A stretch of 64,000 nucleotides of DNA from contig OV696605.1 in the NCBI GenBank assembly GCA_927797885.1, positions 1,835,157 to 1,899,156 of the forward strand. Direction: 5' to 3'. Source of the stretch: Gloeomargaritales cyanobacterium VI4D9. Its GTDB lineage: Bacteria > Cyanobacteriota > Cyanobacteriia > Gloeomargaritales > Gloeomargaritaceae. The notes beneath the pieces are model-generated. The model saw only the letters and a list, made by a program, of their open reading frames with translations, made no database searches and was not told where the DNA came from. The translations under genes and the position numbers were made by a program. Below, piece by piece: positions 1-64,000 of this stretch (positions are counted from its first letter, which is position 1; the number at the start of each line of letters is the position of its first letter).

Positions 1-939
1 ATGTTGGACAGCATGGCGACCTCCCCCCGACCGACCCGAGCGGAGGTTTCTGATGTGGCGAATGCGATTTTGGATGGCACGGATGCGGTGATGCTCTCCA
101 ATGAAACGGCGACGGGGAAATATCCGGTTTTGGCGGTGGAAACCCTGGATAAAATTGCCCGCCACATGGAGCAGGAATGTCTGCAACCGGGGATGCAGGG
201 GGTGTATTCCCGGCCGTTCCAACCTGGGGGACAGGCGATTGCCAATGCCATCAGCAAGGCGGTGAGTGATGTGGCGAGTGAATTGTCCGCCGGGGCGATT
301 TTGACCCTGACCAAGACCGGGGCAACGGCGCGCAATGTGTCCAAGTTCCGGCCTCGCACGGCGATTGTGGCGGTCACGCCCCATGTGGAGGTGGCACGGC
401 AGTTGCAGTTGGTGTGGGGGGTGCGGCCCCTGTTGGTGCTGGAATTACCGACGGCGGGGCAAACCTTTCAGGTGGCAATAGCGATGGCACAGGAGCGGGG
501 TTGGCTGAAGGAGGGGGATTTGGTGGTGATGACGGCGGGAACCTTGCCGGGGGTGCCGGGTTCCACCGACTTGATCAAGGTGGGGATGGTGAGTGCCCTG
601 CTGGCCCAGGGGGTGGGGGTCGGTCAAGGGCTGGTGAGCGGGCGGGCCCGGGTATTGCGCCCAGGGGAACGGCTGGTGGACTTCGCCGGGGGGGAAATTT
701 TGGTGGCGCACCAAACCGATGTGCAGTTGGTGGAACCGATGCGGCGGGCGGCGGGCATCATTACCGAAGATGAGAGTTTGACCAGCCATGCGGCGGTAAT
801 TGGCCTGCGGTTGGGGGTGCCGGTGATCGTGGGGATCAAAAATGCCACCCAGTTGATCCGGGATGGAGCAATTGTCACCCTGGATGTGCCCAGAGGATTG
901 GTCTATGCGGGGGCGATGCGGGTAGGGGAAATGGGCTGA
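1..939 (+). CDS. pyk: Pyruvate kinase, C-terminal part (5' end outside window)
   Basis: Converts phosphoenolpyruvate and ADP to pyruvate and ATP, the last step of glycolysis. The reading frame is open from base 1, and the first residues ([20 protein letters not shown], then [13 protein letters not shown]) are the conserved active-site end of the kinase barrel, so the ATG at base 1 is an internal Met and the gene starts upstream. The allosteric C domain follows. The last 90 residues form a PEP-utiliser-type mobile domain with the TSHAAV phosphohistidine motif, an extension known in cyanobacterial and some Bacillus pyruvate kinases. The stop is at 937-939. A MITE begins about 30 bases downstream. 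Confidence 0.95.
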
Positions 940-971
940 GGGACTTCAGAGTATGGCTATTTCATCATATA

Positions 972-1098
972 TATAGCAATCCTAAATGAGAATGGAACAG
1001 GGGTGGCAGGGGTACTGTTCCCGTCCTTAGTTCTGGGAAATTGAAATTTCTCTATGCCTACGGCACGTAAGCTAACGTTAATCAAGTAGGATTCCTAT
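972..1098 (+). repeat. MITE family A, copy 1
   Basis: A short non-coding element with inverted ends TATAGCAATCCTAA and its near complement at the right end. Its interior (GGAACAGGGG near the left, TATGCCTACGGCACG near the right) recurs at 8999-9138, 25238-25340, 32843-32945, 36124-36226 and 55925-56064. The right end here is diverged (GGATTCCTAT). Confidence 0.8.
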
Positions 1099-1112
1099 GA
1101 ATTACAGCTCAG

Positions 1113-1340
1113 TTAGGGCTTGCCGTCAATTTTGATGTACTTGACATCTGTTGTACCTGTTTTCAAAGTGAGCGGATTCGTCCACTTCCCCGCAGGCAGT
1201 TCAAAAGAATCATCTGGTTGTGAGGATAAGTCACTGTAAACGGCTTTGAGTTGGCTGGGAACGCCAGCAGGAAGATTGTCAATTCAGCCGTACACGGTAG
1301 TTGCGGTAGCCTGCGGGTCAAAAGCACTTGCAAAGTTTAA
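1113..1340 (-). pseudogene. Decayed 3' end of an unidentified gene
   Basis: The minus strand here reads as protein-like sequence (SAFDPQATATTVYG, stop, IDNLPAGVPSQLKAVYSDLS, and on to YIKIDGKP, stop at 1113-1115). An in-frame TGA splits the frame and there is no start upstream, so this looks like the remnant C-terminus of a lost gene. I do not recognise the family. It lies between pyk and the porin gene. Confidence 0.45.
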
Positions 1341-1341
1341 T

Positions 1342-1381
1342 CAAAAGACCAAAACGGCCAGCCCGTGAGAGCCAGCCGCTT
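1342..1381 (-). terminator. Possible terminator of the porin gene
   Basis: On the minus strand, just past the porin stop, an imperfect G+C-rich hairpin (outer arms CGGC and GCCG) is followed by a T-rich stretch (TTTTGGTCTTTTG). A second inverted repeat (ATTCCC...GGGAAT, 1390-1420) lies between it and the stop codon. Either could end transcription. Confidence 0.4.
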
Positions 1382-1426
1382 TGAATGTTATTCCCCTATC
1401 CCAAAAACAGGGTAGGGAATGAGGGC

Positions 1427-3346
1427 TTAGAACGCAAACGTCGTCCGAATCGTGTAAACGATAATCGGATCATTGGTATCCTGACCGTTGGGGTTGAACA
1501 CCACAAACGCACCGGGGGTAACGGAAAGGAATTTGTTCACCTGGAAGCGGTAGAACGCCTCCAAATGCACCGGCACCGAAGTATCCCGCAGATTTAACTT
1601 ACGGGGTCCTTGCTGATTTGGCCCAGCAACCCCCGCTGGAATATTGTTACCACTTGCCAAAGTACCCCCATTCCACTCACTCGCCGTCACATAGGGCGGA
1701 ATCCCGACAATCACCCCTCCCAAATCCCCCCGCCGACCAAACACATCCGGGAAGGCAAATTGTAGAGCCGCCGTTAACAGGTTTGCCCTGCGGGTGCCTT
1801 GAGCGGGTAATGCGGGCGTATCACTCTCACCCCGTACCCAACCATACCCAAACCAACCTGCCAAGGTAAATATCGGCAAAGCCCGCCACTGGAACATCAG
1901 GTTCACCGTCTGCATATTCACCGCAGTACGAGTAATGGGAGCCAACCCAGGGGTGCCTGCCGGGCTGAAGGGATTGACGGCAAAGTCCGTCCCCGTCCCA
2001 CTGGTCAAGTTGATACCCGATGCGGCTGTCCCACCAACACGATTCACATCCTCGTTGTACACCTGAGCAAAACCCACCCCAAATCGGAAGTCACGCCGGG
2101 GTTGCACATCCAATAAAAAGTTGGCGGTGTAATTGGAACCGAATAACCCCAAATCTGGGTTCCAGGCACTGGATTTTGCACCTGCCACGGCCACTGAATT
2201 GGGGTTGGTAGCTTGATAGCTGGCACCAACGGCAAAAATGGGATTGAATTGGTAATTCACATAAAAAGATGAACCACCGGGATTTCCTGGCCGATAAAAC
2301 AGGGGATTGAACCGACCAAAGCGGGAAATGGCCGCCGTGCCATCCGAAGCCAAAGGGGCATAGCTAAAAAACAGAGCATCAATACCAGGACTGGCTGGAC
2401 TGACCTGAATCGTTCCCCGTCCTTTATCAAAAGAGAAGCGGTAGAACAATTCATCCAACGTGACATTGCCGCCAGTGGCCGTATCAAAACTCAAACGAGC
2501 CTCGTTGGCACCCGTTGCCGCCGCTAAATTAGCAATATCCGCCGCCTGTAGCCGCACCCGTAGGAAGTCATTGCCGGTGAAACTGGTATCAAAGTTCAAC
2601 CGTGCCCGATAGCTAAACGCCAACTTGTCCGCAGTGCTTGCCTTGAGTCCCCGCGGGTTAGCGCCAGAAGCCACAACAGCACCCCGACCTGCACCCGCAG
2701 TCAATGCACCCGTAAAAGCCCGGTTCCCGCTCAACTGAGCATTTTCAATCCGGTTGTAGGCCACACCCGTATCCGCCACCCCGTATGGCGCAAAAATGAT
2801 CTCACTGCGGAGCTTCGTTACAGTAGAAAACTGTTGTTGCTCCAACAGGGCAGTGCGGGCTTCCAGCGCATCCACCCGCCCCCGGATAATGGACAACTCG
2901 GCGGCGAACTCTTCTTGTAGTTTTTGCAAAACCAGCAAATCTTCCTTGGTCGCCAGGGGTTCCACAGCGGCGGCAATCAACTCATTAATCCGATCCAAAC
3001 AGGCATTCAAACCAGCGGCAAACTCAAACCGGGTGGTCGCCCTGCGCCCCTGGTAGGTCGGGGGATTAGTGGGCAGACCGACAATACACCCATACCGCTC
3101 CACCAAGGATTGCAGAGCCAAAAACGCCCAGTCCGTCGGCTTCACATCCACAAACTCGGAGACCGAAGTCACCTGAGCTTGGTTGATCATGCTGGGGCCG
3201 ACATAATACTGTTCCGACCGTTGCAACGTGGGATTAACCGGGTCAGCGGTAGGTACCGCCTGGGCACTGGCGACCCCACCGAAGGCTACCACCGCACCGA
3301 AGGCGGCGGGGGCGACTTGGAAAACTTTAAGCAATGTACTACGCAT
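1427..3346 (-). CDS. SLH-domain outer-membrane porin (OprB type, iron-uptake porin family)
   Basis: A major cyanobacterial outer-membrane channel. The N-terminus is a signal peptide ending near ASAQA. An S-layer-homology segment follows at about residues 60-125 (VSEFVDVKPTDWAFLALQSL, then TRFEFAAGLNACLDRI), which binds pyruvylated wall polymer. A short coiled coil (about 125-170) leads to a roughly 450-residue beta-barrel that ends in phenylalanine (TTFAF), the usual signal for outer-membrane insertion. Cyanobacterial paralogues carry inorganic ions such as iron; the substrate here cannot be read from sequence. The ATG at 3346 is chosen over the GTG one codon upstream because GAGGTG sits at normal spacing. 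Confidence 0.9.
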   Translation of the reverse strand: MRSTLLKVFQVAPAAFGAVVAFGGVASAQAVPTADPVNPTLQRSEQYYVGPSMINQAQVTSVSEFVDVKPTDWAFLALQSLVERYGCIVGLPTNPPTYQGRRATTRFEFAAGLNACLDRINELIAAAVEPLATKEDLLVLQKLQEEFAAELSIIRGRVDALEARTALLEQQQFSTVTKLRSEIIFAPYGVADTGVAYNRIENAQLSGNRAFTGALTAGAGRGAVVASGANPRGLKASTADKLAFSYRARLNFDTSFTGNDFLRVRLQAADIANLAAATGANEARLSFDTATGGNVTLDELFYRFSFDKGRGTIQVSPASPGIDALFFSYAPLASDGTAAISRFGRFNPLFYRPGNPGGSSFYVNYQFNPIFAVGASYQATNPNSVAVAGAKSSAWNPDLGLFGSNYTANFLLDVQPRRDFRFGVGFAQVYNEDVNRVGGTAASGINLTSGTGTDFAVNPFSPAGTPGLAPITRTAVNMQTVNLMFQWRALPIFTLAGWFGYGWVRGESDTPALPAQGTRRANLLTAALQFAFPDVFGRRGDLGGVIVGIPPYVTASEWNGGTLASGNNIPAGVAGPNQQGPRKLNLRDTSVPVHLEAFYRFQVNKFLSVTPGAFVVFNPNGQDTNDPIIVYTIRTTFAF

Positions 3347-3393
3347 CACAACACCTCACACCTGAACTACCGAGTTGGGTGAACCCATGTCTC

Positions 3394-3424
3394 TACTATA
3401 CACGTTTCGTTCACGTTTGTGACT
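3394..3424 (-). promoter_or_regulatory. Candidate promoter of the porin gene
   Basis: On the minus strand a good -10 hexamer TATAGT (3395-3400) lies about 50 bases before the porin start. A weak -35 (GTCACA) sits 17 bases further upstream. The assignment rests on the hexamer and position only. Confidence 0.4.
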
Positions 3425-3522
3425 CTACCCCCTCAATTTTAAGACCAATTTGTGCCAAGGTTAACAGAAGGTTAAAAATTCTTGCGGTATAAGGGGTATG
3501 ATTAATGAATGTAGCTGACTGG

Positions 3523-4059
3523 CTACCAAGTGGTGGGTTGGAAATTCGCATCATTGACAATTGCCACCGTATCCCCGGACGGTCGAATCACAAACAAACC
3601 CCGGCGATACGCATAACTATCCACCCCATCATTAATTTCAATCCCTGCCACCGCCCCATAGGTGGTGTAATTTTGGTACTGGGGAAAGGACTGTTTGAAT
3701 CGCCCCAATTTCGCTACAAAATCATCCACATCATCCTGGGATAAACGGGATTTGCATTCCACCAATACCGCCACCGACTCATTCACCCCCAAAATATCAA
3801 TCTCCATCGCCAAACCGGGTTGTCGAGTTCTTGCCCTAGGGTAAAGATATTTAATCTCAATGCCCCGTTCTTGAAACAGTTGAATCACCGCCGGTTCCAC
3901 CAACTCTTCCACAAATCGTCCCCAGCGAGTGGTCAAGGCATTCACCGCCTGGCTGGTTTCTGCCACGGTTTTCTCTAACTTGGCAAACCGTCGGTCAGCT
4001 TCTGCTTGGGATTTCTGAAACAATTTGTAAATGTCTTCAATGGTAACAGGGGTACTCAT
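3523..4059 (-). CDS. Small coiled-coil PD-(D/E)XK-like nuclease, tandem copy 1
   Basis: 178 residues. A predicted coiled coil at residues 10-45 (KSQAEADRRFAKLEKTVAET) is followed by an alpha/beta domain with MEIDILG...AVLVECKS, the acidic and E-x-K residues of a PD-(D/E)XK nuclease fold. Proteins of this build (DUF3782-like) are common in filamentous and unicellular cyanobacteria, but their role is unproven. The protein is identical to copy 2 although the genes differ at about four bases, all silent. It lacks a seven-residue segment found in copy 3. It faces the porin gene in the same direction, with 176 bases between. Confidence 0.8.
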   Translation of the reverse strand: MSTPVTIEDIYKLFQKSQAEADRRFAKLEKTVAETSQAVNALTTRWGRFVEELVEPAVIQLFQERGIEIKYLYPRARTRQPGLAMEIDILGVNESVAVLVECKSRLSQDDVDDFVAKLGRFKQSFPQYQNYTTYGAVAGIEINDGVDSYAYRRGLFVIRPSGDTVAIVNDANFQPTTW

Positions 4060-4088
4060 GGTTAATTGAAGAGCTATTGAGTTGTTCT

Positions 4089-4105
4089 AATGCAATTTTA
4101 GCATT
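4089..4105. promoter_or_regulatory. Dyad upstream of nuclease copy 1
   Basis: AATGC-N7-GCATT, a perfect 5-base inverted repeat 30 bases before the start codon. It recurs at 4865-4881 and 5659-5675 ahead of the other copies. It overlaps a possible -10 (TAAAAT on the minus strand), so it could be an operator. It may equally be chance, conserved by the duplication. Confidence 0.35.
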
Positions 4106-4134
4106 AAGAAATTCATTTCACCCCATTGTTTTAA

Positions 4135-4289
4135 GGGCACTTCTAAAAATAGGTCGCAGGGGCGTAGTCCCCATCAAAGAAGCACCTGCGGTGTAGGTTC
4201 TCGATAGCCTGCGTGGCGTAGCCATTGATATGGGCATTTTAGCGAAATAATCTTCCAGTGGTGGTAATTAAGTATAAGTAGAGGTGCCC
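4135..4289 (+). repeat. MITE family B, copy 1 (TTAA target duplication)
   Basis: 155 bases with ends GGGCACTTCTA and TAGAGGTGCCC, flanked on both sides by TTAA. The same spot upstream of nuclease copy 3 (5701-5704) has TTAA and no element, so an empty site is present in the same window. The ends match those of the IS5-family elements at 24679-27290 and 36034-36987, which suggests it is moved by that transposase. Confidence 0.8.
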
Positions 4290-4298
4290 TTAATTGTT

Positions 4299-4835
4299 TT
4301 ACCAAGTGGTGGGTTGGAAATTCGCATCATTGACAATTGCCACCGTATCCCCGGACGGTCGAATCACAAACAAACCCCGGCGGTACGCATAACTATCCAC
4401 CCCATCATTAATTTCAATCCCTGCCACCGCCCCATAGGTGGTGTAATTTTGGTACTGGGGAAAGGACTGTTTGAATCGCCCCAATTTCGCTACAAAATCA
4501 TCCACATCATCCTGGGATAAACGGGATTTGCATTCCACCAGCACCGCCACCGACTCATTCACCCCCAAAATATCAATCTCCATCGCCAAACCGGGTTGTC
4601 GAGTTCTTGCCCTAGGGTAAAGGTATTTAATCTCAATGCCCCGTTCTTGAAACAGTTGAATCACCGCCGGTTCCACCAACTCTTCCACAAATCGTCCCCA
4701 GCGAGTGGTCAAGGCATTCACCGCCTGGCTGGTTTCTGCCACGGTTTTCTCTAACTTGGCAAACCGTCGGTCAGCTTCTGCTTGGGATTTCTGAAACAAT
4801 TTGTAAATGTCTTCAATGGTAACAGGGGTACTCAT
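4299..4835 (-). CDS. Small coiled-coil PD-(D/E)XK-like nuclease, tandem copy 2
   Basis: Protein identical to copy 1: coiled coil, then EIDILG and VECKS. It comes from the middle 776-base repeat unit. The upstream region holds the same dyad and the second MITE B. There is no sign of divergence in function; the third copy with its extra heptad looks ancestral. Confidence 0.8.
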   Translation of the reverse strand: MSTPVTIEDIYKLFQKSQAEADRRFAKLEKTVAETSQAVNALTTRWGRFVEELVEPAVIQLFQERGIEIKYLYPRARTRQPGLAMEIDILGVNESVAVLVECKSRLSQDDVDDFVAKLGRFKQSFPQYQNYTTYGAVAGIEINDGVDSYAYRRGLFVIRPSGDTVAIVNDANFQPTTW

Positions 4836-4910
4836 GGTTAATTGAAGAGCTATTGAGTTGTTCTAATGCAATTTTAGCATTAAGAAATTCATTTCACCCC
4901 ATTGTTTTAA

Positions 4911-5065
4911 GGGCACTTCTAAAAATAGGTCGCAGGGGCGTAGTCCCCATCAAAGAAGCACCTGCGGTGTAGGTTCTCGATAGCCTGCGTGGCGTAGCCA
5001 TTGATATGGGCATTTTAGCGAAATAATCTTCCAGTGGTGGTAATTAAGTATAAGTAGAGGTGCCC
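4911..5065 (+). repeat. MITE family B, copy 2
   Basis: Same 155-base element as 4135-4289, carried along by the tandem duplication, with TTAA at 4907-4910 and 5066-5069. Confidence 0.8.
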
Positions 5066-5074
5066 TTAATTGTT

Positions 5075-5632
5075 TTACCAAGTGGTGGGTTGGAAATTCG
5101 CATCATTGACAATTGCCACCGTATCCCCGGACGGTCGAATCACAAACAAACCCCGGCGGTACGCATAACTATCCACCCCATCATTAATTTCAATCCCTGC
5201 CACCGCCCCATAGGTGGTGTAATTTTGGTACTGGGGAAAGGACTGTTTGAATCGCCCCAATTTCGCTACAAAATCATCCACATCATCCTGGGATAAACGG
5301 GATTTGCATTCCACCAGCACCGCCACCGACTCATTCACCCCCAAAATATCAATCTCCATCGCCAAACCGGGTTGTCGAGTTCTTGCCCTAGGGTAAAGGT
5401 ATTTAATCTCAATGCCCCGCTCTTGAAACAGTTGAATCACCGCCGGTTCCACCAACTCTTCCACAAATCGTCCCCAGCGAGTGGTCAAGGCATTCACCGC
5501 CTGGCTGGTTTCTGCAACGGTTTTCTCTAACTTGGCAAACCGTCGGTCAGCTTCTGTCGCCCGTCGGTCGGCCTCTTCTTGGGATTTCTGAAACAATTTG
5601 TAAATGTCTTCAATGGTAACAGGGGTACTCAT
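5075..5632 (-). CDS. Small coiled-coil PD-(D/E)XK-like nuclease, tandem copy 3
   Basis: 185 residues. It has an extra seven residues in the coiled coil (EADRRATEADRRFAKLEKT), an imperfect internal repeat that copies 1 and 2 have lost by a 21-base deletion. The rest is identical at the protein level, including the EID and ECK catalytic-type residues. No MITE stands upstream, so this unit probably represents the founding gene. Confidence 0.8.
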   Translation of the reverse strand: MSTPVTIEDIYKLFQKSQEEADRRATEADRRFAKLEKTVAETSQAVNALTTRWGRFVEELVEPAVIQLFQERGIEIKYLYPRARTRQPGLAMEIDILGVNESVAVLVECKSRLSQDDVDDFVAKLGRFKQSFPQYQNYTTYGAVAGIEINDGVDSYAYRRGLFVIRPSGDTVAIVNDANFQPTTW

Positions 5633-5704
5633 GGTTAATTGAAGAGCTATTGAGTTCTAATGCAATTTTAGCATTAAGAAATTCATTTCACCCCATTGTT
5701 TTAA

Positions 5705-5984
5705 TGTGGCAACTGTGCCCTACTTAGCCATCATAGAAGGTTTCAGGATATGACTTTATTGTTCCAGAACCTATCTCTTCAACGGAACGAGGGCAATGGC
5801 AGTACACAACTTGTTTGTGCAAGTCACGGAAAATTGAATGACAGAATCGGCATTTGTAGCTTTCCGAGGATACGACTTTATTATTCACTGACAACGCCTC
5901 TATCAACCCATCAAGTAATCCATCTGGGCAAAAATTACTCTATGATTACGAAAGGGATGATTGTGAAAAGATAGAGGCGCACCC
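5705..5984. other. Unassigned spacer with a short internal repeat
   Basis: No gene is recognised. Two imperfect direct repeats (TTTCAGGATATGACTTTATT at 5741-5760 and a like copy at 5861-5880) both translate as RGYDFI or SGYDFI on the plus strand but in frames broken by stops. This may be debris of a duplicated small gene. The holA start and a weak AGAGG lie at the right edge. Confidence 0.3.
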
Positions 5985-6986
5985 ATGCCAATTTATTACT
6001 TCTGGGGGGAAGATGACCATCAAATCAAACAAGCCGCCCAGCAATTAATCAAGCAGGTGGTTGACCCCAATTGGCAAAGTTTTAATTACCAAAAAGTGGC
6101 AGGGGATTCCCTAGAAATAATCCAAAATGCCCTGGCGGAAAGTCGCACGTTACCCTTCGGCAGTGGGGGACGGTTGACCTGGATCACCGATGCACCCCTA
6201 GGCACAAAATGTCCTGAAGAATTGGTACAAACGTTGCTCGATTTGGTTCCTCAGTTACCCGATAATTCGACGGTTTTATTGACTGGAACCAACAAATTAC
6301 CCGCTAAATCCAAGTTGGGACAATTATTCAGCCACCAGGGAACCGTGCGGGAATTTAACCCCATCCCTCCCTGGAAAACGGATGCTCTAGCGGAAATGGT
6401 GCGGGATACGGCGCAAACTTTGAATGTGAGGCTTCAAAGCGATGCGGTGGATTACCTGGTGGAAGCGGTGGGCAATGACCGTTACCGGCTGGCGCAGGAA
6501 TTGCAAAAAATCAGCCTCCTCCGCCCGGATGACTCCCGCCCCCTGAGTGCCAAGGAAATTCAACCCCTGGTGCCCGCCACCACCCAGACCAGTTTGGCAC
6601 TTGCCCAAGCCATTCGCCAGGGACAGACGGATACAGCCTTAAGACTGCTGGACAATTTACTAACAATGAACGAGCCGCCCTTGCGGATTACAGCGACTTT
6701 GGTGAGCCAGTTTCGCCTCTGGTTGTGGGTAAAATTGATGCACGTAGATAAACAGGTGACTGCCGAAAAAGTGGCGGCGATGACCAACCTGGGCAATCCC
6801 AAACGGATTTATTTTTTAGAAAAAGAGGTGCGTCCCCTTGCCCTAGCCGCTTTGACGCAAACCCTAGAGCTTCTATTCGAGATGGAGGTGGGGATCAAGC
6901 GGGGCGCACCGGCAGGGGTTACCCTCACAACCCAGATTATTGTGCTATGTGGTCTGTACAGTCGGGTCGCTTGCCCGGCACAATAA
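5985..6986 (+). CDS. holA: DNA polymerase III delta subunit
   Basis: Clamp-loader subunit that opens the beta sliding clamp on DNA. The 333-residue length and the N-terminal pattern (IYYFWGEDDHQIKQAAQQLI) fit HolA, as do VLLTGTNKL at about 98, the NDRYRLAQELQKISLL helix at about 168, and a C-terminal collar domain. It stands just upstream of psbE, where many cyanobacteria instead have rubA and ycf48. Confidence 0.92.
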   Translation: MPIYYFWGEDDHQIKQAAQQLIKQVVDPNWQSFNYQKVAGDSLEIIQNALAESRTLPFGSGGRLTWITDAPLGTKCPEELVQTLLDLVPQLPDNSTVLLTGTNKLPAKSKLGQLFSHQGTVREFNPIPPWKTDALAEMVRDTAQTLNVRLQSDAVDYLVEAVGNDRYRLAQELQKISLLRPDDSRPLSAKEIQPLVPATTQTSLALAQAIRQGQTDTALRLLDNLLTMNEPPLRITATLVSQFRLWLWVKLMHVDKQVTAEKVAAMTNLGNPKRIYFLEKEVRPLALAALTQTLELLFEMEVGIKRGAPAGVTLTTQIIVLCGLYSRVACPAQ

Positions 6987-7052
6987 AAATTACAATAGAA
7001 ATTAGGATTAAGATGAGCAGTGACGTTAAATCCTTGAGAGGAGGTCAGTTCG

Positions 7053-7319
7053 ATGGCATCAGGTAGTACCGGGGAACGCCCGTTTGCGGACATCATCACC
7101 AGCGTCCGTTACTGGGTGATCCACAGCATTACCATTCCCGCCCTGTTCATTGCGGGTTGGTTGTTTGTTAGTACAGGTCTAGCCTACGACGTGTTTGGTA
7201 CTCCCCGTCCCGACACCTACTTTAGCCCGGTGCAAGAAAAGCCACCGGTGGTGTCCGAACGGTATCAAGCCCGGCAACAGATTGACGCATTTCAACAAAG
7301 TTTAGGAGAAAACCCATGA
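7053..7319 (+). CDS. psbE: Cytochrome b559 alpha subunit (PsbE)
   Basis: Photosystem II reaction-centre protein in the thylakoid membrane; with PsbF it binds one haem. 88 residues, with the stromal N-terminus [19 protein letters not shown] carrying the axial haem histidine, one membrane helix ([20 protein letters not shown]) and a lumenal tail. A strong GAGGAGG ribosome site lies 10 bases ahead. It is the first gene of the compact psbEFLJ operon and its stop overlaps the psbF start (ATGA). Confidence 0.98.
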
Positions 7320-7450
7320 CCACCAATCGCTCGAATGAGCCGGTGTCGTACCCCATTTTTACGGTGCGCTGGTTAGCGGTGCATACGCTGGCGGTGCCGA
7401 CCATTTTCTTTTTGGGGGCAATTGCCGCCATGCAGTTTATCCGCCGTTAG
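7316..7450 (+). CDS. psbF: Cytochrome b559 beta subunit (PsbF)
   Basis: 44 residues with the sequence [20 protein letters not shown]; the His supplies the second haem ligand of cytochrome b559. It starts at the ATG that overlaps the psbE stop, so translation of the two partner subunits is likely coupled. Confidence 0.97.
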
Positions 7451-7463
7451 GAGGGTTTGAATC

Positions 7464-7580
7464 ATGCCTGACAAAAACCCCAATACCCAGCCGGTTGAAC
7501 TGAATCGCACGTCCCTATTTTTGGGATTGTTGTTGATTTTTGTGCTGGCAATTTTATTCTCCAGTTACTTTTTCAATTAG
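7464..7580 (+). CDS. psbL: Photosystem II protein L
   Basis: 38 residues: hydrophilic N-terminus with [13 protein letters not shown] followed by a single membrane helix ending SSYFFN, the invariant PsbL pattern. PsbL sits at the PSII dimer interface and affects quinone function. AGGAGG lies 9 bases upstream. Confidence 0.97.
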
Positions 7581-7622
7581 GTACGCCTTCGGGGTTTCGA
7601 TTCATTAGCAAGGAGGTAAACA

Positions 7623-7745
7623 ATGCGTATGTCTTCTGGTCGCATTCCCCTGTGGTTGGTGGCTACGGTCGCCGGTATGGGGGTGCTGGCGGTGGTGGGT
7701 CTATTTTTCTGGGGTTCCTATGTGGGGGTGGGTTCATCCCTCTAA
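7623..7745 (+). CDS. psbJ: Photosystem II protein J
   Basis: 40 residues: [16 protein letters not shown] then a glycine-rich membrane helix ending YVGVGSSL, typical of PsbJ. It has a very strong ribosome site (AAGGAGG). The 3' end overlaps the convergent lyase gene by 12 bases, so no room exists for a shared terminator between them. Confidence 0.97.
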
Positions 7746-8873
7746 TTCCCGCAATACCTGGACAAGTTGCCTCACTTCCTCGGTGGTGGTGAGGTAATGG
7801 ATGGAAGCCCGCACGCAAGCGCCAGCGGCAACGGCGCGCACACAAATCCCCCGCTGTTCCAATTTTTGGACAATGGTTTCCGGGTCATGGTGTGCCATCC
7901 GAAAACTGACCAAGCCGCAGTGGGGCGGGTGGGGCAAAAGGCGGGTGAGATGCGGTATGGTTCCTAGTTCTGTCCACAATTCCCCGGCGGTGTGGGTTAA
8001 ACGCTCGTACCGTTCGGTGTCCGTACCCCAGGACTGATGGAGGGTCAAACTAGCCCGCAGTCCCACCCCCAATTCCCAGGCGGTGGTGGCAATTTCGTGC
8101 CGTTGTCCGTCTGGTGACCACTGGGGTTGCCCATCCGTAAATCCCTGTAAGCCCCGCCAGCCGCAGTGGGTGGGTTGCAGGTATTCTCGGTACTGCGGGT
8201 GAATGTACAAAACCCCTAACCCTGCTGGTCCACAAAGCCATTTGTGTCCCGTGGCGGCAAAAAAATCCACCCCGGTTAAATCCAGGGGCACTACCCCCAA
8301 AGACTGCGCCCCATCTACCAATAACCTGATATTCCGGGCGGCGCACAATGTCCCAATTTCCGCCAGGGGTAGCACCTCGCCCGTGTGCCAAAGGATATGG
8401 CTCAGCACCAGCATCCGGGTAGCGGGTTGGATAAATTGTTCTAAAATTGTCACGCTATTTTCAGTACAATAACTCAGGGGGCAAGTACTCCAGGTCACGC
8501 CAAACTTTCGTGCCAATTGGGCTACGGTTGCCACCACCCCCGGATGTTCCCCATCACTGAGCAGGAGATGGTCTCCCGGTTGCCAAGGCCAGCCCCACAG
8601 GACAATGGCACAGCCCTGGGTCGTGGACTGGGTGAGGGTAATGTCCGTTGTGGCGACGTTTAAGGTTTTTGCCAAGGCGGTGCGGGTCAAATGCTCTTGC
8701 TCCGCTACCCAATCCAGGGCACGGCGGCTAAAGGGTCCATATTTTTGGCCTTCCAGGTAGGCTGACTGCATGGCGGTGATCGCCGGGGTCGGCAGGGTGC
8801 CTTGACCGCCAAAATTCAGGTATATTTTGTCCTGCAACGCCAGGAAATAACTGCGCTGGGGGTCAATATCCAT
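7734..8873 (-). CDS. Class V aminotransferase-fold PLP enzyme, L-cysteine/cystine lyase (C-DES) like
   Basis: 379 residues with the fold of NifS/IscS-type enzymes. The PLP lysine is in [10 protein letters not shown], with the upstream aspartate in [11 protein letters not shown] and the phosphate-binding [13 protein letters not shown]. The active-site cysteine loop typical of IscS/SufS is not evident. The length and sequence style match the cyanobacterial cystine C-S lyase C-DES, which supplies sulfane sulfur for Fe-S clusters. Assignment to C-DES rather than another class V enzyme is an inference. Confidence 0.75.
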
Positions 8874-8909
8874 CGGTTCCTTAATAGGTTTTTAGTGAAT
8901 CTTTTTGAC

Positions 8910-8990
8910 TATAGCAATCCTAAACGATTACGCAACAGCTATTCACAAAAATCAGGTTCCAACCCACTTCCCATAGGATTGCTGTTTCAA
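8910..8990 (+). repeat. Diverged repeat family E, copy 1
   Basis: It begins like MITE A (TATAGCAATCCTAA) but continues with ACGCAACAG, TCACAAAAATCAGGTTCCA and CTGTTTCAAT. The same order of segments recurs at 47572-47652 beside the 5'-nucleotidase gene, so this is a separate dispersed family. Confidence 0.6.
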
Positions 8991-8998
8991 TATCCAAT

Positions 8999-9138
8999 AT
9001 ATAGCAATCCGATTTGATTAACGTTAGCCTGCGTGTCGTAGGCATACAGAAATTTCCTAGAACCCTACACCGCAGGTGCTTCTTTGACGGGAGCGGTGCC
9101 CCTGTGCCCCTGTTCCATTTTTATTTAGGATGGCTATA
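8999..9138 (-). repeat. MITE family A, copy 2 (long form)
   Basis: Inverted ends TATAGCAATCC and GGATGGCTATA. It contains the optional interior segment ACACCGCAGGTGCTTCTTTG, also found in the copy at 55925-56064 and in MITE B, which shows that the families share interior modules. The remaining bases between 9139 and 9260 hold nothing I recognise. Confidence 0.8.
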
Positions 9139-9262
9139 GTAATTTTAGATAAGTTGGCTCTCCTGGATTTAGGGTGATAGTTTTTTCTAATCAGAGAATG
9201 CGGCTAAGGTTCTCGCCCGGAAGTTGTCAAAACTTAACAAGCCATAGGCTTGCCTCTTTATT

Positions 9263-9415
9263 AAGGGCACCTCTATTTATTGTCACTACTGGAAGATTAT
9301 TTCGCTGAGATACCCATGTTATTGAGAACCACAGACGGGGGCTACGCGCCTGCGACCTATTTTTAGAGATGCCCATCTCATAAATCCCTCCCAAAATCAA
9401 TTAATAGAGGTGCCC
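9263..9415 (-). repeat. MITE family B, copy 3, overlapping a gene end
   Basis: Ends GGGCACCTCTATT and TAGAGGTGCCC in reverse orientation to 4135-4289, with a similar interior (AATAATCTTCCAGTAGTG on the reverse strand). Its right end lies inside the TrpD2-like gene and supplies that gene's last codons and stop. Confidence 0.75.
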
Positions 9416-10423
9416 ACCAGTTAATTGCTCGAGTCGTTGGCGCACGGTTTGACTATCCAGTAGGGTAGCGGTCTGATGAATTCCTGCCTCTAGGCTGGCG
9501 ACCGCTCCCAATCGCCAAAGATAAAATCCCGCATTCCAAAGTAGCGCATGGCGCAGGGGTACAGGTTCCCCCCGCAGTACGGCGGTCATTTGCGTCATGC
9601 CTTCCGTGAGGGAGACATCAGCTCCGCCCAAGCCGTATTCCTGGGGTTTGAGCAGACAGCGTCCCTCAGCACCCAACCCTACAATCCCTGTCCGACTTTG
9701 GGGGAGGTCACAACTGCCCTCTAAACCTTTGACCGTGGTAAATGCGGTCACCCCCCGTGCCGTCAGGGCTTCCCGCATAATCTGCTCGGTCGGCGGATGC
9801 ACATACCCAGCCATGAGGTGATAGGAACCCTGGTAGGGCACCCAGAGCAACTCCAGCGTGGCCAGCGGCGGACGTTTGCCGATTTCCCGGCGGTAGGGCA
9901 CCAGGGCTTCTGCTTGCGGAAAATGGCGGGGCACGTACACAAACCCTAGCCCTATGGTTGCCAATAGCTGATGCACCTGAGCGAGGGAGTAGGGTCGCCA
10001 GTCAATGCCCAGGGCTTGCCACACCGCCACCAGGGGTAACCCCTCTTTCGTCGGCATCCGTTCCCCCCCATGCTGGAGTACAGGGAACCCGGCACTGGCT
10101 AAAACCAAGGCGGTCAAGGGACTCAGGGGCAAAGTGCGATCCCGACCATCGTAAGGCTGGGTCAAAACCACCACTGGCTGGGTTGTCTCTATCGCTGGCA
10201 GTTGCGGCCCCCATTCCGCGTAGGCATCCAACATTCCTGCCAATTCCTCCCCAGTGGGTCGCTTGATCCGGTGGGCAATCAAAAACGCCCCTATCTGGGC
10301 TGGGGTTGCTTCCTGAGTCAGCATCAGGGTCATGGCTCGGCGCATTTCCGAGCGGGTCAAATCCTGATGGGTATGCACACCACTGCCGATTTTGCGGACA
10401 AATTCCCGAAATTCCTGGCTCAT
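9401..10423 (-). CDS. Anthranilate phosphoribosyltransferase-like protein (TrpD2 family)
   Basis: 340 residues of the TrpD fold but lacking the canonical GTGGD phosphoribosyl loop; in its place is QPYDGRDRTLPLSPLTA. The helical N-domain (TPAQIGAFLIAHRIK) and VKGLEGSCDLP are recognisable. TrpD2/YbiB relatives bind nucleic acid rather than making tryptophan, and a true trpD is present at 44794. The last residues GHLY and the stop are encoded by the end of a MITE B, so the natural C-terminus has been replaced. It is downstream of ntcB in the same direction. Confidence 0.8.
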   Translation of the reverse strand: MSQEFREFVRKIGSGVHTHQDLTRSEMRRAMTLMLTQEATPAQIGAFLIAHRIKRPTGEELAGMLDAYAEWGPQLPAIETTQPVVVLTQPYDGRDRTLPLSPLTALVLASAGFPVLQHGGERMPTKEGLPLVAVWQALGIDWRPYSLAQVHQLLATIGLGFVYVPRHFPQAEALVPYRREIGKRPPLATLELLWVPYQGSYHLMAGYVHPPTEQIMREALTARGVTAFTTVKGLEGSCDLPQSRTGIVGLGAEGRCLLKPQEYGLGGADVSLTEGMTQMTAVLRGEPVPLRHALLWNAGFYLWRLGAVASLEAGIHQTATLLDSQTVRQRLEQLTGGHLY

Positions 10424-10431
10424 AGATCAAT

Positions 10432-11334
10432 TCAATCCACTTGCGGGGGACAGCTGCGGAGCAATTCATAAAAATAGGCAATGGGTGGCAGGTCGAGCCG
10501 GTCTTTGCTGGTCACGGCGACTACCTTACGCCGCCATTCGTCCCCATCTGCCAACGGACGGCTGGTTAATCCGGGCACCCGTAGGGCTTCCTGGAGCAAC
10601 CGTTCCGGGAGCAAAGCTACCATCTGGGTTTGCCGAATCACCCCCACAAACGCCTCCGGCGCATTCAGTTCCAACGCCACCGACAGGCTCAACCCGTAGC
10701 GGGCAAACCCCTTTTCCACCAACCGCCGCATCCCATAGCCGTCCTTGAAAACCACCTGGGGATACTGCGCCAAACACTCCCAGGGCACCACCGGATACGC
10801 CTGCAAAGGGTGACCCTCAGCCATGAGAATGCCCACCCCTTCTTCATATAAAGGGTAAGACAAGAATTCCGAATGCCCGATCAAATTGGGATTGTCCATG
10901 ACGACCGCCACATCCACCAGCCCGTCCTTGAGCACCTTCAGGGCACGGTCACTCCCCAAAGCCGTTACTCGCAGTTGCATCTGGGGAAACCGGGCGCACA
11001 AGCGGGGCAAAAACTGGGGCAAAACATACGCCACTACCGAATGAATCGCTGCCACACACAATTCCTGCTGTTTGCCCTGGTGCAACTCCCGGAGTGCCAA
11101 ACCCGCCGCCTGCCACTCCTGCCAAATTTTGCGGGCATGGGACAAAAAGGTTTCCCCCGCTAGGGTCAACTTCGCCTGTGCCGCCCGGTGAAACAGTTGC
11201 ACCCCCAAATCCGCCTCCAAAGCCTGCACCTGCCGACTGACCGTAGGTTGACTCACGCCACAGACCTGCGCCGCCCTTTGAAAACTACCGGTTTCCGCCA
11301 CCACGAGAAATGCCCGTAATTCTTCCATGCGCAT
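10432..11334 (-). CDS. ntcB: LysR-type nitrate assimilation regulator NtcB
   Basis: A DNA-binding activator of nitrate assimilation genes in cyanobacteria. The start MRMEELRAFLVVAETGSFQR and the HTH (AAQVCGVSQPTVSRQVQALE) are typical, followed by a periplasmic-binding-like effector domain to the C-terminus. An upstream ATG at 11436 overlaps the preceding stop as ATGA and would add 34 residues without homology. I prefer 11334, where family members begin, though coupling from 11436 is possible. Its place beside narB and nirA supports the name. Confidence 0.85.
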   Translation of the reverse strand: MRMEELRAFLVVAETGSFQRAAQVCGVSQPTVSRQVQALEADLGVQLFHRAAQAKLTLAGETFLSHARKIWQEWQAAGLALRELHQGKQQELCVAAIHSVVAYVLPQFLPRLCARFPQMQLRVTALGSDRALKVLKDGLVDVAVVMDNPNLIGHSEFLSYPLYEEGVGILMAEGHPLQAYPVVPWECLAQYPQVVFKDGYGMRRLVEKGFARYGLSLSVALELNAPEAFVGVIRQTQMVALLPERLLQEALRVPGLTSRPLADGDEWRRKVVAVTSKDRLDLPPIAYFYELLRSCPPQVD

Positions 11335-11432
11335 AAAGGTTGCGCCGCTTCCCCCTAATGCCTTGGGTACTTTACCGAAGGACTCCCCAGGGATGATGTC
11401 ACTTGGGATACGATTTGGTCTGGGTTCTGTCC

Positions 11433-11855
11433 TCATTGTTCCAGTCCAAATTCCCGTAGCGCCAGGGGCAAGTTCCGATGTTCATGTCCCGGACGGCTGA
11501 GCTTGAGCAGGACAAAGCGTTGTAATGGGGTCAACTGCCGCCACCGGTCAAGGGTGAGGACTGCCACTAAATCCGGGGGAACCGCCTCTTCCTGTAACCA
11601 CACCGGTTCGACCGCTATCGTGCCTGCCGGTTGTCCCGTTTGTTCCGTCACCCAGGCTTGCAGTTGCAGGGTGTATTGCTTTTGTAAATCCAACGTCTCG
11701 CAGGGAGTATCCACCAACCACTGGCGCTGATCCAACGACAGGGTGTGCCAATGGGCGAGTTTGAGTTTGATGCCGCAGGTATCCAGCCGGTAGCGCACCA
11801 CCATCGGAATACACCGCCAATTGGCTACAAAATCCTGTTCAAACCCGAAAATCAT
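11433..11855 (-). CDS. Nitrate reductase associated protein
   Basis: 140 residues from the ATG at 11855 ([20 protein letters not shown]), which has GGAGGG upstream. The pattern FGFEQDF...[16 protein letters not shown]...W matches the small cyanobacterial family found beside narB. Its biochemical role is not established. It overlaps the end of narB by 17 bases and feeds into ntcB, so the three genes look co-transcribed. Confidence 0.8.
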
Positions 11856-13968
11856 CTTTTCCCTCCCGTTCCACCCGCACGGCACAGGCTTTGAGTTCCG
11901 GTTGTTTGGAAATAGGACAACTTTGGGGATGGGTTAACTCGTTGGCCGCCTGTTGCACCCCCCACAATTCCCCCCAATGCATGGGCAGAAACACAGCACC
12001 GGGACGCACCTGCTCCCCCACCATCACCTTGACCCGCACCTGACCCCGCCGGGAACGCACCCGCACCCAATCCCCACTTTGGATGCCCAGTTTTTCGGCA
12101 TCGTGGGGATGCATTGCCAATAGCGGCTCCGGGTGCATTTTTTGGATTTTGGGAATGCGACCCGTGCGGGTTTGGGTATGCCAATGCCCGTAATAGCGTC
12201 CCGTCGTCAGCACCAGGGGAAAATCCCCATCGGGCGGTTCGGCAACCCCTTGACTTCTGAGCGCGGCAAAGCGAGCCTTGCCGTCGGGGGTGGCAAATTG
12301 TTTATCTAAGTACAAACGCTTGACCCGAACCGCTTCACCATCGCTCGTGTCCGCAGGACAAGGCCACGCCACCGGTCCTAAGCGAGCCAGTCGTTCATGG
12401 CTCAAACCGCTGTAGTCACACACCCGCCCTTGGGTCAACTGGACAAATTCCTGAAACACCTCAGCGGCAGTAGCGAAACGAAATTGCGCCTCGTATCCTA
12501 ACCGCCGTCCCACCTCCGCCAAAATTTCCCAATCTGGGCGCGCCGACCCCGGTGGTGACAAGAACTGGGGACAAAGGGTCACCTGGCGTTCCGAATTGGT
12601 CATCGTACCCGTTTTTTCCCCCCACTGCGCCGCCGGTAATAACAGATGGGCATAGGCAGTGGTTTCTGTTGGCGCATAGGCATCCTGCACCACCGTAAAA
12701 GGACTTTGTTGAAACGCCGCCCGCACCCGCTCCAAGTGGGGCATACTCACCAAGGGATTGGTGGCAATGATCCAGACAAAATGCACCTGGTTTTGCTCCA
12801 AACCAGTAACGATTTCCCACATACTGCGCCCGGGTTGCGGGGCAATACTACCCGGTTTTAAGCCCCAAAAATCTTCAATTTCCCGGCGATGTTGCGGGTT
12901 TTCCACCTGCCGATAACCGGGCAGTAAATGCGCCAATCCCCCCGCTTCTCGCCCCCCCATCGCATTGGGTTGTCCTGTCAAAGAAAACGGGCCACACCCA
13001 GGTCGCCCGATCTGTCCCGTGAGCAGGTGCAAATCAATCAAACTGCGCGCCTTGGCTGTCCCTTCAGCAGACTGGTTCACCCCCATTGACCACAGGGACA
13101 ACACCCGCTCTGCATTGCCCCACCACTGCGCCGCCTGCACCAATTGGTCAACTGCAATGCCACAGCGTTGGGCAACCCACTCCGGCGGATAATTTTGAAT
13201 CACCTGCACATACTGCTCAAACCCTTGGGTGTGCTGTTGAATAAACACTTCATCTATCTTTCCCCATTGCCACAACAAATATCCCAGTCCCTGTAGTAAA
13301 TCTATATCCGTCCCCGGTCGAATCGCCAAATGTAAATCCGCCACCGCCGCCGTCGGGGTAGAACGGGGATCAACAACAATCAGCTTCACATCCCCCCTGC
13401 GCTTATGGGATTGCCGCAAACGATTAAAAACAATCGGATGGCATTCCGCCGTATTTGTGCCCAGTAAAAAGGCACAGTCCGTTAATTCCAAATCCTCATA
13501 ACAACAGGGCGACCCATCACTGCCCAAACTCGCTTGATAAGCCGACACCGCCGAAGACATACACATCCGGGAATTCGTATCAAAATTATTCGTTCCCAAA
13601 CACCCCTTGACTAATTTTTGGGCAACATAATAGTCCTCCGTTTGCAGTTGTCCCGAGCCATAAAAACAAATAGCATCAGACCCATATTCTTGCCGCACGT
13701 TGTTTAATTGTTCCACCAAAAGGTTAAATGCTTCCTCCCAAGCAATTGGTTGAAAATCATCGGTCAATTTACGTCGCCACTGCGGTTCGGTCAAACGACT
13801 GACCCCCACACTTTCCAGGATGGTTGCCCCCTTGACACAGACCATCCCCAAACTCGACGGATGCGCCCGGTCTCCCCGAATTTTGTAGGAACCATTTGCC
13901 TGCAAAACTGCCTCCAACCCGCAACCCACCCCACAATAGGGGCATAAAGTACGAACGATGCTACTCAT
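11839..13968 (-). CDS. narB: Ferredoxin-nitrate reductase NarB
   Basis: Reduces nitrate to nitrite with electrons from ferredoxin; it binds a [4Fe-4S] cluster and a bis-MGD molybdenum cofactor. 709 residues. The cluster cysteines are at the N-terminus ([11 protein letters not shown], then GMVCVKG). Molybdopterin-binding segments follow ([42 protein letters not shown]) and the C-terminal dinucleotide-binding domain ([26 protein letters not shown]). It is transcribed away from nirA. In Synechococcus elongatus narB ends the nirA-nrt operon, so the arrangement here differs. Confidence 0.96.
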
Positions 13969-14049
13969 TGAGAACCCTAAGTTTTTTCACCTTACCTAAC
14001 AATTCCATCCTCACTTGATCCTAAATCGCTTCTGCCCTGCTACCAATAT

Positions 14050-14080
14050 AAGTCATACAAAAACCGTATCAAGTCATACA
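14050..14080. promoter_or_regulatory. Paired direct repeats with overlapping NtcA-type site
   Basis: AAGTCATACA occurs at 14050-14059 and again at 14071-14080, 21 bases apart, i.e. on the same DNA face. GTA-N8-TAC (14066-14079), the NtcA consensus, overlaps the second repeat. On the minus strand TATATT lies 15 bases beyond the site toward narB, which is shorter than the usual NtcA spacing of about 22. The site may serve narB but is less certain than the nirA site. Confidence 0.5.
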
Positions 14081-14145
14081 TTTTTTGCCATTTACCGACA
14101 AAATTCCCCTGCCCAATCTCTTTCAGACATAACTTAAACATAAAT

Positions 14146-14162
14146 CGTATAGATAAAATACG
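14146..14162. promoter_or_regulatory. Candidate LysR (NtcB) operator
   Basis: CGTAT-N7-ATACG, a perfect dyad that contains the T-N11-A core of LysR-type sites, 40 bases upstream of the nirA NtcA site. With ntcB two genes away, NtcB is the natural candidate to bind it. Nothing in the sequence proves this. Confidence 0.45.
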
Positions 14163-14187
14163 ATAGGCGTATTATTTGTGAATTTTT

Positions 14188-14230
14188 GTAACAAAAGCTA
14201 CGATTCTTTCAGGGATGGGTAGGCTATATT
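14188..14230 (+). promoter_or_regulatory. NtcA-activated nirA promoter
   Basis: GTA-N8-TAC at 14188-14201 is followed after 23 bases by the -10 box TATATT (14225-14230). This is the canonical class II NtcA promoter layout. It predicts transcription starting about 14237 and full activation under nitrogen limitation for the nirA-to-moaE run. Confidence 0.85.
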
Positions 14231-14259
14231 GACGGAAACAAACCCCATTCTGAGTAGTT

Positions 14260-15849
14260 ATGGCTAATAAAATCGAAGCGATCAAATCCGCTAGGGATGG
14301 GTTAGCGATCCGGGATGAAATTGCGACCTGGGCACAACAGGGTTGGGAGCATATTGACAAGGATGATTTAGAGCATCGTCTCAAGTGGCTAGGGATTTTT
14401 TTCCGTAAAATCACCCCTGGCAAATTTATGTTGCGCCTGCGGGTGCCACACGGAATTTTAACGGCGACTCAGATACAGGTATTGGCACAAATTTTAGAGG
14501 ACTGTGGTGCCGATGGTGTCGGGGATATTACCACCCGTCAAAACATCCAATTGAGGGGCATTGAGTTTGCCAACATTCCGAATATTTTACAAGCCTTAAC
14601 CAAGGTGGGTTTAACCAGTGTGCAATCTGGGATGGACAATGTGCGGAATATCACCGGTTCTCCTGTGTCTGGAATTGACCCGAATGAACTGTATGACACC
14701 CGTTCCCTGGTACAAGCAGTGCAGGATATGGTGACCAACGGGGGGCGCGGCAATCCTGAATTTACCAATTTACCCCGCAAATTTAATATCGCCATTAATG
14801 GATGTCGTGACAATTCTACTCACGCAGAAATTAATGACTTAGCTTTTATTCCCGCCTATCAAACCGGGCATCCCCAATCTCGTTTTGGTTTCAATGTTTT
14901 AGTGGGCGGTTTCTTCTCCAGTAAACGGGTGGCGACTGCGATTCCTTTGGATGCCTGGGTGACACCAGAGCAGGTGGTGGATGTTTGTCGCGCCGTATTA
15001 TTAGTCTTTCGGGATCATGGCTTGCGAGAAAATCGCCAACAATCCCGCTTAATGTGGTTGATTGACGCTTGGGGCATCCCCCAATTTCGTGCCCAGGTGA
15101 TTGCCTACCTTGGTTATGATTTACCCCCTGCGGCTCCCCGGGATGAAATATCCTGGTCAAAGCGTGATCATTTAGGTTTACATCCCCAAAAACAAGCGGG
15201 ATTATACTATGCCGGTTTCCATATCCCAGTGGGAAGAATTACGGCTCAAGATATGTTTACCTTTGCGGAACTTGCCAACCGATATGGACAGGGTGAACTG
15301 CGTTTAACTGTGGAGCAGAATTTAATTATTCCCCATATTCCTGAGGAAAAAATTGCCGATTTTCTCCAGGAGCCTATTTTGCAAAAATTTCCCCTGAAAC
15401 CCACTTTGCTGATGCGGGGATTAGTCTCCTGCACAGGGAACCAATTTTGTAATCTGGCTATTATCGAAACCAAAAATCGAGCATTAAATTTGGTTCGGGA
15501 ATTAGAGGAATTGCTGGAGTTACACCAACCGGTTCGTATTCACTGGAGTGGCTGTCCTAACTCCTGCGGTCAACCCCAAGTAGGCGACATTGGATTTATC
15601 GGATGTAAAACCAAGAAAAATGGGAAACCCGTGGATGGCGTAGATATTTATTTAGGCGGAAAAGTGGGGCACGAAGCAACGCTTGGTAATTGCATCATGA
15701 AAGGAATTCCCTGTGAAGATTTGTTGGGGATTGTCGCTGATTTACTCATCCGTCATTTTGGGGCACTTCCCCGCTCTAATCTCAGCCTTGAACGTCTAGG
15801 ATTGGACGGAGCCACCCATTCCCCATCTACTTCCGTTTCTGCGGTTTAG
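14260..15849 (+). CDS. nirA: Ferredoxin-nitrite reductase NirA
   Basis: Reduces nitrite to ammonium in six electron steps with ferredoxin, using sirohaem and a [4Fe-4S] cluster. 529 residues. The cofactor cysteines are in CTGNQFC (about 397) and CPNSCGQ (about 438). Both half repeats are visible (DITTRQNIQLRG early and ELRLTVEQNLIIPHI late). It is the first gene of the rightward nitrate operon, 24 bases before nrtA, and is noticeably more A+T rich than narB. Confidence 0.96.
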   Translation: MANKIEAIKSARDGLAIRDEIATWAQQGWEHIDKDDLEHRLKWLGIFFRKITPGKFMLRLRVPHGILTATQIQVLAQILEDCGADGVGDITTRQNIQLRGIEFANIPNILQALTKVGLTSVQSGMDNVRNITGSPVSGIDPNELYDTRSLVQAVQDMVTNGGRGNPEFTNLPRKFNIAINGCRDNSTHAEINDLAFIPAYQTGHPQSRFGFNVLVGGFFSSKRVATAIPLDAWVTPEQVVDVCRAVLLVFRDHGLRENRQQSRLMWLIDAWGIPQFRAQVIAYLGYDLPPAAPRDEISWSKRDHLGLHPQKQAGLYYAGFHIPVGRITAQDMFTFAELANRYGQGELRLTVEQNLIIPHIPEEKIADFLQEPILQKFPLKPTLLMRGLVSCTGNQFCNLAIIETKNRALNLVRELEELLELHQPVRIHWSGCPNSCGQPQVGDIGFIGCKTKKNGKPVDGVDIYLGGKVGHEATLGNCIMKGIPCEDLLGIVADLLIRHFGALPRSNLSLERLGLDGATHSPSTSVSAV

Positions 15850-15872
15850 TTTTGATTTTTTGGAGGTGTTCT

Positions 15873-17171
15873 ATGTCTTACTCTCGGCGTACTTTTTTAA
15901 CCACTGCTGGTTTAACGGCGATGGGCACTTTAGCTTTGCATGGATGTCAGTCTAATTCAGATACCCCTAACAGTAGCCCTGTCCCTAGTCCAATTTCTGG
16001 CTTAGAAACAACTACTGTCAGACTGGGCTTTATTCCCTTAACGGATGCGGCACCCCTGATTATTGCCAAGGTCAAAGGCTACTTTGATAAGTATGGATTA
16101 ACTGGTGCTGAAGTCATCAAACAAGCCTCCTGGGGAACTACTCGCGATAATTTAGTTTTAGGTAGTGCCGGTGGTGGTATTGATGGGGCACATATTCTTT
16201 CGCCCATGCCCTATTTAATCAGTGAAGGTATTGTCACCAATGGCAAAAAAGTGCCGATGTATATCCTGGCGCGTTTGAATACCAATGGGCAAGGAATTCA
16301 GCTATCCAATGAATATCTAGACCTAAAAGTTGGTTTGGATGCAAGTCCTTTACGGAATATTTTTCAACGCAAAAAACGGGAAAATAAAGAAGTAAAAGTG
16401 GCCATGACTTTTCCTGGTGGCACCCATGATATGTGGATTCGCTACTGGCTGGCGGCGGCAGGGATTGATCCCAATCAAGATGTTTCGACCATTGTAGTTC
16501 CTCCTCCCCAAATGGTAGCTAATGTGAAAGTAGGCAATATGGAAGCTTTTTGTGTGGGAGAACCCTGGCCGTTACAAACCCTTAATCAGAAGGTTGGCTA
16601 TAGTGCAATTACCACTGGAGAGTTTTGGAAAGACCATCCCGAAAAAGCCTTGGGTTTGCGCTCAGATTGGGTAGATAAACATCCCAAAGCCACCCAAGCC
16701 TTACTTCAAGCCGTTTTGGAAGCGCAAATTTGGTGCGACCAAGACAGCAATAAGCAGGAAATGTGTGAAATTCTCAGCCAACCAGAGTGGGTAAAGGCAC
16801 CAGTGGCGGATATTATTGACCGCTCCTTGGGTAAATTTAATTTGGGGGTGCGACAATTTGAGAGCAAAGACTTGATGCAAAAGTATTGGCGAGATAACGC
16901 TTCCTATCCCTTCAAGAGCCATGACCTATGGTTTTTAACCGAAAATATTCGCTGGGGTTACCTGAAACCTGAAGTGGATACCAAAGCACTTGTTGATCGG
17001 GTCAATCGTGAGGATTTATGGCGAGAAGCCGCTAAAGCGATTGGTCAGGAAGCAGCTATTCCCAAATCCACTTCCCGTGGGGTGGAGACGTTTTTTGACC
17101 AAGTCCAATTTGACCCAGAAAACCCCCAGAATTACCTCAATCGTCTCAAAATCACGTCCCTTAAAGCCTAA
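15873..17171 (+). CDS. nrtA: Nitrate/nitrite ABC transporter substrate-binding lipoprotein NrtA
   Basis: Captures nitrate at the outer face of the cytoplasmic membrane. The ATG at 15873 follows GGAGGTG. The N-terminus SYSRRTFLTTAG has a twin-arginine signature and then a lipobox (LALHGC), so it is probably exported folded and lipid-anchored. The binding core has VRLGFIPLTDAAPLIIAKVK, GGTHDMWIRYWLAAAGIDP and AFCVGEPWP, all typical of the NrtA/CmpA family. NrtA rather than the bicarbonate paralogue CmpA is inferred from the operon. Confidence 0.93.
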   Translation: MSYSRRTFLTTAGLTAMGTLALHGCQSNSDTPNSSPVPSPISGLETTTVRLGFIPLTDAAPLIIAKVKGYFDKYGLTGAEVIKQASWGTTRDNLVLGSAGGGIDGAHILSPMPYLISEGIVTNGKKVPMYILARLNTNGQGIQLSNEYLDLKVGLDASPLRNIFQRKKRENKEVKVAMTFPGGTHDMWIRYWLAAAGIDPNQDVSTIVVPPPQMVANVKVGNMEAFCVGEPWPLQTLNQKVGYSAITTGEFWKDHPEKALGLRSDWVDKHPKATQALLQAVLEAQIWCDQDSNKQEMCEILSQPEWVKAPVADIIDRSLGKFNLGVRQFESKDLMQKYWRDNASYPFKSHDLWFLTENIRWGYLKPEVDTKALVDRVNREDLWREAAKAIGQEAAIPKSTSRGVETFFDQVQFDPENPQNYLNRLKITSLKA

Positions 17172-17182
17172 GGAGCTAACCC

Positions 17183-17992
17183 ATGACCACCACAATCCCT
17201 CTGCCCCAGCGGTATTCCTGGCAAAAGTTTCTGCCCATCGTGTTACCACCACTGATTGTACTCGTACTTGTTTTAGTGGTTTGGCAAATTTTATGCTCTG
17301 GATCAAATCCACGACTGCCAGCACCGATAACAATTATCCGGGAGTCTTGGCACTTAATTGTGAATCCCTTCTTTGATAAAGGTGGGACTAACAAAGGGCT
17401 AGGTTTGCAGGTTATTGAGAGTTTACGACGGGTGGCGATTGGCTATGCTTTAGCCTCAGTTGTAGGTGTAAGCATTGGCATTTTAGTGGGTACCAATCAG
17501 TTAATTAACCGGGGGGTTGATCCCTTCTTTCAGGTACTCAGAACCGTACCCCCATTGGCGTGGCTACCCATTGCTTTAGCTGGTTTTCGACAGGCCGAGA
17601 CATCAGCTATTTTTGTGATATTTATTACAGCGATTTGGCCGATTTTGATTAACACTTCAGTGGGGGTACAGCAGGTGCCTCAGGATTACCGCAATGTCTC
17701 TCGCATTTTACGGTTGAATCGTTGGGAATACTTCTGGACAATTCTACTGCCAGCGTCAGCACCCTACATTTTCACGGGCATGCGGATAGCCGCTGGTCTT
17801 TCGTGGTTAGCCATTGTTGCCGCTGAGATGTTGACTGGTGGCGTTGGGATTGGATTCTTTATCTGGGATGCCTGGAATAGTTCTCGGGTTACCGATATTA
17901 TCATTGCGCTTATTTACGTAGGAATGGTTGGTTTGTTGTTAGATAGACTGGTTTTTTACGCCAGCAAGTTGATCGTTCAATCTGAGGAATAG
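17183..17992 (+). CDS. nrtB: Nitrate ABC transporter permease NrtB
   Basis: Membrane channel subunit, 269 residues and about six helices, with the permease EAA-like loop RILRLNRWEYFWTILLPASA. A ribosome site AAGGAG lies 9 bases upstream of the ATG. It sits between the binding protein and the ATPases and would form the pore as a dimer. Confidence 0.93.
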   Translation: MTTTIPLPQRYSWQKFLPIVLPPLIVLVLVLVVWQILCSGSNPRLPAPITIIRESWHLIVNPFFDKGGTNKGLGLQVIESLRRVAIGYALASVVGVSIGILVGTNQLINRGVDPFFQVLRTVPPLAWLPIALAGFRQAETSAIFVIFITAIWPILINTSVGVQQVPQDYRNVSRILRLNRWEYFWTILLPASAPYIFTGMRIAAGLSWLAIVAAEMLTGGVGIGFFIWDAWNSSRVTDIIIALIYVGMVGLLLDRLVFYASKLIVQSEE

Positions 17993-18001
17993 GAGAGCAC
18001 C

Positions 18002-18847
18002 ATGCAAAGTTTACCATTGCCAGCACCACCACAATCTCCAGTTGAATTACCCTTCCTGGAATTGAGGGATGTAAGCAAATATTACCCAACCCCCAAGGGG
18101 AATTACACGGTTTTACAGGGGGTTAATTTATCAGTCAAATCAGGGGAATTTGTGAGCATTATTGGACATTCCGGTTGTGGTAAAACGACCTTGCTCAATT
18201 TGGTTGCTGGATTTACTCGCCCTAGCCAAGGCTTTGTTTCACTGGAAAATCAGCGAATTACTGCCCCTGGACCCGATAGAATGGTGGTCTTTCAGAACTA
18301 TTCCCTACTCCCTTGGCTGACCGCCTATGAAAACATTCATTTGGGCGTAAAGAGCGTTTATCGCCCGCAAAATGAAACGGAGCGGAGACAGGTTAGACAA
18401 ATTGTCGAGGAGCATCTGGAACTTGTGGGTTTGACGGATGCCGCCCATAAAAAACCCAAACAATTATCCGGGGGTATGAAACAACGAGTTGCCATTGCCC
18501 GGGCTTTGGCTATGCGTCCACAAATCCTCTTACTTGATGAACCTTTTGGAGCTTTGGATCCCATTACTCGTGAGGAATTACAAGACGAGTTATTGGGGAT
18601 TTGGGAACGTACTAAAGTGACCGTTTTGATGATTACCCATGATGTAGATGAAGCCATTTATTTAAGTGATCGGATTGTTATGATGACGAATGGCCCATCC
18701 GCAACGATTGGGGAAATTCTCACCATTCCTTTTGCCCATCCCCGGAACCGGGCAAGGTTGACCGAAGACCCCCAATTCTTTACCCTCAGAAATCAATGTC
18801 TTTCCTTCTTGTATGAACGTTTTGCCCTGGATATTGACCACGATTAA
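18002..18847 (+). CDS. nrtD: Nitrate ABC transporter ATPase NrtD
   Basis: 281 residues with Walker A GHSGCGKTT, signature LSGGMKQRVAIARAL and Walker B ILLLDEPFGALD. It lacks a binding-protein domain, so it is the NrtD type rather than NrtC. It precedes nrtC here; the usual order is nrtA-B-C-D. Confidence 0.9.
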   Translation: MQSLPLPAPPQSPVELPFLELRDVSKYYPTPKGNYTVLQGVNLSVKSGEFVSIIGHSGCGKTTLLNLVAGFTRPSQGFVSLENQRITAPGPDRMVVFQNYSLLPWLTAYENIHLGVKSVYRPQNETERRQVRQIVEEHLELVGLTDAAHKKPKQLSGGMKQRVAIARALAMRPQILLLDEPFGALDPITREELQDELLGIWERTKVTVLMITHDVDEAIYLSDRIVMMTNGPSATIGEILTIPFAHPRNRARLTEDPQFFTLRNQCLSFLYERFALDIDHD

Positions 18848-18864
18848 TTAGGAGTTGATCTGCG

Positions 18865-20751
18865 ATGAACACCATGCAAACTTACTTGGAAATAGACCAT
18901 GTGGATAAAGTTTTTCAGACCGAAGCGGGTGCCTACCCCGTCTTGAAAAATATCCATATCGAAATTAAACAAGGTGAATTTATTGCCGTTATCGGGCATT
19001 CGGGTTGTGGCAAATCTACCCTACTTAATATCGTCGCCGGTCTTGAGCGACCAAGTGCCGGAGGAGTCGTCCTAGAAGGAAAAGAAGTTCGCCAACCGGG
19101 TCCCAATCGGATGGTGGTGTTTCAAAACCACTCTTTACTTCCTTGGTTGACAGTGCGGCAGAACATTGCGTTGGGGGTCAATCGTATTTTTCGTGATCGT
19201 TCGCCTCAAGAACGTAAAGCAATTATTGATGAGCATTTAGCCTTGGTTCATTTAACAGCCGCTGCAGATAAATATCCCCACCAATTATCCGGGGGAATGC
19301 GTCAACGGGTCGGTATTGCCCGTGCCTTGGCATTACAGCCGAAAATTCTCCTTTTGGATGAACCTTTTGGGGCTTTAGATGCCCTAACCCGCGGTCGTTT
19401 GCAGGAACAATTAATGCAAATATGTAATCAACACAAAATCACGGCATTCATGATCACCCATGATGTGGATGAGGCACTTCTCTTGGCAGACCGAATTATC
19501 ATGTTAACCAATGGTCCAGGGGCACAAATTGGTCGGATTTTATCTGTTGAATTACCTCGTCCCCGCCAACGGATGGCTGTGGTGAATCATCCCAATTACT
19601 ATCGGATGCGAGGGGAAATTGTAGAGTTTCTGAACGAACAGAAGAAATCCAAAAAACAGCGGGAACTGAATCGAATTGCCATTGCCATCAGCCGAGGTAA
19701 TATTGAAAAAGTGAACTTGGATTTAGGCTTCATTCCCTTAACCGATGCCAGTCCACTGATTGTGGCAAAAGAAAAGCAATTATTTCAAAAATATGGCTTA
19801 GACGTAGAACTCCGGCGACAGTCAAGCTGGAACTCTCTGGCGGAACACTTGGTGAATGGTGAATTGGATGCCGCCATGATGCTCGCTGGGATGCCCTTAG
19901 CACTTTCCGCGCAATCTAACCGGCTGATCACAACTGCCATGACGCTCAGCCGCAATGGTAACGCTATTACCCTATCGAACCAATTTAACCAGCCTAACAC
20001 TTCCCCTGTAGAGGAATTACGTAAGCACATATTGACAGCCAAAGAAAAACCAATTTTTGGCATTGTCCATCCTGCTTCCATGCACAACTTTTTGCTAAGG
20101 AAATGGCTAATTCAAATCGGGATTAAACCTGATGTAGATGTGGAATTGGTTGTGATTCCGCCGCCGCAAATGGTCGCTAATTTAATTGCTGGTAACATTA
20201 TTGGTTTTTGTGTTGGTGAGCCTTGGAATACCCGAGCAGTTTTGGATGATGTTGGCTTTATCATCACCACAGGTATTGACCTTTACGAGGGTCACATGGA
20301 AAAAGTGCTGGGAGTCAATCAAATCTGGGCACAACAATATCCTTTCACCCATTTAGCTTTAATTCGTTCTCTATTAGAAGCCTGTGCTTGGTGTCAGCAA
20401 TCTAGAAATCGAGAAGAATTAGTAGATATTCTATCTAAGCCTGACTACTTGAATATGAATCCGAAATATATTAGACCTAGCTTATGCAACCCGATTTGGC
20501 TTACCAAGCAGCAGACCCGATATTTACCACAATTTCATCATTTTCTGGTGAAAAATAAGCCTTGTATCACAGAGTATGAATGGGTACTCAAACAGCTTAC
20601 TGAGTGGGGAATTCTATCTTGCCAGAACTCACAAGAGTTCTTAAAACCGATTGTTCGAGATGATATTTTCCAGGAGGCAATAGCTCTGCTAGACCTAAAT
20701 TTGTTAAAGTTAGACACTCAAGTTTCACAGCAAACCTCAGAGGTAATTTAG
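18865..20751 (+). CDS. nrtC: Nitrate ABC transporter ATPase fused to a binding-protein domain, NrtC
   Basis: 628 residues. Residues 1-265 are an ABC ATPase (GHSGCGKSTL, LSGGMRQRVGIARAL, ILLLDEPFGALD). After a basic linker, residues 285-620 resemble NrtA (NLDLGFIPLTDASPLIVAK, GFCVGEPWN). In NrtC this domain senses nitrate or nitrogen status and regulates transport. A gap of 26 bases leads to moeA. Confidence 0.93.
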   Translation: MNTMQTYLEIDHVDKVFQTEAGAYPVLKNIHIEIKQGEFIAVIGHSGCGKSTLLNIVAGLERPSAGGVVLEGKEVRQPGPNRMVVFQNHSLLPWLTVRQNIALGVNRIFRDRSPQERKAIIDEHLALVHLTAAADKYPHQLSGGMRQRVGIARALALQPKILLLDEPFGALDALTRGRLQEQLMQICNQHKITAFMITHDVDEALLLADRIIMLTNGPGAQIGRILSVELPRPRQRMAVVNHPNYYRMRGEIVEFLNEQKKSKKQRELNRIAIAISRGNIEKVNLDLGFIPLTDASPLIVAKEKQLFQKYGLDVELRRQSSWNSLAEHLVNGELDAAMMLAGMPLALSAQSNRLITTAMTLSRNGNAITLSNQFNQPNTSPVEELRKHILTAKEKPIFGIVHPASMHNFLLRKWLIQIGIKPDVDVELVVIPPPQMVANLIAGNIIGFCVGEPWNTRAVLDDVGFIITTGIDLYEGHMEKVLGVNQIWAQQYPFTHLALIRSLLEACAWCQQSRNREELVDILSKPDYLNMNPKYIRPSLCNPIWLTKQQTRYLPQFHHFLVKNKPCITEYEWVLKQLTEWGILSCQNSQEFLKPIVRDDIFQEAIALLDLNLLKLDTQVSQQTSEVI

Positions 20752-20777
20752 TTTGTAAACTCCATCTTTCGGAATTT

Positions 20778-21941
20778 ATGATTCCTGTAGAAGAAGCAGA
20801 ACAAATTATTAAAACCCACTGGAGCAATACAAAACACGAAGTGATTGCTTTAGAATCTTGTGCGGGAAGAATCCTAGCACAATCTATCCATGCTGACCGA
20901 GACTATCCCCCCATTAACCGAGTCATGATGGATGGAATTGCTATTAGTAAACAAGCCTACGATCATGGACTTAGAAAGTTTATCATTGTGGGTATGGCAA
21001 CTGCGGGAACAGCACCCCTCAATCTGGAGAATATTGAAACCTGCATCGAAGTGACAACGGGATGCCCTTTGCCCGATGGTGCTGATTTAGTGATTCCCTA
21101 CGAAGAACTGAGCATTCATCAGGGAGTAGCAGAAATTATTATTGACCAGCATCGAAAGGCTCAAGATTGCGTTCATCCACAAGGGAGTGATTGCCGCCTG
21201 GGTGAAGTAATCATACCATCTGGAACTAGGCTTAAAGGGATTCATTTAGGAATTTTGGCTAGCTTTGGTTACACAAAAGTTTTAGTAGAAAAATCTCCCA
21301 AAATCAAAGTCATTGCTACCGGTGATGAACTCATTCCCATTGACCAAAACCCACAACCCTATCAACTGCGTAGGTCGAATGTTTATGCCCTAAGAGCATC
21401 CTTACTCTCCTATGGTTACTCGGATGTTGAAATAGACCATATTCCTGATATTCCAGAATTAATCCTGTCCCATTATCAACAGAATCAACAGACCTATGAC
21501 TTATTAATTTATTCCGGCGGTGTTTCCAAAGGAAAACGAGACTATCTCCCCCAAATTTGGCAAGACACGGGTGTCATACCTTATATTCAAGGGGTTCGAC
21601 AAAAGCCTGGAAAACCGATGTGGTTTGGCATAGATCATCAAAGTAATACCATCATTTTAGGCTTACCTGGTAATCCAATTTCTGCATTAGTGTGTTTGCA
21701 CCGCTACCTCTTGAATCGGAGTAAATCCTATGGTTCTTTACAGAAGATTATCACATTTGAACCAGATTTAACCTACTTTGTGCCAGTTAAAATCAATGCC
21801 AAGCATGAGCTTATGCCAATAATGCCTCAAAATTCAGGAGATTTTGTTGCCCTAGTGGACAGTGATGGTTTTGTAGAACTTCCGCAAAATAAAAAGCAGT
21901 TTACTCCGCAAGAGCAATTTTCCTTCTATCCTTGGTATTGA
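20778..21941 (+). CDS. moeA: Molybdopterin molybdenumtransferase MoeA
   Basis: Inserts molybdate into adenylylated molybdopterin. 387 residues with NRVMMDGIAI, TGCPLPDGADLVIPYE, the nucleotide-binding VIATGDELIPI, SGGVSKGKRDYLP and LPGNPISALV motifs. It provides the Mo cofactor that NarB needs, in the same transcript. A+T content is higher than in the surrounding core genes. Confidence 0.94.
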   Translation: MIPVEEAEQIIKTHWSNTKHEVIALESCAGRILAQSIHADRDYPPINRVMMDGIAISKQAYDHGLRKFIIVGMATAGTAPLNLENIETCIEVTTGCPLPDGADLVIPYEELSIHQGVAEIIIDQHRKAQDCVHPQGSDCRLGEVIIPSGTRLKGIHLGILASFGYTKVLVEKSPKIKVIATGDELIPIDQNPQPYQLRRSNVYALRASLLSYGYSDVEIDHIPDIPELILSHYQQNQQTYDLLIYSGGVSKGKRDYLPQIWQDTGVIPYIQGVRQKPGKPMWFGIDHQSNTIILGLPGNPISALVCLHRYLLNRSKSYGSLQKIITFEPDLTYFVPVKINAKHELMPIMPQNSGDFVALVDSDGFVELPQNKKQFTPQEQFSFYPWY

Positions 21942-21943
21942 AT

Positions 21944-22882
21944 ATGAAACTGGTTGACCATTGGCAACGTCAGATTCGTAAACTGAGGGTGTCATTAACC
22001 GACCGCTGTAATTTGCGCTGTCGCTACTGCATGCCACTGCATCCTAATTTCATGGATAAGCATAGCTATTTAACCCCAGATGAATACGTTGATATAATTC
22101 AAGAATTACTAACCTATGGCATCGAGGAGATTCGCATTACAGGGGGGGAGCCGTTGGTACGACCGGAATTTTCTGAAATCATGTTAAAATTGAGTATGCT
22201 TAGCATTCCACAATTGAGCTTGACAACCAATGGCATTTTACTCCACCAGTATTGGGAAATTCTTAAAAAATGCAATGTCACGAAAATCAACATTAGCCTA
22301 GATAGTTTACAACCGAAAACCTTTGCATCCATCACCTATCGAAATAGTTTGTCTAGGATTTTAGAGAATATCAGACAAGCTGTTGCTCAAGGATTTGATA
22401 TTAAAATCAATGTGGTGCTGATGCGGGGAATTAACGACTGTGAGTTATTTGATTTTATAGAATATGCTCAAAAATTGTCCGTCACCGTAAGATTTTTAGA
22501 GTTAATGCAGATTGGCTATGCTAATGAGCTATATGATCATCATTTCATCTCAGCCCAAGAATGTATTAATCAATTACAAACTCGCTATAGAATGAATAGA
22601 ATTAATTCTGTATCTGACTCCACTGCTTTTTATTTTGAGCTTGATAGTGGGGTAAAAGTTGGCTTTATTGCTTCGGAATCCCAACCTTTTTGCAATAGTT
22701 GTTCTCGCTGGCGATTGTCTGCTGATGGACGTTTATTTGCCTGTTTATTTATAGAAAAAGGTATCTCCATACGCAACATCTCATCCGAAACTAGGCATCA
22801 CATTTATGAGCAGTTATTAGGCATGAAGCCAATCCAACGTTCAGCCCATGTTTTACGTGCGATGTATGGAATTGGAGGATAA
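21944..22882 (+). CDS. moaA: GTP 3',8-cyclase MoaA
   Basis: Radical SAM enzyme for the first step of molybdopterin synthesis. The N-terminal cluster is CNLRCRYC; the second cluster is CNSCSRW...FAC near the C-terminus; the protein ends in GG as in active MoaA. I start at the ATG 21944 rather than an in-frame TTG 12 bases upstream. ITGGEPLVRP is the GGE motif for SAM. Confidence 0.94.
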   Translation: MKLVDHWQRQIRKLRVSLTDRCNLRCRYCMPLHPNFMDKHSYLTPDEYVDIIQELLTYGIEEIRITGGEPLVRPEFSEIMLKLSMLSIPQLSLTTNGILLHQYWEILKKCNVTKINISLDSLQPKTFASITYRNSLSRILENIRQAVAQGFDIKINVVLMRGINDCELFDFIEYAQKLSVTVRFLELMQIGYANELYDHHFISAQECINQLQTRYRMNRINSVSDSTAFYFELDSGVKVGFIASESQPFCNSCSRWRLSADGRLFACLFIEKGISIRNISSETRHHIYEQLLGMKPIQRSAHVLRAMYGIGG

Positions 22883-22886
22883 TAGG

Positions 22887-23921
22887 ATGTTTACTCATTT
22901 AGATGCTCAAAATCAGCCAAGGATGGTTGATGTTAGCGGTAAAAATATTACGATAAGGAGTGCTACTGCCCAAGCGCAAATCCAATTACCCAGACGTTTA
23001 CAAGAATATATCAAGGGTAATGAAATTGTGCTTGAAAAGGGTGCCGTTTTTCAAACAGCAATCATCGCCGGGACAATGGCGGTAAAAAAGACGCAGGAAC
23101 TCATTCCCTTCTGCCATCAAATTCCCATAGAAAGCTGTAGGTTTGAAATTAATATAGATGATAACTTTCTTGTGACGATAAACTGTAGGGTTAAAACCTC
23201 AGCTAAAACGGGTGTAGAAATGGAGGCTCTTTGTGGTGTGACAATTGCGGCACTTACAATTTATGATATGTGCAAATCCGTATCATCAGACATGATAATT
23301 CGAGAGAGTCGGTTATTAACGAAAACTGGTGGTAAAACCACTCGCCTAGAACGCCCTTTGTATGGTTTAATCCTCACGGGTGGTCTCAGTAAACGCATGG
23401 GTCAAGATAAGGCTTTGCTAGATTATCATGGACAGCCTTGTGCTTTATATTTATATAAACTAATGCAATCCTATTGTGAACAGGTTTATCTCTCGGCTCG
23501 CCCTGATCAATGGTTATCCACCCCCCTTGAAGGACTACCGATACTCCCGGATCAAGTCACCAGCGTCGGACCAATTAGTGGACTATTAACCGCATTTCAA
23601 ACCCATCCTGATGTAAATTGGTTGGTGATTGCCTGCGATTTAATGCAAGTACAGGCTCATACGATTGAATATCTCTTAGCTGATTATCAAGAAAACACTA
23701 TTGCCACATGTTATAGGAATCATGAACAGGGATTTCCGGAACCTCTGTGTGCTATTTATACCCCCAAAGCACAAGCGGTTTTTGCAGAAGCCTATCAGGC
23801 GGGTATTTATTGTCCTGTGAAGATTTTACAAAATCAATCCTGTACCCTAGTCAAACCCCGAAATCCGAATGAATTAATGAATGTCAATACCCCAGAAGAC
23901 TATGCACGCATCGGCAACTAA
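22887..23921 (+). CDS. moaC: Fusion of cyclic pyranopterin phosphate synthase MoaC and guanylyltransferase MobA
   Basis: 344 residues from the ATG at 22887, after GGAGG. Residues 1-150 are MoaC (MVDVSGK, KKTQELIPFCHQIPI, KTGVEMEAL, TIYDMCKS), which makes cyclic pyranopterin phosphate with MoaA. From about residue 158 the chain is a MobA-type nucleotidyltransferase (ILTGGLSKRMGQDKALL, LPDQVTSVGPISGLL, VIACDL, FPEPLCAIY), which attaches GMP to form MGD, the form NarB binds. In PCC 7942 MoaC is reported fused to a MoaB/Mog-like domain instead, so this partner is different. Confidence 0.9.
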   Translation: MFTHLDAQNQPRMVDVSGKNITIRSATAQAQIQLPRRLQEYIKGNEIVLEKGAVFQTAIIAGTMAVKKTQELIPFCHQIPIESCRFEINIDDNFLVTINCRVKTSAKTGVEMEALCGVTIAALTIYDMCKSVSSDMIIRESRLLTKTGGKTTRLERPLYGLILTGGLSKRMGQDKALLDYHGQPCALYLYKLMQSYCEQVYLSARPDQWLSTPLEGLPILPDQVTSVGPISGLLTAFQTHPDVNWLVIACDLMQVQAHTIEYLLADYQENTIATCYRNHEQGFPEPLCAIYTPKAQAVFAEAYQAGIYCPVKILQNQSCTLVKPRNPNELMNVNTPEDYARIGN

Positions 23922-24159
23922 GACGATTACCATTCAATATGTCGCCATGTTCAAAGACCAGGCAGACCGGTCAATGGAAAAGATCGAGACTGAGATAAAA
24001 ACCTGTTCTGAACTGTATGAGTATTTACAGGAAAAATATAAATTTGCGATTCCTCTATCACAAATAAGAGTGGCTATCAACCATGAGTTTTGCCCTATGA
24101 CACAACTCTTAAAAGAGCAAGATTTAGTGATTTTTATTCCACCGGTATGTGGGGGCTAA
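23902..24159 (+). CDS. moaD: Molybdopterin synthase small subunit MoaD
   Basis: Ubiquitin-like sulfur carrier ending in the essential Gly-Gly (PPVCGG). Fold residues TITIQYVAMFKDQA begin the first strand. Either ATG 23902 or 23881 could start it; both overlap the MoaC-MobA stop. It is immediately followed by its partner moaE. Confidence 0.9.
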   Translation: MHASATKTITIQYVAMFKDQADRSMEKIETEIKTCSELYEYLQEKYKFAIPLSQIRVAINHEFCPMTQLLKEQDLVIFIPPVCGG

Positions 24160-24615
24160 ATGATTCAATTTACCCTTAGTTCTAACCCTATCTGTCCCTC
24201 TGCAATGAGCCGTCTATTAGTCAATAGTACCGTGGGAGCTTTAGTTACATTTGAAGGTTGGGTACGCAATCACAACGAAGGAAAATCTGTGTTGGGTTTA
24301 GAATATGAAGTGTATGAAATTCTAGCCCGAAAGGAAGGTGAAAAAATTCTCCAGGAGGCCCAAACTAAATTTAATCTTTCTGGTGCCGTTGCTTGTCACC
24401 GTTATGGTTATTTAGACATTGGTGAAATTGCTGTTTGGGTTGGCACAACTGGGGTGCATCGTGGCTCAGCGTTTGCCGGAACTCGTTATATTATTAATGG
24501 GATTAAAAGTCGTTTACCGATCTGGAAGAAAGAATTTTATATCGGGGAAAAACCGCAGTGGATATTATGTCCACAAAATCATATAGAAATCCTAAATAAG
24601 AACAAAACAAGATGA
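24160..24615 (+). CDS. moaE: Molybdopterin synthase catalytic subunit MoaE
   Basis: Transfers the MoaD sulfur to cyclic pyranopterin. 151 residues with GALVTFEGWVRNHNEGK, LEYEVYEILA, RYGYLDIGEIAVWVG and the active-site lysines in IKSRLPIWKKE. It begins directly after the moaD stop. The last nine residues (from EILNKNKTR) are read from a decayed MITE A end, so the natural tail has probably been replaced. Confidence 0.93.
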   Translation: MIQFTLSSNPICPSAMSRLLVNSTVGALVTFEGWVRNHNEGKSVLGLEYEVYEILARKEGEKILQEAQTKFNLSGAVACHRYGYLDIGEIAVWVGTTGVHRGSAFAGTRYIINGIKSRLPIWKKEFYIGEKPQWILCPQNHIEILNKNKTR

Positions 24616-24678
24616 GTATTGGTCTATTTTAGGGAAAGCAAATTTCTGATGCCTTAAAGCAAACTTAAATAGCTATTT
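24585..24678 (+). repeat. Decayed MITE A overlapping the moaE stop
   Basis: TATAGAAATCCTAAATAAGAA resembles the MITE A left end, and TTTCTGATGCCT farther on resembles the interior TTTCTGTATGCCTA. The right end is degraded up to the IS5-family element. The match is partial, so the boundaries are approximate. Confidence 0.5.
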
Positions 24679-24896
24679 GGGCACCTCTATTAATTGACCT
24701 ATGGTTTAGTTAGTATTAACGACGTGGAAGGAAAAAATGGGTCAAAAAGGATTTTGGGATGAGCAAGAGCGGCGGGAAAAACTCAATCAAAAAAAGCCCA
24801 TGCTGAAGTGGCTCAATGAGAATATTAACTGGGAAGAGTTCCGCCCAATATTAGAAACGATATATGACAAGGGAAGAAAGAGCAATGCAGGTCGTA

Positions 24897-25009
24897 CAGT
24901 CTTTTGAGTGGTTATGGGATACAGTTGAACCCCGCTTGCCGTAGGTCAATCACGGTAAGCCTTTAGGATAATCGAGGCTTTTTCTATCCTTTAATTGATA
25001 GATAGACTG
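24897..25009 (+). repeat. MITE family C, copy 1 (TA target duplication)
   Basis: 113 bases with ends CAGTCT and AGACTG, flanked by TA on both sides (24895-24896, 25010-25011). Removing it restores SNAGRKPTDVV, the expected transposase sequence. TA duplication points to an IS630/Tc1-type mover. A second copy is at 33054-33164. Confidence 0.8.
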
Positions 25010-25237
25010 TAAACCCACCGATGTGGTTGATTCTCCAACAAATGTATGCCATTAGTGACGATGAACTCGAGTTTCAAGTGAATGACCGTATCTCGTTCAT
25101 GGAATTCCTAGGATTCGGTATCGAAGACGCTATCCCTGATGCCAAAACGGTCTGGTTATTTCGGGATAATCTTGCCAAGCATGATCTGGTTAAAGAAGTA
25201 TTTGCTCATTTTGATAATTACCTGAGAGAAAAAGGAT

Positions 25238-25340
25238 ATATAGCAATCCTATTTGATTAACGAACACAAATTTCCCAGAACCAGGGACGGGGGCGGTGCC
25301 CCTGCGACCCCTGTTCCATTCTTATTTAGGATTGCTATAT
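25238..25340 (-). repeat. MITE family A, copy 3, inside the IS5 transposase gene
   Basis: Short form, inserted at a TA within the codons for EKGY-IVEVG. Orientation is reverse to the copy at 36124-36226, which occupies the same site in the other IS5 copy. Confidence 0.85.
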
Positions 25341-25918
25341 TGTCGAAGTTGGTCAGATGGTGGATGCCACTCTCATTCCCGTGCCAGTCCAACGGAATAA
25401 GAAAATCAAGAAGTAAAGGAAGGGAACATTCCTAAGCAATGGGGGAAAAACCCCCATGTTTTACGGCAAGAGATGCCCGTTGGGTAAAGAAAAATGGTGT
25501 TAGTTATTTTGGCTATAAAAATCATATCAGCGTAGATGTAAAATATGGTTTTGTGCGTCATTATGTGGTCACGGATGCCTCCGTGCATGACTCCCAAGTA
25601 TTCAGTCAACTCGTGGATATTGATGGCCAAGAAATCTGGGGAGATAGTGCCTATCACAGCACGGATTTAGAATGGACATTAGCAAAAATCCATGAAAAAG
25701 GCTACCGCAGAGCAAAATGAAAAGAATCGCATCAAATCTCAAGTGAGAGCCAAGGTGGAACACGTATTTGGTCAGTGGGTGATGGGTCTTGGGGGTAAGT
25801 TTATGCGTCTGATTGGTAAAACCAGAGTACAGGCGGCAATTGGTTTGAAAAATCTCGCTTATAATTTCCGCCGTTATGCGTTTTGGGAGCGGCGGTCTCT
25901 GGCTGATATAGTCATTCC

Positions 25919-27026
25919 CAGAAGTGTTGAAAGGTAGGTAAAGGCAGAAAAAGAGGGGTCAAAATATGGTATTCTAATTCATATAAACCAAAACATGAAA
26001 CAACTATGAAATTCAATTCTTTTCCCGGGATTGTCAAATTTTTACTCAAAGACCTGCCAACTAATGATTATCCAGTTCTAAATTCTCGCTTATTTTGTTC
26101 AATCTGGTTTGCTGGCATTTTAGACAAAGGAATCAACAGTTTACGGGACTTATTTTACCAATTAAATCATGCGGGCATTAAGGTTGACTTATCCACGTTT
26201 TCTAAGGCGAACAAGACAAGAGACCCACAAATTTTTATGCATCTTTATCATAAATTATTGCATTATATTGAGGAAGCTCATCCTGAAAAGAGGTTGGTTT
26301 TATGTCCTTTTGATGCTACCGTAATACCGCTGATGAGTAAGTTATTTTGGCTCCAAGGCTATCGCCAAGTAAAGTTAATAACCACTTTGAATCAAGATAC
26401 GAAATCTACTGGTCATTTAATTGTTAGTCCTGGACAGGCACATGAGATTAATTTTGGTGAAGATATTGTGAAAATGCTACCGGAAAATGGAGTCGCAGTC
26501 GGGGATAGAGGGTTTTGCAGTCACAAAGTATTTGAACAATTTATCGAAAATGATGCCCTTTTTATTATCCGTATTAAGTCGAATTGGAAATGGGATGAAA
26601 ACTATCATATCACCACAGAACGAGGTAAGGCGAGAGTAGTTTGTTTTGGCAATGTTCAACAGAAAGTAGACTATTATTTAGCTACCAATATTCCTGAGGA
26701 TGTAATGAGTAATGAAGAGATAGGGGAAGCCTATAGACAACGCTGGGCGATAGAGGTACTATGGAAATTTCTAAAGATGAACTTAAAGCTCGATAAAATG
26801 ATGAGTAAAAATTTGAATGGAATTACCATTCAAATTTATGTAATTTTAATAGTTTACTTGATATTGCAACTGTTAAAAGTTCCACGGATGTACGGAAGTA
26901 AATTGGCAGATAAGTTCCGATATATACAAATCTTAATACGGCAGGAGTGGAATTTTGTCCATTGGCTCAATCGGGTCGTCCCACGCCTAAATATGTAAAG
27001 TTTTATTGCAGGATTCAACACTTGTG
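25919..27026 (+). mobile_element. IS4-family insertion sequence, copy 1
   Basis: 1108 bases with terminal inverted repeats CAGAAGTGTTGAA and TTCAACACTTGTG (one mismatch) and a 9-base target duplication AGTCATTCC at 25910-25918 and 27027-27035. It is apparently identical to the copy at 60998-62105, so transposition is recent. Confidence 0.93.
26006..26998 (+). CDS. IS4-family transposase
   Basis: 330 residues, intact. The DDE triad is visible as D in PFDATVIPL (about 110), D in GDRGFCSH (about 167) and E in YRQRWAIEVLWKFLK, which fits the IS4 Y-(2)-R-(3)-E-(6)-K signature. The gene fills most of the IS and has short flanks before the terminal repeats. Confidence 0.93.
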   Translation: MKFNSFPGIVKFLLKDLPTNDYPVLNSRLFCSIWFAGILDKGINSLRDLFYQLNHAGIKVDLSTFSKANKTRDPQIFMHLYHKLLHYIEEAHPEKRLVLCPFDATVIPLMSKLFWLQGYRQVKLITTLNQDTKSTGHLIVSPGQAHEINFGEDIVKMLPENGVAVGDRGFCSHKVFEQFIENDALFIIRIKSNWKWDENYHITTERGKARVVCFGNVQQKVDYYLATNIPEDVMSNEEIGEAYRQRWAIEVLWKFLKMNLKLDKMMSKNLNGITIQIYVILIVYLILQLLKVPRMYGSKLADKFRYIQILIRQEWNFVHWLNRVVPRLNM

Positions 27027-27295
27027 AGTCATTCCGTTTTAGAGTGCGACACTTTTTAGGTATTTGCAACCGCTCTATTCTTTTCTAGGAGAGGGTTTGT
27101 AGGTGAAGGCGAGTGTTGCAAACTTGTTTGAAATGACTATAATCTGTGAGTTTTGACCCCATACTAAATCTCTTTTTAATCATATCTACAGCAATCTATA
27201 AAACCCAGTCATCTTAGTACAAAAAAGTACTGAGCAATGCTCTGCTGTTCTTGTGCTTTGTTCTCATGTTTTGAATAAATAGAGGTGCCCTAAAG

Positions 27296-27374
27296 TCTAT
27301 GGCAATCTTATTGGATTGATGAACAGAAGTTCCCTAGAACCAAGACGGGGCGGTGCCCTGCGACCCTTGATTTT
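27296..27374 (-). repeat. MITE family A fragment
   Basis: TATGGCAATCTTATTGGATT, then CTAGAACCAAGACGGGGCGG and GCCCTGCGACCC, the MITE A interior in reverse. The right inverted end is missing. No gene lies between it and the PAP2-like stop. Confidence 0.6.
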
Positions 27375-27426
27375 TTAAGTATGAAATTTTATGCACAAAT
27401 TCACAAATCAAGTGCAATTGCAATAT

Positions 27427-27876
27427 TCAAGTCTGTAACCAAGGGGTGGCGAGCAGGGCGACGGTTGCGCCTAGGAGTCCTCCCACTAAGACTTGGGCGG
27501 GGGTATGACCGAGCAATTCCTGGAGGGGGTTGTGGTCTTGAAATTCCCCGTGCTCCCGGCGGAGGGTGTCCACCATCTGATTGAGTAAACGGGCATGGCG
27601 GCTAGCAGCCAACCGTACCCCCGATGCGTCATACATCACGATTAGGGCGACTACCACAGCGATGGCAAATTCCGGGCCATTCCAACCCCAGGTTTGTCCC
27701 ACCGCTACCGCTAAAGCCGCTACCAGTGCCGCATGGGAACTGGGCATCCCCCCGGATTGGATGAGAATTTTCGGATGCCACTGCTGATGTTGGACGAGGG
27801 AGACGACTGCCTTCGCCACCTGGGCAACCCCACAGGCCAGCAAGGCAATCAGCAAAACCCCATTCCAGGTCGCCAT
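27427..27876 (-). CDS. Divergent PAP2 (DUF212) family membrane protein
   Basis: 149 residues with three or four hydrophobic helices. The signature GGMPSSHAALVAALAVAVG and the conserved YDASGVRLAASRHARLLN are the marks of this acid-phosphatase-like family, found widely next to crtE in cyanobacteria. Enzymatic activity is not proven. It shares direction with crtE, 51 bases downstream. Confidence 0.85.
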   Translation of the reverse strand: MATWNGVLLIALLACGVAQVAKAVVSLVQHQQWHPKILIQSGGMPSSHAALVAALAVAVGQTWGWNGPEFAIAVVVALIVMYDASGVRLAASRHARLLNQMVDTLRREHGEFQDHNPLQELLGHTPAQVLVGGLLGATVALLATPWLQT

Positions 27877-27926
27877 CCTCTTCCCCTTTCTATCCGCCGT
27901 TTCCCTCTATCTTAATCGAGTCCTGC

Positions 27927-28838
27927 TCAATGACTGCGGGCAACCACAAATTCCGCCAGGGCTTGCAGGGGCAGTGCCGCCTCCCCCCAGGGGGTTAACA
28001 GGTCTTGGGCTTCTTGAACCAGTTGCTTCGCCTGCCGCCGGGACTCCTCAATCCCCCACAGGCTGGGGTAGGTGACCTTCTGGGCTTGCAGGTCTTTGCC
28101 TGCGGTTTTCCCCAGTTCCGCCGCCGTGCCGGTGATGTCTAAAATATCATCCACAATTTGAAATGCCAAACCAATGTTGCGGGCGTATTGGGTGAGGGCT
28201 GACAGCAATTCCTCACTCCCCCCGGCTAAAATTGCCCCGGAAACCACGGAAATTTCCAGCAGGGCACCGGTTTTGTGGGTGTGGATGAAATGTAAGGTTT
28301 CCACCGTCACATCCGATTTGCCCTCGCATTCCAAATCCACCACCTGCCCCCCCACCAAACCCGTGGCGGCTACCGCATGACCCAGGCGGGCAACCACTTC
28401 CAACACATGGGTTGGGGGCACCCCTTGGGTTTGCCGCACCAGCCATTCAAAGGCATAGGCGAGTAACCCATCCCCGGACAGGATGGCAATCGCCTCCCCG
28501 TAGATTTTGTGGTTGGTCAAGCGTCCCCGCCGGTAGTCATCGTTGTCCATCGCCGGGAGGTCATCGTGGATCAAGGACATGGTATGTACCATTTCCAGGG
28601 CGCAGGCGGTCGGCAGAGCCATCGCCACCGTTCCCCCTGCCAGTTCACAACTCGCCAGACACAAAATCGGGCGCAACCGCTTGCCACTCCCCAACAGGGA
28701 ATAGCGCATCGCCTCATAAATCCGTTCGGGATAGCGTACCGGCAGTGCCGCCGCCAACGCCTCTTCCACCCACTCCTGCCGCTGTTGGAGGTAGGCGGCT
28801 AGGTCAAATTTGGTACTCACACCCGCCGAATTGCTCAT
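27927..28838 (-). CDS. crtE: Geranylgeranyl diphosphate synthase
   Basis: Builds the C20 precursor for carotenoids, chlorophyll phytol and quinone tails. The two aspartate-rich motifs are [17 protein letters not shown] and [12 protein letters not shown]. The ATG at 28838 is chosen over an in-frame TTG upstream. Length (303) fits the family. Confidence 0.93.
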
Positions 28839-28901
28839 GGTTCTACCGGTCAATTTTGCCCCATCATCCCCTTAATCCTAACCGATGCGGGGGACAGGGG
28901 A

Positions 28902-29873
28902 CTAGCTCCCCAGGGATTCAGGGGTGGGCACCATCATCTGCGTCAAACCATGACCGCTATCCAAAGAGATCAACTCTTCCACATCCCGCCGGATCACCCC
29001 ACAAATCTGATCCAAGGGTAAATCGTTGGGGTCAGTGCCAAAGGGATTTTCAATTTCTAGGGCAATTTCTTCAATTCCCAGCACCACAAAAGCGGCAATC
29101 GCCGTCACCGGAATCGTCGCCCATCCCAACTGTGCCACCAACCGAAACGGAAAGAAAAAGCAGTACAAAATCAGAATATGACGCAAATGCACCGAGTAAG
29201 CCAAGGGTTGGGGGGTTCGCAAAATCCGTTCACACACCCCCAGGGCATCTACCAATTGGGACAAGGGTTGCTCCAGGGTACTGAATTGGTAGGCATTCAA
29301 ATGCTGTTGCTGATATTGCCAACGTAAATAATCCCCAATCCAAAACGCCAGCCCCACCGGACGATGCGCCATCCCCGCCAACAGATGCAGGCGATCTGGA
29401 GGCAACAAATCCTGCAATTCTGCCAAGGGCGATTCTCCCCGCAGGTGACATTTGAGGGCAATGGCGTAGGCGGTAATCAGGCGCACCGCCTGCTCCTTTT
29501 CCTGGCGATCCCGGGGGGTACATTCATCCACCATGACCAGGATTTGGCGGGCAAGGTTGCGCGAGGCATTGACAATCGTTCCCCAGGCTTTGCGCCCCTC
29601 CCAAAACCGGTCGTAGGCGGTATTCGTACGAAATACTAACAACAACCCCAGCACCACGTCCGGGGTAAAGGTGACCAACCCAAAGGGTACGGAACCAGCC
29701 GTGTAGGTGTGGGTTAAAACAACGACCAAAGCAATCGCGCTGTAGAGAATGATCCGGGGCAACACCGCTGGGATCACCGAACCCCGCCAGGTGAAGGTGA
29801 GGTTCACCCAATTTTGTTGCAACGTCATCGGTGGGGACGACCAAATACCCGCAAGTTTTTGCCTCATGCCCAT
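28902..29873 (-). CDS. Bestrophin-family anion channel
   Basis: A four-helix membrane protein with the conserved LVFRTNTAYDRFWEGRKAWG and the C-terminal GIEEIALEIENPFGTDPNDL region typical of bacterial bestrophins. Such proteins in cyanobacteria and algae are linked to bicarbonate or chloride movement; transport here is inferred. The start is uncertain: ATG 29873 is used, and a TTG at 29939 would add 22 residues. Confidence 0.85.
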   Translation of the reverse strand: MGMRQKLAGIWSSPPMTLQQNWVNLTFTWRGSVIPAVLPRIILYSAIALVVVLTHTYTAGSVPFGLVTFTPDVVLGLLLVFRTNTAYDRFWEGRKAWGTIVNASRNLARQILVMVDECTPRDRQEKEQAVRLITAYAIALKCHLRGESPLAELQDLLPPDRLHLLAGMAHRPVGLAFWIGDYLRWQYQQQHLNAYQFSTLEQPLSQLVDALGVCERILRTPQPLAYSVHLRHILILYCFFFPFRLVAQLGWATIPVTAIAAFVVLGIEEIALEIENPFGTDPNDLPLDQICGVIRRDVEELISLDSGHGLTQMMVPTPESLGS

Positions 29874-30034
29874 TGCATTGCCGTGATCATTTGGAATACC
29901 TCTGCATGATTTTTGTGTGTAGGATTGCTTCCTTGGCAATTCTTATTAAGCCGGGGGCATTCTCAAGAACCATGAATTAGAGAATTAAATCAAACAGTGC
30001 ATGATTCAGTTCTACCATGACCAAGTTGGTTAAC

Positions 30035-31642
30035 TTAAGAACGGCGTAGCAGTACCAGCCCATTATGCACCCTGCCCCCCGGCACCAACACCTGCCCTCC
30101 CAACACCAAACTCGTAGAAGTTCCCCCATCCAAATTCAAAGCCGCCACTGCCCCCAAATCCTGCATAATCTGGGTGAGTTCCGTCAAGGTGGGTCCCTGT
30201 TGGTAGGCTTCATTGCCCCCGACGGTGACCCACAGCCAGCGACCCGACCGGCTGACCCCCAGGGCACTACGGGGGGCTTTTTGTTGGCGGAAAAAGGGCT
30301 GAAATTGCTCCTGCTCCGGGTCTAGCACCACCCGCCCGTCCTTTAGCAGTAACGGTCCTGCCCCCAACCCGTGGGGATAATCCTGCACAGTGGAGGGAAT
30401 CAATTGCTGGGTGAGTTGCACCGTCGCTCCCAGGGGAAATTGACTGCTTAAATTCCCCAACCCCCGTCCCACCAGCACATACCCCGCCAAAGGTACCGGA
30501 GTCGGGTTGCCAGTCGCCATGCCCACCACCCGGTCGTCCGTCACCGTAATCACCGTTTCCCCCTGGGTCAAGGGCGTGTAGGTCGCTCCCCAATTCGCCG
30601 TATAGCGGGCGATCCCTTTTTGCACATACCCGGAATTTAACGCTTGTAAATTCATGGGCGCCCCCTGATTCACCCGCACCTGCTCCTGGAGTTGCGCCCG
30701 GGCGAAAATGAGTTCCCCCTGGTCATTCCAGGCGACCATGCCCCGGTTCAGGATCGGACTGCTGTACCATTGCCCCTGCCAGCGGATCGCCCCCAGGGGA
30801 AGCTGGGTATTGCGGTTGAAAAAGCCCCCATTGATCGCCGCCACGCCCTGTACCTGTTGCGCCAATGTCAGCAAGGGTGCCAAGCCCGTTTGCCCCCGAC
30901 TGCCCTCCCACACCGGGCGCATCATGTACTGCTGGGGGTCAATCTCCAGCCAAGTCACCCCATAGCCCCGTACCTGCTCCTGCCGCCATTGCAACCCCGG
31001 TGCCCAGTGAATGGTCAGCTTCTCTACCCCCGTTTGGGGTTCCACCACCAACCGGGGCGGGTTGGGTAACGTTGTCACCCGCATGGGCTGGCTAAAGGTC
31101 AAAACCGTCGCCTGGGCACTGAAATTCAGATTGGGAAAAGATTGGCGCAATTCGGCACGACCCGGTGCCAAAATCCGCAAAATGGTTTGATTAGCATTAC
31201 TTTGTACACGCCAAGGGGCAATTTTATCCAGGTCAATCACCATGCGACGACTGCTCTGGCGAATCCCTTGAATCTGCGCCACCGGGGCGGTAATGCGGAG
31301 TTCATTCCCCTGCACCTGGGTTTGCCAACCAGCCTCAGCGAACAGTTCCGTCACCTCCAAAAACCGGCGGGTGTACTGCGGATGCCAGGACACGGACAGA
31401 TTTTGCACCGGGCTAAACCAGACCACCGGCTGTTCCTGGGGGCGACGACTACTGCGTAATTCTATCCCCAACCGCTGGGTTGCATCCCCCTCACTGACCG
31501 CCAGCCGCACCCGCCCCTGGGCATCCCGCCATTGCCGCCATGCGCCCACCCAGGTTTCCCCGTTGACACTCAGCCGTTGTTCCCAAACCGGGGGTTGGGG
31601 TGGGGGTAAAGGGGTTTGCGCCAGAACTATCAGCCCAATCAT
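30035..31642 (-). CDS. Phosphodiester glycosidase (NAGPA-like) domain protein
   Basis: 535 residues with a hydrophobic start (MIGLIVLAQT) that may be a weak export signal. The N-terminal half is beta-rich with a repeated IRI/TLP style like AMIN domains. The C-terminal half (about residues 225-535) has the NAGPA pattern: GVAAINGGFFNRN, PRSALGVSRSGRWLWVTVGG and ALNLDGGTSTSLVLGG. NAGPA domains cleave phosphodiester-linked sugars, so a cell-envelope role is likely. Substrate is unknown. Confidence 0.8.
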   Translation of the reverse strand: MIGLIVLAQTPLPPPQPPVWEQRLSVNGETWVGAWRQWRDAQGRVRLAVSEGDATQRLGIELRSSRRPQEQPVVWFSPVQNLSVSWHPQYTRRFLEVTELFAEAGWQTQVQGNELRITAPVAQIQGIRQSSRRMVIDLDKIAPWRVQSNANQTILRILAPGRAELRQSFPNLNFSAQATVLTFSQPMRVTTLPNPPRLVVEPQTGVEKLTIHWAPGLQWRQEQVRGYGVTWLEIDPQQYMMRPVWEGSRGQTGLAPLLTLAQQVQGVAAINGGFFNRNTQLPLGAIRWQGQWYSSPILNRGMVAWNDQGELIFARAQLQEQVRVNQGAPMNLQALNSGYVQKGIARYTANWGATYTPLTQGETVITVTDDRVVGMATGNPTPVPLAGYVLVGRGLGNLSSQFPLGATVQLTQQLIPSTVQDYPHGLGAGPLLLKDGRVVLDPEQEQFQPFFRQQKAPRSALGVSRSGRWLWVTVGGNEAYQQGPTLTELTQIMQDLGAVAALNLDGGTSTSLVLGGQVLVPGGRVHNGLVLLRRS

Positions 31643-31763
31643 TGGATTCTTTACTCCCTGATGTTGGTGATGAATTGGTTAGGAATGGATGAATGATGGT
31701 GAGGAACTGAGGGTCATAGGTTTTGAATAACGATGTCAATAGGGGCAGGGAAGTTGCCGGGGT

Positions 31764-32786
31764 TCATGCGGTAAGCTGGCGGTCTAACCAGTCTAAAACC
31801 CGATGCCATGCCCACCACCGATCCGGGTCAGCCGCCAATTTTTGCCCCGCCCGACTGCTGTAATAGCCCACATGACCGCCATATTTTGTCAATACTAAAT
31901 CAATCCAGGCATTTTGGGCAGTCAGCCGCACCAGATCGGGAATGATGCTAGGGTCAAAAACCGGGTCATCCTCAGCGTAAAGAATCAGGGTCGGCAGGGT
32001 CAGTTCCCCCAAAAACCGCAAGGGACTGGTGGCATCATAATAGTCCTGCACCGTCGCAAACCCCAACCGGGGGATCACCAATTCCTGGTCAAACGTCCAA
32101 ATGCTGTGCGCCCGGGCGATGGCCGCTCCATCAATCTCCTGGGGATGCGCCTGGTCAAGCTGGTGCGCCAATTTTTGCAATTCCCGGGTGATCGCCCGCT
32201 CCAGATACCGTCCCCAGGGGTGCGCCATCAGATAGGCTAGGGAACGACCCGCATCCAAATTGGGGCAAACCGCAATCACCCCCCCCACCTGCTCCCGGGG
32301 CAAAGGACTGGATGCCCCCAACGCTGTCCAACCCGCCCACAGCGCCAACTGCCCCCCCAGGGAATAGCCCGCGAACCAATAGGGAGGCGGACAACCCAAC
32401 TCCTGCGCCCCCACCGCCACCGCCAGATAATCCTGCCCCTCATGGATGCCATCCGAAGGCAGAGCGGGGGATAACTGACCGGTGCGACCATGCGCCCGCC
32501 AATCAAACAGCACCACCCCATACCCCCGTTGTACTGCCCAGTAAGCCAGCAGATGTAAGTACGTCTGGTTCGCCAAACTACCGGTAATTCCATAGGTTGC
32601 CACAATCGTTCCCTTCGCTTGCCGGGGCACTACCCACTGCCCAAAGATGGGAACATTGCCAGCACCGGCGAAAACATATTCCTGATACGCCAGCTGGGGA
32701 AATTCTACCCTCCGACCTACCCAAGCGGTGTACAGGGTCATGGCGAAACCGTCCTGCAGCCACCAGGGTGGGATAAACGCAATCAC
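31764..32786 (-). CDS. YheT-type alpha/beta hydrolase
   Basis: 340 residues. The N-terminal FIPPWWLQDGFAMTLY block matches the family, which supports the GTG at 32786 as start. The nucleophile is in GYSLGGQLALW, with the acid in YAEDDPVFDPS and the histidine in GGHVGYYS. Esterase activity is probable; no substrate can be given. Confidence 0.82.
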   Translation of the reverse strand: MIAFIPPWWLQDGFAMTLYTAWVGRRVEFPQLAYQEYVFAGAGNVPIFGQWVVPRQAKGTIVATYGITGSLANQTYLHLLAYWAVQRGYGVVLFDWRAHGRTGQLSPALPSDGIHEGQDYLAVAVGAQELGCPPPYWFAGYSLGGQLALWAGWTALGASSPLPREQVGGVIAVCPNLDAGRSLAYLMAHPWGRYLERAITRELQKLAHQLDQAHPQEIDGAAIARAHSIWTFDQELVIPRLGFATVQDYYDATSPLRFLGELTLPTLILYAEDDPVFDPSIIPDLVRLTAQNAWIDLVLTKYGGHVGYYSSRAGQKLAADPDRWWAWHRVLDWLDRQLTA

Positions 32787-32842
32787 GGGGTTAAATTGCC
32801 CTGGGTAACATCAATATCATACAAATCAGCAATTTTAATTTC

Positions 32843-32945
32843 TATAGCAATCCTAAATGAGAATGGAACAGAGGGTCGCAGGGGCACCGCCCCCGTCCTT
32901 GGTTCTGGGAAATTTTTGTTGGTTAATCAAATAGGATGGCTATAC
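32843..32945 (+). repeat. MITE family A, copy 4 (short form)
   Basis: Ends TATAGCAATCCTAAATGAG and ATAGGATGGCTATA, with interior GGTCGCAGGGGCACCGCC and TTGGTTCTGGGAAATTTT. Lies between the hydrolase and valS. Confidence 0.85.
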
Positions 32946-32954
32946 TAATTTCAG

Positions 32955-33184
32955 TGGCATTTCTAATTGTTAATACGTAGGAATTTTGGTCGCAGGGGCA
33001 CCGCTTTTATTCTGGGGAATTTCTGTATGCCTACGGCACGCAAGCTAACGTTACAGCCTGTTAAGGGGTCACGGGATACGATGGTAAGCCTGCTGGCTCT
33101 AACCCCCTTGAGGTCAAGCCTTGGAAACACGATTTTTTGTATCCTTTAATTCGTGAACAGACTGTAATCAAGTAGGATTGCTAT
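32955..33184 (+). repeat. Chimeric MITE (B-like left, A right) interrupted by MITE C
   Basis: The left edge GGCATTTCTAATTG is B-like, then GGTCGCAGGGGCACCG and TGTATGCCTACGGCACG, and the right end is MITE A (AGTAGGATTGCTAT). MITE C splits it in CAAGCTAACGTTAATCAAG. The left boundary is approximate. Confidence 0.6.
33054..33164 (+). repeat. MITE family C, copy 2 (TA target duplication)
   Basis: 111 bases with ends CAGCCTGTT and AACAGACTG, TA at 33052-33053 and 33165-33166. The intact target (ACGTTAATCAAG) is known from the other A copies. Internal GGTAAGCCT and TATCCTTTAATT are shared with 24897-25009. Confidence 0.85.
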
Positions 33185-33231
33185 GGGATGATTCGATGAA
33201 ATGCTCTGTCATTGCCAATGGGTGTCCTAAA

Positions 33232-35946
33232 CTATTGCAGTTGTTGCAGACGACTTTGGAGGAGTTCGATCTGTTGGGTCAGTTCAGCCAATTGGGCTTG
33301 GTGGGTTTGTACCACGTCGGGGGGAGCCTTGGCGAGGAATTGGGCATTATTTAAGCGGGCGGCTAACCCATCCGCCTGTACTCGAATTTTCTGTACATCC
33401 CGTTCAACCTTTGCCCTGAGGGTCGCCACATCCACCAGCCCCGCCAGGGGTAACAACACCTGCACCGTGCCAGTGATCCCCACCAGGGTTTGCCGTTGCG
33501 CCGTCAGGTCTTTGCCCCAGGTGAGGGGTTGCACCTTGGCTAAATCGCAGATGTACTGCTGGCTCGCTTCAATAATCGCCTCTTCCCGAACGGAGGGGGT
33601 TTGCATGATGATGGGTACACTTAGACCGGGTTTAATTTCGGCAATCGCCCGTAAATTGCGAATGGTACGAATGATTTGAATCACCAGGTCAAAATCCGTT
33701 TCCAATTCCCGGTCAATTTGGCTGGGATCGGCTTGGGGATAGGGTTGCCGGGCAAGACTCACCCCGGGTTCTGGGCGCACTAAACTGTGCCAGAGGGTCT
33801 CCGTAATATGGGGCATGAAGGGGTGCAGAAGTTTCATCAAATCCCCTAAAATCTCTGCCAAAATGCGCTGGGCAAGGGGGCGGGTGGGATGGGTAGCATC
33901 TTGCAGACGGGATTTCACCAATTCAATATACCAATCACAAAAATCCCCCCAAATATATTCATACAAAAGTTTGGCGGCTTCCCCCAAATTGTATGCCGTT
34001 AATTCCTGGTTAATCTGAGCAATGGTGCGATGGTGACGGGATAAAATCCATCGGTCGCTGAGTTCAGCCAAAACCGGGTCAATAGGGGGTAAATCTGCGG
34101 GGGTTTTTCCCTCTAAATTCATCAACACAAATCGAGCCGCATTCCAAATTTTATTGGCAAAGTTACGGCTGGCTTCAACGGTGGCAGATTCATCGGTTTT
34201 GCGATTGTAATCTAAACGAATATCTTGACCGGCTCCCACCACTTCTTTGACTAGGGCAAAGCGCAGGGCATCCACCCCGTATTTTTCAATCAATACCAGG
34301 GGGTCAATCCCATTCCCCGCCGATTTGGACATTTTTTTGTTATTTTCATCCCGCACCAAGCCGTGAATATACACAGTCTGAAAGGGCATTGTGCCGGTGA
34401 AATATCGCCCCAACATGGTCATGCGAGCGACCCAGAAAAAGATAATATCAAACCCGGTCACCAGGGTCGTTGTTGGGTAATAGCGGTTAAAATCAGCAGT
34501 TGCTTCCGGCCAGCCCAGGGTGGAAAAAGGCCATAAACCCGAAGAAAACCAGGTATCCAATACATCCGGGTCCTGTTCTAAAACCGCATCATCCCCAAAT
34601 TGTGCCTGGGCAAGTTTTTGGGCTTCGGCTTCATTTTCTGCCACGATAAACGGCGTGGTATCCGTAATGGTATTGTCCGTTTCACTTACCACATACCAGG
34701 CAGGAATGCGATGCCCCCACCACAACTGGCGGGAAATACACCAATCGTTCAATTTGACCAACCAATCCCGATAAACCTTACCCCAGCGTTCGGGAATAAA
34801 TTGGGGTGAATTGTGGTTGTCAAAATCCGTAAGGGCTTGTTCGGATAAGGGAGCAATTTTCACAAACCATTGGGTGGATAATAGGGGTTCAATGGGAACT
34901 TTACCTCGGTCACTGTAGGGCACTGTATGACGATAGGATTCAACCCGCACCAAATAGCCTTGATTTTCTAAAGCTTGCACCACATTTTTACGGGCAACAA
35001 ACCGGTCTTGCCCCTGAAATTCCCCCGCATTTTCATTCAGAGAACCATCGGGATTCAAGATATTAATCAGTGGCAAATGATGACGCTTGCCGATTGCAAA
35101 ATCATTGGGGTCGTGGGCGGGAGTGACTTTCACACAACCCGTACCAAATTCCGGGTCAACCCACGCATCAGCAATAATCGGAATTTCCCTATTCATTAGG
35201 GGTAAAATCACTTTTTTGCCAATTAAATCTTGATAGCGGGAATCGTTAGGATTGACTGCAACCGCCGTATCCCCTAACATCGTTTCCGGGCGGGTGGTGG
35301 CAACTTCCACAAAGCCATTTCCCTCCGCCAAGGGGTAACGGAAATGCCAGAGATAGCTGTCCACTTCCTGGGATTCGACTTCTAAATCCGACACCGCTGA
35401 CTGGGTCGCCGGACACCAATTCACCAGATATTTGCCCCGATAAATCAACCCCGCCCGATACAATTCCACAAAAGCGTGAATCACCGCCCGGGACAAACCC
35501 GCATCCATCGTAAATCGTTCCCGTGACCAGTCCACCGATAAACCCAGCCGCCGAATTTGGGTCACGATGGCATTACCGGAGGTTTCTTTCCATTGCCATG
35601 CCCGTTCCAGGTAGGCGGTGCGCCCCAAATCCTGACGGGTTTTGCCCTGAGCTTGCAGTTCTTTTTCCAGTAATGTACTGACAGCAATACTGGCGTGATC
35701 CGTACCTGGTAACCACAATGTATTGCGCCCCAACATCCGATGATACCGAACCAGAACATCAATCAGGCTGTGTTCAAAAGCGTGTCCCATGTGCAGACTG
35801 CCCGTGACATTTGGGGGGGGGATCACAATGCAATAGGGTTCGCCGGGGGCGGCTGGGTCAGCCACAAACACCTGATGTTGCTCCCAATAGGCTTGCCAGT
35901 GGGCTTCGGTGGCATGGGGGGAATATTGGGAGGGCAATTCGGTCAT
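33232..35946 (-). CDS. valS: Valyl-tRNA synthetase
   Basis: Charges tRNA-Val (a tRNA-Val gene is at 55701). The class I motifs are [15 protein letters not shown] (HIGH type) and KMSKSAGNG (KMSKS). The editing domain and a C-terminal coiled coil ([34 protein letters not shown]) are present. ATG 35946 is chosen since upstream residues look non-homologous; the product is 904 residues, the usual size. Confidence 0.95.
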
Positions 35947-36123
35947 AAATCTAGGACAGTGCAATTCAAGATTAGTGTATCGCAAGCCTTGCCCCTGCAG
36001 GTGGACAGGATAAGAATTTGCAGACAAATATTAGGGCACCTCTATTCATTCAAAACATGAGGGCAAAACACAAGAACAGCAGATTATTACTCAGTACTTT
36101 TTTGTACTAAGATGACTCGGTTT

Positions 36124-36226
36124 TATATAGCAATCCTAAATGAAAATAGAATAGGGGTCGCAGGGGCACCGACCCCGTCCTTTGTTCTGGAAAATTCTTG
36201 TTTGTAAATCAAGTAGGATTGCTATA
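36124..36226 (+). repeat. MITE family A, copy 5, at the IS5 coding site
   Basis: Inverted ends TATAGCAATCC and GGATTGCTATA. Its right flank reads straight into IVEVGQIVDATLIPVPV, the same codon junction as in the other IS5 copy but with the opposite MITE orientation. Confidence 0.85.
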
Positions 36227-36227
36227 T

Positions 36228-36847
36228 ATTGTCGAAGTTGGCCAGATTGTGGATGCCACTCTCATTCCCGTGCCAGTCCAACGGAATAAGAAAATCAAGA
36301 AGTGAAGGAAGGGAACATTCCTAAGCAATGGGAGGAAAAACCCCATGTTTTACGGCAAAAGGATAGAACTGCCCGTTGGGTAAAGAAAAATGGTATCAGC
36401 TATTTTGGCTATAAAAATCATATCAGCGTGGATGTAAAATACGGTTTTGTACGTCATTATGTGGTCACGGATGCCTCCGTGCATGACTCACAAGTATTCA
36501 GTCAACTTGTGGATATTGATGGGTCGGAAATATGGGGAGATAGTGCCTATCACAGCACGGATTTAGAATGGACGTTAGCCAGGATTGGTTTTACCAGTCA
36601 AATCCATCAAAAAGGCTACCGAAATCAGCCCCTAACCGCCGAGCAAAATGAAAAGAATCGCATCAAATCTCAAGTGAGAGCCAAGGTGGAACACGTATTT
36701 GGTCAGTGGGTGATGTGTCTTGGGGGTAAGTTCATGCGTCTGATTGGTAAAACCAGAGTACAGGCGGCAATTGGGTTGAAAAATCTCGCTTATAATTTCC
36801 GCCGTTATGCGTTTTGGGAGCGGCAGTCTCTGGCTGATAATCTGTGA
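36228..36847 (+). pseudogene. IS5-family transposase, C-terminal part
   Basis: It reads IVEVGQIVDATLIPVPVQRN, then a one-base shift (needed to read EVKEGNIPKQWEEKPHVLRQ) and KNGISYFGYKNHISVDVKYG, GDSAYHSTDLEW, GYRNQPLTAEQN, VEHVFGQWVM to the end WERQSLADNL. The same shift is found in the 25 kb copy. The first 130 or so residues are missing. Confidence 0.85.
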
Positions 36848-36987
36848 GTTTTTACCCCATACTAAGTCTCTTTCCAATCATATCTACACCAATCTATAAA
36901 ACCCAGTCATCTTAGTACAAAAAAGTACTGAGCATGCTATACTGTTCTTGTATTTCATTCCCATTTTTTGAATAAATAGAGGTGCCC

Positions 36988-37368
36988 ATGAATCACTTTA
37001 CCATCATGGGCAACAACACTGCCCATAGAACGGTGCGCCCTCAAAATAATGCCGTTCGGTACTGTCAGCCAATAGGCTTCGGGTATTTTTCGTTCAGTTT
37101 TTTGTAAAAAATAAGCATGAATAGGCGAATGGATAGACCGGGGTAATTGATAAGTTACATCATGCTCTGGATAACAGGTATGATATGCTAACCCTGGTAG
37201 TTGTCCCTGGTAGTGTTGGTAGTATTCTCTGCCCGAAACCCAATACCCTTTGGCGGGGATGCTTCCTAGAAGCGGGGTGGTCAGTTTTAACCACTGACGA
37301 TGCAAACGTTTAATATAGCTAAACACGCAAAGGTTGACATAGATATGGGTCGCAGGGCGTAGCCCCAC
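36988..37368 (-). pseudogene. Glycosyltransferase family 61-like fragment
   Basis: The minus strand reads KGYWVSGREYYQHYQG, PEHDVTYQLPRSI and the PEAYWLTVPNGIILRAHRSM block, which resembles the N-terminal part of GT61 enzymes. The last residues of the open frame (GHLYLFKKWE) come from the IS5 end at 36987, and the first (from about 37368) from a MITE-like GGTCGCAGGGCGTAGCCCC. The downstream half of the gene is absent on the other side of the IS. GT61 identity is tentative. Confidence 0.55.
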
Positions 37369-37502
37369 ATTGGTTTCCCAGAATCTTAAGGCGACAACCT
37401 TAACCTACCTAGCTATATAATTCATTTCTGATTTGAAACTCATTTGAAATTACTCTAACAACAAGTGACCCACACCTTGCCCTTGGAATCCCTGTTCGGA
37501 AT

Positions 37503-38684
37503 TCAATTGGCACGGCTATGAGTGATACTAACCGGAATTTTAGATTCACCTAATATCCGGGGTAAACGATGCTTAAAGCCACACAAAATTTCCCAGGTGA
37601 TGGTGTCTAAATCTTTTGCCCAATCCTGCGCCGTGATTTGGTGATTGCCCTCCCGCCCAATTAGGGTGACGATTTGCCCCACCTGCACCTCTGGCACAGT
37701 AGTCACATCCAACATCAGTTGATCCATCGTAATCATGCCCACTTGCCGCACCCGTTGCCCCGCCACCACAGCCGTCATCCGGTTGGATAACCCCCGGGGC
37801 ACCCCGTCCGCATAACCAATGCCCACGGTTGCCAAACGCATGGGTTGGGTCGCCACAAACCGATGCCCATAGCTCACCCCCGTCCCCGGCGCAATTTCTT
37901 TGATTTGGGTAATCCGTGCCCGTACCCCCAAAACCGGTTGCAAGGGCAAAATCCCCTCTAGGTGCGGTGCCGGGGCATACCCGTACAGAGCTAAACCCAC
38001 CCGCACCATATCGTAATGCAGATGTCTATCCAAAAGCATCCCGGCGGAATTAGCGAGATGCACTTTCGGACAGGGAATGCCCAGCCGTTGCACCTCCTGG
38101 CGTACCTGGCGAAACCGTTGCTGTTGTAGATACACCCCCTGGGGGTCGGGGTCATCCGCCGTCGCTAAATGGGAATAAAGACTGGCTAAACGCAATTCGG
38201 GGCTGTTCCATACGGCTTGGATCAGCGGTATCGCTTCATGCCAAGGTACCCCCAACCGGGACATCCCTGTATCCACATCCAGATGCACCGGCAGAATGGT
38301 GCCTTCAGTTTGCGCCACCTGGGTAAATAGCCGCAGGTGTTCCCAAGTCGCCAGGGTCGGTTCCACCCGCCAGTAGAGCAACGCCTGCACCTGTGGCACC
38401 GTATCCACCCCGCTCAGGAGTAAAATCGGTGCCCCAATTCCCGCCCGTCGCAGTTGAATCGCCTCTCCTAGGGTTGCCACCCCCAACCAGGTCGCCCCCT
38501 GCGCCAAAACCACCTCCGCCACTGCCACCGCCCCGTGCCCGTAGGCATCGGCTTTGATCACCGCCAGTAACTCGGTCTGTGCTCCTAAATAACTGCAAAT
38601 TGCTCTGGTATTGTGCGCCAGAGCCACCGGGTCAATTTCCACCCAAGCCCTCGCCTGCGGGTCAGGCAAACATTCCCCAGACAT
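37503..38684 (-). CDS. alr: Alanine racemase
   Basis: Supplies D-alanine for peptidoglycan. The PLP lysine is in AVIKADAYGHGA, and the second catalytic residue (tyrosine) lies in GTGVSYGHRFVA, with GIGYADGVPR and the MITMDQLMLDV pattern. 393 residues, normal length. No clear terminator downstream. Confidence 0.95.
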   Translation of the reverse strand: MSGECLPDPQARAWVEIDPVALAHNTRAICSYLGAQTELLAVIKADAYGHGAVAVAEVVLAQGATWLGVATLGEAIQLRRAGIGAPILLLSGVDTVPQVQALLYWRVEPTLATWEHLRLFTQVAQTEGTILPVHLDVDTGMSRLGVPWHEAIPLIQAVWNSPELRLASLYSHLATADDPDPQGVYLQQQRFRQVRQEVQRLGIPCPKVHLANSAGMLLDRHLHYDMVRVGLALYGYAPAPHLEGILPLQPVLGVRARITQIKEIAPGTGVSYGHRFVATQPMRLATVGIGYADGVPRGLSNRMTAVVAGQRVRQVGMITMDQLMLDVTTVPEVQVGQIVTLIGREGNHQITAQDWAKDLDTITWEILCGFKHRLPRILGESKIPVSITHSRAN

Positions 38685-38703
38685 CCATTCACTCGCTCAC
38701 ACA

Positions 38704-39831
38704 TTAGCCATACACTACCAGTTCTGGAGCCTGCTGACAAGGCTGGTACAGGGTGGTGCGTTGCCAATGGGGACGACCAATACTGGCAATCGCCGCCTGG
38801 AGTTCCGCAACCATTTTGCTTGTGCCCCCTTGTGCCCCCGCCATCGTGGTAATATGCTCTTCCATTAATGTACCGCCAATGTCATCACAACCCCATTGTA
38901 AAGCCTGCACCGCCCCCCCTAGCCCCAATTTCACCCAACTGGGCTGATGATGTTTGACCCATCGCCCCAAAAAGAGCCGTGCCACCGCCGTTAACCGCAA
39001 GGTGGCTGTCACGTCCGGTTGCAGTCGCCCCACCCGTCGCCGGAGCGGTGCTGGTGCCTGTGCCCCCACAAACGGGAGCAGGATAAATTCGGTCAAGCCA
39101 CCCGTGCGTTGTTGCAACTCCCGTAACTGGTGTAAATGGTGGATTTGCTGGGCAGGGGTTTCCACATGACCGCAGAGCATGGTACTGGTGGTGGGAATTC
39201 CCATCTGGTGGGCTTGGGTGACAATCCCCAGCCAGGTGGCGGTGTCAATTTTTTCCGGGCAAATCACCCGCCGTACCCGGTCGTCCAGCACTTCCGCCGC
39301 CGTGCCGGGCAGGGAGTCCACCCCCACCTCCTGGAGTGATTTAAGTACATGAGCAATACTGATCCCATCCTGGCGGCTGATGAATTGGATTTCCTGGGGG
39401 GAAAAGGCGTGCAGGTGGATGCCCGGAGCGGTGGTTTTGATCGCCGTCACCAACTCCCGATAGTAGGCAAGGGTACTGCCCTGGCGTTGGGCGTGGGGAT
39501 TTAACCCCCCTTGCAGGCAGATTTCCGTTGCCCCTTGGGTCACCGCCTCCCGGACTTTAGCCGTCACCTGTGCCATCGTTAACCAAAAACTCCCCGGTTG
39601 CCCCCCATCCCGGCGAAAGGCACAGAACCCGCAGTGTTGTTCACAGATGTTGGTGAAATTGAGATTCCGGTTGACCACATAGCTGACCGGCTCCCCCACC
39701 AAGCTCCGGCGCAGTTCATCGGTAGCCTGCTGGAGCCATGCCTGGGGGTAGGGTTCAGTTAAAAGCAGGTACCCTTCCTCTGGGGTGATGCCGTTTCCCG
39801 CAACGGCACGGTCTAAAATTCCCAGGATCAT
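38704..39831 (-). CDS. cofH: FO synthase subunit 2 (CofH)
   Basis: Radical SAM enzyme that joins tyrosine with the ribitylaminouracil to make the 7,8-didemethyl-8-hydroxy-5-deazariboflavin precursor, used by cyanobacterial photolyases. The cluster motif is [13 protein letters not shown] at 39831 overlaps the kinase stop as ATGA, so its translation is likely coupled to the kinase gene. The CofG partner is not in the window. Confidence 0.9.
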
Positions 39832-41762
39832 GGGTGTCGCCAAATCCGAATCGAATTGTCCCGGCTCCCAGAAATGAGAAAGTTGCCATCGGGGGTGAAG
39901 GCTAAACTGGTGACCTGCTTGCTGTGCCCTTTGAGGGTGTCCCGCTGTTGGCGCAGTACCATATCCCAGGTCTGGATCAAACCATCCTGGTTGCCGCTGA
40001 CCAAAATGTTTCCCCGGGGCGCAAAGGCGAGGGCACTCACGGCGGTTTTTTGCTCCGGGAAGGAATGCACCCGCTCCCCTTTGTTAAAATCCCACAGGTG
40101 AATCAAGCGGTTTTCATTGCCGGTGGCGATCCACTGGCTATCGGGGCTGACCACCACTGCGTTAAACCCATTATCCCCAAACCGGAATGGCTCCGCAATC
40201 GTCCGTAGGGAACGCCCATTGCCCGCTTCCCAAATCACCAAGGTATTGTCCCAGCCGCCACTGACCAACAAAAACCCATCCGGGGTAAAACTCAACCCCC
40301 GCACATGACTGCTATGCCCGGTGAGGGTACACAGACATTTACCGCTACTCAATTCCCAAATCCGAATGGTTTTATCCTCGCTCCCACTCGCCACCAACCG
40401 CCCGTTGGGACTGACCGCAATGGCACAGATGGGACTGCTGTGTTTGGCAAACATCCCCCCCAAGGTCTGGGTAATTTTCCCTTTGCCCACCTCCCAAAGC
40501 CGTAGCGTGCGGTCTTCACACCCAGCGACCACGGACTGCCCATCCGGGGTAAATTGCAACGCCATGACCGGTGCCGTGTAGGTGTAGGACCAGAGGGTGG
40601 TGACGGTCAAATGCTCCTGCCCGCTCAACTGCCACAGCCGCAAAATCCCATCTTTTCCCGCCGCCGCAATCAGGGTTCCCCCGCCCAACGCCTCCACACT
40701 CGCCACCGCCGTAATCCAGTTGCTATAGGGTCCCAGGGTACACACACATTCCCAGGTGGGTGCCTTGACTTGACTGGCGGTGGTATTTTTTTGCCGTTGG
40801 GGAAAATTCAAAACCAACTTAGAAGCAGTCGGTGCGCTTGACGGCTGTAACCGGGAGGGTGTCCCCAGGCGATTCCCCTGGCTCAGGGCTTCCAAATCCT
40901 GCCGTACCTCCGCCGCCGATTGGTAGCGTTTGCGGGTCGCCCGTTCCAACAAGCGGTTCAAAATCTGCGCCAACACTGGACTCACCGGCTCTGCCACGTA
41001 GTCCTGCCACACCCAGCCATCCTGGGACATATCGTAAAGTTCCAGGGGCGGACGACCGGTCATCAGATGCACACAAGTCACCCCCAAGCTGTACAAATCA
41101 CTGACAAATTCCGCCTTGCCCACCATCTGTTCCGGGGCGGTAAACCCAGCACTACTGATAATCGTGCGTAAATTGGACATGGAGGTACTGGGGGCAAACT
41201 TAGCCGCCCCAAAGTCCACCAAATACAGCTTGCCATTCACCCCACTGCGGATCACATTCTCCGGTTTCACATCCCGGTGGATCACATGATGGTCATGCAC
41301 AAATTCCAACACCGGCACCAAATCCTTCAGCAATTGCAGTGCCTTCGCTTCGTTATAGGGACCGTACAGTTGCAACTCCCGCGCCAAATTATTTCCATCA
41401 ATAAATTCCTGGATAATGTACTGCCGTTGTTCCTGCTCAAAGTAGGCGTACAGCTTGGGAATTTGCTCGTGGTGTCCCAATTCATCCAACCGCAGTGCCT
41501 CCCGCTGGAAGAGTTCCGAAGCCTTGGCATAGGACTGGGCATCCATCTCCATCGGCAAAAACTGCTTGACCACGCACTTGGGTTTGGAAGGTTTATCCTC
41601 ATCCACCGCCAAAAAGGTGCGCCCAAAGCCCCCCTGTCCCAAAGGTCGCAAGGGTCTGTACCGATTTTGTAAGACTAAATCACTGCCACAGGCTTGACAA
41701 ACGAGAGCCTCTGGGGGATTTTGCCCAGGTCGGGGGCAATCGGGGTTGAGGCAATAGCTCAT
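39828..41762 (-). CDS. Serine/threonine kinase with a WD40 propeller
   Basis: 644 residues: a zinc-ribbon head ([16 protein letters not shown]), a Hanks-type kinase with GQGGFG (about 45), VVKQF (catalytic lysine), [10 protein letters not shown] and DFGAAK, then seven WD40 repeats (residues 345-644) with [14 protein letters not shown] and like blocks, enough for one seven-bladed propeller. Probably a soluble signalling protein. Its partner is unknown. The ATGA overlap with cofH is odd for these functions. Confidence 0.93.
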
Positions 41763-41840
41763 GGTCGGTCAGGGTCAAGCTGGGGGTGATTTTACCTTAT
41801 GTTAACCAAAGATAGGGTGGGTGCTGAACGCCCAGGAAGT

Positions 41841-41868
41841 TTGGAGATACCTTATTTTACGCTATACT
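41841..41868 (+). promoter_or_regulatory. Candidate promoter of the ABC transporter gene
   Basis: TTGGAG (41841-41846), 16 bases, TATACT (41863-41868), 36 bases before the GTG start at 41905. Good consensus for a sigma-70-type promoter. Confidence 0.5.
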
Positions 41869-41904
41869 CAACGGGATTCCTTTCGTTTGTGTGGATAAAC
41901 TGCC

Positions 41905-43908
41905 GTGACCAGTGGTGTACCGCCAACGCCCCAATTTAACTTTGACCGCCAGTTATGGCGCCGGTTTACCAAGATTGCCCAACCCTATTTTTATCCCCAG
42001 GAAAATCGGTTGAATTTTTGGGTGTTTACTGCCCTGCTTGTGGTGTTATTGATAGCAGTGGTGTGCGTTGCCTTTTTTGTGGTGGTGGGGGGCACCCTGT
42101 TGGGGGAATCCTTAGCACCTAATTTTGTGAATAAATATGCCGGTGGTTTGGTGAAACAAGTGAAAGCCTTAGTCGCTTCACCCGCAATTTTTTGGGCAGT
42201 GGGGGGATTGGTTCTGAGTGCCCTGTCGTTTGGGCTGACCCGGCGGGCGGTGGTACCCCGTTGGAAACAATGGAGTTTGCTGGGATTGCTTTTATTTCTC
42301 TCCTTTGCGGTCAATGGTGCCAATGTTTCCTTGAGTTATATTTTCCGGTTTATTGATACGGCTTTGGGGCAAAAAGACCAGTCCACATTTTGGCTGAATT
42401 TAACCCTCTATGGGGTCTTAATTATTGCCGCTATTCCTATTTTGGTGGGTTATCGTTTTACCCGTTTGAAGCTGGGACTGTACTGGCGAGAATGGTTGAC
42501 CAAGAGTTTTTTACATGACTATTTTAAGGATCGTTCTTATTATGAATTGGACTCCAATTCTTCCCATACGGAAATTGACAATCCCGACCAACGGATTACG
42601 GAGGATATTCGTTCGTTTACTTCGGTGACCTTATCCTTTTTGTTGGATATTTTGGATACCATATTGACGCTGATTTCATTTACAGCCATTCTCTATACGA
42701 TTTCTAAACCTTTGACCTATGGGCTGTTGGTGTATGCCACCCTGGGTACGGTGATTGCTCTGGTGGCGGGGCGGCGGTTGATCAAGATTAATTACGACCA
42801 ATTACGGTTGGAAGCCGATTTTCGTTATGGTCTGGTGCATGTGCGAGATAATGCGGAATCCATCGCTTTTTATCGGGGAGAACCCCAGGAATTGCGGCAG
42901 GTCGGTCGCCGTTTTAGTCGGGTCATTGATAACTTTAATTTGTTGATTATTTGGCAGGCGTTGATTGATTTATTCCAGTATGGTTATAACTATTTCACCC
43001 GGGTAGTTCCCTATGTGATTGTGGCACCTTTATATTTTTCGGGGCAGACGGATTTGGGGACAATTACCCAAGCCTATATTGCCTTTAGTCAGGTGTTGGG
43101 GGCGTTGTCGTTGGTGACCAATCAGATTCAACAAATTTCCAGTTTCGCCGCCGGGGTGAATCGTTTGGGGGCATTTGAGGAAGTGTTGTCCCGGCAGGGC
43201 TTACCCGAAAAGCACCCAGAACAGCACATTCAAATTCAGGAAGCGCAACAATTAAGTATCCAAAAAATGACGTTATTCACGCCTAATTCGGAGCAGGAGT
43301 TGGTGCGGGATTTGACGGTGAATTTAGCCCCAGATGAACGGCTGTTGATTGTGGGGGCGAGTGGAGCGGGAAAAAGTTCCATTCTACGAGCCGTGGCGGG
43401 TTTGTGGACTAATGGCGGGGGAATTATTGTCCGCCCGGATATTAGTGAAATGCTCTTTTTACCCCAGCGTCCCTATATGTTGCTGGGGACGTTACGGGAG
43501 CAATTACTTTACCCGAAAAATGATGAAACGATCAGCAATGAGCAACTACAAAAGGTATTAGAGCAGGTGAATTTAGCCTATTTAACAGACCGGTTTAATT
43601 GGGATGAAATTCTGGATTGGTCTATGGTTTTGTCCCTGGGGGAACAGCAACGGTTGGCATTCGCCCGTATTTTTTTAACCCAACCCCGTTATGCCATTTT
43701 AGATGAGGCGACCAGTGCTTTGGATGTGACCAATGAACGGCATTTGTATCAGGAATTGCAACATACGGCGGTGGTCTATTTAAGTGTGGGGCACCGACCA
43801 ACTTTAGTGGATTATCACCAAAAGGTCTTGGAACTTACTGGGGGGGGTGGGTGGCAACTCTTGACGGTGGCGGAGTATCGGGCTAAATTGGCGCAGATGG
43901 TGGGGTGA
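41905..43908 (+). CDS. SbmA/BacA-type ABC transporter (fused permease and ATPase)
   Basis: 667 residues, GTG start. An N-terminal membrane domain of about six helices (residues 30-430) with DNPDQRITEDI, the EAA-like loop of the YddA/SbmA/ABCD group, then an ATPase with Walker A GASGAGKSSILRAVAG, signature LSLGEQQRLAFARI and Walker B YAILDEATSALD. Likely an exporter or importer of a hydrophobic or peptide substrate; nothing in the context decides which. Confidence 0.88.
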   Translation: MTSGVPPTPQFNFDRQLWRRFTKIAQPYFYPQENRLNFWVFTALLVVLLIAVVCVAFFVVVGGTLLGESLAPNFVNKYAGGLVKQVKALVASPAIFWAVGGLVLSALSFGLTRRAVVPRWKQWSLLGLLLFLSFAVNGANVSLSYIFRFIDTALGQKDQSTFWLNLTLYGVLIIAAIPILVGYRFTRLKLGLYWREWLTKSFLHDYFKDRSYYELDSNSSHTEIDNPDQRITEDIRSFTSVTLSFLLDILDTILTLISFTAILYTISKPLTYGLLVYATLGTVIALVAGRRLIKINYDQLRLEADFRYGLVHVRDNAESIAFYRGEPQELRQVGRRFSRVIDNFNLLIIWQALIDLFQYGYNYFTRVVPYVIVAPLYFSGQTDLGTITQAYIAFSQVLGALSLVTNQIQQISSFAAGVNRLGAFEEVLSRQGLPEKHPEQHIQIQEAQQLSIQKMTLFTPNSEQELVRDLTVNLAPDERLLIVGASGAGKSSILRAVAGLWTNGGGIIVRPDISEMLFLPQRPYMLLGTLREQLLYPKNDETISNEQLQKVLEQVNLAYLTDRFNWDEILDWSMVLSLGEQQRLAFARIFLTQPRYAILDEATSALDVTNERHLYQELQHTAVVYLSVGHRPTLVDYHQKVLELTGGGGWQLLTVAEYRAKLAQMVG

Positions 43909-44024
43909 AGGGGATTTGTAAGTCATTTCCAAACAGCAGATTAAGAAATGGGTCTTTGGGGGAATGATATTTCATGATGGATATGGGTTGGGATCGGGAA
44001 AAAATTCATTATCTATAAGTTCCT

Positions 44025-44801
44025 ATGGATGTCATTCCAGCGATTGATTTGCTCGATGGGCAGTGTGTCCGCCTGGTGCAAGGGGATTATGCCCGCTCGG
44101 AGATTTTCAGCAGTGACCCGGTGCAAATGGCGCAGGCGTGGGTCAATCATGGGGCAACCCGGTTGCATTTGGTGGATTTGAATGGGGCGAAAACCGGCAC
44201 GCCCTATCATCTGGAGGTGATTCGCCGGATTATCCAAACGGTGGGGATTCCGGTGCAGGTGGGGGGCGGCATTCGGGAGTTACAGACGGTGGCGCAGTTG
44301 GTGGAGCTAGGGGCAGACCGGGTGATTGTGGGGACGGTGGCGGTGAAACAACCGGAACTGTGTCGGCAGTGGTGCGCCGCATTTCCCGATAAAATCTGGG
44401 TGAGTGTGGACGCCCGGGGGGGGCAAGTGGCGGTGGCGGGCTGGCAGGAACCGACGGGCATGGCAATGGATGACCTGGTGCAGGACTGGGTGGACTGGGG
44501 AGTGGCGGGGTTGATTTACACGGATATTGAGCGGGATGGCACCCTGAGCGGGCCGGATATGGACGGACTGCGGAACCTGTTGGCGCAGGTGTCGGTGCCG
44601 GTGTTGGCATCTGGGGGGGTCGGTTCGATGACAGATTTGCTCTCCTTGCTGGCTCTGGAACCCCTGGGGCTGGCGGGGGTGATCATTGGCAAGGCGCTGT
44701 ACACTGGGGATATTGACCTGCGACACGCATTGCAGGCGGTGGGGCCGGGACGGTGGCAGGATGTCCCCCCGGCGGATGGGCAGGGGACGATCTATGCCTG
44801 A
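44025..44801 (+). CDS. hisA: HisA isomerase of histidine synthesis
   Basis: TIM-barrel enzyme with catalytic Asp in [11 protein letters not shown] and Asp in IYTDIERDG, and phosphate loops VGGGIREL and ASGGVGSM. 258 residues. Overlaps the start of trpD by eight bases, an ATG at 44794 inside its last codons. Confidence 0.95.
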
Positions 44802-45807
44802 AGGAACCCCCCTGCTCCAGCAATTACTTAACCGGGAACCCCTGACTCCGAACCAAGCGGAGGCATTGATGGGGGCGTGGTTGCGGGAGGAATTACCGCC
44901 AGCGTTGGCCGGGGGAATTTTGGTGGCGTTGCAGGCTAAGGGGGTGACGGCGGGGGAATTGGCGGCAATGGCGCAGGTGGTGCAGGCGCAGGCGGTGGGT
45001 GCCGACCTGACTGAGATTCCCCCCTGTTTGGATACCTGTGGCACGGGGGGGGATGGGGCAGGGACGTTTAACATCTCAACGGCGGTGGCGTTTGTGGCGG
45101 CGGCGGCGGGGGTGCCGGTAGCCAAACATGGGAATCGTTCTGCCTCCAGTCGGGTGGGGTCGGCGGATGTGTTGGAAGCCCTGGGGTTGCGCCTCCAGCC
45201 GGGGGTGGAACGGGCGGTGGCGGCTCTCCGGGAGGTGGGAATTACGTTTTTGTTTGCCCCTGGGTGGCATCCGGCTCTGAAGGCGGTAGCAGGTCTGCGG
45301 CAAACGTTGAAAATTCGTACGGTATTTAACCTGATTGGCCCGTTGGTGAATCCCTTGCGTCCCCAGTACCAGGTGTTGGGGGTCTATCGGGCGGAACTCT
45401 TGCCGGTGATGGCCGAGGCCTTAGAGCGGTTGGGACGCAGGCGGGCGGTGGTTCTGCATGGCCGGGAGGGTCTGGATGAGGCCGGTTTAGGGGATGGCAC
45501 GGATATGATGCCGGTGGGTCAGGAACCGCAAACCCTTGACCCGCAGACCTGGGGATTGACCCCTGCGCTGGTGACCGCCCTGGCGGGGGGGGATGTGGGG
45601 GAAAATGCCGCCATTTTACAAAACGTCCTGCAAGGCCGGGGTACCCCTGCCCAACGGGATGTGGTGGCACTCAACAGCGGCATTGCCCTCTGGACGGCGG
45701 AGCGGGCGGACAGTATCGGTGCTGGGATCGCCCTGGCCCAGGACATTCTCGCTAGTGGCGCCGCCTGGGATAAATTGCAAGCCCTGGTACGGGTGAGCCA
45801 AGCCTGA
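44794..45807 (+). CDS. trpD: Anthranilate phosphoribosyltransferase
   Basis: Tryptophan pathway enzyme joining anthranilate and PRPP. The PRPP loop [29 protein letters not shown] and LIGPLVNPL are intact, unlike the TrpD2-like gene at 9401. Start ATG 44794 is supported by homology. Overlap with hisA suggests one transcript. Confidence 0.96.
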
Positions 45808-45831
45808 GAGGGACGGGGAAATTAACAAAAC

Positions 45832-45861
45832 TTTACTTTGCTTCTCATTCTGTCGTATAGT
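45832..45861 (+). promoter_or_regulatory. Candidate crtR promoter
   Basis: TTTACT (45832-45837), 18 bases, TATAGT (45856-45861), followed by a leader of about 45 bases and the GGAGGAGTGGAG ribosome site. Confidence 0.45.
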
Positions 45862-45909
45862 GAACAATGGGGTTGTAATGACCCTGTTGTTTTGGAGGAG
45901 TGGAGATTC

Positions 45910-46881
45910 ATGGTTGCGACCCCGGTGTTGCGCCTACCGCCGCAGGAATTTCTCGTTGCGCCCCCAACCCTGGTAAATCCGACGGTCGGGATATTTGCGT
46001 TATCGGTGGGGTTGTTGGTGACAAGTACGTTGGGGTATTGGTGTTGGGGATGGTGGGCACCGGTCTGTTTTACGTTTAACGTATTGGCTTTGCACTTGGC
46101 GGGAACGGTGATCCATGATGCGTCCCACCAGGCGGCCCACCGCAACCCTTGGATCAATGCGGCGTTGGGTCATGTGAGTGCGCTGATTTTGGGGTTTACG
46201 TTTCCGGTATTTACCCGGGTGCATATTCAGCACCATGCCCATGTGAATGACCCAGAAAATGACCCGGATCATTTTGTGTCCACGGGCGGCCCCTTGTGGT
46301 TGATTGCCGCCCGGTTTTTTTATCATGAAATTTATTTTTTTCAACGCCGTTTGTGGCAAAAAAATGATTTGTGGGAATGGGGCATCAGCCGTTTGATCGT
46401 GGCTGGGGTGATTGGACTAGCCTGCTGCTACGGTTTTTTAGGTTATATCATGAATTTTTGGTTTTCCCCCGCTTTGGTGGTGGGTTTAGCCCTCGGTTTA
46501 TTTTTTGATTATTTGCCCCACCGTCCATTTCAGGAGCAAGGCCGTTGGACCAATGCCCGGGTCTATCCCAGCCGGATTTGGAACTGGTTGATTTTGGGGC
46601 AAAACTATCACCTCATTCACCACCTCTGGCCTTCGATTCCCTGGTATCATTACCAGCGGGTTTATTACTTAATGCAACCGACGTTGACGGCGCATGGTTC
46701 GCCTCAGACCCTGGGTTTACTGGAACCCAAGAGTTTTTTAGGATTCCTTTACGACCTATTCATTGGCATCCGCTGGCACCGAAAAAATGGGCTGACACAG
46801 CCAGAGAAATCTGCTGAAACACCTGTTCAATCGGCAATTCCGCCGCAATCCGTACCATACGCTCCGGGTACTGATGATTAA
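45910..46881 (+). CDS. crtR: Beta-carotene hydroxylase CrtR
   Basis: Membrane di-iron enzyme of the fatty-acid-desaturase superfamily that adds hydroxyls to the rings, giving zeaxanthin. Histidine boxes are HDASH (about 74), HIQHH (about 110) and HLIHH (about 237). ATG 45910 has GGAGG upstream. The final 40 residues overlap tmk on the other strand by 122 bases. Confidence 0.95.
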   Translation: MVATPVLRLPPQEFLVAPPTLVNPTVGIFALSVGLLVTSTLGYWCWGWWAPVCFTFNVLALHLAGTVIHDASHQAAHRNPWINAALGHVSALILGFTFPVFTRVHIQHHAHVNDPENDPDHFVSTGGPLWLIAARFFYHEIYFFQRRLWQKNDLWEWGISRLIVAGVIGLACCYGFLGYIMNFWFSPALVVGLALGLFFDYLPHRPFQEQGRWTNARVYPSRIWNWLILGQNYHLIHHLWPSIPWYHYQRVYYLMQPTLTAHGSPQTLGLLEPKSFLGFLYDLFIGIRWHRKNGLTQPEKSAETPVQSAIPPQSVPYAPGTDD

Positions 46882-47389
46882 GGTATTGATACCCTTGGCG
46901 CACCCGCTCGTGAAAGGCCAGGGACTCCCGTTCCATTTGGTCTAAGGCTCCCCGTCCCTTCGCCCGGGCTAACCCCACCGCCACCGGCACATCCAGCCAC
47001 AGGGTCAAATCCGGGGTTAATCCCTCGGTCGCCACCTGATTCATTTGCTCAATCAGGGTCGCATCTACGCCTCGTCCCCAGCCCTGGTAGGCAATGGTGG
47101 AATCCGTGTAGCGGTCACAGAGGATAACTTTATTATTTTGTAAAGCCGGTTTAAGTACTTCCGTCACATGGGTAGCTCGGTCAGCGGCGTAGAGCAAAAG
47201 TTCCGTGCGGTGGGGGAGTTTGTGTTGTAACAGGAGTTGGCGCAGGGATTGTCCCAGCGGCGTGCCCCCCGGCTCATGGGTGACCAGCACACCGTAGCCT
47301 TTTTGGGTCAACCAATCAGCGAGTAACCGGGTTTGGGTGGTTTTGCCCGCACCTTCAATGCCTTCGAGCGAGATAAACCAACCGGTCAT
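46760..47389 (-). CDS. tmk: Thymidylate kinase
   Basis: Phosphorylates dTMP. P-loop in SLEGIEGAGKTTQ, with TREPGGT-like THEPGGTPLGQ and the lid region DRYTDSTIAYQGWGRG. ATG 47389 is the true start; a longer open frame runs into the tRNA-Cys gene and is rejected. Convergent and overlapping with crtR. Confidence 0.93.
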   Translation of the reverse strand: MTGWFISLEGIEGAGKTTQTRLLADWLTQKGYGVLVTHEPGGTPLGQSLRQLLLQHKLPHRTELLLYAADRATHVTEVLKPALQNNKVILCDRYTDSTIAYQGWGRGVDATLIEQMNQVATEGLTPDLTLWLDVPVAVGLARAKGRGALDQMERESLAFHERVRQGYQYLNHQYPERMVRIAAELPIEQVFQQISLAVSAHFFGASGCQ

Positions 47390-47436
47390 GGGCACCATCG
47401 GGACAGAGGCCATCATGCTAATATATCCGAATGGGT

Positions 47437-47508
<72 letters not shown>

Positions 47509-47571
47509 TATACAATCTCAAATGATTTGTCTTTGATTACCTTCTCTCGCGCCACCATCGGTGTAATCGTT

Positions 47572-47652
47572 TATGGCAATCCTAAATGATGATGCAACAG
47601 GTACTCACAGAAATCAGGTTCCAGTGGGTTTCCCCTGTAATTACTGTTTCAA
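47572..47652 (+). repeat. Repeat family E, copy 2
   Basis: TATGGCAATCCTAAATGATG, GCAACAG, CTCACAGAAATCAGGTTCCA and CTGTTTCAAT match 8910-8990. Lies at the 3' end of the 5'-nucleotidase gene. Confidence 0.6.
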
Positions 47653-47702
47653 TCGCCGATAGGTTTGTTATCAAGGTTCCCTGAAATGATTACAAACAGG
47701 TT

Positions 47703-49355
47703 TTATAAGCCGTTCTGAATCCGTCCCAAAGCTGGCGGGGAGACGGGAGACTGTGCCCGGAAATAGGCTTCCCAAGCGGCCAAGTCCGTCACCCCCCCCA
47801 CCCGCTCCTGTCCCTGGCGCAAAACGGTGAAATTGTCCCCCCCATCCGCCAAAAAGCTATTCACCGTCACTCGGTAGGTTTGCTCCGGGCGAATGGGCTG
47901 GCCGTTGAGGGTCATTTCCAGCACCCGGTTCCCTGGGGAGGCGGTGGGCGACCAACGGTAGCGAAAGCCCTGGGACACTTGCAGGATGCGGTTTTGTCCC
48001 GGCACCGGGTTATCAAACTGCTGTTCCAAAAGTGCCTTGATCTGTGCTCCCGTCAGGGTCATCGTCACCAAATTATTGCCAAACGGTTGCACCGCAAAGG
48101 CTTGCCCGTAGGTCACATTTCCCCCTGGTGCATAGGTCAACTCGGCCCGAATCCCCCCCGGATTCATAAATGCCACCACCGCTGACCCCTGATCTGACGC
48201 TTGGGTGGCCGCCAACTGGGCATCGGCAATCAGATTTCCCAGGGGCATTTCCCCACTGGGGCTGGCAGTACGAAGTATATCTGCTGTAATCTGCCCAATC
48301 ACTCGGTTCGCCAGAGGGTCAGCCAAGGCTTTGTAGCGGTTGATCAAACGGGTGAGCGTCCCATCCGCAGGCACATCCCGGGTGACAATCAGGTTATTCG
48401 CCTGAATCAAACGCACATCTTTTGTCCGCCGGTCAAGGGTGAGATTAATATCTGTAATCAACCGCCCAAAGGCAGAGGCACTGGTCACCACCCGCCCATC
48501 CAACACGCAGTTATAGGCTTGATGGGTATGGCCGGTAATGAACAAATCCACCGCCGGGTTCGTGCGTTGAACAATATCTACAATCGCCCCGGAAATACTA
48601 GGGCATTCGTTGAACCCCCCGGCGGGCATTCCCCCCTCATGCACCAGCACCACAATCGCTTGAATCCCCTGTTTTTGCAATTCCGGCACCAGGGCATTCA
48701 CCGTATCCGCCTCATTCTGGAAACGTAACCCCACAATCCCCCGCTGGGAAACAATTTTCGGAGTGCCTTCCAAAGTCATACCAATAAAGGCAATTTTCAC
48801 CCCATCAAACGTGTAAATTTTATAGGCAGGTAGAATCGGTTGACCCGTTTTTTCATCAATCACATTCGCCGCCAAATATTGAAATTTAGCCCCCCCAAAC
48901 CGCCGATTACCCTGACAGCCATCCTGGGGATGACACCCCCCTTTTTGTAAACGCAATAATTCGGTTGCCCCCTGGTCAAATTCATGATTGCCCACTGCAT
49001 TGACCGCCAGTTGCATGGCATCAAGGGCTTCAATCGTCGGTTCATCGTGGAAGAGGGCAGACAGCAAAGGACTCGCCCCAATCGAATCGCCAGCGGATAC
49101 CAACAAAGTGCGGGGATTTTTGCGCCGCAATTGCTTAATATGAGTAGCGAGATATTCCACCCCACCCGCAGGAATGCGCTGTCCGTCGGGTAAAGTAAAT
49201 GTTAAATTAGCCGGTTCCAAATTGCCATGCAAATCATTAAAAGCAATCAACTGCACCGTGACGCTCTGATTTTGGGCAGAAATCATGGGCATAAAGACCA
49301 GGGTTAACACCAGGGAACATAAACTCACCAGGAGTATTTTGAACATTTGGTTCAT
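47703..49355 (-). CDS. Exported 5'-nucleotidase/metallophosphoesterase
   Basis: 550 residues with a signal peptide (MFKILLVSLCSLVLTLVFM). The metallophosphatase domain has FNDLHGNLEP, GDSIGASPLLS, NAVGNHEFDQG and TGHTHQAYN; the C-terminal substrate-binding domain holds FMNPGGIRAEL and DGGDNFT. It acts in the periplasm on nucleotides to recover phosphate. Not the linked pho-type operon seen in some species. Confidence 0.9.
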   Translation of the reverse strand: MNQMFKILLVSLCSLVLTLVFMPMISAQNQSVTVQLIAFNDLHGNLEPANLTFTLPDGQRIPAGGVEYLATHIKQLRRKNPRTLLVSAGDSIGASPLLSALFHDEPTIEALDAMQLAVNAVGNHEFDQGATELLRLQKGGCHPQDGCQGNRRFGGAKFQYLAANVIDEKTGQPILPAYKIYTFDGVKIAFIGMTLEGTPKIVSQRGIVGLRFQNEADTVNALVPELQKQGIQAIVVLVHEGGMPAGGFNECPSISGAIVDIVQRTNPAVDLFITGHTHQAYNCVLDGRVVTSASAFGRLITDINLTLDRRTKDVRLIQANNLIVTRDVPADGTLTRLINRYKALADPLANRVIGQITADILRTASPSGEMPLGNLIADAQLAATQASDQGSAVVAFMNPGGIRAELTYAPGGNVTYGQAFAVQPFGNNLVTMTLTGAQIKALLEQQFDNPVPGQNRILQVSQGFRYRWSPTASPGNRVLEMTLNGQPIRPEQTYRVTVNSFLADGGDNFTVLRQGQERVGGVTDLAAWEAYFRAQSPVSPPALGRIQNGL

Positions 49356-49489
49356 AACTTGGGCACCCCCATCCCCATCTGCATTGAGTATAACGGTTCT
49401 AGGGATGCAACCCGCGTTATGGTTCTTGTGAACCTTGGATCATCTCACGCTTTCAGAAGCCATCTGATGGAGCGAGCGGTTACGAACGC

Positions 49490-50401
49490 TTATTGCCCTG
49501 TCGTGGGGGAATTCTGATTCATTAGCTCTAAATAAATATGTTCTAGGCGCACGGGTTGGCGGGCAATCGAAGTAAGGGAAATCCCGGAAAATAGGTTTAT
49601 AATTTGGTTCAGTTCCAGCACTTCTGGTACCCAGAATAGTAAATCCTGATTGTAGTTACGAATCGCCCAACCTAATGCCCGCGCCCGTTGCATTGCGATT
49701 TCCGGGGTGGGGGTTTGAATCACTAAAACTTCCGCCGCCGGAATCAGGGTTTTCAGAGAATCTAAAGTCCCTTCAGCGATTAACCTTCCTTGTTTTAAGA
49801 TACCAATTCGGTCGCATATCCGTTCCGCTTCTTCCAGTAAATGGGTGGTGAGTAATAGGGTCATGCCCTGCCGTTGACATTGGCGAATCAACTGCCACAC
49901 TTCAAAGCGAGATTCAATATCCAAACTAGCAGTAGGTTCATCCAAAATTAACAGTTTTGGTTGATGAATTAAGGCGATGGCAATGTTCAACCGCCTTTGC
50001 ATTCCCCCGCTGAGATTTTCAGCCAGACTGTCTGCCCGCAATTCCAATCCCACCAGCCGCAAACATTGTTGGACTCGCTTCGCCAAGTCCCGCTCCGCCA
50101 CCCCATAAATACGCCCAAAAAAATAGAGATGTTCTGCACAGGTTAAACTCTGATAGAGTAAATCTTTTTGAGGGGCAACTCCGAGGAGATAACGGTGGCT
50201 CGGTCGCCAGGATTGACCAGCGATATACACCTGTCCTTGGTCAGCATTCAGGAGATGACAAATGATATTAATTAAGGTGGTTTTCCCCGCCCCATTAGGT
50301 CCTAGAAGTCCATAAATTTCTCCTGATTTGATCTCTAAATTAATTCCCTGGAGAACCGGGCGGTTGGGATAACTCTTGTATAGCTGTTCAACTTTTAGCA
50401 C
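49490..50401 (-). CDS. ABC transporter ATP-binding protein
   Basis: 303 residues, GTG start. GPNGAGKTTLI (Walker A), LSGGMQRRLNIAIALI (signature) and LILDEPTASLD (Walker B), with a C-terminal extension, match the CcmA/multidrug (ABC-2) ATPases. No permease gene is adjacent in this window, so the partner is elsewhere. Confidence 0.88.
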   Translation of the reverse strand: MLKVEQLYKSYPNRPVLQGINLEIKSGEIYGLLGPNGAGKTTLINIICHLLNADQGQVYIAGQSWRPSHRYLLGVAPQKDLLYQSLTCAEHLYFFGRIYGVAERDLAKRVQQCLRLVGLELRADSLAENLSGGMQRRLNIAIALIHQPKLLILDEPTASLDIESRFEVWQLIRQCQRQGMTLLLTTHLLEEAERICDRIGILKQGRLIAEGTLDSLKTLIPAAEVLVIQTPTPEIAMQRARALGWAIRNYNQDLLFWVPEVLELNQIINLFSGISLTSIARQPVRLEHIYLELMNQNSPTTGQ

Positions 50402-50500
50402 AGGACACGGGGGGAAATGAATTTACATAGCAATCTTAGTGGAATTTAGATGGAATTTAGAACCGTGATCCCAGGGACATCGCTAACGGATTTACTGTCC

Positions 50501-51412
50501 TCATCTGGAGGTGGTTTCCCGTTCCAATTCCTCCACCAGTTGTTCCAAGTGATTGCGTTGGGCACGAAATACGGAACTACAAAAATGACAGGTGACTTCC
50601 GCCCCATCATCCTGGTGAATCATGCTTTGCAATTCCCCGACCCCCAACATTTTCAACGCCCCCAAAACCCGGTCAAAATTGCACCCACAATGAAAACGCA
50701 CCAACTGGGTTTCAGGAAACACCGTTAAATCCATATCTCCGAGCAACTCTTGAAACATATCCCCCAACTGCCGACCCGCCAAAAGCAAGGGGGTAAACCC
50801 CGACAGTGCCGACACCCGGGATTCCAACACGCTGATTAATTCCTCGTCCTCCGCCGCCTTGGGTAAAATCTGTAATAACAAACCACCCGCCGCCTGCACC
50901 TGCCCCGCCTCCAGATAAACCCCCAAAGCCAATGCCGATGGGGTCTGCTCCGAAGTGGTCAGGTAATAGGTGATGTCTTCCCCCACCTCCCCGGACACCA
51001 GTTCCACCGTACCGGCGTAGGGATAGCCGTAACCATTGTCCCGCAGGACATAGAGATACCCCTGGGAACCCACCGCCTGACTCACATCCAACTTGCCCCG
51101 GGCATTGGGCGGCAATTCCACCCCCGGCTGATCCACATAACCCCGCACCGTGCCGTCCCGTCCCGCATCCACAAACACCGTGCCCAAGGGACCATTCCCC
51201 TGGAACCGGATATTCACCCGTGCTGATTGACGTTTCATGTTGGACGCTAGGAGTAACCCGGCACTCATGGTACGCCCCAAAGCCGCCGTTGCCACATAGG
51301 ATAACCCGTGCCGCTGTCGAGCTTCCGCCACCAACCGGGTCGTGATCACCCCCACCGCCCGAATCGCTCCACCCGCCGCCGTTGCCCGCACCAACTGATC
51401 CACCATACCCAT
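50501..51412 (-). CDS. hslO: Redox-regulated chaperone Hsp33
   Basis: 303 residues with the zinc-binding cysteines [10 protein letters not shown] and [10 protein letters not shown] near the C-terminus (CxC and CxxC), which form disulfides under oxidative stress. The N-terminal [13 protein letters not shown] is typical. Divergent from deoC, with the 5' ends 47 bases apart. Confidence 0.92.
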
Positions 51413-51459
51413 TTCCCGAAGAATATCTCTATGATGGTACCGTGTTTCTCCCAGAACCG

Positions 51460-52128
51460 ATGCCCTCCCCCCTGCCCGATATTGCCACCGTGATTGAACA
51501 CGCCCTTTTGCAACCGGGGATCACCCCCGATGCCGTCCAACAGGGTTGTCAAGAGGCAGACCGGTATCAATTTCCGGTGGTCTGTGTCTATCCAAGCGCA
51601 GTACAACAATGCGTGGAACTCCTGCATCAATCTCCCTGTCGGGTCTGTGCCGTGATTGGTTTTCCCAGCGGTGCCACCACCCCGATGGTGAAATATACCG
51701 AAGCGATGGAAGCGGTAGAATTTGGTGCTAAAGAATTGGATGTGGTGATTAATTTGGGTTGGCTCAAAGGGGGTAAGACTAAAGCAGTTTATGAAGAAAT
51801 CGCCCAGATTGTCAGTGAAACCAAACAAACCGTTAAAGCTATTTTAGAAATGAATATCCTCACCCAAGAGGAACAAAAACTAGCCGCTGAAATCTGTTTA
51901 GATGCGGGCGTACATTACCTAAAAACCGGTACCGGGTGGTTCGGGGGAGCAACGGTAGAACAGGTTAGCTTTTTACAAAAAATTAGCAATAACAGGGTGG
52001 GGATCAAAGCCTCCGGTGGGATTAAAACCATTACCCAAGCCCAGGAATTGCTCTTAGCTGGAGCCACCCGCATTGGCACCTCCCGAGGGGTAGATTTGGT
52101 CAAACAACAGGCGGAATTAAATGCCTAA
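51460..52128 (+). CDS. deoC: Deoxyribose-phosphate aldolase
   Basis: 222 residues; Schiff-base lysine in HYLKTGTGW, second lysine in [10 protein letters not shown], and the acid in [10 protein letters not shown]. The start ATG 51460 fits the family ([20 protein letters not shown]). Overlaps the next gene by eight bases. Confidence 0.92.
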
Positions 52129-53980
52129 CCAAGGGAATTTTTGGCAGGAATTTCAACCCATTGCTTGGATTGCCACCACACCGGTCAGTCAAAGCCGTTT
52201 TTTACCCCTCGCCCAAAGCTCACAAAGCGTTCTCTGGTGTTCCCCTCACTTAGAAACACATCCTAATTGCCAAAGATATAACAATTCCTTGCGAGAACAT
52301 TTAACCGCCATTTGGTCACAACAAAAAGCCCTCATTTTTGGTTTAACCCTGGGGGCAGTGGTGCGTTTGATCGCCCCTTTTTTAAGTGATAAATACTCTG
52401 ACCCGATTGTGCTTTGCATCCCGGAATCAGGGGAATACGTGATTACTGTTTGTGGCGGACATCAGCATCAGGGCGACCGACTTTGTGAACAGATTGCCCA
52501 TTTATTGGGCATGAAACCGGTGATTACCGATGCCGCCACTGCCCACGAGATGCCTGGGGTAGATATCTGGGGAATGCCCTGGGGTTGGTGCAAAGGGGCG
52601 GGGGATTGGACGGGCGTTGCCAGTGCGGTGATTCGGGGAGAACCTGTCGCAATTATCCAAGAATCAGGAAATACCCTCTGGCGGCAAACTATCGCATCAA
52701 AAACTAATTTAATTTTCACCGATAAACCGGATGCTCATGCTCAAACCATCTGGATTACTCACAGGGAAATTACACTCTCCCAACCGGGTCAAATTGTTTG
52801 GCATCCCCGCATACTTTGGGTAGGCATTGGTTGTGAACGGGGCACTTCTGAAGCTCAAATATATGAGGCGATTCAAACGGTTTTTGATACCCATCAATTA
52901 TCCTTAAACGCCATCGCCGGGATCGCCAGTATAGATATTAAAAAAACTGAAATTGGTTTAGTCAATTTAGCCCAATCCCAGGGGTGGCAGTTGGTGACTT
53001 TTTCGGCGGAAACTTTGCGGGTAATTTCAGTGCCTAATCCATCCCCGATTGTCGCCCAAACGGTGGGAACCGCCAGCGTTGCCGAAGCCAGTGCCATTCA
53101 AGCGTCCCAAGGCAGTTTATTAGTTCCCAAACACATCCTGGGTGCCGTGACCGTGGCGGTAGCCCTATCCCCCCAGGAATGGCTGGAGCGGTCTGGAACC
53201 CTGTACTTGGTGGGCATGGGACCGGGGGATTTAGCCCATCTGACCCCCGCCGCTCGCAATGCCATCAGACAGGCAGATGTGGTCATTGGCTATAGTTTGT
53301 ACTTACAATTGCTTGATGGGATCAAACATCCTAGTCAGATTTGGGAACCTTACCCAATTGGCGAGGAAACCCGGCGGGCACAACGGGCGATTGATCTGGC
53401 TCGTTGGGGGTTAAAAGTAGCAGTAGTATCCTCTGGCGATTGTGGCATTTATGGAATGGCTGGTGTGGTTATAGAACTATTACAAAAACAGGGCAATATC
53501 AACCCAGAATTTAGTGTAGAAATTATCCCTGGCATTTCCGCTTTACAGTCCGCCGCTAGTCGGGTAGGAGTGCCCTTAATGCAGGATTTTTGTGCGATCA
53601 GTTTAAGTGATTTACACGTGCCTTGGGAGATAATTGCCCAACGGCTCACCCACGCCGCCCAAGGGGATTTTGTCACCATTTTTTACAATCCTTGTTCCCA
53701 ACAAAGAACTTGGCAATTACCCACAGCCCAGGCGATTTTCTTACAATATCGTGACCCGCAAACCCCAGTAGCAATTGTGCGGCAAGCCTACCGTAAAGAT
53801 GAACAGATTTGGTACACTAATTTAGAGAATTTGACCAAACAACCCATTGATATGTTTTGCACAATTATCATTGGTAATTCTCGCACTTACCCAAGCAAAT
53901 ATGGTCTAATTACCCCTCGGAATTACCCACTAAAATTGCCCCATTCTGACCCCCAAAACCAAAACTCAGATTCAGGATAG
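52121..53980 (+). CDS. cobJ: CbiG-CobJ fusion, cobalamin (B12) corrin ring enzyme
   Basis: 619 residues. The N-terminal part (to about 340) is CbiG-like ([29 protein letters not shown]), which opens the ring lactone. The C-terminal part is precorrin-3B C17-methyltransferase: [47 protein letters not shown]. The fusion is known in cyanobacteria. Translation is likely coupled to deoC (ATG inside the deoC end). Confidence 0.92.
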
Positions 53981-55022
53981 AATGAAGTTGTTTATCCTGC
54001 TTAACCCGTACAAAATTTGCTGAAAAATCCGGCTCAGTCAAGCCCACACAAGGCGGTAAAACTTGGTCTTTTATGGCTAATAATGAAAAAATGATGTTAA
54101 CAATCCCAGAGGCTCCTAAACTATGCCCCGTTGCTCCTTTGGTTGCTAAAATCGGTATATCATCGGGAAATAAACGCTGTATAATCTGAATTTCTCGGTC
54201 ATCATTGCGTAGGGTTCCTGTACCATGCGTGTGGATGGCGGAACATTGATTGAAGGTTAAATGATTAGCTTTGAAACAGTTATCAATCGCTGTAATTGCA
54301 GGCTGTATATCCCGACTGGGTAACACAGGATTATCCGCATCACACGTGCATCCCCAACCCAGGATTGAACCATATTTTTGTGTAGAATTATTTCCCTTTT
54401 CCAGTAATATCACACCTGCGGCTTCTCCTAATACAAACCCTTGCCTTTTTTGATCAAAAGGGAAACAGCCATGTTTGGCTAAAGCACCCATTTGCATAAA
54501 TCCCGCCAGGGTCAAGGGTGTAATCGGCGCATCCACCGCCCCTACAATGACCTGCGAGCATTGTCCTTGGCGCAACCACTCCACCCCCGTCGCCACTGCC
54601 CATGCCCCGGTTGCACACGCCGCCATCGGTGCTGATACCAAACTTTTTGTACCTACTTTAGCAGCAACGATGCGGGCCAAACTACCCGGCAAATGTTCTA
54701 ACCATGTATGGTAATCGTCCCGCTGATGAGCTAACCATTCTTCCCACAGATATTGCGCTCCCCGGCTTGAACCAATGACCACACCGCAATTTGGCAAAGG
54801 TAATTTCCAGCCCGCATCTTGTAATGCTTCTGTCAGGGCAGTAAGTAATAACGTTGTCGGCTCGCTAGGCACGGATGCAATCATAGCGAGAGGTACGGGA
54901 GACAAATGGGCAAAAGGTTGCTGTATTTTGATAGGACAATGACCCGCCAATAAATTTTGCCAATTCGTCTGTTTATCCTTACCCAATGGGGATACCAGCC
55001 CCATGCCTACCACATGAACCAT
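53910..55022 (-). CDS. Beta-ketoacyl-ACP synthase (FabF-like)
   Basis: 370 residues with the Cys-His-His triad: MAACATGAWA, IHTHGTGT and KGATGHSLGASG. Makes carbon-carbon bonds in fatty acid or polyketide synthesis. The low match to typical FabF outside the triad leaves open a special role. ATG 55022 follows the trmB stop. Its 3' end overlaps cbiG-cobJ by 71 bases. Confidence 0.85.
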   Translation of the reverse strand: MVHVVGMGLVSPLGKDKQTNWQNLLAGHCPIKIQQPFAHLSPVPLAMIASVPSEPTTLLLTALTEALQDAGWKLPLPNCGVVIGSSRGAQYLWEEWLAHQRDDYHTWLEHLPGSLARIVAAKVGTKSLVSAPMAACATGAWAVATGVEWLRQGQCSQVIVGAVDAPITPLTLAGFMQMGALAKHGCFPFDQKRQGFVLGEAAGVILLEKGNNSTQKYGSILGWGCTCDADNPVLPSRDIQPAITAIDNCFKANHLTFNQCSAIHTHGTGTLRNDDREIQIIQRLFPDDIPILATKGATGHSLGASGIVNIIFSLLAIKDQVLPPCVGLTEPDFSANFVRVKQDKQLHSILNLSFGFGGQNGAILVGNSEG

Positions 55023-55024
55023 TG

Positions 55025-55651
55025 TCAATCTACCCGTCGCCGCAGGAGAAAGCGATAGACCGGCAAACCCCGTCGGAGCACGGACTGTTCCCGCTCGGTG
55101 GGAATGCCCAGGGGATTTTCTGCTAAAAATTCACCTTGCGTTTGAAACTGAGGATGACGTTGAAAATGGCGATACATATCGAGGGCAACGTCCAAAACAT
55201 CAGATTGTAAAAACACGTCTCCTTCTGGTTGTAAATAATTCGCAATTACTGCTACTAAATCCGGCTGTACTACTCGTCGTTTCTGCTGTTTTCGTTTGAA
55301 CCAGGGGTCAGGAAATTGGATTGTGACCCGTTGTAAGACTTGAATAGGAAAACTAGCAAGAATTCCAGCGAGGTGTACATTCGCCTGTGCCAGGAGAAAG
55401 TAAAGATTGTTCAAATTATGATTGATTCTCAATGCGTTGGCTTGATGGACAAGTGGCTCGCGAATTTCTAACCCCAAAAAATTCCAATTGGGTAACTGCT
55501 CAGCCATTTTCAATAAAAACTGTCCCCTAGCGGAACCAATATCTAAATGTAAGGGCTGTTGCACCTGCCCATAAATTAACTGCCAATCCGGGAGTTGCAA
55601 GGGTTGGGAAAACTGGTGACTGAGGGGATTAACGTGTTGTCGTACCCGCAT
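55025..55651 (-). CDS. trmB: tRNA (guanine-N7-)-methyltransferase
   Basis: 208 residues; SAM motif LDIGSARGQFLLKMAEQ and the signature IQFPDPWFKRKQQKRR. Methylates G46 of tRNAs. Sits directly upstream of the ketoacyl synthase gene and next to a tRNA-Val gene. Confidence 0.95.
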   Translation of the reverse strand: MRVRQHVNPLSHQFSQPLQLPDWQLIYGQVQQPLHLDIGSARGQFLLKMAEQLPNWNFLGLEIREPLVHQANALRINHNLNNLYFLLAQANVHLAGILASFPIQVLQRVTIQFPDPWFKRKQQKRRVVQPDLVAVIANYLQPEGDVFLQSDVLDVALDMYRHFQRHPQFQTQGEFLAENPLGIPTEREQSVLRRGLPVYRFLLRRRVD

Positions 55652-55700
55652 GGATTAGCTGTGCAAATCAGAATACTAATGCTAATATAAAAGACTACCG

Positions 55701-55774
55701 GGACGCATAGCTCAGTTGGTTAGAGCACCACGTTGACATCGTGGGGGTCACTGGTTCGAGTCCAGTTGTGTCCA
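55701..55774 (+). tRNA. tRNA-Val (GAC)
   Basis: 74 bases. Acceptor GGACGCA pairs TGTGTCC with one G-U. The anticodon arm CCACG-TTGACAT-CGTGG holds GAC. T arm GGTTCGAGTCC. Discriminator A. No CCA is encoded. Confidence 0.95.
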
Positions 55775-55924
55775 TGCCCACTACAAGCCCATTTCCCCCG
55801 CTACATCACGCATTCCACCGTTATCCCGTTAGTACAAATAGTCTAAGTTGGTAGCAGTTTAGGTGCAGTTAGGGTATCTTGGAAGTGTAAAAACTGGCTA
55901 AAAACTGGATCAGGAAAATGGAGC
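55775..55924. other. Spacer after tRNA-Val, nothing recognised
   Basis: I see no open frame of note, no integrase fragment that I can defend, and no direct repeat of the tRNA end. Confidence 0.5.
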
Positions 55925-56064
55925 TATAGCAATCCTACTTGATTTACATTAGCTTGCGTGCCGTAGGCATACAAGAATTTTCCAGAACCATACACCGCAG
56001 GTGCTTCTTTGACGGGGACGGTGCCCCTGCGACCCCTGTTCCATTCTCGTTTAGGATTGCTATA
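55925..56064 (-). repeat. MITE family A, copy 6 (long form)
   Basis: Ends TATAGCAATCCTACTTG and CGTTTAGGATTGCTATA, with the long interior (CACCGCAGGTGCTTCTTTG, GCCGTAGGCATACAAG). Nearly identical in plan to 8999-9138. Confidence 0.85.
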
Positions 56065-56334
56065 TATTTTTAATAGGCTGTAATGGTTTTGATTGGCATA
56101 TGGGGGGTGGGTTGTTTGTTCCTAAATGGCCAGCCATAAGGGATACTAGGATTTAGGTGCGTTCCTATCTTGCCTATGAACCTATCAATCCGATTTGATT
56201 GCTCAACAGGTTGGCCGGTTAAACATACCGAGTGCTTAGGGGGCAACCCTATGGCTCGTCCGTCAGCTTTTATTTTATTTAGATCAGATTTATCCCCATC
56301 CCAATTGGGTTTAAGACTTTAAGTAGGTATTTGC
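56065..56334. other. Leader region of psiE with a small hairpin
   Basis: Contains TAGGG-N5-CCCTA (56237-56251) and T-rich tracts (TTTTATTTTATTT near 56270-56282). A structured RNA or attenuator is possible but not shown by the sequence alone. Confidence 0.3.
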
Positions 56335-56793
56335 ATGAAACGTTTTTGGAAATGGTTACTTTACCATTGGCAGGACGAACCTTTTTTGGGCATCATTGGG
56401 GGGATTGAATCGCTCATTGCCCGGTTGCTTTCCCTGGCGATGATCCTGGTCATTACTGTGGCAACGATTGACCTGATCCGGCTATTAATTAGTGATTTAA
56501 CTGCGGAGCCCAAAGGCTTTTTTAGTCAGAGTTTATTTATCATTTTTGGGGCATTTTTGAATGTTTTGATTGCTTTGGAAATTCTGGAAAATATCACCGC
56601 CTATCTACGCAAACACGTGTTTCAAGTGGAGTTGGTGATTGCCACGTCGCTGATTGCTGTCGCCCGCAAAATTATTATCTTAGACCTGGATAAAACGCCA
56701 GGGTTGAGCTTGATTGGGTTGGCGTTGGCGGTTCTGGCTCTGGCGGTGAGCTATTGGATTATTCGCCGGTCAAATCCGAGCCGGGACGGGTAA
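56335..56793 (+). CDS. PsiE family membrane protein
   Basis: 152 residues, four predicted helices, with the family pattern FGAFLNVLIALEILENITAYL and ATSLIAVARKIIILD. PsiE-type proteins are phosphate-starvation inducible in E. coli; function here is inferred by family only. Convergent with clpB and overlapping it by 24 bases. Confidence 0.8.
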   Translation: MKRFWKWLLYHWQDEPFLGIIGGIESLIARLLSLAMILVITVATIDLIRLLISDLTAEPKGFFSQSLFIIFGAFLNVLIALEILENITAYLRKHVFQVELVIATSLIAVARKIIILDLDKTPGLSLIGLALAVLALAVSYWIIRRSNPSRDG

Positions 56794-59391
56794 ATGGGGT
56801 TCGCAAAGGGGCGATAAATGCAGTTTTCCCCCCTGCACATCCACCATAATTTGCATAGGGTTCGCTTGATTTTGACTGAGGATAAAATCCGCTAAGGCAT
56901 TTTCCAATTCCCGTTGGATGGCACGGCGCAGGGGACGGGCACCATAGGCTGGATCATAACCGACTTCAACTAAATACTCTTGGGCGGCTACGGTTACTTC
57001 CAAGGTCACATTTTGTTCTGCCAGGAGTTGTTGCAGTTGGGCGATTTGCAAATTCACAATCTGCCGGAGTTGTTCCCGGTTTAAGCAATGAAAGATAATA
57101 GTTTCATCAATGCGATTCAGAAATTCTGGGCGAAATTGGGTCGCAAGGAGTTGGCGAATTTTGGGTTCTAAAAATTCTGGGGTTTCCGTGCCTTCTAAAA
57201 TTAATTCACTGCCCAAATTGCTGGTCATGACAATAATGGTATTGCGAAAATCCACGACCCGCCCCTGGGAATCCGTCACCCGCCCATCGTCTAAAATTTG
57301 CAAAAGGATGTTGAAAATATCGGGGTGGGCTTTTTCGATTTCATCTAATAACACCACCGCATAGGGACGACGGCGAATCGCTTCCGATAATTGCCCCCCT
57401 TCTTCATAACCCACATACCCCGGCGGTGCTCCCAACAATCGGGAAATGGTTTGTTTTTCCATGTATTCCGACATATCCAGACGCACCAGGGCGTGTTCGC
57501 TATCAAACAGGGCTTCGGCGAGGGTGCGAGCCAGTTCCGTTTTACCGACCCCGGTTGGTCCTAGAAATAGAAACGAACCGATGGGACGGCGAGGGGATTT
57601 CAAGCCCGCCCGGGTTCGGCGAATCGCCGCCGCGACCGCTTTCACCGCCTGTTCCTGACCAATCACTTTTTGGTGCAAATACTGTTCCAAATGCAGGAGT
57701 TTTTGCCGTTCCGATTCCAGCAAACGCCGCACCGGAATGCCCGTCCATTTGGCGACAATTTCCGCCACATCCGCTTCCGTAACTTGCTCCCGCAACAGGG
57801 TGGAACTGCGGGCTTGAATCTCGGAAAGTGCCGCTTCTTTCGCCTCTAATTCCTGATGCAGGGATTCCAACCGACCGTATTTCAATTGTGCCGCCCGATT
57901 TAGGTCATAATTCCGTTCCGCTTGCTCAATTTGTACCCGAATTTGTTCCTCTTCCTGCTTCAGGGCTTTGATGGCTTCTAAAATCTGTTTTTCTCCCTGC
58001 CATTGCTGGTTTAATTCTGCCTGCTGGGCACTCAAGGTGTTAATTTCCTGGTCAATTTTCCGCAGGCGTTCTTGACTGATGCGATCCCGGTCTTCTAATA
58101 GGGACAATCGCTCCATTTGCAGTTGCATTAACCTGCGGTCTAGGGCTTCTAATTCTTCAGGTTTCGAGGTAATTTCCATCCGCAATTTCGCCGCCGCTTC
58201 GTCAATGAGATCAATGGCTTTATCGGGTAAAAATCGTTCGGGTAAATAACGAATGGATAACACAACGGCAGAGACCAAGGCGGCATCGGCAATTTTCACC
58301 CCGTGATGCACTTCGTAGCGTTCCTTCAAACCCCGCAAAATGGCGACCGTATCCTCTAAACTGGGTTCTTCCACCCGGATGGGCTGAAACCGTCGCTCTA
58401 GGGCGGCATCCTTTTCAATGTACTTACGATATTCATCCAAGGTCGTGGCACCAATACAGCGCAATTCCCCCCGTGCCAGCATGGGTTTAAGTAAATTACT
58501 GGCATCCATCGTGCCCTGGGTCGCTCCCGCACCCACCACCGTATGCAGTTCATCCACAAATAAAACAATTTGCCCTTCCGCTTGGGTGACTTCCCGCAGA
58601 ACCGCCTGCAACCGCTTTTCAAAGTCCCCCCGATAGCGGGCACCGGCGACTAGACTGCCCAAATCTAGGGAAATCAGGCGGCGATTTTTCAGGGATTCCG
58701 GCACATCCCCGTTGACAATCCGTTGCGCCAACCCTTCGGCAATGGCAGTTTTTCCCACCCCCGGTTCGCCGATCAAAACCGGATTGTTTTTCGTGCGCCG
58801 GGACAAGACCTGCACCACCCGCCGAATTTCCTCATCCCGCCCAATCACCGGGTCAAGTTTCCCCGCCCGTGCCTGTTCGGTCAAATCCCGACCATAGCGT
58901 TCCAGGGCTTGGTAATGGGATTCGGGGCTGGCATCCTGCACCCGTTGGTTGCCCCGGATGGCTTTGATAGCAGTGATTAACTGCTCGGTGGTCACCCCCA
59001 AACCCTGGAGTAACCGACGCCCCAGGCGTTCATCCTCGCTAAACCCCAACAGGAAATGCTCGACGGAAATCAGGGCATCATTCCAGGTCAAGCGATAGGC
59101 TTCCGCCCGATCCAGCAGTAGGTCTAAAAACCGCCCCAGATACAACTGTCCACTCCCCTGATTCACCTGGGGTTGGCGACGGGCAAAGGTATCCACCTGT
59201 TGGGCACATTGCGCTAGGTCACAACCCGCCTGCTCCAGCATCTTGGCGGCAAAATCGTTCTGTTCCAGCAGGGCTAAAATGAGATGCTCGACTTCCAGTT
59301 GTTGTTGCCGATAGCGGCGGGTGATGTCCTGGGATTTGACGACCGCTTCCCAGGCTTTTTCGGTAAATTTATTCGGGTCAGTGGGTTGCAC
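56770..59391 (-). CDS. clpB: ATP-dependent disaggregase ClpB
   Basis: 873 residues, GTG start ([15 protein letters not shown]). Two Walker A sites ([13 protein letters not shown] and [12 protein letters not shown]), the two N-terminal Clp repeats, and the coiled-coil M domain with [15 protein letters not shown]. Rescues aggregated proteins with DnaK during heat stress. Confidence 0.96.
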
Positions 59392-59470
59392 GGGAACTCG
59401 CTCGAAACCTGTCCTAGTTTAGTGTACGGGGGGTTTAGCTCAATTTTAACGATTCCCAGCAACATGGGCA

Positions 59471-60400
59471 TTACCACAGACCCCCGCCAAATAGCACCAA
59501 CCACAGGGGCAACGTCACCAGCAACAGCCCCAACCCCAGCCCAATTGCACTCACGGTCAACCCCGGTTCCAGCCCGTAGGCTTCGGTCAAAACCAGCGTT
59601 GCCAGGGCGGGGGGCATTCCCGCTTGCAGTACCAGGAGTAACCGCAGACTGTCCGCCAGGGGAAAGAATTGCAACACCAGCCCCACCAGCAGGGGCACCA
59701 CCAGCATTTTGATCCCCAAACTCGCCCACACCGCCTGGAGTTTGCCCCACTGCCGGATTTGCCCCAGCCGCACCCCGGTCAACACCAGGGAAATCACCAC
59801 CACGCCCCAAGCCAAGGTTTTCAGCCCCCCATTCAGCCAGTCCGGGCGAGCCACCGGGTAAAGGAGCAACGCCAGCAGTGCCGCCCAGAGAATGGGATTG
59901 TTCACCAGAGCCAACCAGGGGCGGGCTGAACGTTCCCCCATCCGTGCCGCCAACCACACCCCCAACCCGTAGGAACCGCTGAGGGTATTCGCCAAATCAA
60001 ACACCACTGCCCAGGCGAAATAGGTCTGCCCCAGGAGAAACAAACACACCGGATACCCCACATAGCCGGTATTGCCCGCCATCGAAGTGAGGAGAAAACT
60101 GCCCTTGCGGGGAGACGACCAATGTTTGCCCCAGCCCGCCAACCAAAGTTCTCCCAGCCCCCACGCCCCACCAAACGCCAGCACCGACACCAACCCCGCC
60201 CACCACACGCTCCAGTCCAACTGCACATTCAGGACAAACCCCAGCACACTCACCGGCATCCCTACCCAAAAGAGGAGCCGCCCGACCCAGTGCAACCACT
60301 CCCGATGCAAATAGGCACTGATCCCCCACCCCAAACCAATGCACACGACCAAAGTGGCATATAACTTAATGAGCGCAACCAATTCCGCAGGCATGGGCAT
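59471..60400 (-). CDS. AEC (auxin efflux carrier) family transporter
   Basis: About ten membrane helices, with GNTGYVGYPVCLFLLGQTYF, NNPILWAALLALLLYPVARP and LQAGMPPALATLVLTEAYG typical of the family. Probably a carrier of organic acids or small metabolites. ATG 60400 is used; 60394 is an alternative. Nearby 3' end lies 80 bases from clpB. Confidence 0.85.
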   Translation of the reverse strand: MPMPAELVALIKLYATLVVCIGLGWGISAYLHREWLHWVGRLLFWVGMPVSVLGFVLNVQLDWSVWWAGLVSVLAFGGAWGLGELWLAGWGKHWSSPRKGSFLLTSMAGNTGYVGYPVCLFLLGQTYFAWAVVFDLANTLSGSYGLGVWLAARMGERSARPWLALVNNPILWAALLALLLYPVARPDWLNGGLKTLAWGVVVISLVLTGVRLGQIRQWGKLQAVWASLGIKMLVVPLLVGLVLQFFPLADSLRLLLVLQAGMPPALATLVLTEAYGLEPGLTVSAIGLGLGLLLVTLPLWLVLFGGGLW

Positions 60401-60997
60401 CCCCACCACCGGACGCTTTCAGTGTAATAGCCAGCCCTCAAAAACTCATCCCACTCCGGCAGGACACAGGTAAACTACTTCGCCAGAGAGACTGCCCTGG
60501 GGTTGTAAACTTTGAAATTCCCGGAAGCTCACCCCTTGCGCTTGTAAGGCTTCTATCCCTAATCCATAGCCCAGAAATCGTTGGTCAGTTTCGATCAAAG
60601 ACTCAATATTATCAATGGTTTTTTTTAATTTGTTAAAAACCTTATCCCTACCTTTAGTCGTCACACCAAGTAAATTTCTCTCAATATCTGATTGGGGTAA
60701 AATAGCAGGGGGTAGCGCATCAATCCAATGACCAATATTGACATCATAATTAGCATCTAAATTTAGCGTGTTGCGTAACAGTTCAAAAGTCGTATTTTCG
60801 TCTATATATTTCGCCTGATTCTTCCACTGAAAGATGCGGGTAAGCCGAGTTAAATCTACCTCTGGCGATAATTTGGGATGTAAATAAATAATTGGTCTGT
60901 TCGTGAGCAGAATATCAACATATTGACGCAGGCGTTTGTTAATTTCCTGATACCCAAATTGGAATCGTTGTACGGCTGTCTCTAATTCCTCCAATTC

Positions 60998-62105
60998 CAG
61001 AAGTGTTGAAAGGTAGGTAAAGGCAGAAAAAGAGGGGTCAAAATATGGTATTCTAATTCATATAAACCAAAACATGAAACAACTATGAAATTCAATTCTT
61101 TTCCCGGGATTGTCAAATTTTTACTCAAAGACCTGCCAACTAATGATTATCCAGTTCTAAATTCTCGCTTATTTTGTTCAATCTGGTTTGCTGGCATTTT
61201 AGACAAAGGAATCAACAGTTTACGGGACTTATTTTACCAATTAAATCATGCGGGCATTAAGGTTGACTTATCCACGTTTTCTAAGGCGAACAAGACAAGA
61301 GACCCACAAATTTTTATGCATCTTTATCATAAATTATTGCATTATATTGAGGAAGCTCATCCTGAAAAGAGGTTGGTTTTATGTCCTTTTGATGCTACCG
61401 TAATACCGCTGATGAGTAAGTTATTTTGGCTCCAAGGCTATCGCCAAGTAAAGTTAATAACCACTTTGAATCAAGATACGAAATCTACTGGTCATTTAAT
61501 TGTTAGTCCTGGACAGGCACATGAGATTAATTTTGGTGAAGATATTGTGAAAATGCTACCGGAAAATGGAGTCGCAGTCGGGGATAGAGGGTTTTGCAGT
61601 CACAAAGTATTTGAACAATTTATCGAAAATGATGCCCTTTTTATTATCCGTATTAAGTCGAATTGGAAATGGGATGAAAACTATCATATCACCACAGAAC
61701 GAGGTAAGGCGAGAGTAGTTTGTTTTGGCAATGTTCAACAGAAAGTAGACTATTATTTAGCTACCAATATTCCTGAGGATGTAATGAGTAATGAAGAGAT
61801 AGGGGAAGCCTATAGACAACGCTGGGCGATAGAGGTACTATGGAAATTTCTAAAGATGAACTTAAAGCTCGATAAAATGATGAGTAAAAATTTGAATGGA
61901 ATTACCATTCAAATTTATGTAATTTTAATAGTTTACTTGATATTGCAACTGTTAAAAGTTCCACGGATGTACGGAAGTAAATTGGCAGATAAGTTCCGAT
62001 ATATACAAATCTTAATACGGCAGGAGTGGAATTTTGTCCATTGGCTCAATCGGGTCGTCCCACGCCTAAATATGTAAAGTTTTATTGCAGGATTCAACAC
62101 TTGTG
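60998..62105 (+). mobile_element. IS4-family insertion sequence, copy 2
   Basis: Terminal repeats CAGAAGTGTTGAA and TTCAACACTTGTG, 1108 bases, flanked by CTCCAATTC at 60989-60997 and 62106-62114. Same sequence as 25919-27026. Confidence 0.95.
61085..62077 (+). CDS. IS4-family transposase (copy 2)
   Basis: 330 residues, same protein as at 26006-26998: PFDATVIPL, GDRGFCSH and YRQRWAIEVLWKFLK. Intact, so it could still be active. Confidence 0.93.
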   Translation: MKFNSFPGIVKFLLKDLPTNDYPVLNSRLFCSIWFAGILDKGINSLRDLFYQLNHAGIKVDLSTFSKANKTRDPQIFMHLYHKLLHYIEEAHPEKRLVLCPFDATVIPLMSKLFWLQGYRQVKLITTLNQDTKSTGHLIVSPGQAHEINFGEDIVKMLPENGVAVGDRGFCSHKVFEQFIENDALFIIRIKSNWKWDENYHITTERGKARVVCFGNVQQKVDYYLATNIPEDVMSNEEIGEAYRQRWAIEVLWKFLKMNLKLDKMMSKNLNGITIQIYVILIVYLILQLLKVPRMYGSKLADKFRYIQILIRQEWNFVHWLNRVVPRLNM

Positions 62106-62756
62106 CTCCAATTCTAAATAACAGCGTGCTTCCATCAGATAGGCAAGATAAAGGGTCTGTAAATAGGCGGCAGTTATCTTCGATTTATAGGGTATTTGTT
62201 GATCCACCAAATCAGTATAGATATGTTGCGCTTCCAAAAAACGATTGATCGCCGCCATGGCACTGACCTGCCGATTATCCAACCGTTGCATACTAAAAGC
62301 ATTTTGCGCCAAGTTAGCCGCCGTCCGGAAATTGGCATAAAAACCCAAATCAATTTTATAATTAATATTTTTTAACGATGCTTGCATCAACTGCAAGGTT
62401 TTTTCTATTTGATTGAGTTTATCAATCACAATCGCAAACCCGACGACTGCCACCCCCACATGGAGTAAGCTCGCCGCTGTCGTCATCCCTAAAAGTGTAT
62501 TCGCTGGGGTTGCCCCCGTATCCCGCAACCACATGACCACCTGTTTGGTATCTACATCCCGCACCACCCCGCCAATCCGCTCCAAACTGCCATTGCTCAA
62601 ACCAGCCAAGATGTGGGCAGGCGCCTCAACCATTAAATTTAGGGCAACCATAGGCTTGGGAAAATTGGGTGATTAGCGTGCAAAACGATACCTCATTTAT
62701 ACCTTAAACAGGAGGACATAGTAATCTCAAATCATTTGCAAGACAAGCTCAGATAA

Positions 62757-62867
62757 GGGCACTTCTAAAAATGGGTCGCAGGGGCACCGCCCCCATCTTT
62801 GGTTCTGGAAAATTCTTGTATGCCTACGGCACGCAAGCTAATGTAAATCAAGTAGGATTGCTATATA
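62757..62867 (+). repeat. Chimeric MITE with B-type left end and A-type right end
   Basis: Begins GGGCACTTCTAAAAATGGG, as in MITE B, but from GGTCGCAGGGGCACCGCC onward is MITE A, ending AAGTAGGATTGCTATATA. The left and right ends cannot pair, so it is either a recombinant or a composite of two insertions. Confidence 0.75.
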
Positions 62868-62869
62868 TT

Positions 62870-63034
62870 CTTGTCCACACTCAACCCTATTACCAACGCC
62901 TTGGCTTCAGGTGGGGACAGTTCCCAATGGCAGAGGGATACTACAAAGAAGCAATAAGCTTACCCTTGTATTTTGAGCTAACCGAAGCTCAGCAAGATAG
63001 GGTTTTAGAGACCTTAAACAGAGTTCTATCTTAA
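62870..63034 (+). pseudogene. C-terminal fragment of a PseC-like aminotransferase
   Basis: VHTQPYYQRLGFRWGQFPMA, EGYYKEAISLPLYFELTEAQ and RVLETLNRVL match the end of DegT/PseC aminotransferases used for pseudaminic-type sugars. The first 300 or so residues are gone; the open frame runs into the MITE. Confidence 0.65.
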
Positions 63035-63115
63035 AAACTTTCCTCTTAATTCAGCCAAGAACTGGAATCCTGTTGTAGAGTGTTACTATCAACCCTAAGC
63101 TAACCGATTGTTTCC

Positions 63116-63412
63116 ATGACATCATCAGTCGACCAAGAAGTTCTTTTTCTCAACCAAGAAGCCGATGCTTGGTTTCAGCGGAATGCACCCGCTACCCTGC
63201 AACCTGCTAACAGCGATGACCCTATCCTAAAGGCACTGAGACAGGTCAAGTTACCAGAGCAAGGGACATTTCTGGATGTAGGTGGTGCTTGGGGGCGCAT
63301 CGCCGAAGGCTTCAGAAGAGAACACACTGCTTGGGAGTGTTGGGTAGTTGAACCTTCTGGTGCGGCTGTTTCTGATGGTTCCAAAGCATTTCTAGAAATT
63401 AGGTTTCGTTAG
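63116..63412 (+). pseudogene. Truncated SAM methyltransferase, glycan cluster type
   Basis: 98 residues. GTFLDVGGAWGRIAEGFRRE is motif I, and VVEPSGAAVSDGSKAF the next conserved block, then the frame stops at LEIRFR. Intact relatives continue for 150-200 residues. ATG 63116 may still start a short product. Confidence 0.6.
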
Positions 63413-63456
63413 GGTAGCCTTGCTCAACCAAATATACTTATGGGAAAATTAGAGTT

Positions 63457-63984
63457 ATGTACAAAATCGAGACTGAGAGACTAATTTTTACACCTCTTAC
63501 TTTGAATGATGTTAGCAATACCTACTTGGAATGGTTACTTGACCCTGAGGTCAATCGCTATTTAGAAGTTAGGCATTACAAGCATACGATAAAATCTCTT
63601 TACCAATATGTTGAAAACATTAATAGTAATTGTAATAATCACTTCTTCAAGATTATAATGAAGAGTACAGAAGAGCATATTGGAAATATTAAGGTCTCCG
63701 TTGAGGATTACCAAGTAGGTGACATTGGAATCATGATTGGTGCAAAAAATTATTGGGGAAAGGGAATTGGGTCAGAATCAATAAATGCAATTACAAACTG
63801 GGCATTTAATAATTTAAAGTTAAAAAAAATGAAAGCGGGATGCTATGAACAAAATCTTGCTTCGCTGAGAGCTTTCCTTAAGTGTGGATATGTAGTAGAA
63901 GGTTTTTTACAAAGTCATGTAGTCATTGACGGGAAGAGGTGTGGATGTTTTTTGTTGGGTCGAGTCTTTCAGGAAATACTATGA
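63457..63984 (+). CDS. GNAT-family N-acetyltransferase (PseH-like)
   Basis: 175 residues with the RimJ/RimL-type fold: LTLNDVSNTYLEWLLDPEVN, the acetyl-CoA loop GKGIGSESINAITNWAF and LKCGYVVEGFLQSH. PseH-like proteins acetylate sugars for pseudaminic-type surface glycans; the adjacent PseC fragment supports this. It is clearly A+T rich. Overlaps the next start (ATGA). Confidence 0.75.
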   Translation: MYKIETERLIFTPLTLNDVSNTYLEWLLDPEVNRYLEVRHYKHTIKSLYQYVENINSNCNNHFFKIIMKSTEEHIGNIKVSVEDYQVGDIGIMIGAKNYWGKGIGSESINAITNWAFNNLKLKKMKAGCYEQNLASLRAFLKCGYVVEGFLQSHVVIDGKRCGCFLLGRVFQEIL

Positions 63985-64000
63985 AATTAAGTGGAACACT
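63981..64000 (+). CDS. Start of the next gene, cut by the window end
   Basis: ATGAAATTAAGTGGAACACT opens a reading frame (MKLSGT) that overlaps the acetyltransferase stop by four bases. Too short to identify. Confidence 0.4.

Follow-up and report, generated by a model that had tools for sequence, protein, structure and literature searches.

The fusion gene and its neighbourhood

The window, i.e., the whole stretch of 64,000 nucleotides that was analysed, carries an intact open reading frame that joins a MoaC domain to a MobA-type domain and is the third gene of a tight cluster, moeA-moaA-moaC/mobA-moaD-moaE. Genes for nitrate and nitrite reduction lie in the same window. The features are as follows:

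11839–13968, minus strand: narB, assimilatory nitrate reductase; no other PF00384 place in the genome; named from its neighbours nirA and the nrt genes
14260–15849, plus strand: nirA, ferredoxin-nitrite reductase; NF007125, 818 bits, above cut-off
20778–21941, plus strand: moeA of a divergent type; PF03453, PF00994, and PF03454; 25–29% identity to MoeA of non-fused cyanobacteria
21932–22882, plus strand: moaA; TIGR02666, 318 bits, above cut-off
22887–23921, plus strand: moaC-mobA fusion gene, 344 residues; intact reading frame, matched end to end by NF011070 at 580.7 bits; 14 orthologs
22923–23333, plus strand: MoaC domain, residues 13–149; PF01967, E = 4.1e-48; matches MoaC in the PDB
23334–23363, plus strand: linker, residues 150–159; low model confidence at residues 150–154, spacing constant in all orthologs
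23364–23918, plus strand: MobA domain, residues 160–344 (Pfam match to residue 302); PF12804, E = 8.6e-28; matches MobA in the PDB
23902–24159, plus strand: moaD; ThiS family PF02597, E = 1.1e-12; its start lies within the final codons of the fusion gene
24160–24615, plus strand: moaE; PF02391, E = 1.4e-30

The fusion frame runs from an ATG at 22887 to a TAA ending at 23921 without an internal stop, a GGAGG motif lies about 10 bases 5' of the ATG, and no tandem repeats were found at the locus. The first-pass annotation had proposed that MoaC and MobA form one chain here and had named a frameshift or assembly error at the joint as what would undo that proposal. Non-cyanobacterial relatives have moaC and mobA as two distinct frames that overlap, and a single indel error could have fused such frames in the assembly. 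However, alignment with 14 orthologs (56–90% identity) revealed no insertion or deletion at the joint; these orthologs come from assemblies made independently, several of which consist of a single contig, and all show the same unbroken frame, while no genome with the fusion has another mobA. Because the same joint recurs in 14 orthologs, chance and assembly error are excluded, an artefact uniting two separate genes is vanishingly improbable, and the fusion can be regarded as real.

NarB is the sole PF00384 molybdoenzyme of the genome; it scored 567 bits against a NasC-like model, which is below the cut-off of that model. It is likely the client for molybdopterin-guanine dinucleotide (MGD), and the earlier suggestion that the fusion answers NarB's need for MGD fits this arrangement. 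A separate mobA, whose presence had been left to be checked, was not found in the window's genome by profile search, nor was MobB. Eight further NTP_transf_3 places exist in the genome; none of them matched the MobA model, and they were rejected as hidden mobA genes.

Two GTAN8TAC sites of the NtcA type (14066–14079 and 14188–14201) lie in the 291 bases that separate the divergently oriented narB and nirA genes, where about 0.03 would be expected from the window-wide chance rate. Downstream of moaE, two DDE transposase frames occupy 25439–26998, the first of which is short and probably broken. Outside the cluster, the 14-mer GTACAAAAAAGTAC is present at three sites in one or the other orientation (27217, 36094, and 36915), possibly at the ends of insertion elements.

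Identity of the two halves and comparison with known fusions

Residues 13–149 matched the Pfam MoaC family PF01967 with 163.3 bits (cut-off 27, E = 4e-48) and TIGR00581 with 164.9 bits, above its cut-off of 141.5. The N-terminal half retrieved MoaC structures from the PDB by phmmer (2eey, E = 2e-31), and Foldseek comparison of the AlphaFold2 model likewise matched MoaC 2eey (E = 1.3e-15), with PDB entries of the MoaC K51A and D128A variants among the matches. The catalytic residues K51, H77, E111, E113, D127, and K130 (K51, H77, E112, E114, D128, and K131 in E. coli MoaC) are all present and are invariant in the 15 fusions. The catalytic roles of these residues, and of the MobA residues described below, are known from the literature. 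These matches support the prediction that the N-terminal half is MoaC, the cPMP synthase.

Residues 160–302 matched NTP_transf_3 (PF12804) with 98 bits (cut-off 27, E = 9e-28). The C-terminal half matched MobA structures by phmmer (2e8b, E = 5e-11; E. coli 1fr9 and 1e5k, E of about 1e-8), as it did again when the MobA half was searched alone, and Foldseek matched it to MobA 1h4d (E = 4.4e-11, target TM 0.80). MobA as the C-terminal partner is thus borne out both by sequence and by fold, and the other refuting outcome named in the first-pass annotation, a domain search without a MobA fold, did not occur. The AlphaFold2 model of the fusion had a mean pLDDT of 82 with low confidence at residues 150–154, as would be expected of a hinge. 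The GGxSxRMGxDK loop is present as LTGGLSKRMGQDK, together with the metal-binding aspartate D251, and alignment with E. coli MobA showed a GG..KRMG.DK loop, D251, and an N332-x-N334 motif. These residues are invariant in the 15 fusions, except that the aspartate of the loop is replaced by alanine in two; these are the fusion orthologs L025 and L026 of family f18, which read RMGQAK.

Identity to the solved MobA enzymes is remote (about 21–23%), and the half missed the equivalog cut-offs of TIGR02665 (80.6 vs 151.9 bits), NF001457 (99.6 vs 164 bits), and NF002741 (89 vs 179 bits). Because these three models describe stand-alone MobA, we refer to the half as MobA-type and not as an equivalog member. 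The missed cut-offs, together with the breadth of PF12804, could also be taken to mean that the half is another nucleotidyltransferase, of the cytidylyltransferase MocA, IspD, or GlmU type, and that no MGD is made. Against this, MobA models scored 65–157 bits compared with 30 for MocA, MobA structures ranked well above IspD and GlmU, stand-alone MobA has given way to the fusion in each of the genomes examined, and the PF00384 clients are limited to NarB. A MocA, IspD, or GlmU identity was weaker in all searches, and we consider this explanation very unlikely.

The MoaC–MobA architecture is already catalogued and is not new, since NF011070 models it and a review on Synechocystis states it. In NCBIfam release 20.0, NF011070 (PRK14500) is named "putative bifunctional molybdopterin-guanine dinucleotide biosynthesis protein MoaC/MobA". 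Domain order and length are the same, with residues 1–342 of the 344 aligned to profile positions 7–351 of 358, but the window's fusion fell short of the curated cut-off (580.7 vs 606 bits), so that automatic annotation may name it MoaC only. Five other fusions scored 563–669 bits, two of them 665 and 669; as the remaining three were also below 606, this cut-off looks too strict for the fusion clade.

The MoaC-MoaB fusion (NF002947/PRK03604), the type of PCC 7942, whose MoaC is described as carrying a MoaB/Mog-like half at its C terminus, is likewise a MoaC extended by another Moco enzyme; however, its partner is MoCF_biosynth (MogA/MoaB), which differs from the window's MobA in fold and in pathway step. 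No PF00994 match was found in the window's fusion, and NF002947 matched its MoaC part only. A 361-residue MoaC-MoCF_biosynth (MoaB-like) frame is present in a 2.7-Mb cyanobacterium of our sample (G043, locus L200, from base 1939, with moaA downstream), and the contrast drawn earlier between the two kinds of fusion was correct. In the MobB-MobA type (NF011059/PRK14490), MobB is the fusion partner of MobA, with moaC as an overlapping gene of its own; the MobA part of this model gave 157 bits with the window's MobA half, compared with 89 for the cyanobacterial stand-alone model.

For Synechocystis PCC 6803, MoaC (slr0902) has been described as "likely a bifunctional enzyme" that carries out the second and fifth steps (2020 review, PMC7133116), and slr0898-slr0899-slr0900-slr0901-slr0902-ssr1527-slr0903 (nirA, cyanase, moeA, moaA, moaC, moaD, and moaE) are reported to form one transcription unit (PMC10094980). 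Between nirA and moeA, Synechocystis has cyanase, whereas the window has nitrate transporter genes. The idea that one chain carries the first and the last steps of MGD synthesis holds for the MobA partner but not for MoaC, which acts second, after MoaA.

Distribution and origin of the fusion

The question of how common the fusion is, left open earlier, was addressed with 386 genomes drawn over the phylum. The fusion was present in 12 of them, patchily distributed over four families: three in the window's genus (family f1), four in genus g7 of f6, four in f18 (three in g27 and one in g68), and one in g47 of f13. Within the window's own genus, six of seven genomes have the fusion, the seventh being only 83% complete; the family's other genus is represented by a single genome, in which the genes are separate. 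Among 35 panel genomes, stand-alone MobA was detected in all 17 non-fused photosynthetic genomes (203–309 bits, NF002741 cut-off 179) and exceeded that cut-off in none of the 15 fusion genomes; fusion and stand-alone MobA are mutually exclusive in this panel. No fusion outside the cyanobacteria was found among the fetched loci, and seemingly full-length non-cyanobacterial fusions proved to be separate overlapping frames.

Quick trees of each half, with SH-aLRT as their only support, placed the 15 fusions in one clade (99 for MoaC and 98 for MobA), apart from the ordinary cyanobacterial clades (97 and 96, respectively) and among Bacteroidota, Gammaproteobacteria, and non-photosynthetic members of the phylum. 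Neighbouring genes showed a similar pattern. MoaA identity was 52–90% among fusion genomes, 43–48% to three non-photosynthetic operon holders of the phylum, and 34–38% to non-fused cyanobacteria, and MoeA identity was 47–89%, 36–38% (operonic relatives), and 25–29%, respectively. The whole moeA-moaA-moaC/mobA-moaD-moaE cluster is thus unlike the usual cyanobacterial genes and apparently foreign, and it resembles the moaC-mob(B)A operons of Bacteroidota and of non-photosynthetic phylum members. The window's genus is split within the fusion clade: three of its genomes grouped with those of f18/g27 and f13/g47 and three others did not, which indicates that the fusion gene probably moved between cyanobacteria.

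In the relatives, a mobA or mobB-mobA gene lies directly 3' of moaC (Pfam confirmed MobB in three of the cases tested), and the mob frame and the end of moaC overlap in different phases, so that one small indel would join the two. The fusion probably arose in a moeA-moaA-moaC-(mobB-)mobA-moaD-moaE operon with an out-of-frame overlap between the end of moaC and the start of mobA. Evolution presumably ran in this direction, and the operon probably then spread sideways among cyanobacteria, replacing the resident moaA, moaC, and mobA, with the resident MogA/MoaB lost as well.

Proposed function and the missing MogA/MoaB

We consider it highly probable (roughly 0.88) that the fusion is a two-domain enzyme of Moco biosynthesis that arose from an operon with overlapping frames, spread laterally, and mainly serves NarB. 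MoaA would make 3',8-cH2GTP, which the MoaC domain would convert to cPMP; MoaD/MoaE would add sulfur and MoeA would then insert molybdenum. The MobA domain, on its short flexible linker, would move GMP from GTP onto the molybdenum cofactor, and the resulting (bis-)MGD would go to NarB as the main client. We infer enzymatic activity for both halves. MoaC is a hexamer in other bacteria, and the fusion could therefore display several MobA domains per particle if its oligomer state is the same.

Direct channelling between the halves is unlikely because the MoaC and MobA steps are not consecutive; any benefit of joining them may be more modest, such as co-expression or attachment to a Moco-assembly complex. 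It is an even bet whether the fusion, with both domains active, has any role past co-expression or is a neutral by-product of overlapping genes kept by descent and transfer. The lack of an obvious sense for channelling, the single origin of the fusion, and the sufficiency of overlapping separate genes in relatives speak for neutrality, whereas the fusion has not split in any of the 15 genomes of four families, and its constant linker length hints at constraint.

The company of the fusion matters in its own right: across 15 genomes of four families, it is found with Moco genes that differ from the resident set and without MogA/MoaB. MogA/MoaB is the molybdopterin-adenylylating enzyme and is considered necessary when molybdate is at normal levels. 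PF00994 covers MogA/MoaB, MoeA, and CinA, and each of the 15 fusion genomes has exactly two PF00994 genes, which by size and alignment length are CinA and the cluster's MoeA; the window genome's CinA is a 417-residue frame judged from its length and sequence, without a CinA model. A PF00994 search thus found no stand-alone MogA/MoaB in 15 of 15 fusion genomes of four families. In the 386-genome sample, all 12 fusion genomes had two PF00994 matches. The query matched 148 non-fused members of the class, almost always through its MoaC part, and 147 of these had at least three PF00994 matches, the exception being G058; class members without MoaC had one. The contrast between fusion and non-fusion genomes was seen within each of the four families (f1, f6, f13, and f18). 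A search of titles and abstracts found no pertinent literature on MogA loss in cyanobacteria or Bacteroidetes.

Such figures could mean that the fusion makes up for the missing enzyme, for example if the MobA domain activated molybdopterin in place of adenylylation: 15 of 15 fusion genomes lack stand-alone MogA/MoaB, and, as judged by PF00994 match counts, it is retained in 147 of the 148 non-fused class members that have MoaC. However, most unfused operon holders (G011 and G025 in the phylum, and Bacteroidota and others) are also without MogA, which indicates that its absence tracks the operon type more than the fusion. Among non-cyanobacterial genomes with adjacent moaC-mob(B)A, a MogA-sized protein was absent in six of seven (Chitinophaga, three Hymenobacter, Sphingobacterium, and Luteolibacter) and present in Larkinella; Lentisphaera, with moaC and mob genes near each other, was also without one, and such a protein was present in three relatives where no mobA was detected up to 3 kb from moaC. 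The divergent MoeA is at least as good a candidate for the compensating role, and compensation by the fusion appears very unlikely.

E. coli MoeA can ligate molybdenum to molybdopterin in vitro without MogA, which makes a MogA-independent MoeA a reasonable first hypothesis. We tentatively propose, as a possibility with the odds somewhat against it, that the cluster is a transferable, self-contained Moco/MGD pathway without MogA/MoaB, in which the divergent MoeA inserts molybdate directly, perhaps handing its product to the fused MobA, and that recipients lost their resident moaA, moaC, mobA, and mogA. The fusion genomes offer a natural contrast, in the genetically tractable genus Synechocystis, for asking whether molybdopterin adenylylation is dispensable. 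The MoeA loop is GGVSVG[DE] in almost all of the non-fused cyanobacteria that were examined and GG[VI]S[KQR]GK in fusion genomes, one of which has GAVSQGK.

Follow-up and report, generated by a model that had tools for sequence, protein, structure and literature searches.

Layered insertions of mobile elements in an IS5-family copy behind moaE of a Gloeomargaritales cyanobacterium

Introduction

Behind the molybdenum-cofactor gene moaE, the genome of the Gloeomargaritales cyanobacterium VI4D9 (a single contig of 3.16 Mb, G000 in what follows) carries several mobile elements packed into one another. The question raised by this locus is whether they arrived independently and successively, moved together as one composite unit, or were attracted by the site itself. 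The window analysed here is a stretch of 64,000 nucleotides of this genome. An earlier note, made from the sequence alone, had proposed a four-layer nest in which an IS5-family element hosts the MITEs C, A, and D, and MITE D hosts an IS4-family element; it had also called the spot beside moaE a safe landing pad. A literature search by title found no paper on this locus.

Results

The nest and its empty sites

The segment 24679-27290 of the window is a real layering of mobile elements (Table 1). The position of C, A, and D inside the IS5 and of the IS4 inside D is borne out by the empty sites in sibling IS5 copies and by the duplications. The four layers described earlier are right in substance, with a depth of three (IS5, then D, then IS4), since C, A, and D form a single layer. 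The whole nest was aligned with four sibling IS5 copies; for the comparison with 16 chosen IS5 copies of this genome, the inserts were first taken out. Inverted ends and a duplication had been claimed for every boundary; both exist for C, A, D, and the IS4, and the IS5 has the inverted ends without the duplication.

Table 1. Features of the nest and of its flanks, in positions of the window.
Feature	Position	Strand	Details
IS630-family 3' terminal piece	24584-24678	-	enters at TA 24582-24583 in the moaE end; left flank of the IS5
IS5-family element, old and broken	24679-27290	+	ends GGGCACC...GGTGCCC at 24679 and 27290; alignments with siblings
MITE C, 113 bp	24897-25009		TA at 24895-24896 and 25010-25011; empty site in 8/16 IS5 copies
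MITE A, 97 bp	25241-25337		TA at 25239-25240 and 25338-25339; empty site in 16/16 IS5 copies
MITE D, 114 bp of its own (25909-25918 and 27036-27139)	25909-27139		TA at 25907-25908 and 27140-27141; split by the IS4
IS4-family element, 1108 bp	25919-27026	+	330-aa transposase ORF 26006-26998; AGTCATTCC at 25910-25918 and 27027-27035
Degraded MITE A fragment	27298-27369	+	81.3% match to A; right flank of the IS5

Without its inserts, the window IS5 measured 1165 bases compared with 1243 in intact copies, with six gaps, and it was 91.7-94.2% identical to the 16 chosen copies, a divergence that marks it as old. A search of the genome yielded, among the matches listed, at least 16 near full-length IS5 copies at 100% identity (rounded) and others at 90-95%. 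The transposase of an intact sibling (L001) scored 270.5 bits against NF033581 (cut-off 140), which places it in the IS5 family; that of the window copy survives only in pieces, below the cut-off. Removal of each insert had been said to restore a readable transposase stretch or the uninterrupted site. When insert A was left out, a translated search matched residues 65-155 in one frame with 96.7% identity, compared with 69.8% over residues 65-157 when A was kept, and leaving out insert D carried the match to residue 343 instead of 341.

Excision of the inserts and realignment of the IS5 remainder, a check proposed in the earlier note, recovered the uninterrupted site of A, GGATATATTG, and that of D, GATAATC, in all of the 16 siblings. 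The site of C, GGTCGTAAACCC, was uninterrupted in the eight copies of an older type (L225-L230, L233, and L237); the eight copies of a recent type showed GGTCGAAAACCC at this place, with one base different. The boundaries of MITE A were set to fit its empty site, by a shift of two bases. The TA duplication claimed for C agrees with its empty site. For D, a duplication TATA had been given and is rejected, as the empty site holds a single TA in every copy and the duplication is therefore TA.

All three MITEs are repeated in the genome, with at least 44 matches for C, at least 48 for A, and at least 42 for D (26 of them near full length) among the matches listed; 40 candidates were scored per repeat search, and these counts are lower bounds. 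In a 390-kb sample and the window taken together, copies with full ends were flanked by TA on both sides in 7/7 cases for C, 21/23 for A, and 2/2 for D, these two being the only such copies of D in the sampled DNA. TA is the target of IS630-type (Tc1/mariner-like) elements. C and D show the TA duplication, the inverted ends, the many copies, and the length too short for a transposase that characterize TA-target MITEs. The ends of MITE A resemble the local IS630-family element, at the right over 27 bases by match and at the left by eye, and A has both the TA duplication and the shared terminal sequence of an IS630-related MITE. At L040, one of the other places aligned with the IS630-family piece, the transposase of this element lies in two ORFs, both of which matched NF033545 below the cut-off.

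The IS4-family element and the order of insertions

The 330-aa DDE transposase of the innermost element scored 170.1 bits against NF033592 (cut-off 115), as a member of the IS4 family. Its left end was found 69 times in the genome, 65 times without mismatch. Two of these copies (L191 and L208) were left out of the duplication count, their right end not being found. Both ends were measured in the other 67; the length is exactly 1108 bp in 63 of them, and a perfect 9-bp duplication was present in 53 and none in 14. The inverted ends and the duplication of constant length expected of an IS4-family element are present, and the duplication proposed for the window copy is confirmed. At least 40 copies besides that of the window scored as identical among the matches listed, which indicates that the window copy is recent. 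A second 1108-bp copy lies in the window at 60998-62105 (L187), with the duplication CTCCAATTC.

The order proposed earlier, with the window IS5 first and the IS4 last, is upheld, as is the view of separate, successive insertions. The order among the MITEs had been left open and can be weakly narrowed. Among the matches listed, MITE A is identical to at least seven other copies over 102 bases, compared with at best 98% for the nearest other copy of C and 97% for that of D, so that A is probably the youngest of the three, copy identity being a weak clock.

Chance as the source of the pattern is excluded by the copies of the IS4, C, D, and A elsewhere in the genome. The elements might also have moved as a single composite unit, a reading that the earlier note had named as a possible refutation of its own. 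No points in favour of a composite were found, and each of the four inserts (C, A, D, and the IS4) has a duplication of its own and occurs at other places in the genome. The internal junctions (IS5/C, IS5/A, IS5/D, and D/IS4) were crossed by at most about 15 bases among the matches listed (40 candidates scored), which gave no second place in the genome with these junctions. The composite is therefore rejected, and we give it practically no chance. One match (L002, G000:3072587-3072817) crosses the outer right junction of the IS5. At L002 an IS5 also lies beside an A-type MITE, directly at the duplication TATA, with a spacing that differs from that of the window, and an IS5 is again next to a MITE end in L004, where the MITE is D.

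The flanks of the IS5-family element

The window IS5 has no target duplication, with ATTT on its left and TAAA on its right, compared with a 4-bp duplication in 21 of the 27 other IS5 places listed. This absence is taken as the trace of a later rearrangement, and the element is still counted as a member of the family; given it, the arrival of the window IS5 is not a cleanly shown insertion. The IS630-family piece on the left and the MITE A fragment on the right imply that the two flanks are not those of one target. The IS630 piece, and with it the left flank of the IS5, was missed in the earlier note. The IS630-family end encodes the last ten residues of moaE and its stop codon (24613-24615), and 8 of the 13 other aligned places (in G000, G003, and G004) continue past this point of the IS630 sequence.

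The moaE stretch was matched by three of 30 genomes, G000 itself included, and the survey of related strains suggested earlier comprises two relatives, G003 and G004. In a scan with MoaE that kept 80 loci, from which near relatives may be missing, the best cyanobacterial record was a Gloeomargarita MAG (SKYG116) at 58%, and the genus of G000 is accordingly taken to be probably Gloeomargarita. Both have the moaE locus, with other gene blocks behind it. In G000, moaE is followed by a DUF212 gene and, beyond it, by what we take to be a polyprenyl synthase gene; in G003 it is followed by trpB, and in G004 by a gene for an Rpn-family protein and, further on, presumably FtsH. The genes behind moaE thus differ in the three genomes compared, and counterparts are found elsewhere in the other genomes. 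The moaE of G003 and that of G004 end differently from that of the window; in G003 the difference begins at the TA of 24582-24583, where the gene runs into another repeat. These different genes make a deletion or recombination likely at this spot, and such an event is the natural explanation of both the flanks and the gene differences.

The IS5 itself may have been the breakpoint, two IS5 copies, or one IS5 and neighbouring DNA, having recombined or been deleted so as to join the moaE operon to the DUF212 block. The mismatched flanks, the missing duplication, and the different blocks after moaE all point this way, and in G000 a distance of 1.08 Mb separates the DUF212 gene from the gene that adjoins it in G003, which has an IS4 copy and a piece of a repeat close by. 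However, a reciprocal IS5 junction was looked for in the loci fetched, which cover part of the genome, and none was found; a simple adjacent deletion would also explain the flanks, and the gene order of these genomes is disrupted at other places as well, so that the break may have arisen without this IS5. We rate this role of the IS5 at slightly under an even chance, as an addition to the nest and not as its replacement. A little more doubtful is the fuller proposal, in which the IS5 mediated the break by which the moaE operon and the DUF212 block were joined, the nest lies on that breakpoint, and the truncated IS630 end supplies the C-terminus and stop of moaE. If it is true, mobile debris preserves the trace of a rearrangement and now belongs to a gene.

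Insertion into existing repeats

A preferred landing pad would mean that insertions are drawn to the place after moaE or to mobile DNA as such. In G003, moaE is likewise followed by an IS5-like end and by MITEs of types C and A, and in G004 by a dispersed repeat; however, A and C have dozens of copies, and it is not unusual to find them in any one gap. The IS4 copies were compared with a repeat library made of A, C, D, IS5, E (400 bases of the IS630 end, from L040), and F (from behind moaE in G003, L038:3421-3575). Twelve of the 67 copies lie inside library repeats, including that of the window and L163, the latter by an 18-base end match only; 30 more lie within about 340 bases of a repeat (42/67 in or near one) and 25 are without. 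In the 390-kb sample, 34 of 1081 pieces were centred in repeats and 175 had any repeat. Compared with all DNA, the IS4 thus looks strongly enriched in repeats, about six times (12/67 vs 34/1081). This enrichment disappears against non-coding DNA, crudely defined as whatever lies outside ORFs of 100 aa or longer: the repeat families, themselves counted as non-coding, make up about 21.5% of it in the sample, and the IS4 share of 18% is not above this value. With survivors mainly in gaps, the IS4 would hit repeats about as often as was seen. This premise is a rough one, as the joined site lies within an ORF of 100 aa or longer at 11 of the 53 IS4 sites with a duplication, that of the window included. 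The landing pad is not supported by these counts and is rejected; an attraction by the spot or by mobile DNA is very improbable.

Other nests in the genome

We read by eye 36 IS5 places, that is, 35 fetched stretches and the window, which are a part of all the IS5 copies. In at least 10 of the 36, another element is inserted between IS5 stretches that remain in register (the window, L003, L004, L217, L231, L232, L233, L236, L237, and L238). L238 (G000:2110300-2113000) shows an IS4 in an IS5 in an IS4, from which it follows that the two families were active in overlapping times. An IS5 lies in an IS5 in L217, and one A and three C elements lie in an IS5 in L231. The 174-bp element inside the IS5 of L236 (G000:2297200-2298950), with IS4-type ends and a repeated flank, is probably a MITE of the IS4. 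A strict automated count, which missed C as a gap adjoins it, gave few other nests besides this locus in the 390-kb sample, and nests are therefore not frequent per kilobase.

Three IS5 copies (L232, L233, and L237) carry an insert of about 122 bp with inverted ends of the form GGTTCTCCT...AGGAGAGCC, at the same site in two of them. A further nest is seen in L041 (G000:2729500-2733500), where an IS630-family end holds a C-type sequence. A second IS5 remnant of the window, at 36033-36987 (L240), is composed of two pieces in opposite orientation that enclose a MITE A (36128-36224), which suggests an inversion or deletion.

Discussion

We propose, with high confidence, that the nest is the product of independent, successive transpositions. 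The proposal builds on the observed boundaries, TA and 9-bp duplications, empty sites, and copy numbers, and on the comparison with non-coding DNA. In this account, an IS5-family element came to sit after moaE, within or next to a truncated IS630-family element, and decayed through small deletions. C, A, and D, as non-autonomous TA-target elements, inserted into it. MITE A looks related to the local IS630 family through an internal deletion, and the transposase of that family presumably moved it. The IS4-family element landed recently in MITE D. The missing duplication and the mismatched flanks suggest that the window IS5 also took part in a deletion or recombination. No special site is needed on this account: surviving insertions lie mostly in intergenic gaps, those in genes having presumably been lost by selection, and about one-fifth of the gap DNA is already mobile. 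The layering is about what chance insertion gives under such conditions.

The nest gives a clean and checkable order of insertions, and the counts illustrate how nests can arise without a special target where about one-fifth of the non-coding DNA consists of the six repeat types searched for. Its use beyond that is modest, as a sign that the IS4 was recently active and that rearrangements are frequent in the lineage. A neutral turnover of insertion sequences with occasional expansions has been described (PMC4072520).

The elements themselves conform largely to known families. The IS5 family (NCBIfam NF033581) is recognized by the score of the intact sibling and by the 4-bp duplication in most places; the window copy differs in being broken and without duplication. 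The IS4-family element (NCBIfam NF033592), with its DDE transposase, inverted ends, and 9-bp duplication, shows nothing notably different save the large number of identical copies. The MITEs have the TA duplication, the short inverted ends, and the many copies known from IS630-type elements and from MITEs of that type, and the terminal sequence of MITE A is also that of the local IS630-family element. The nest as a whole is a fresh instance of an already known kind. Elements inserted in one another are described as "Russian dolls" in work on the annotation of prokaryote transposable elements (PMC3852290); the nesting is the same here, and only the genome and the families involved are different.
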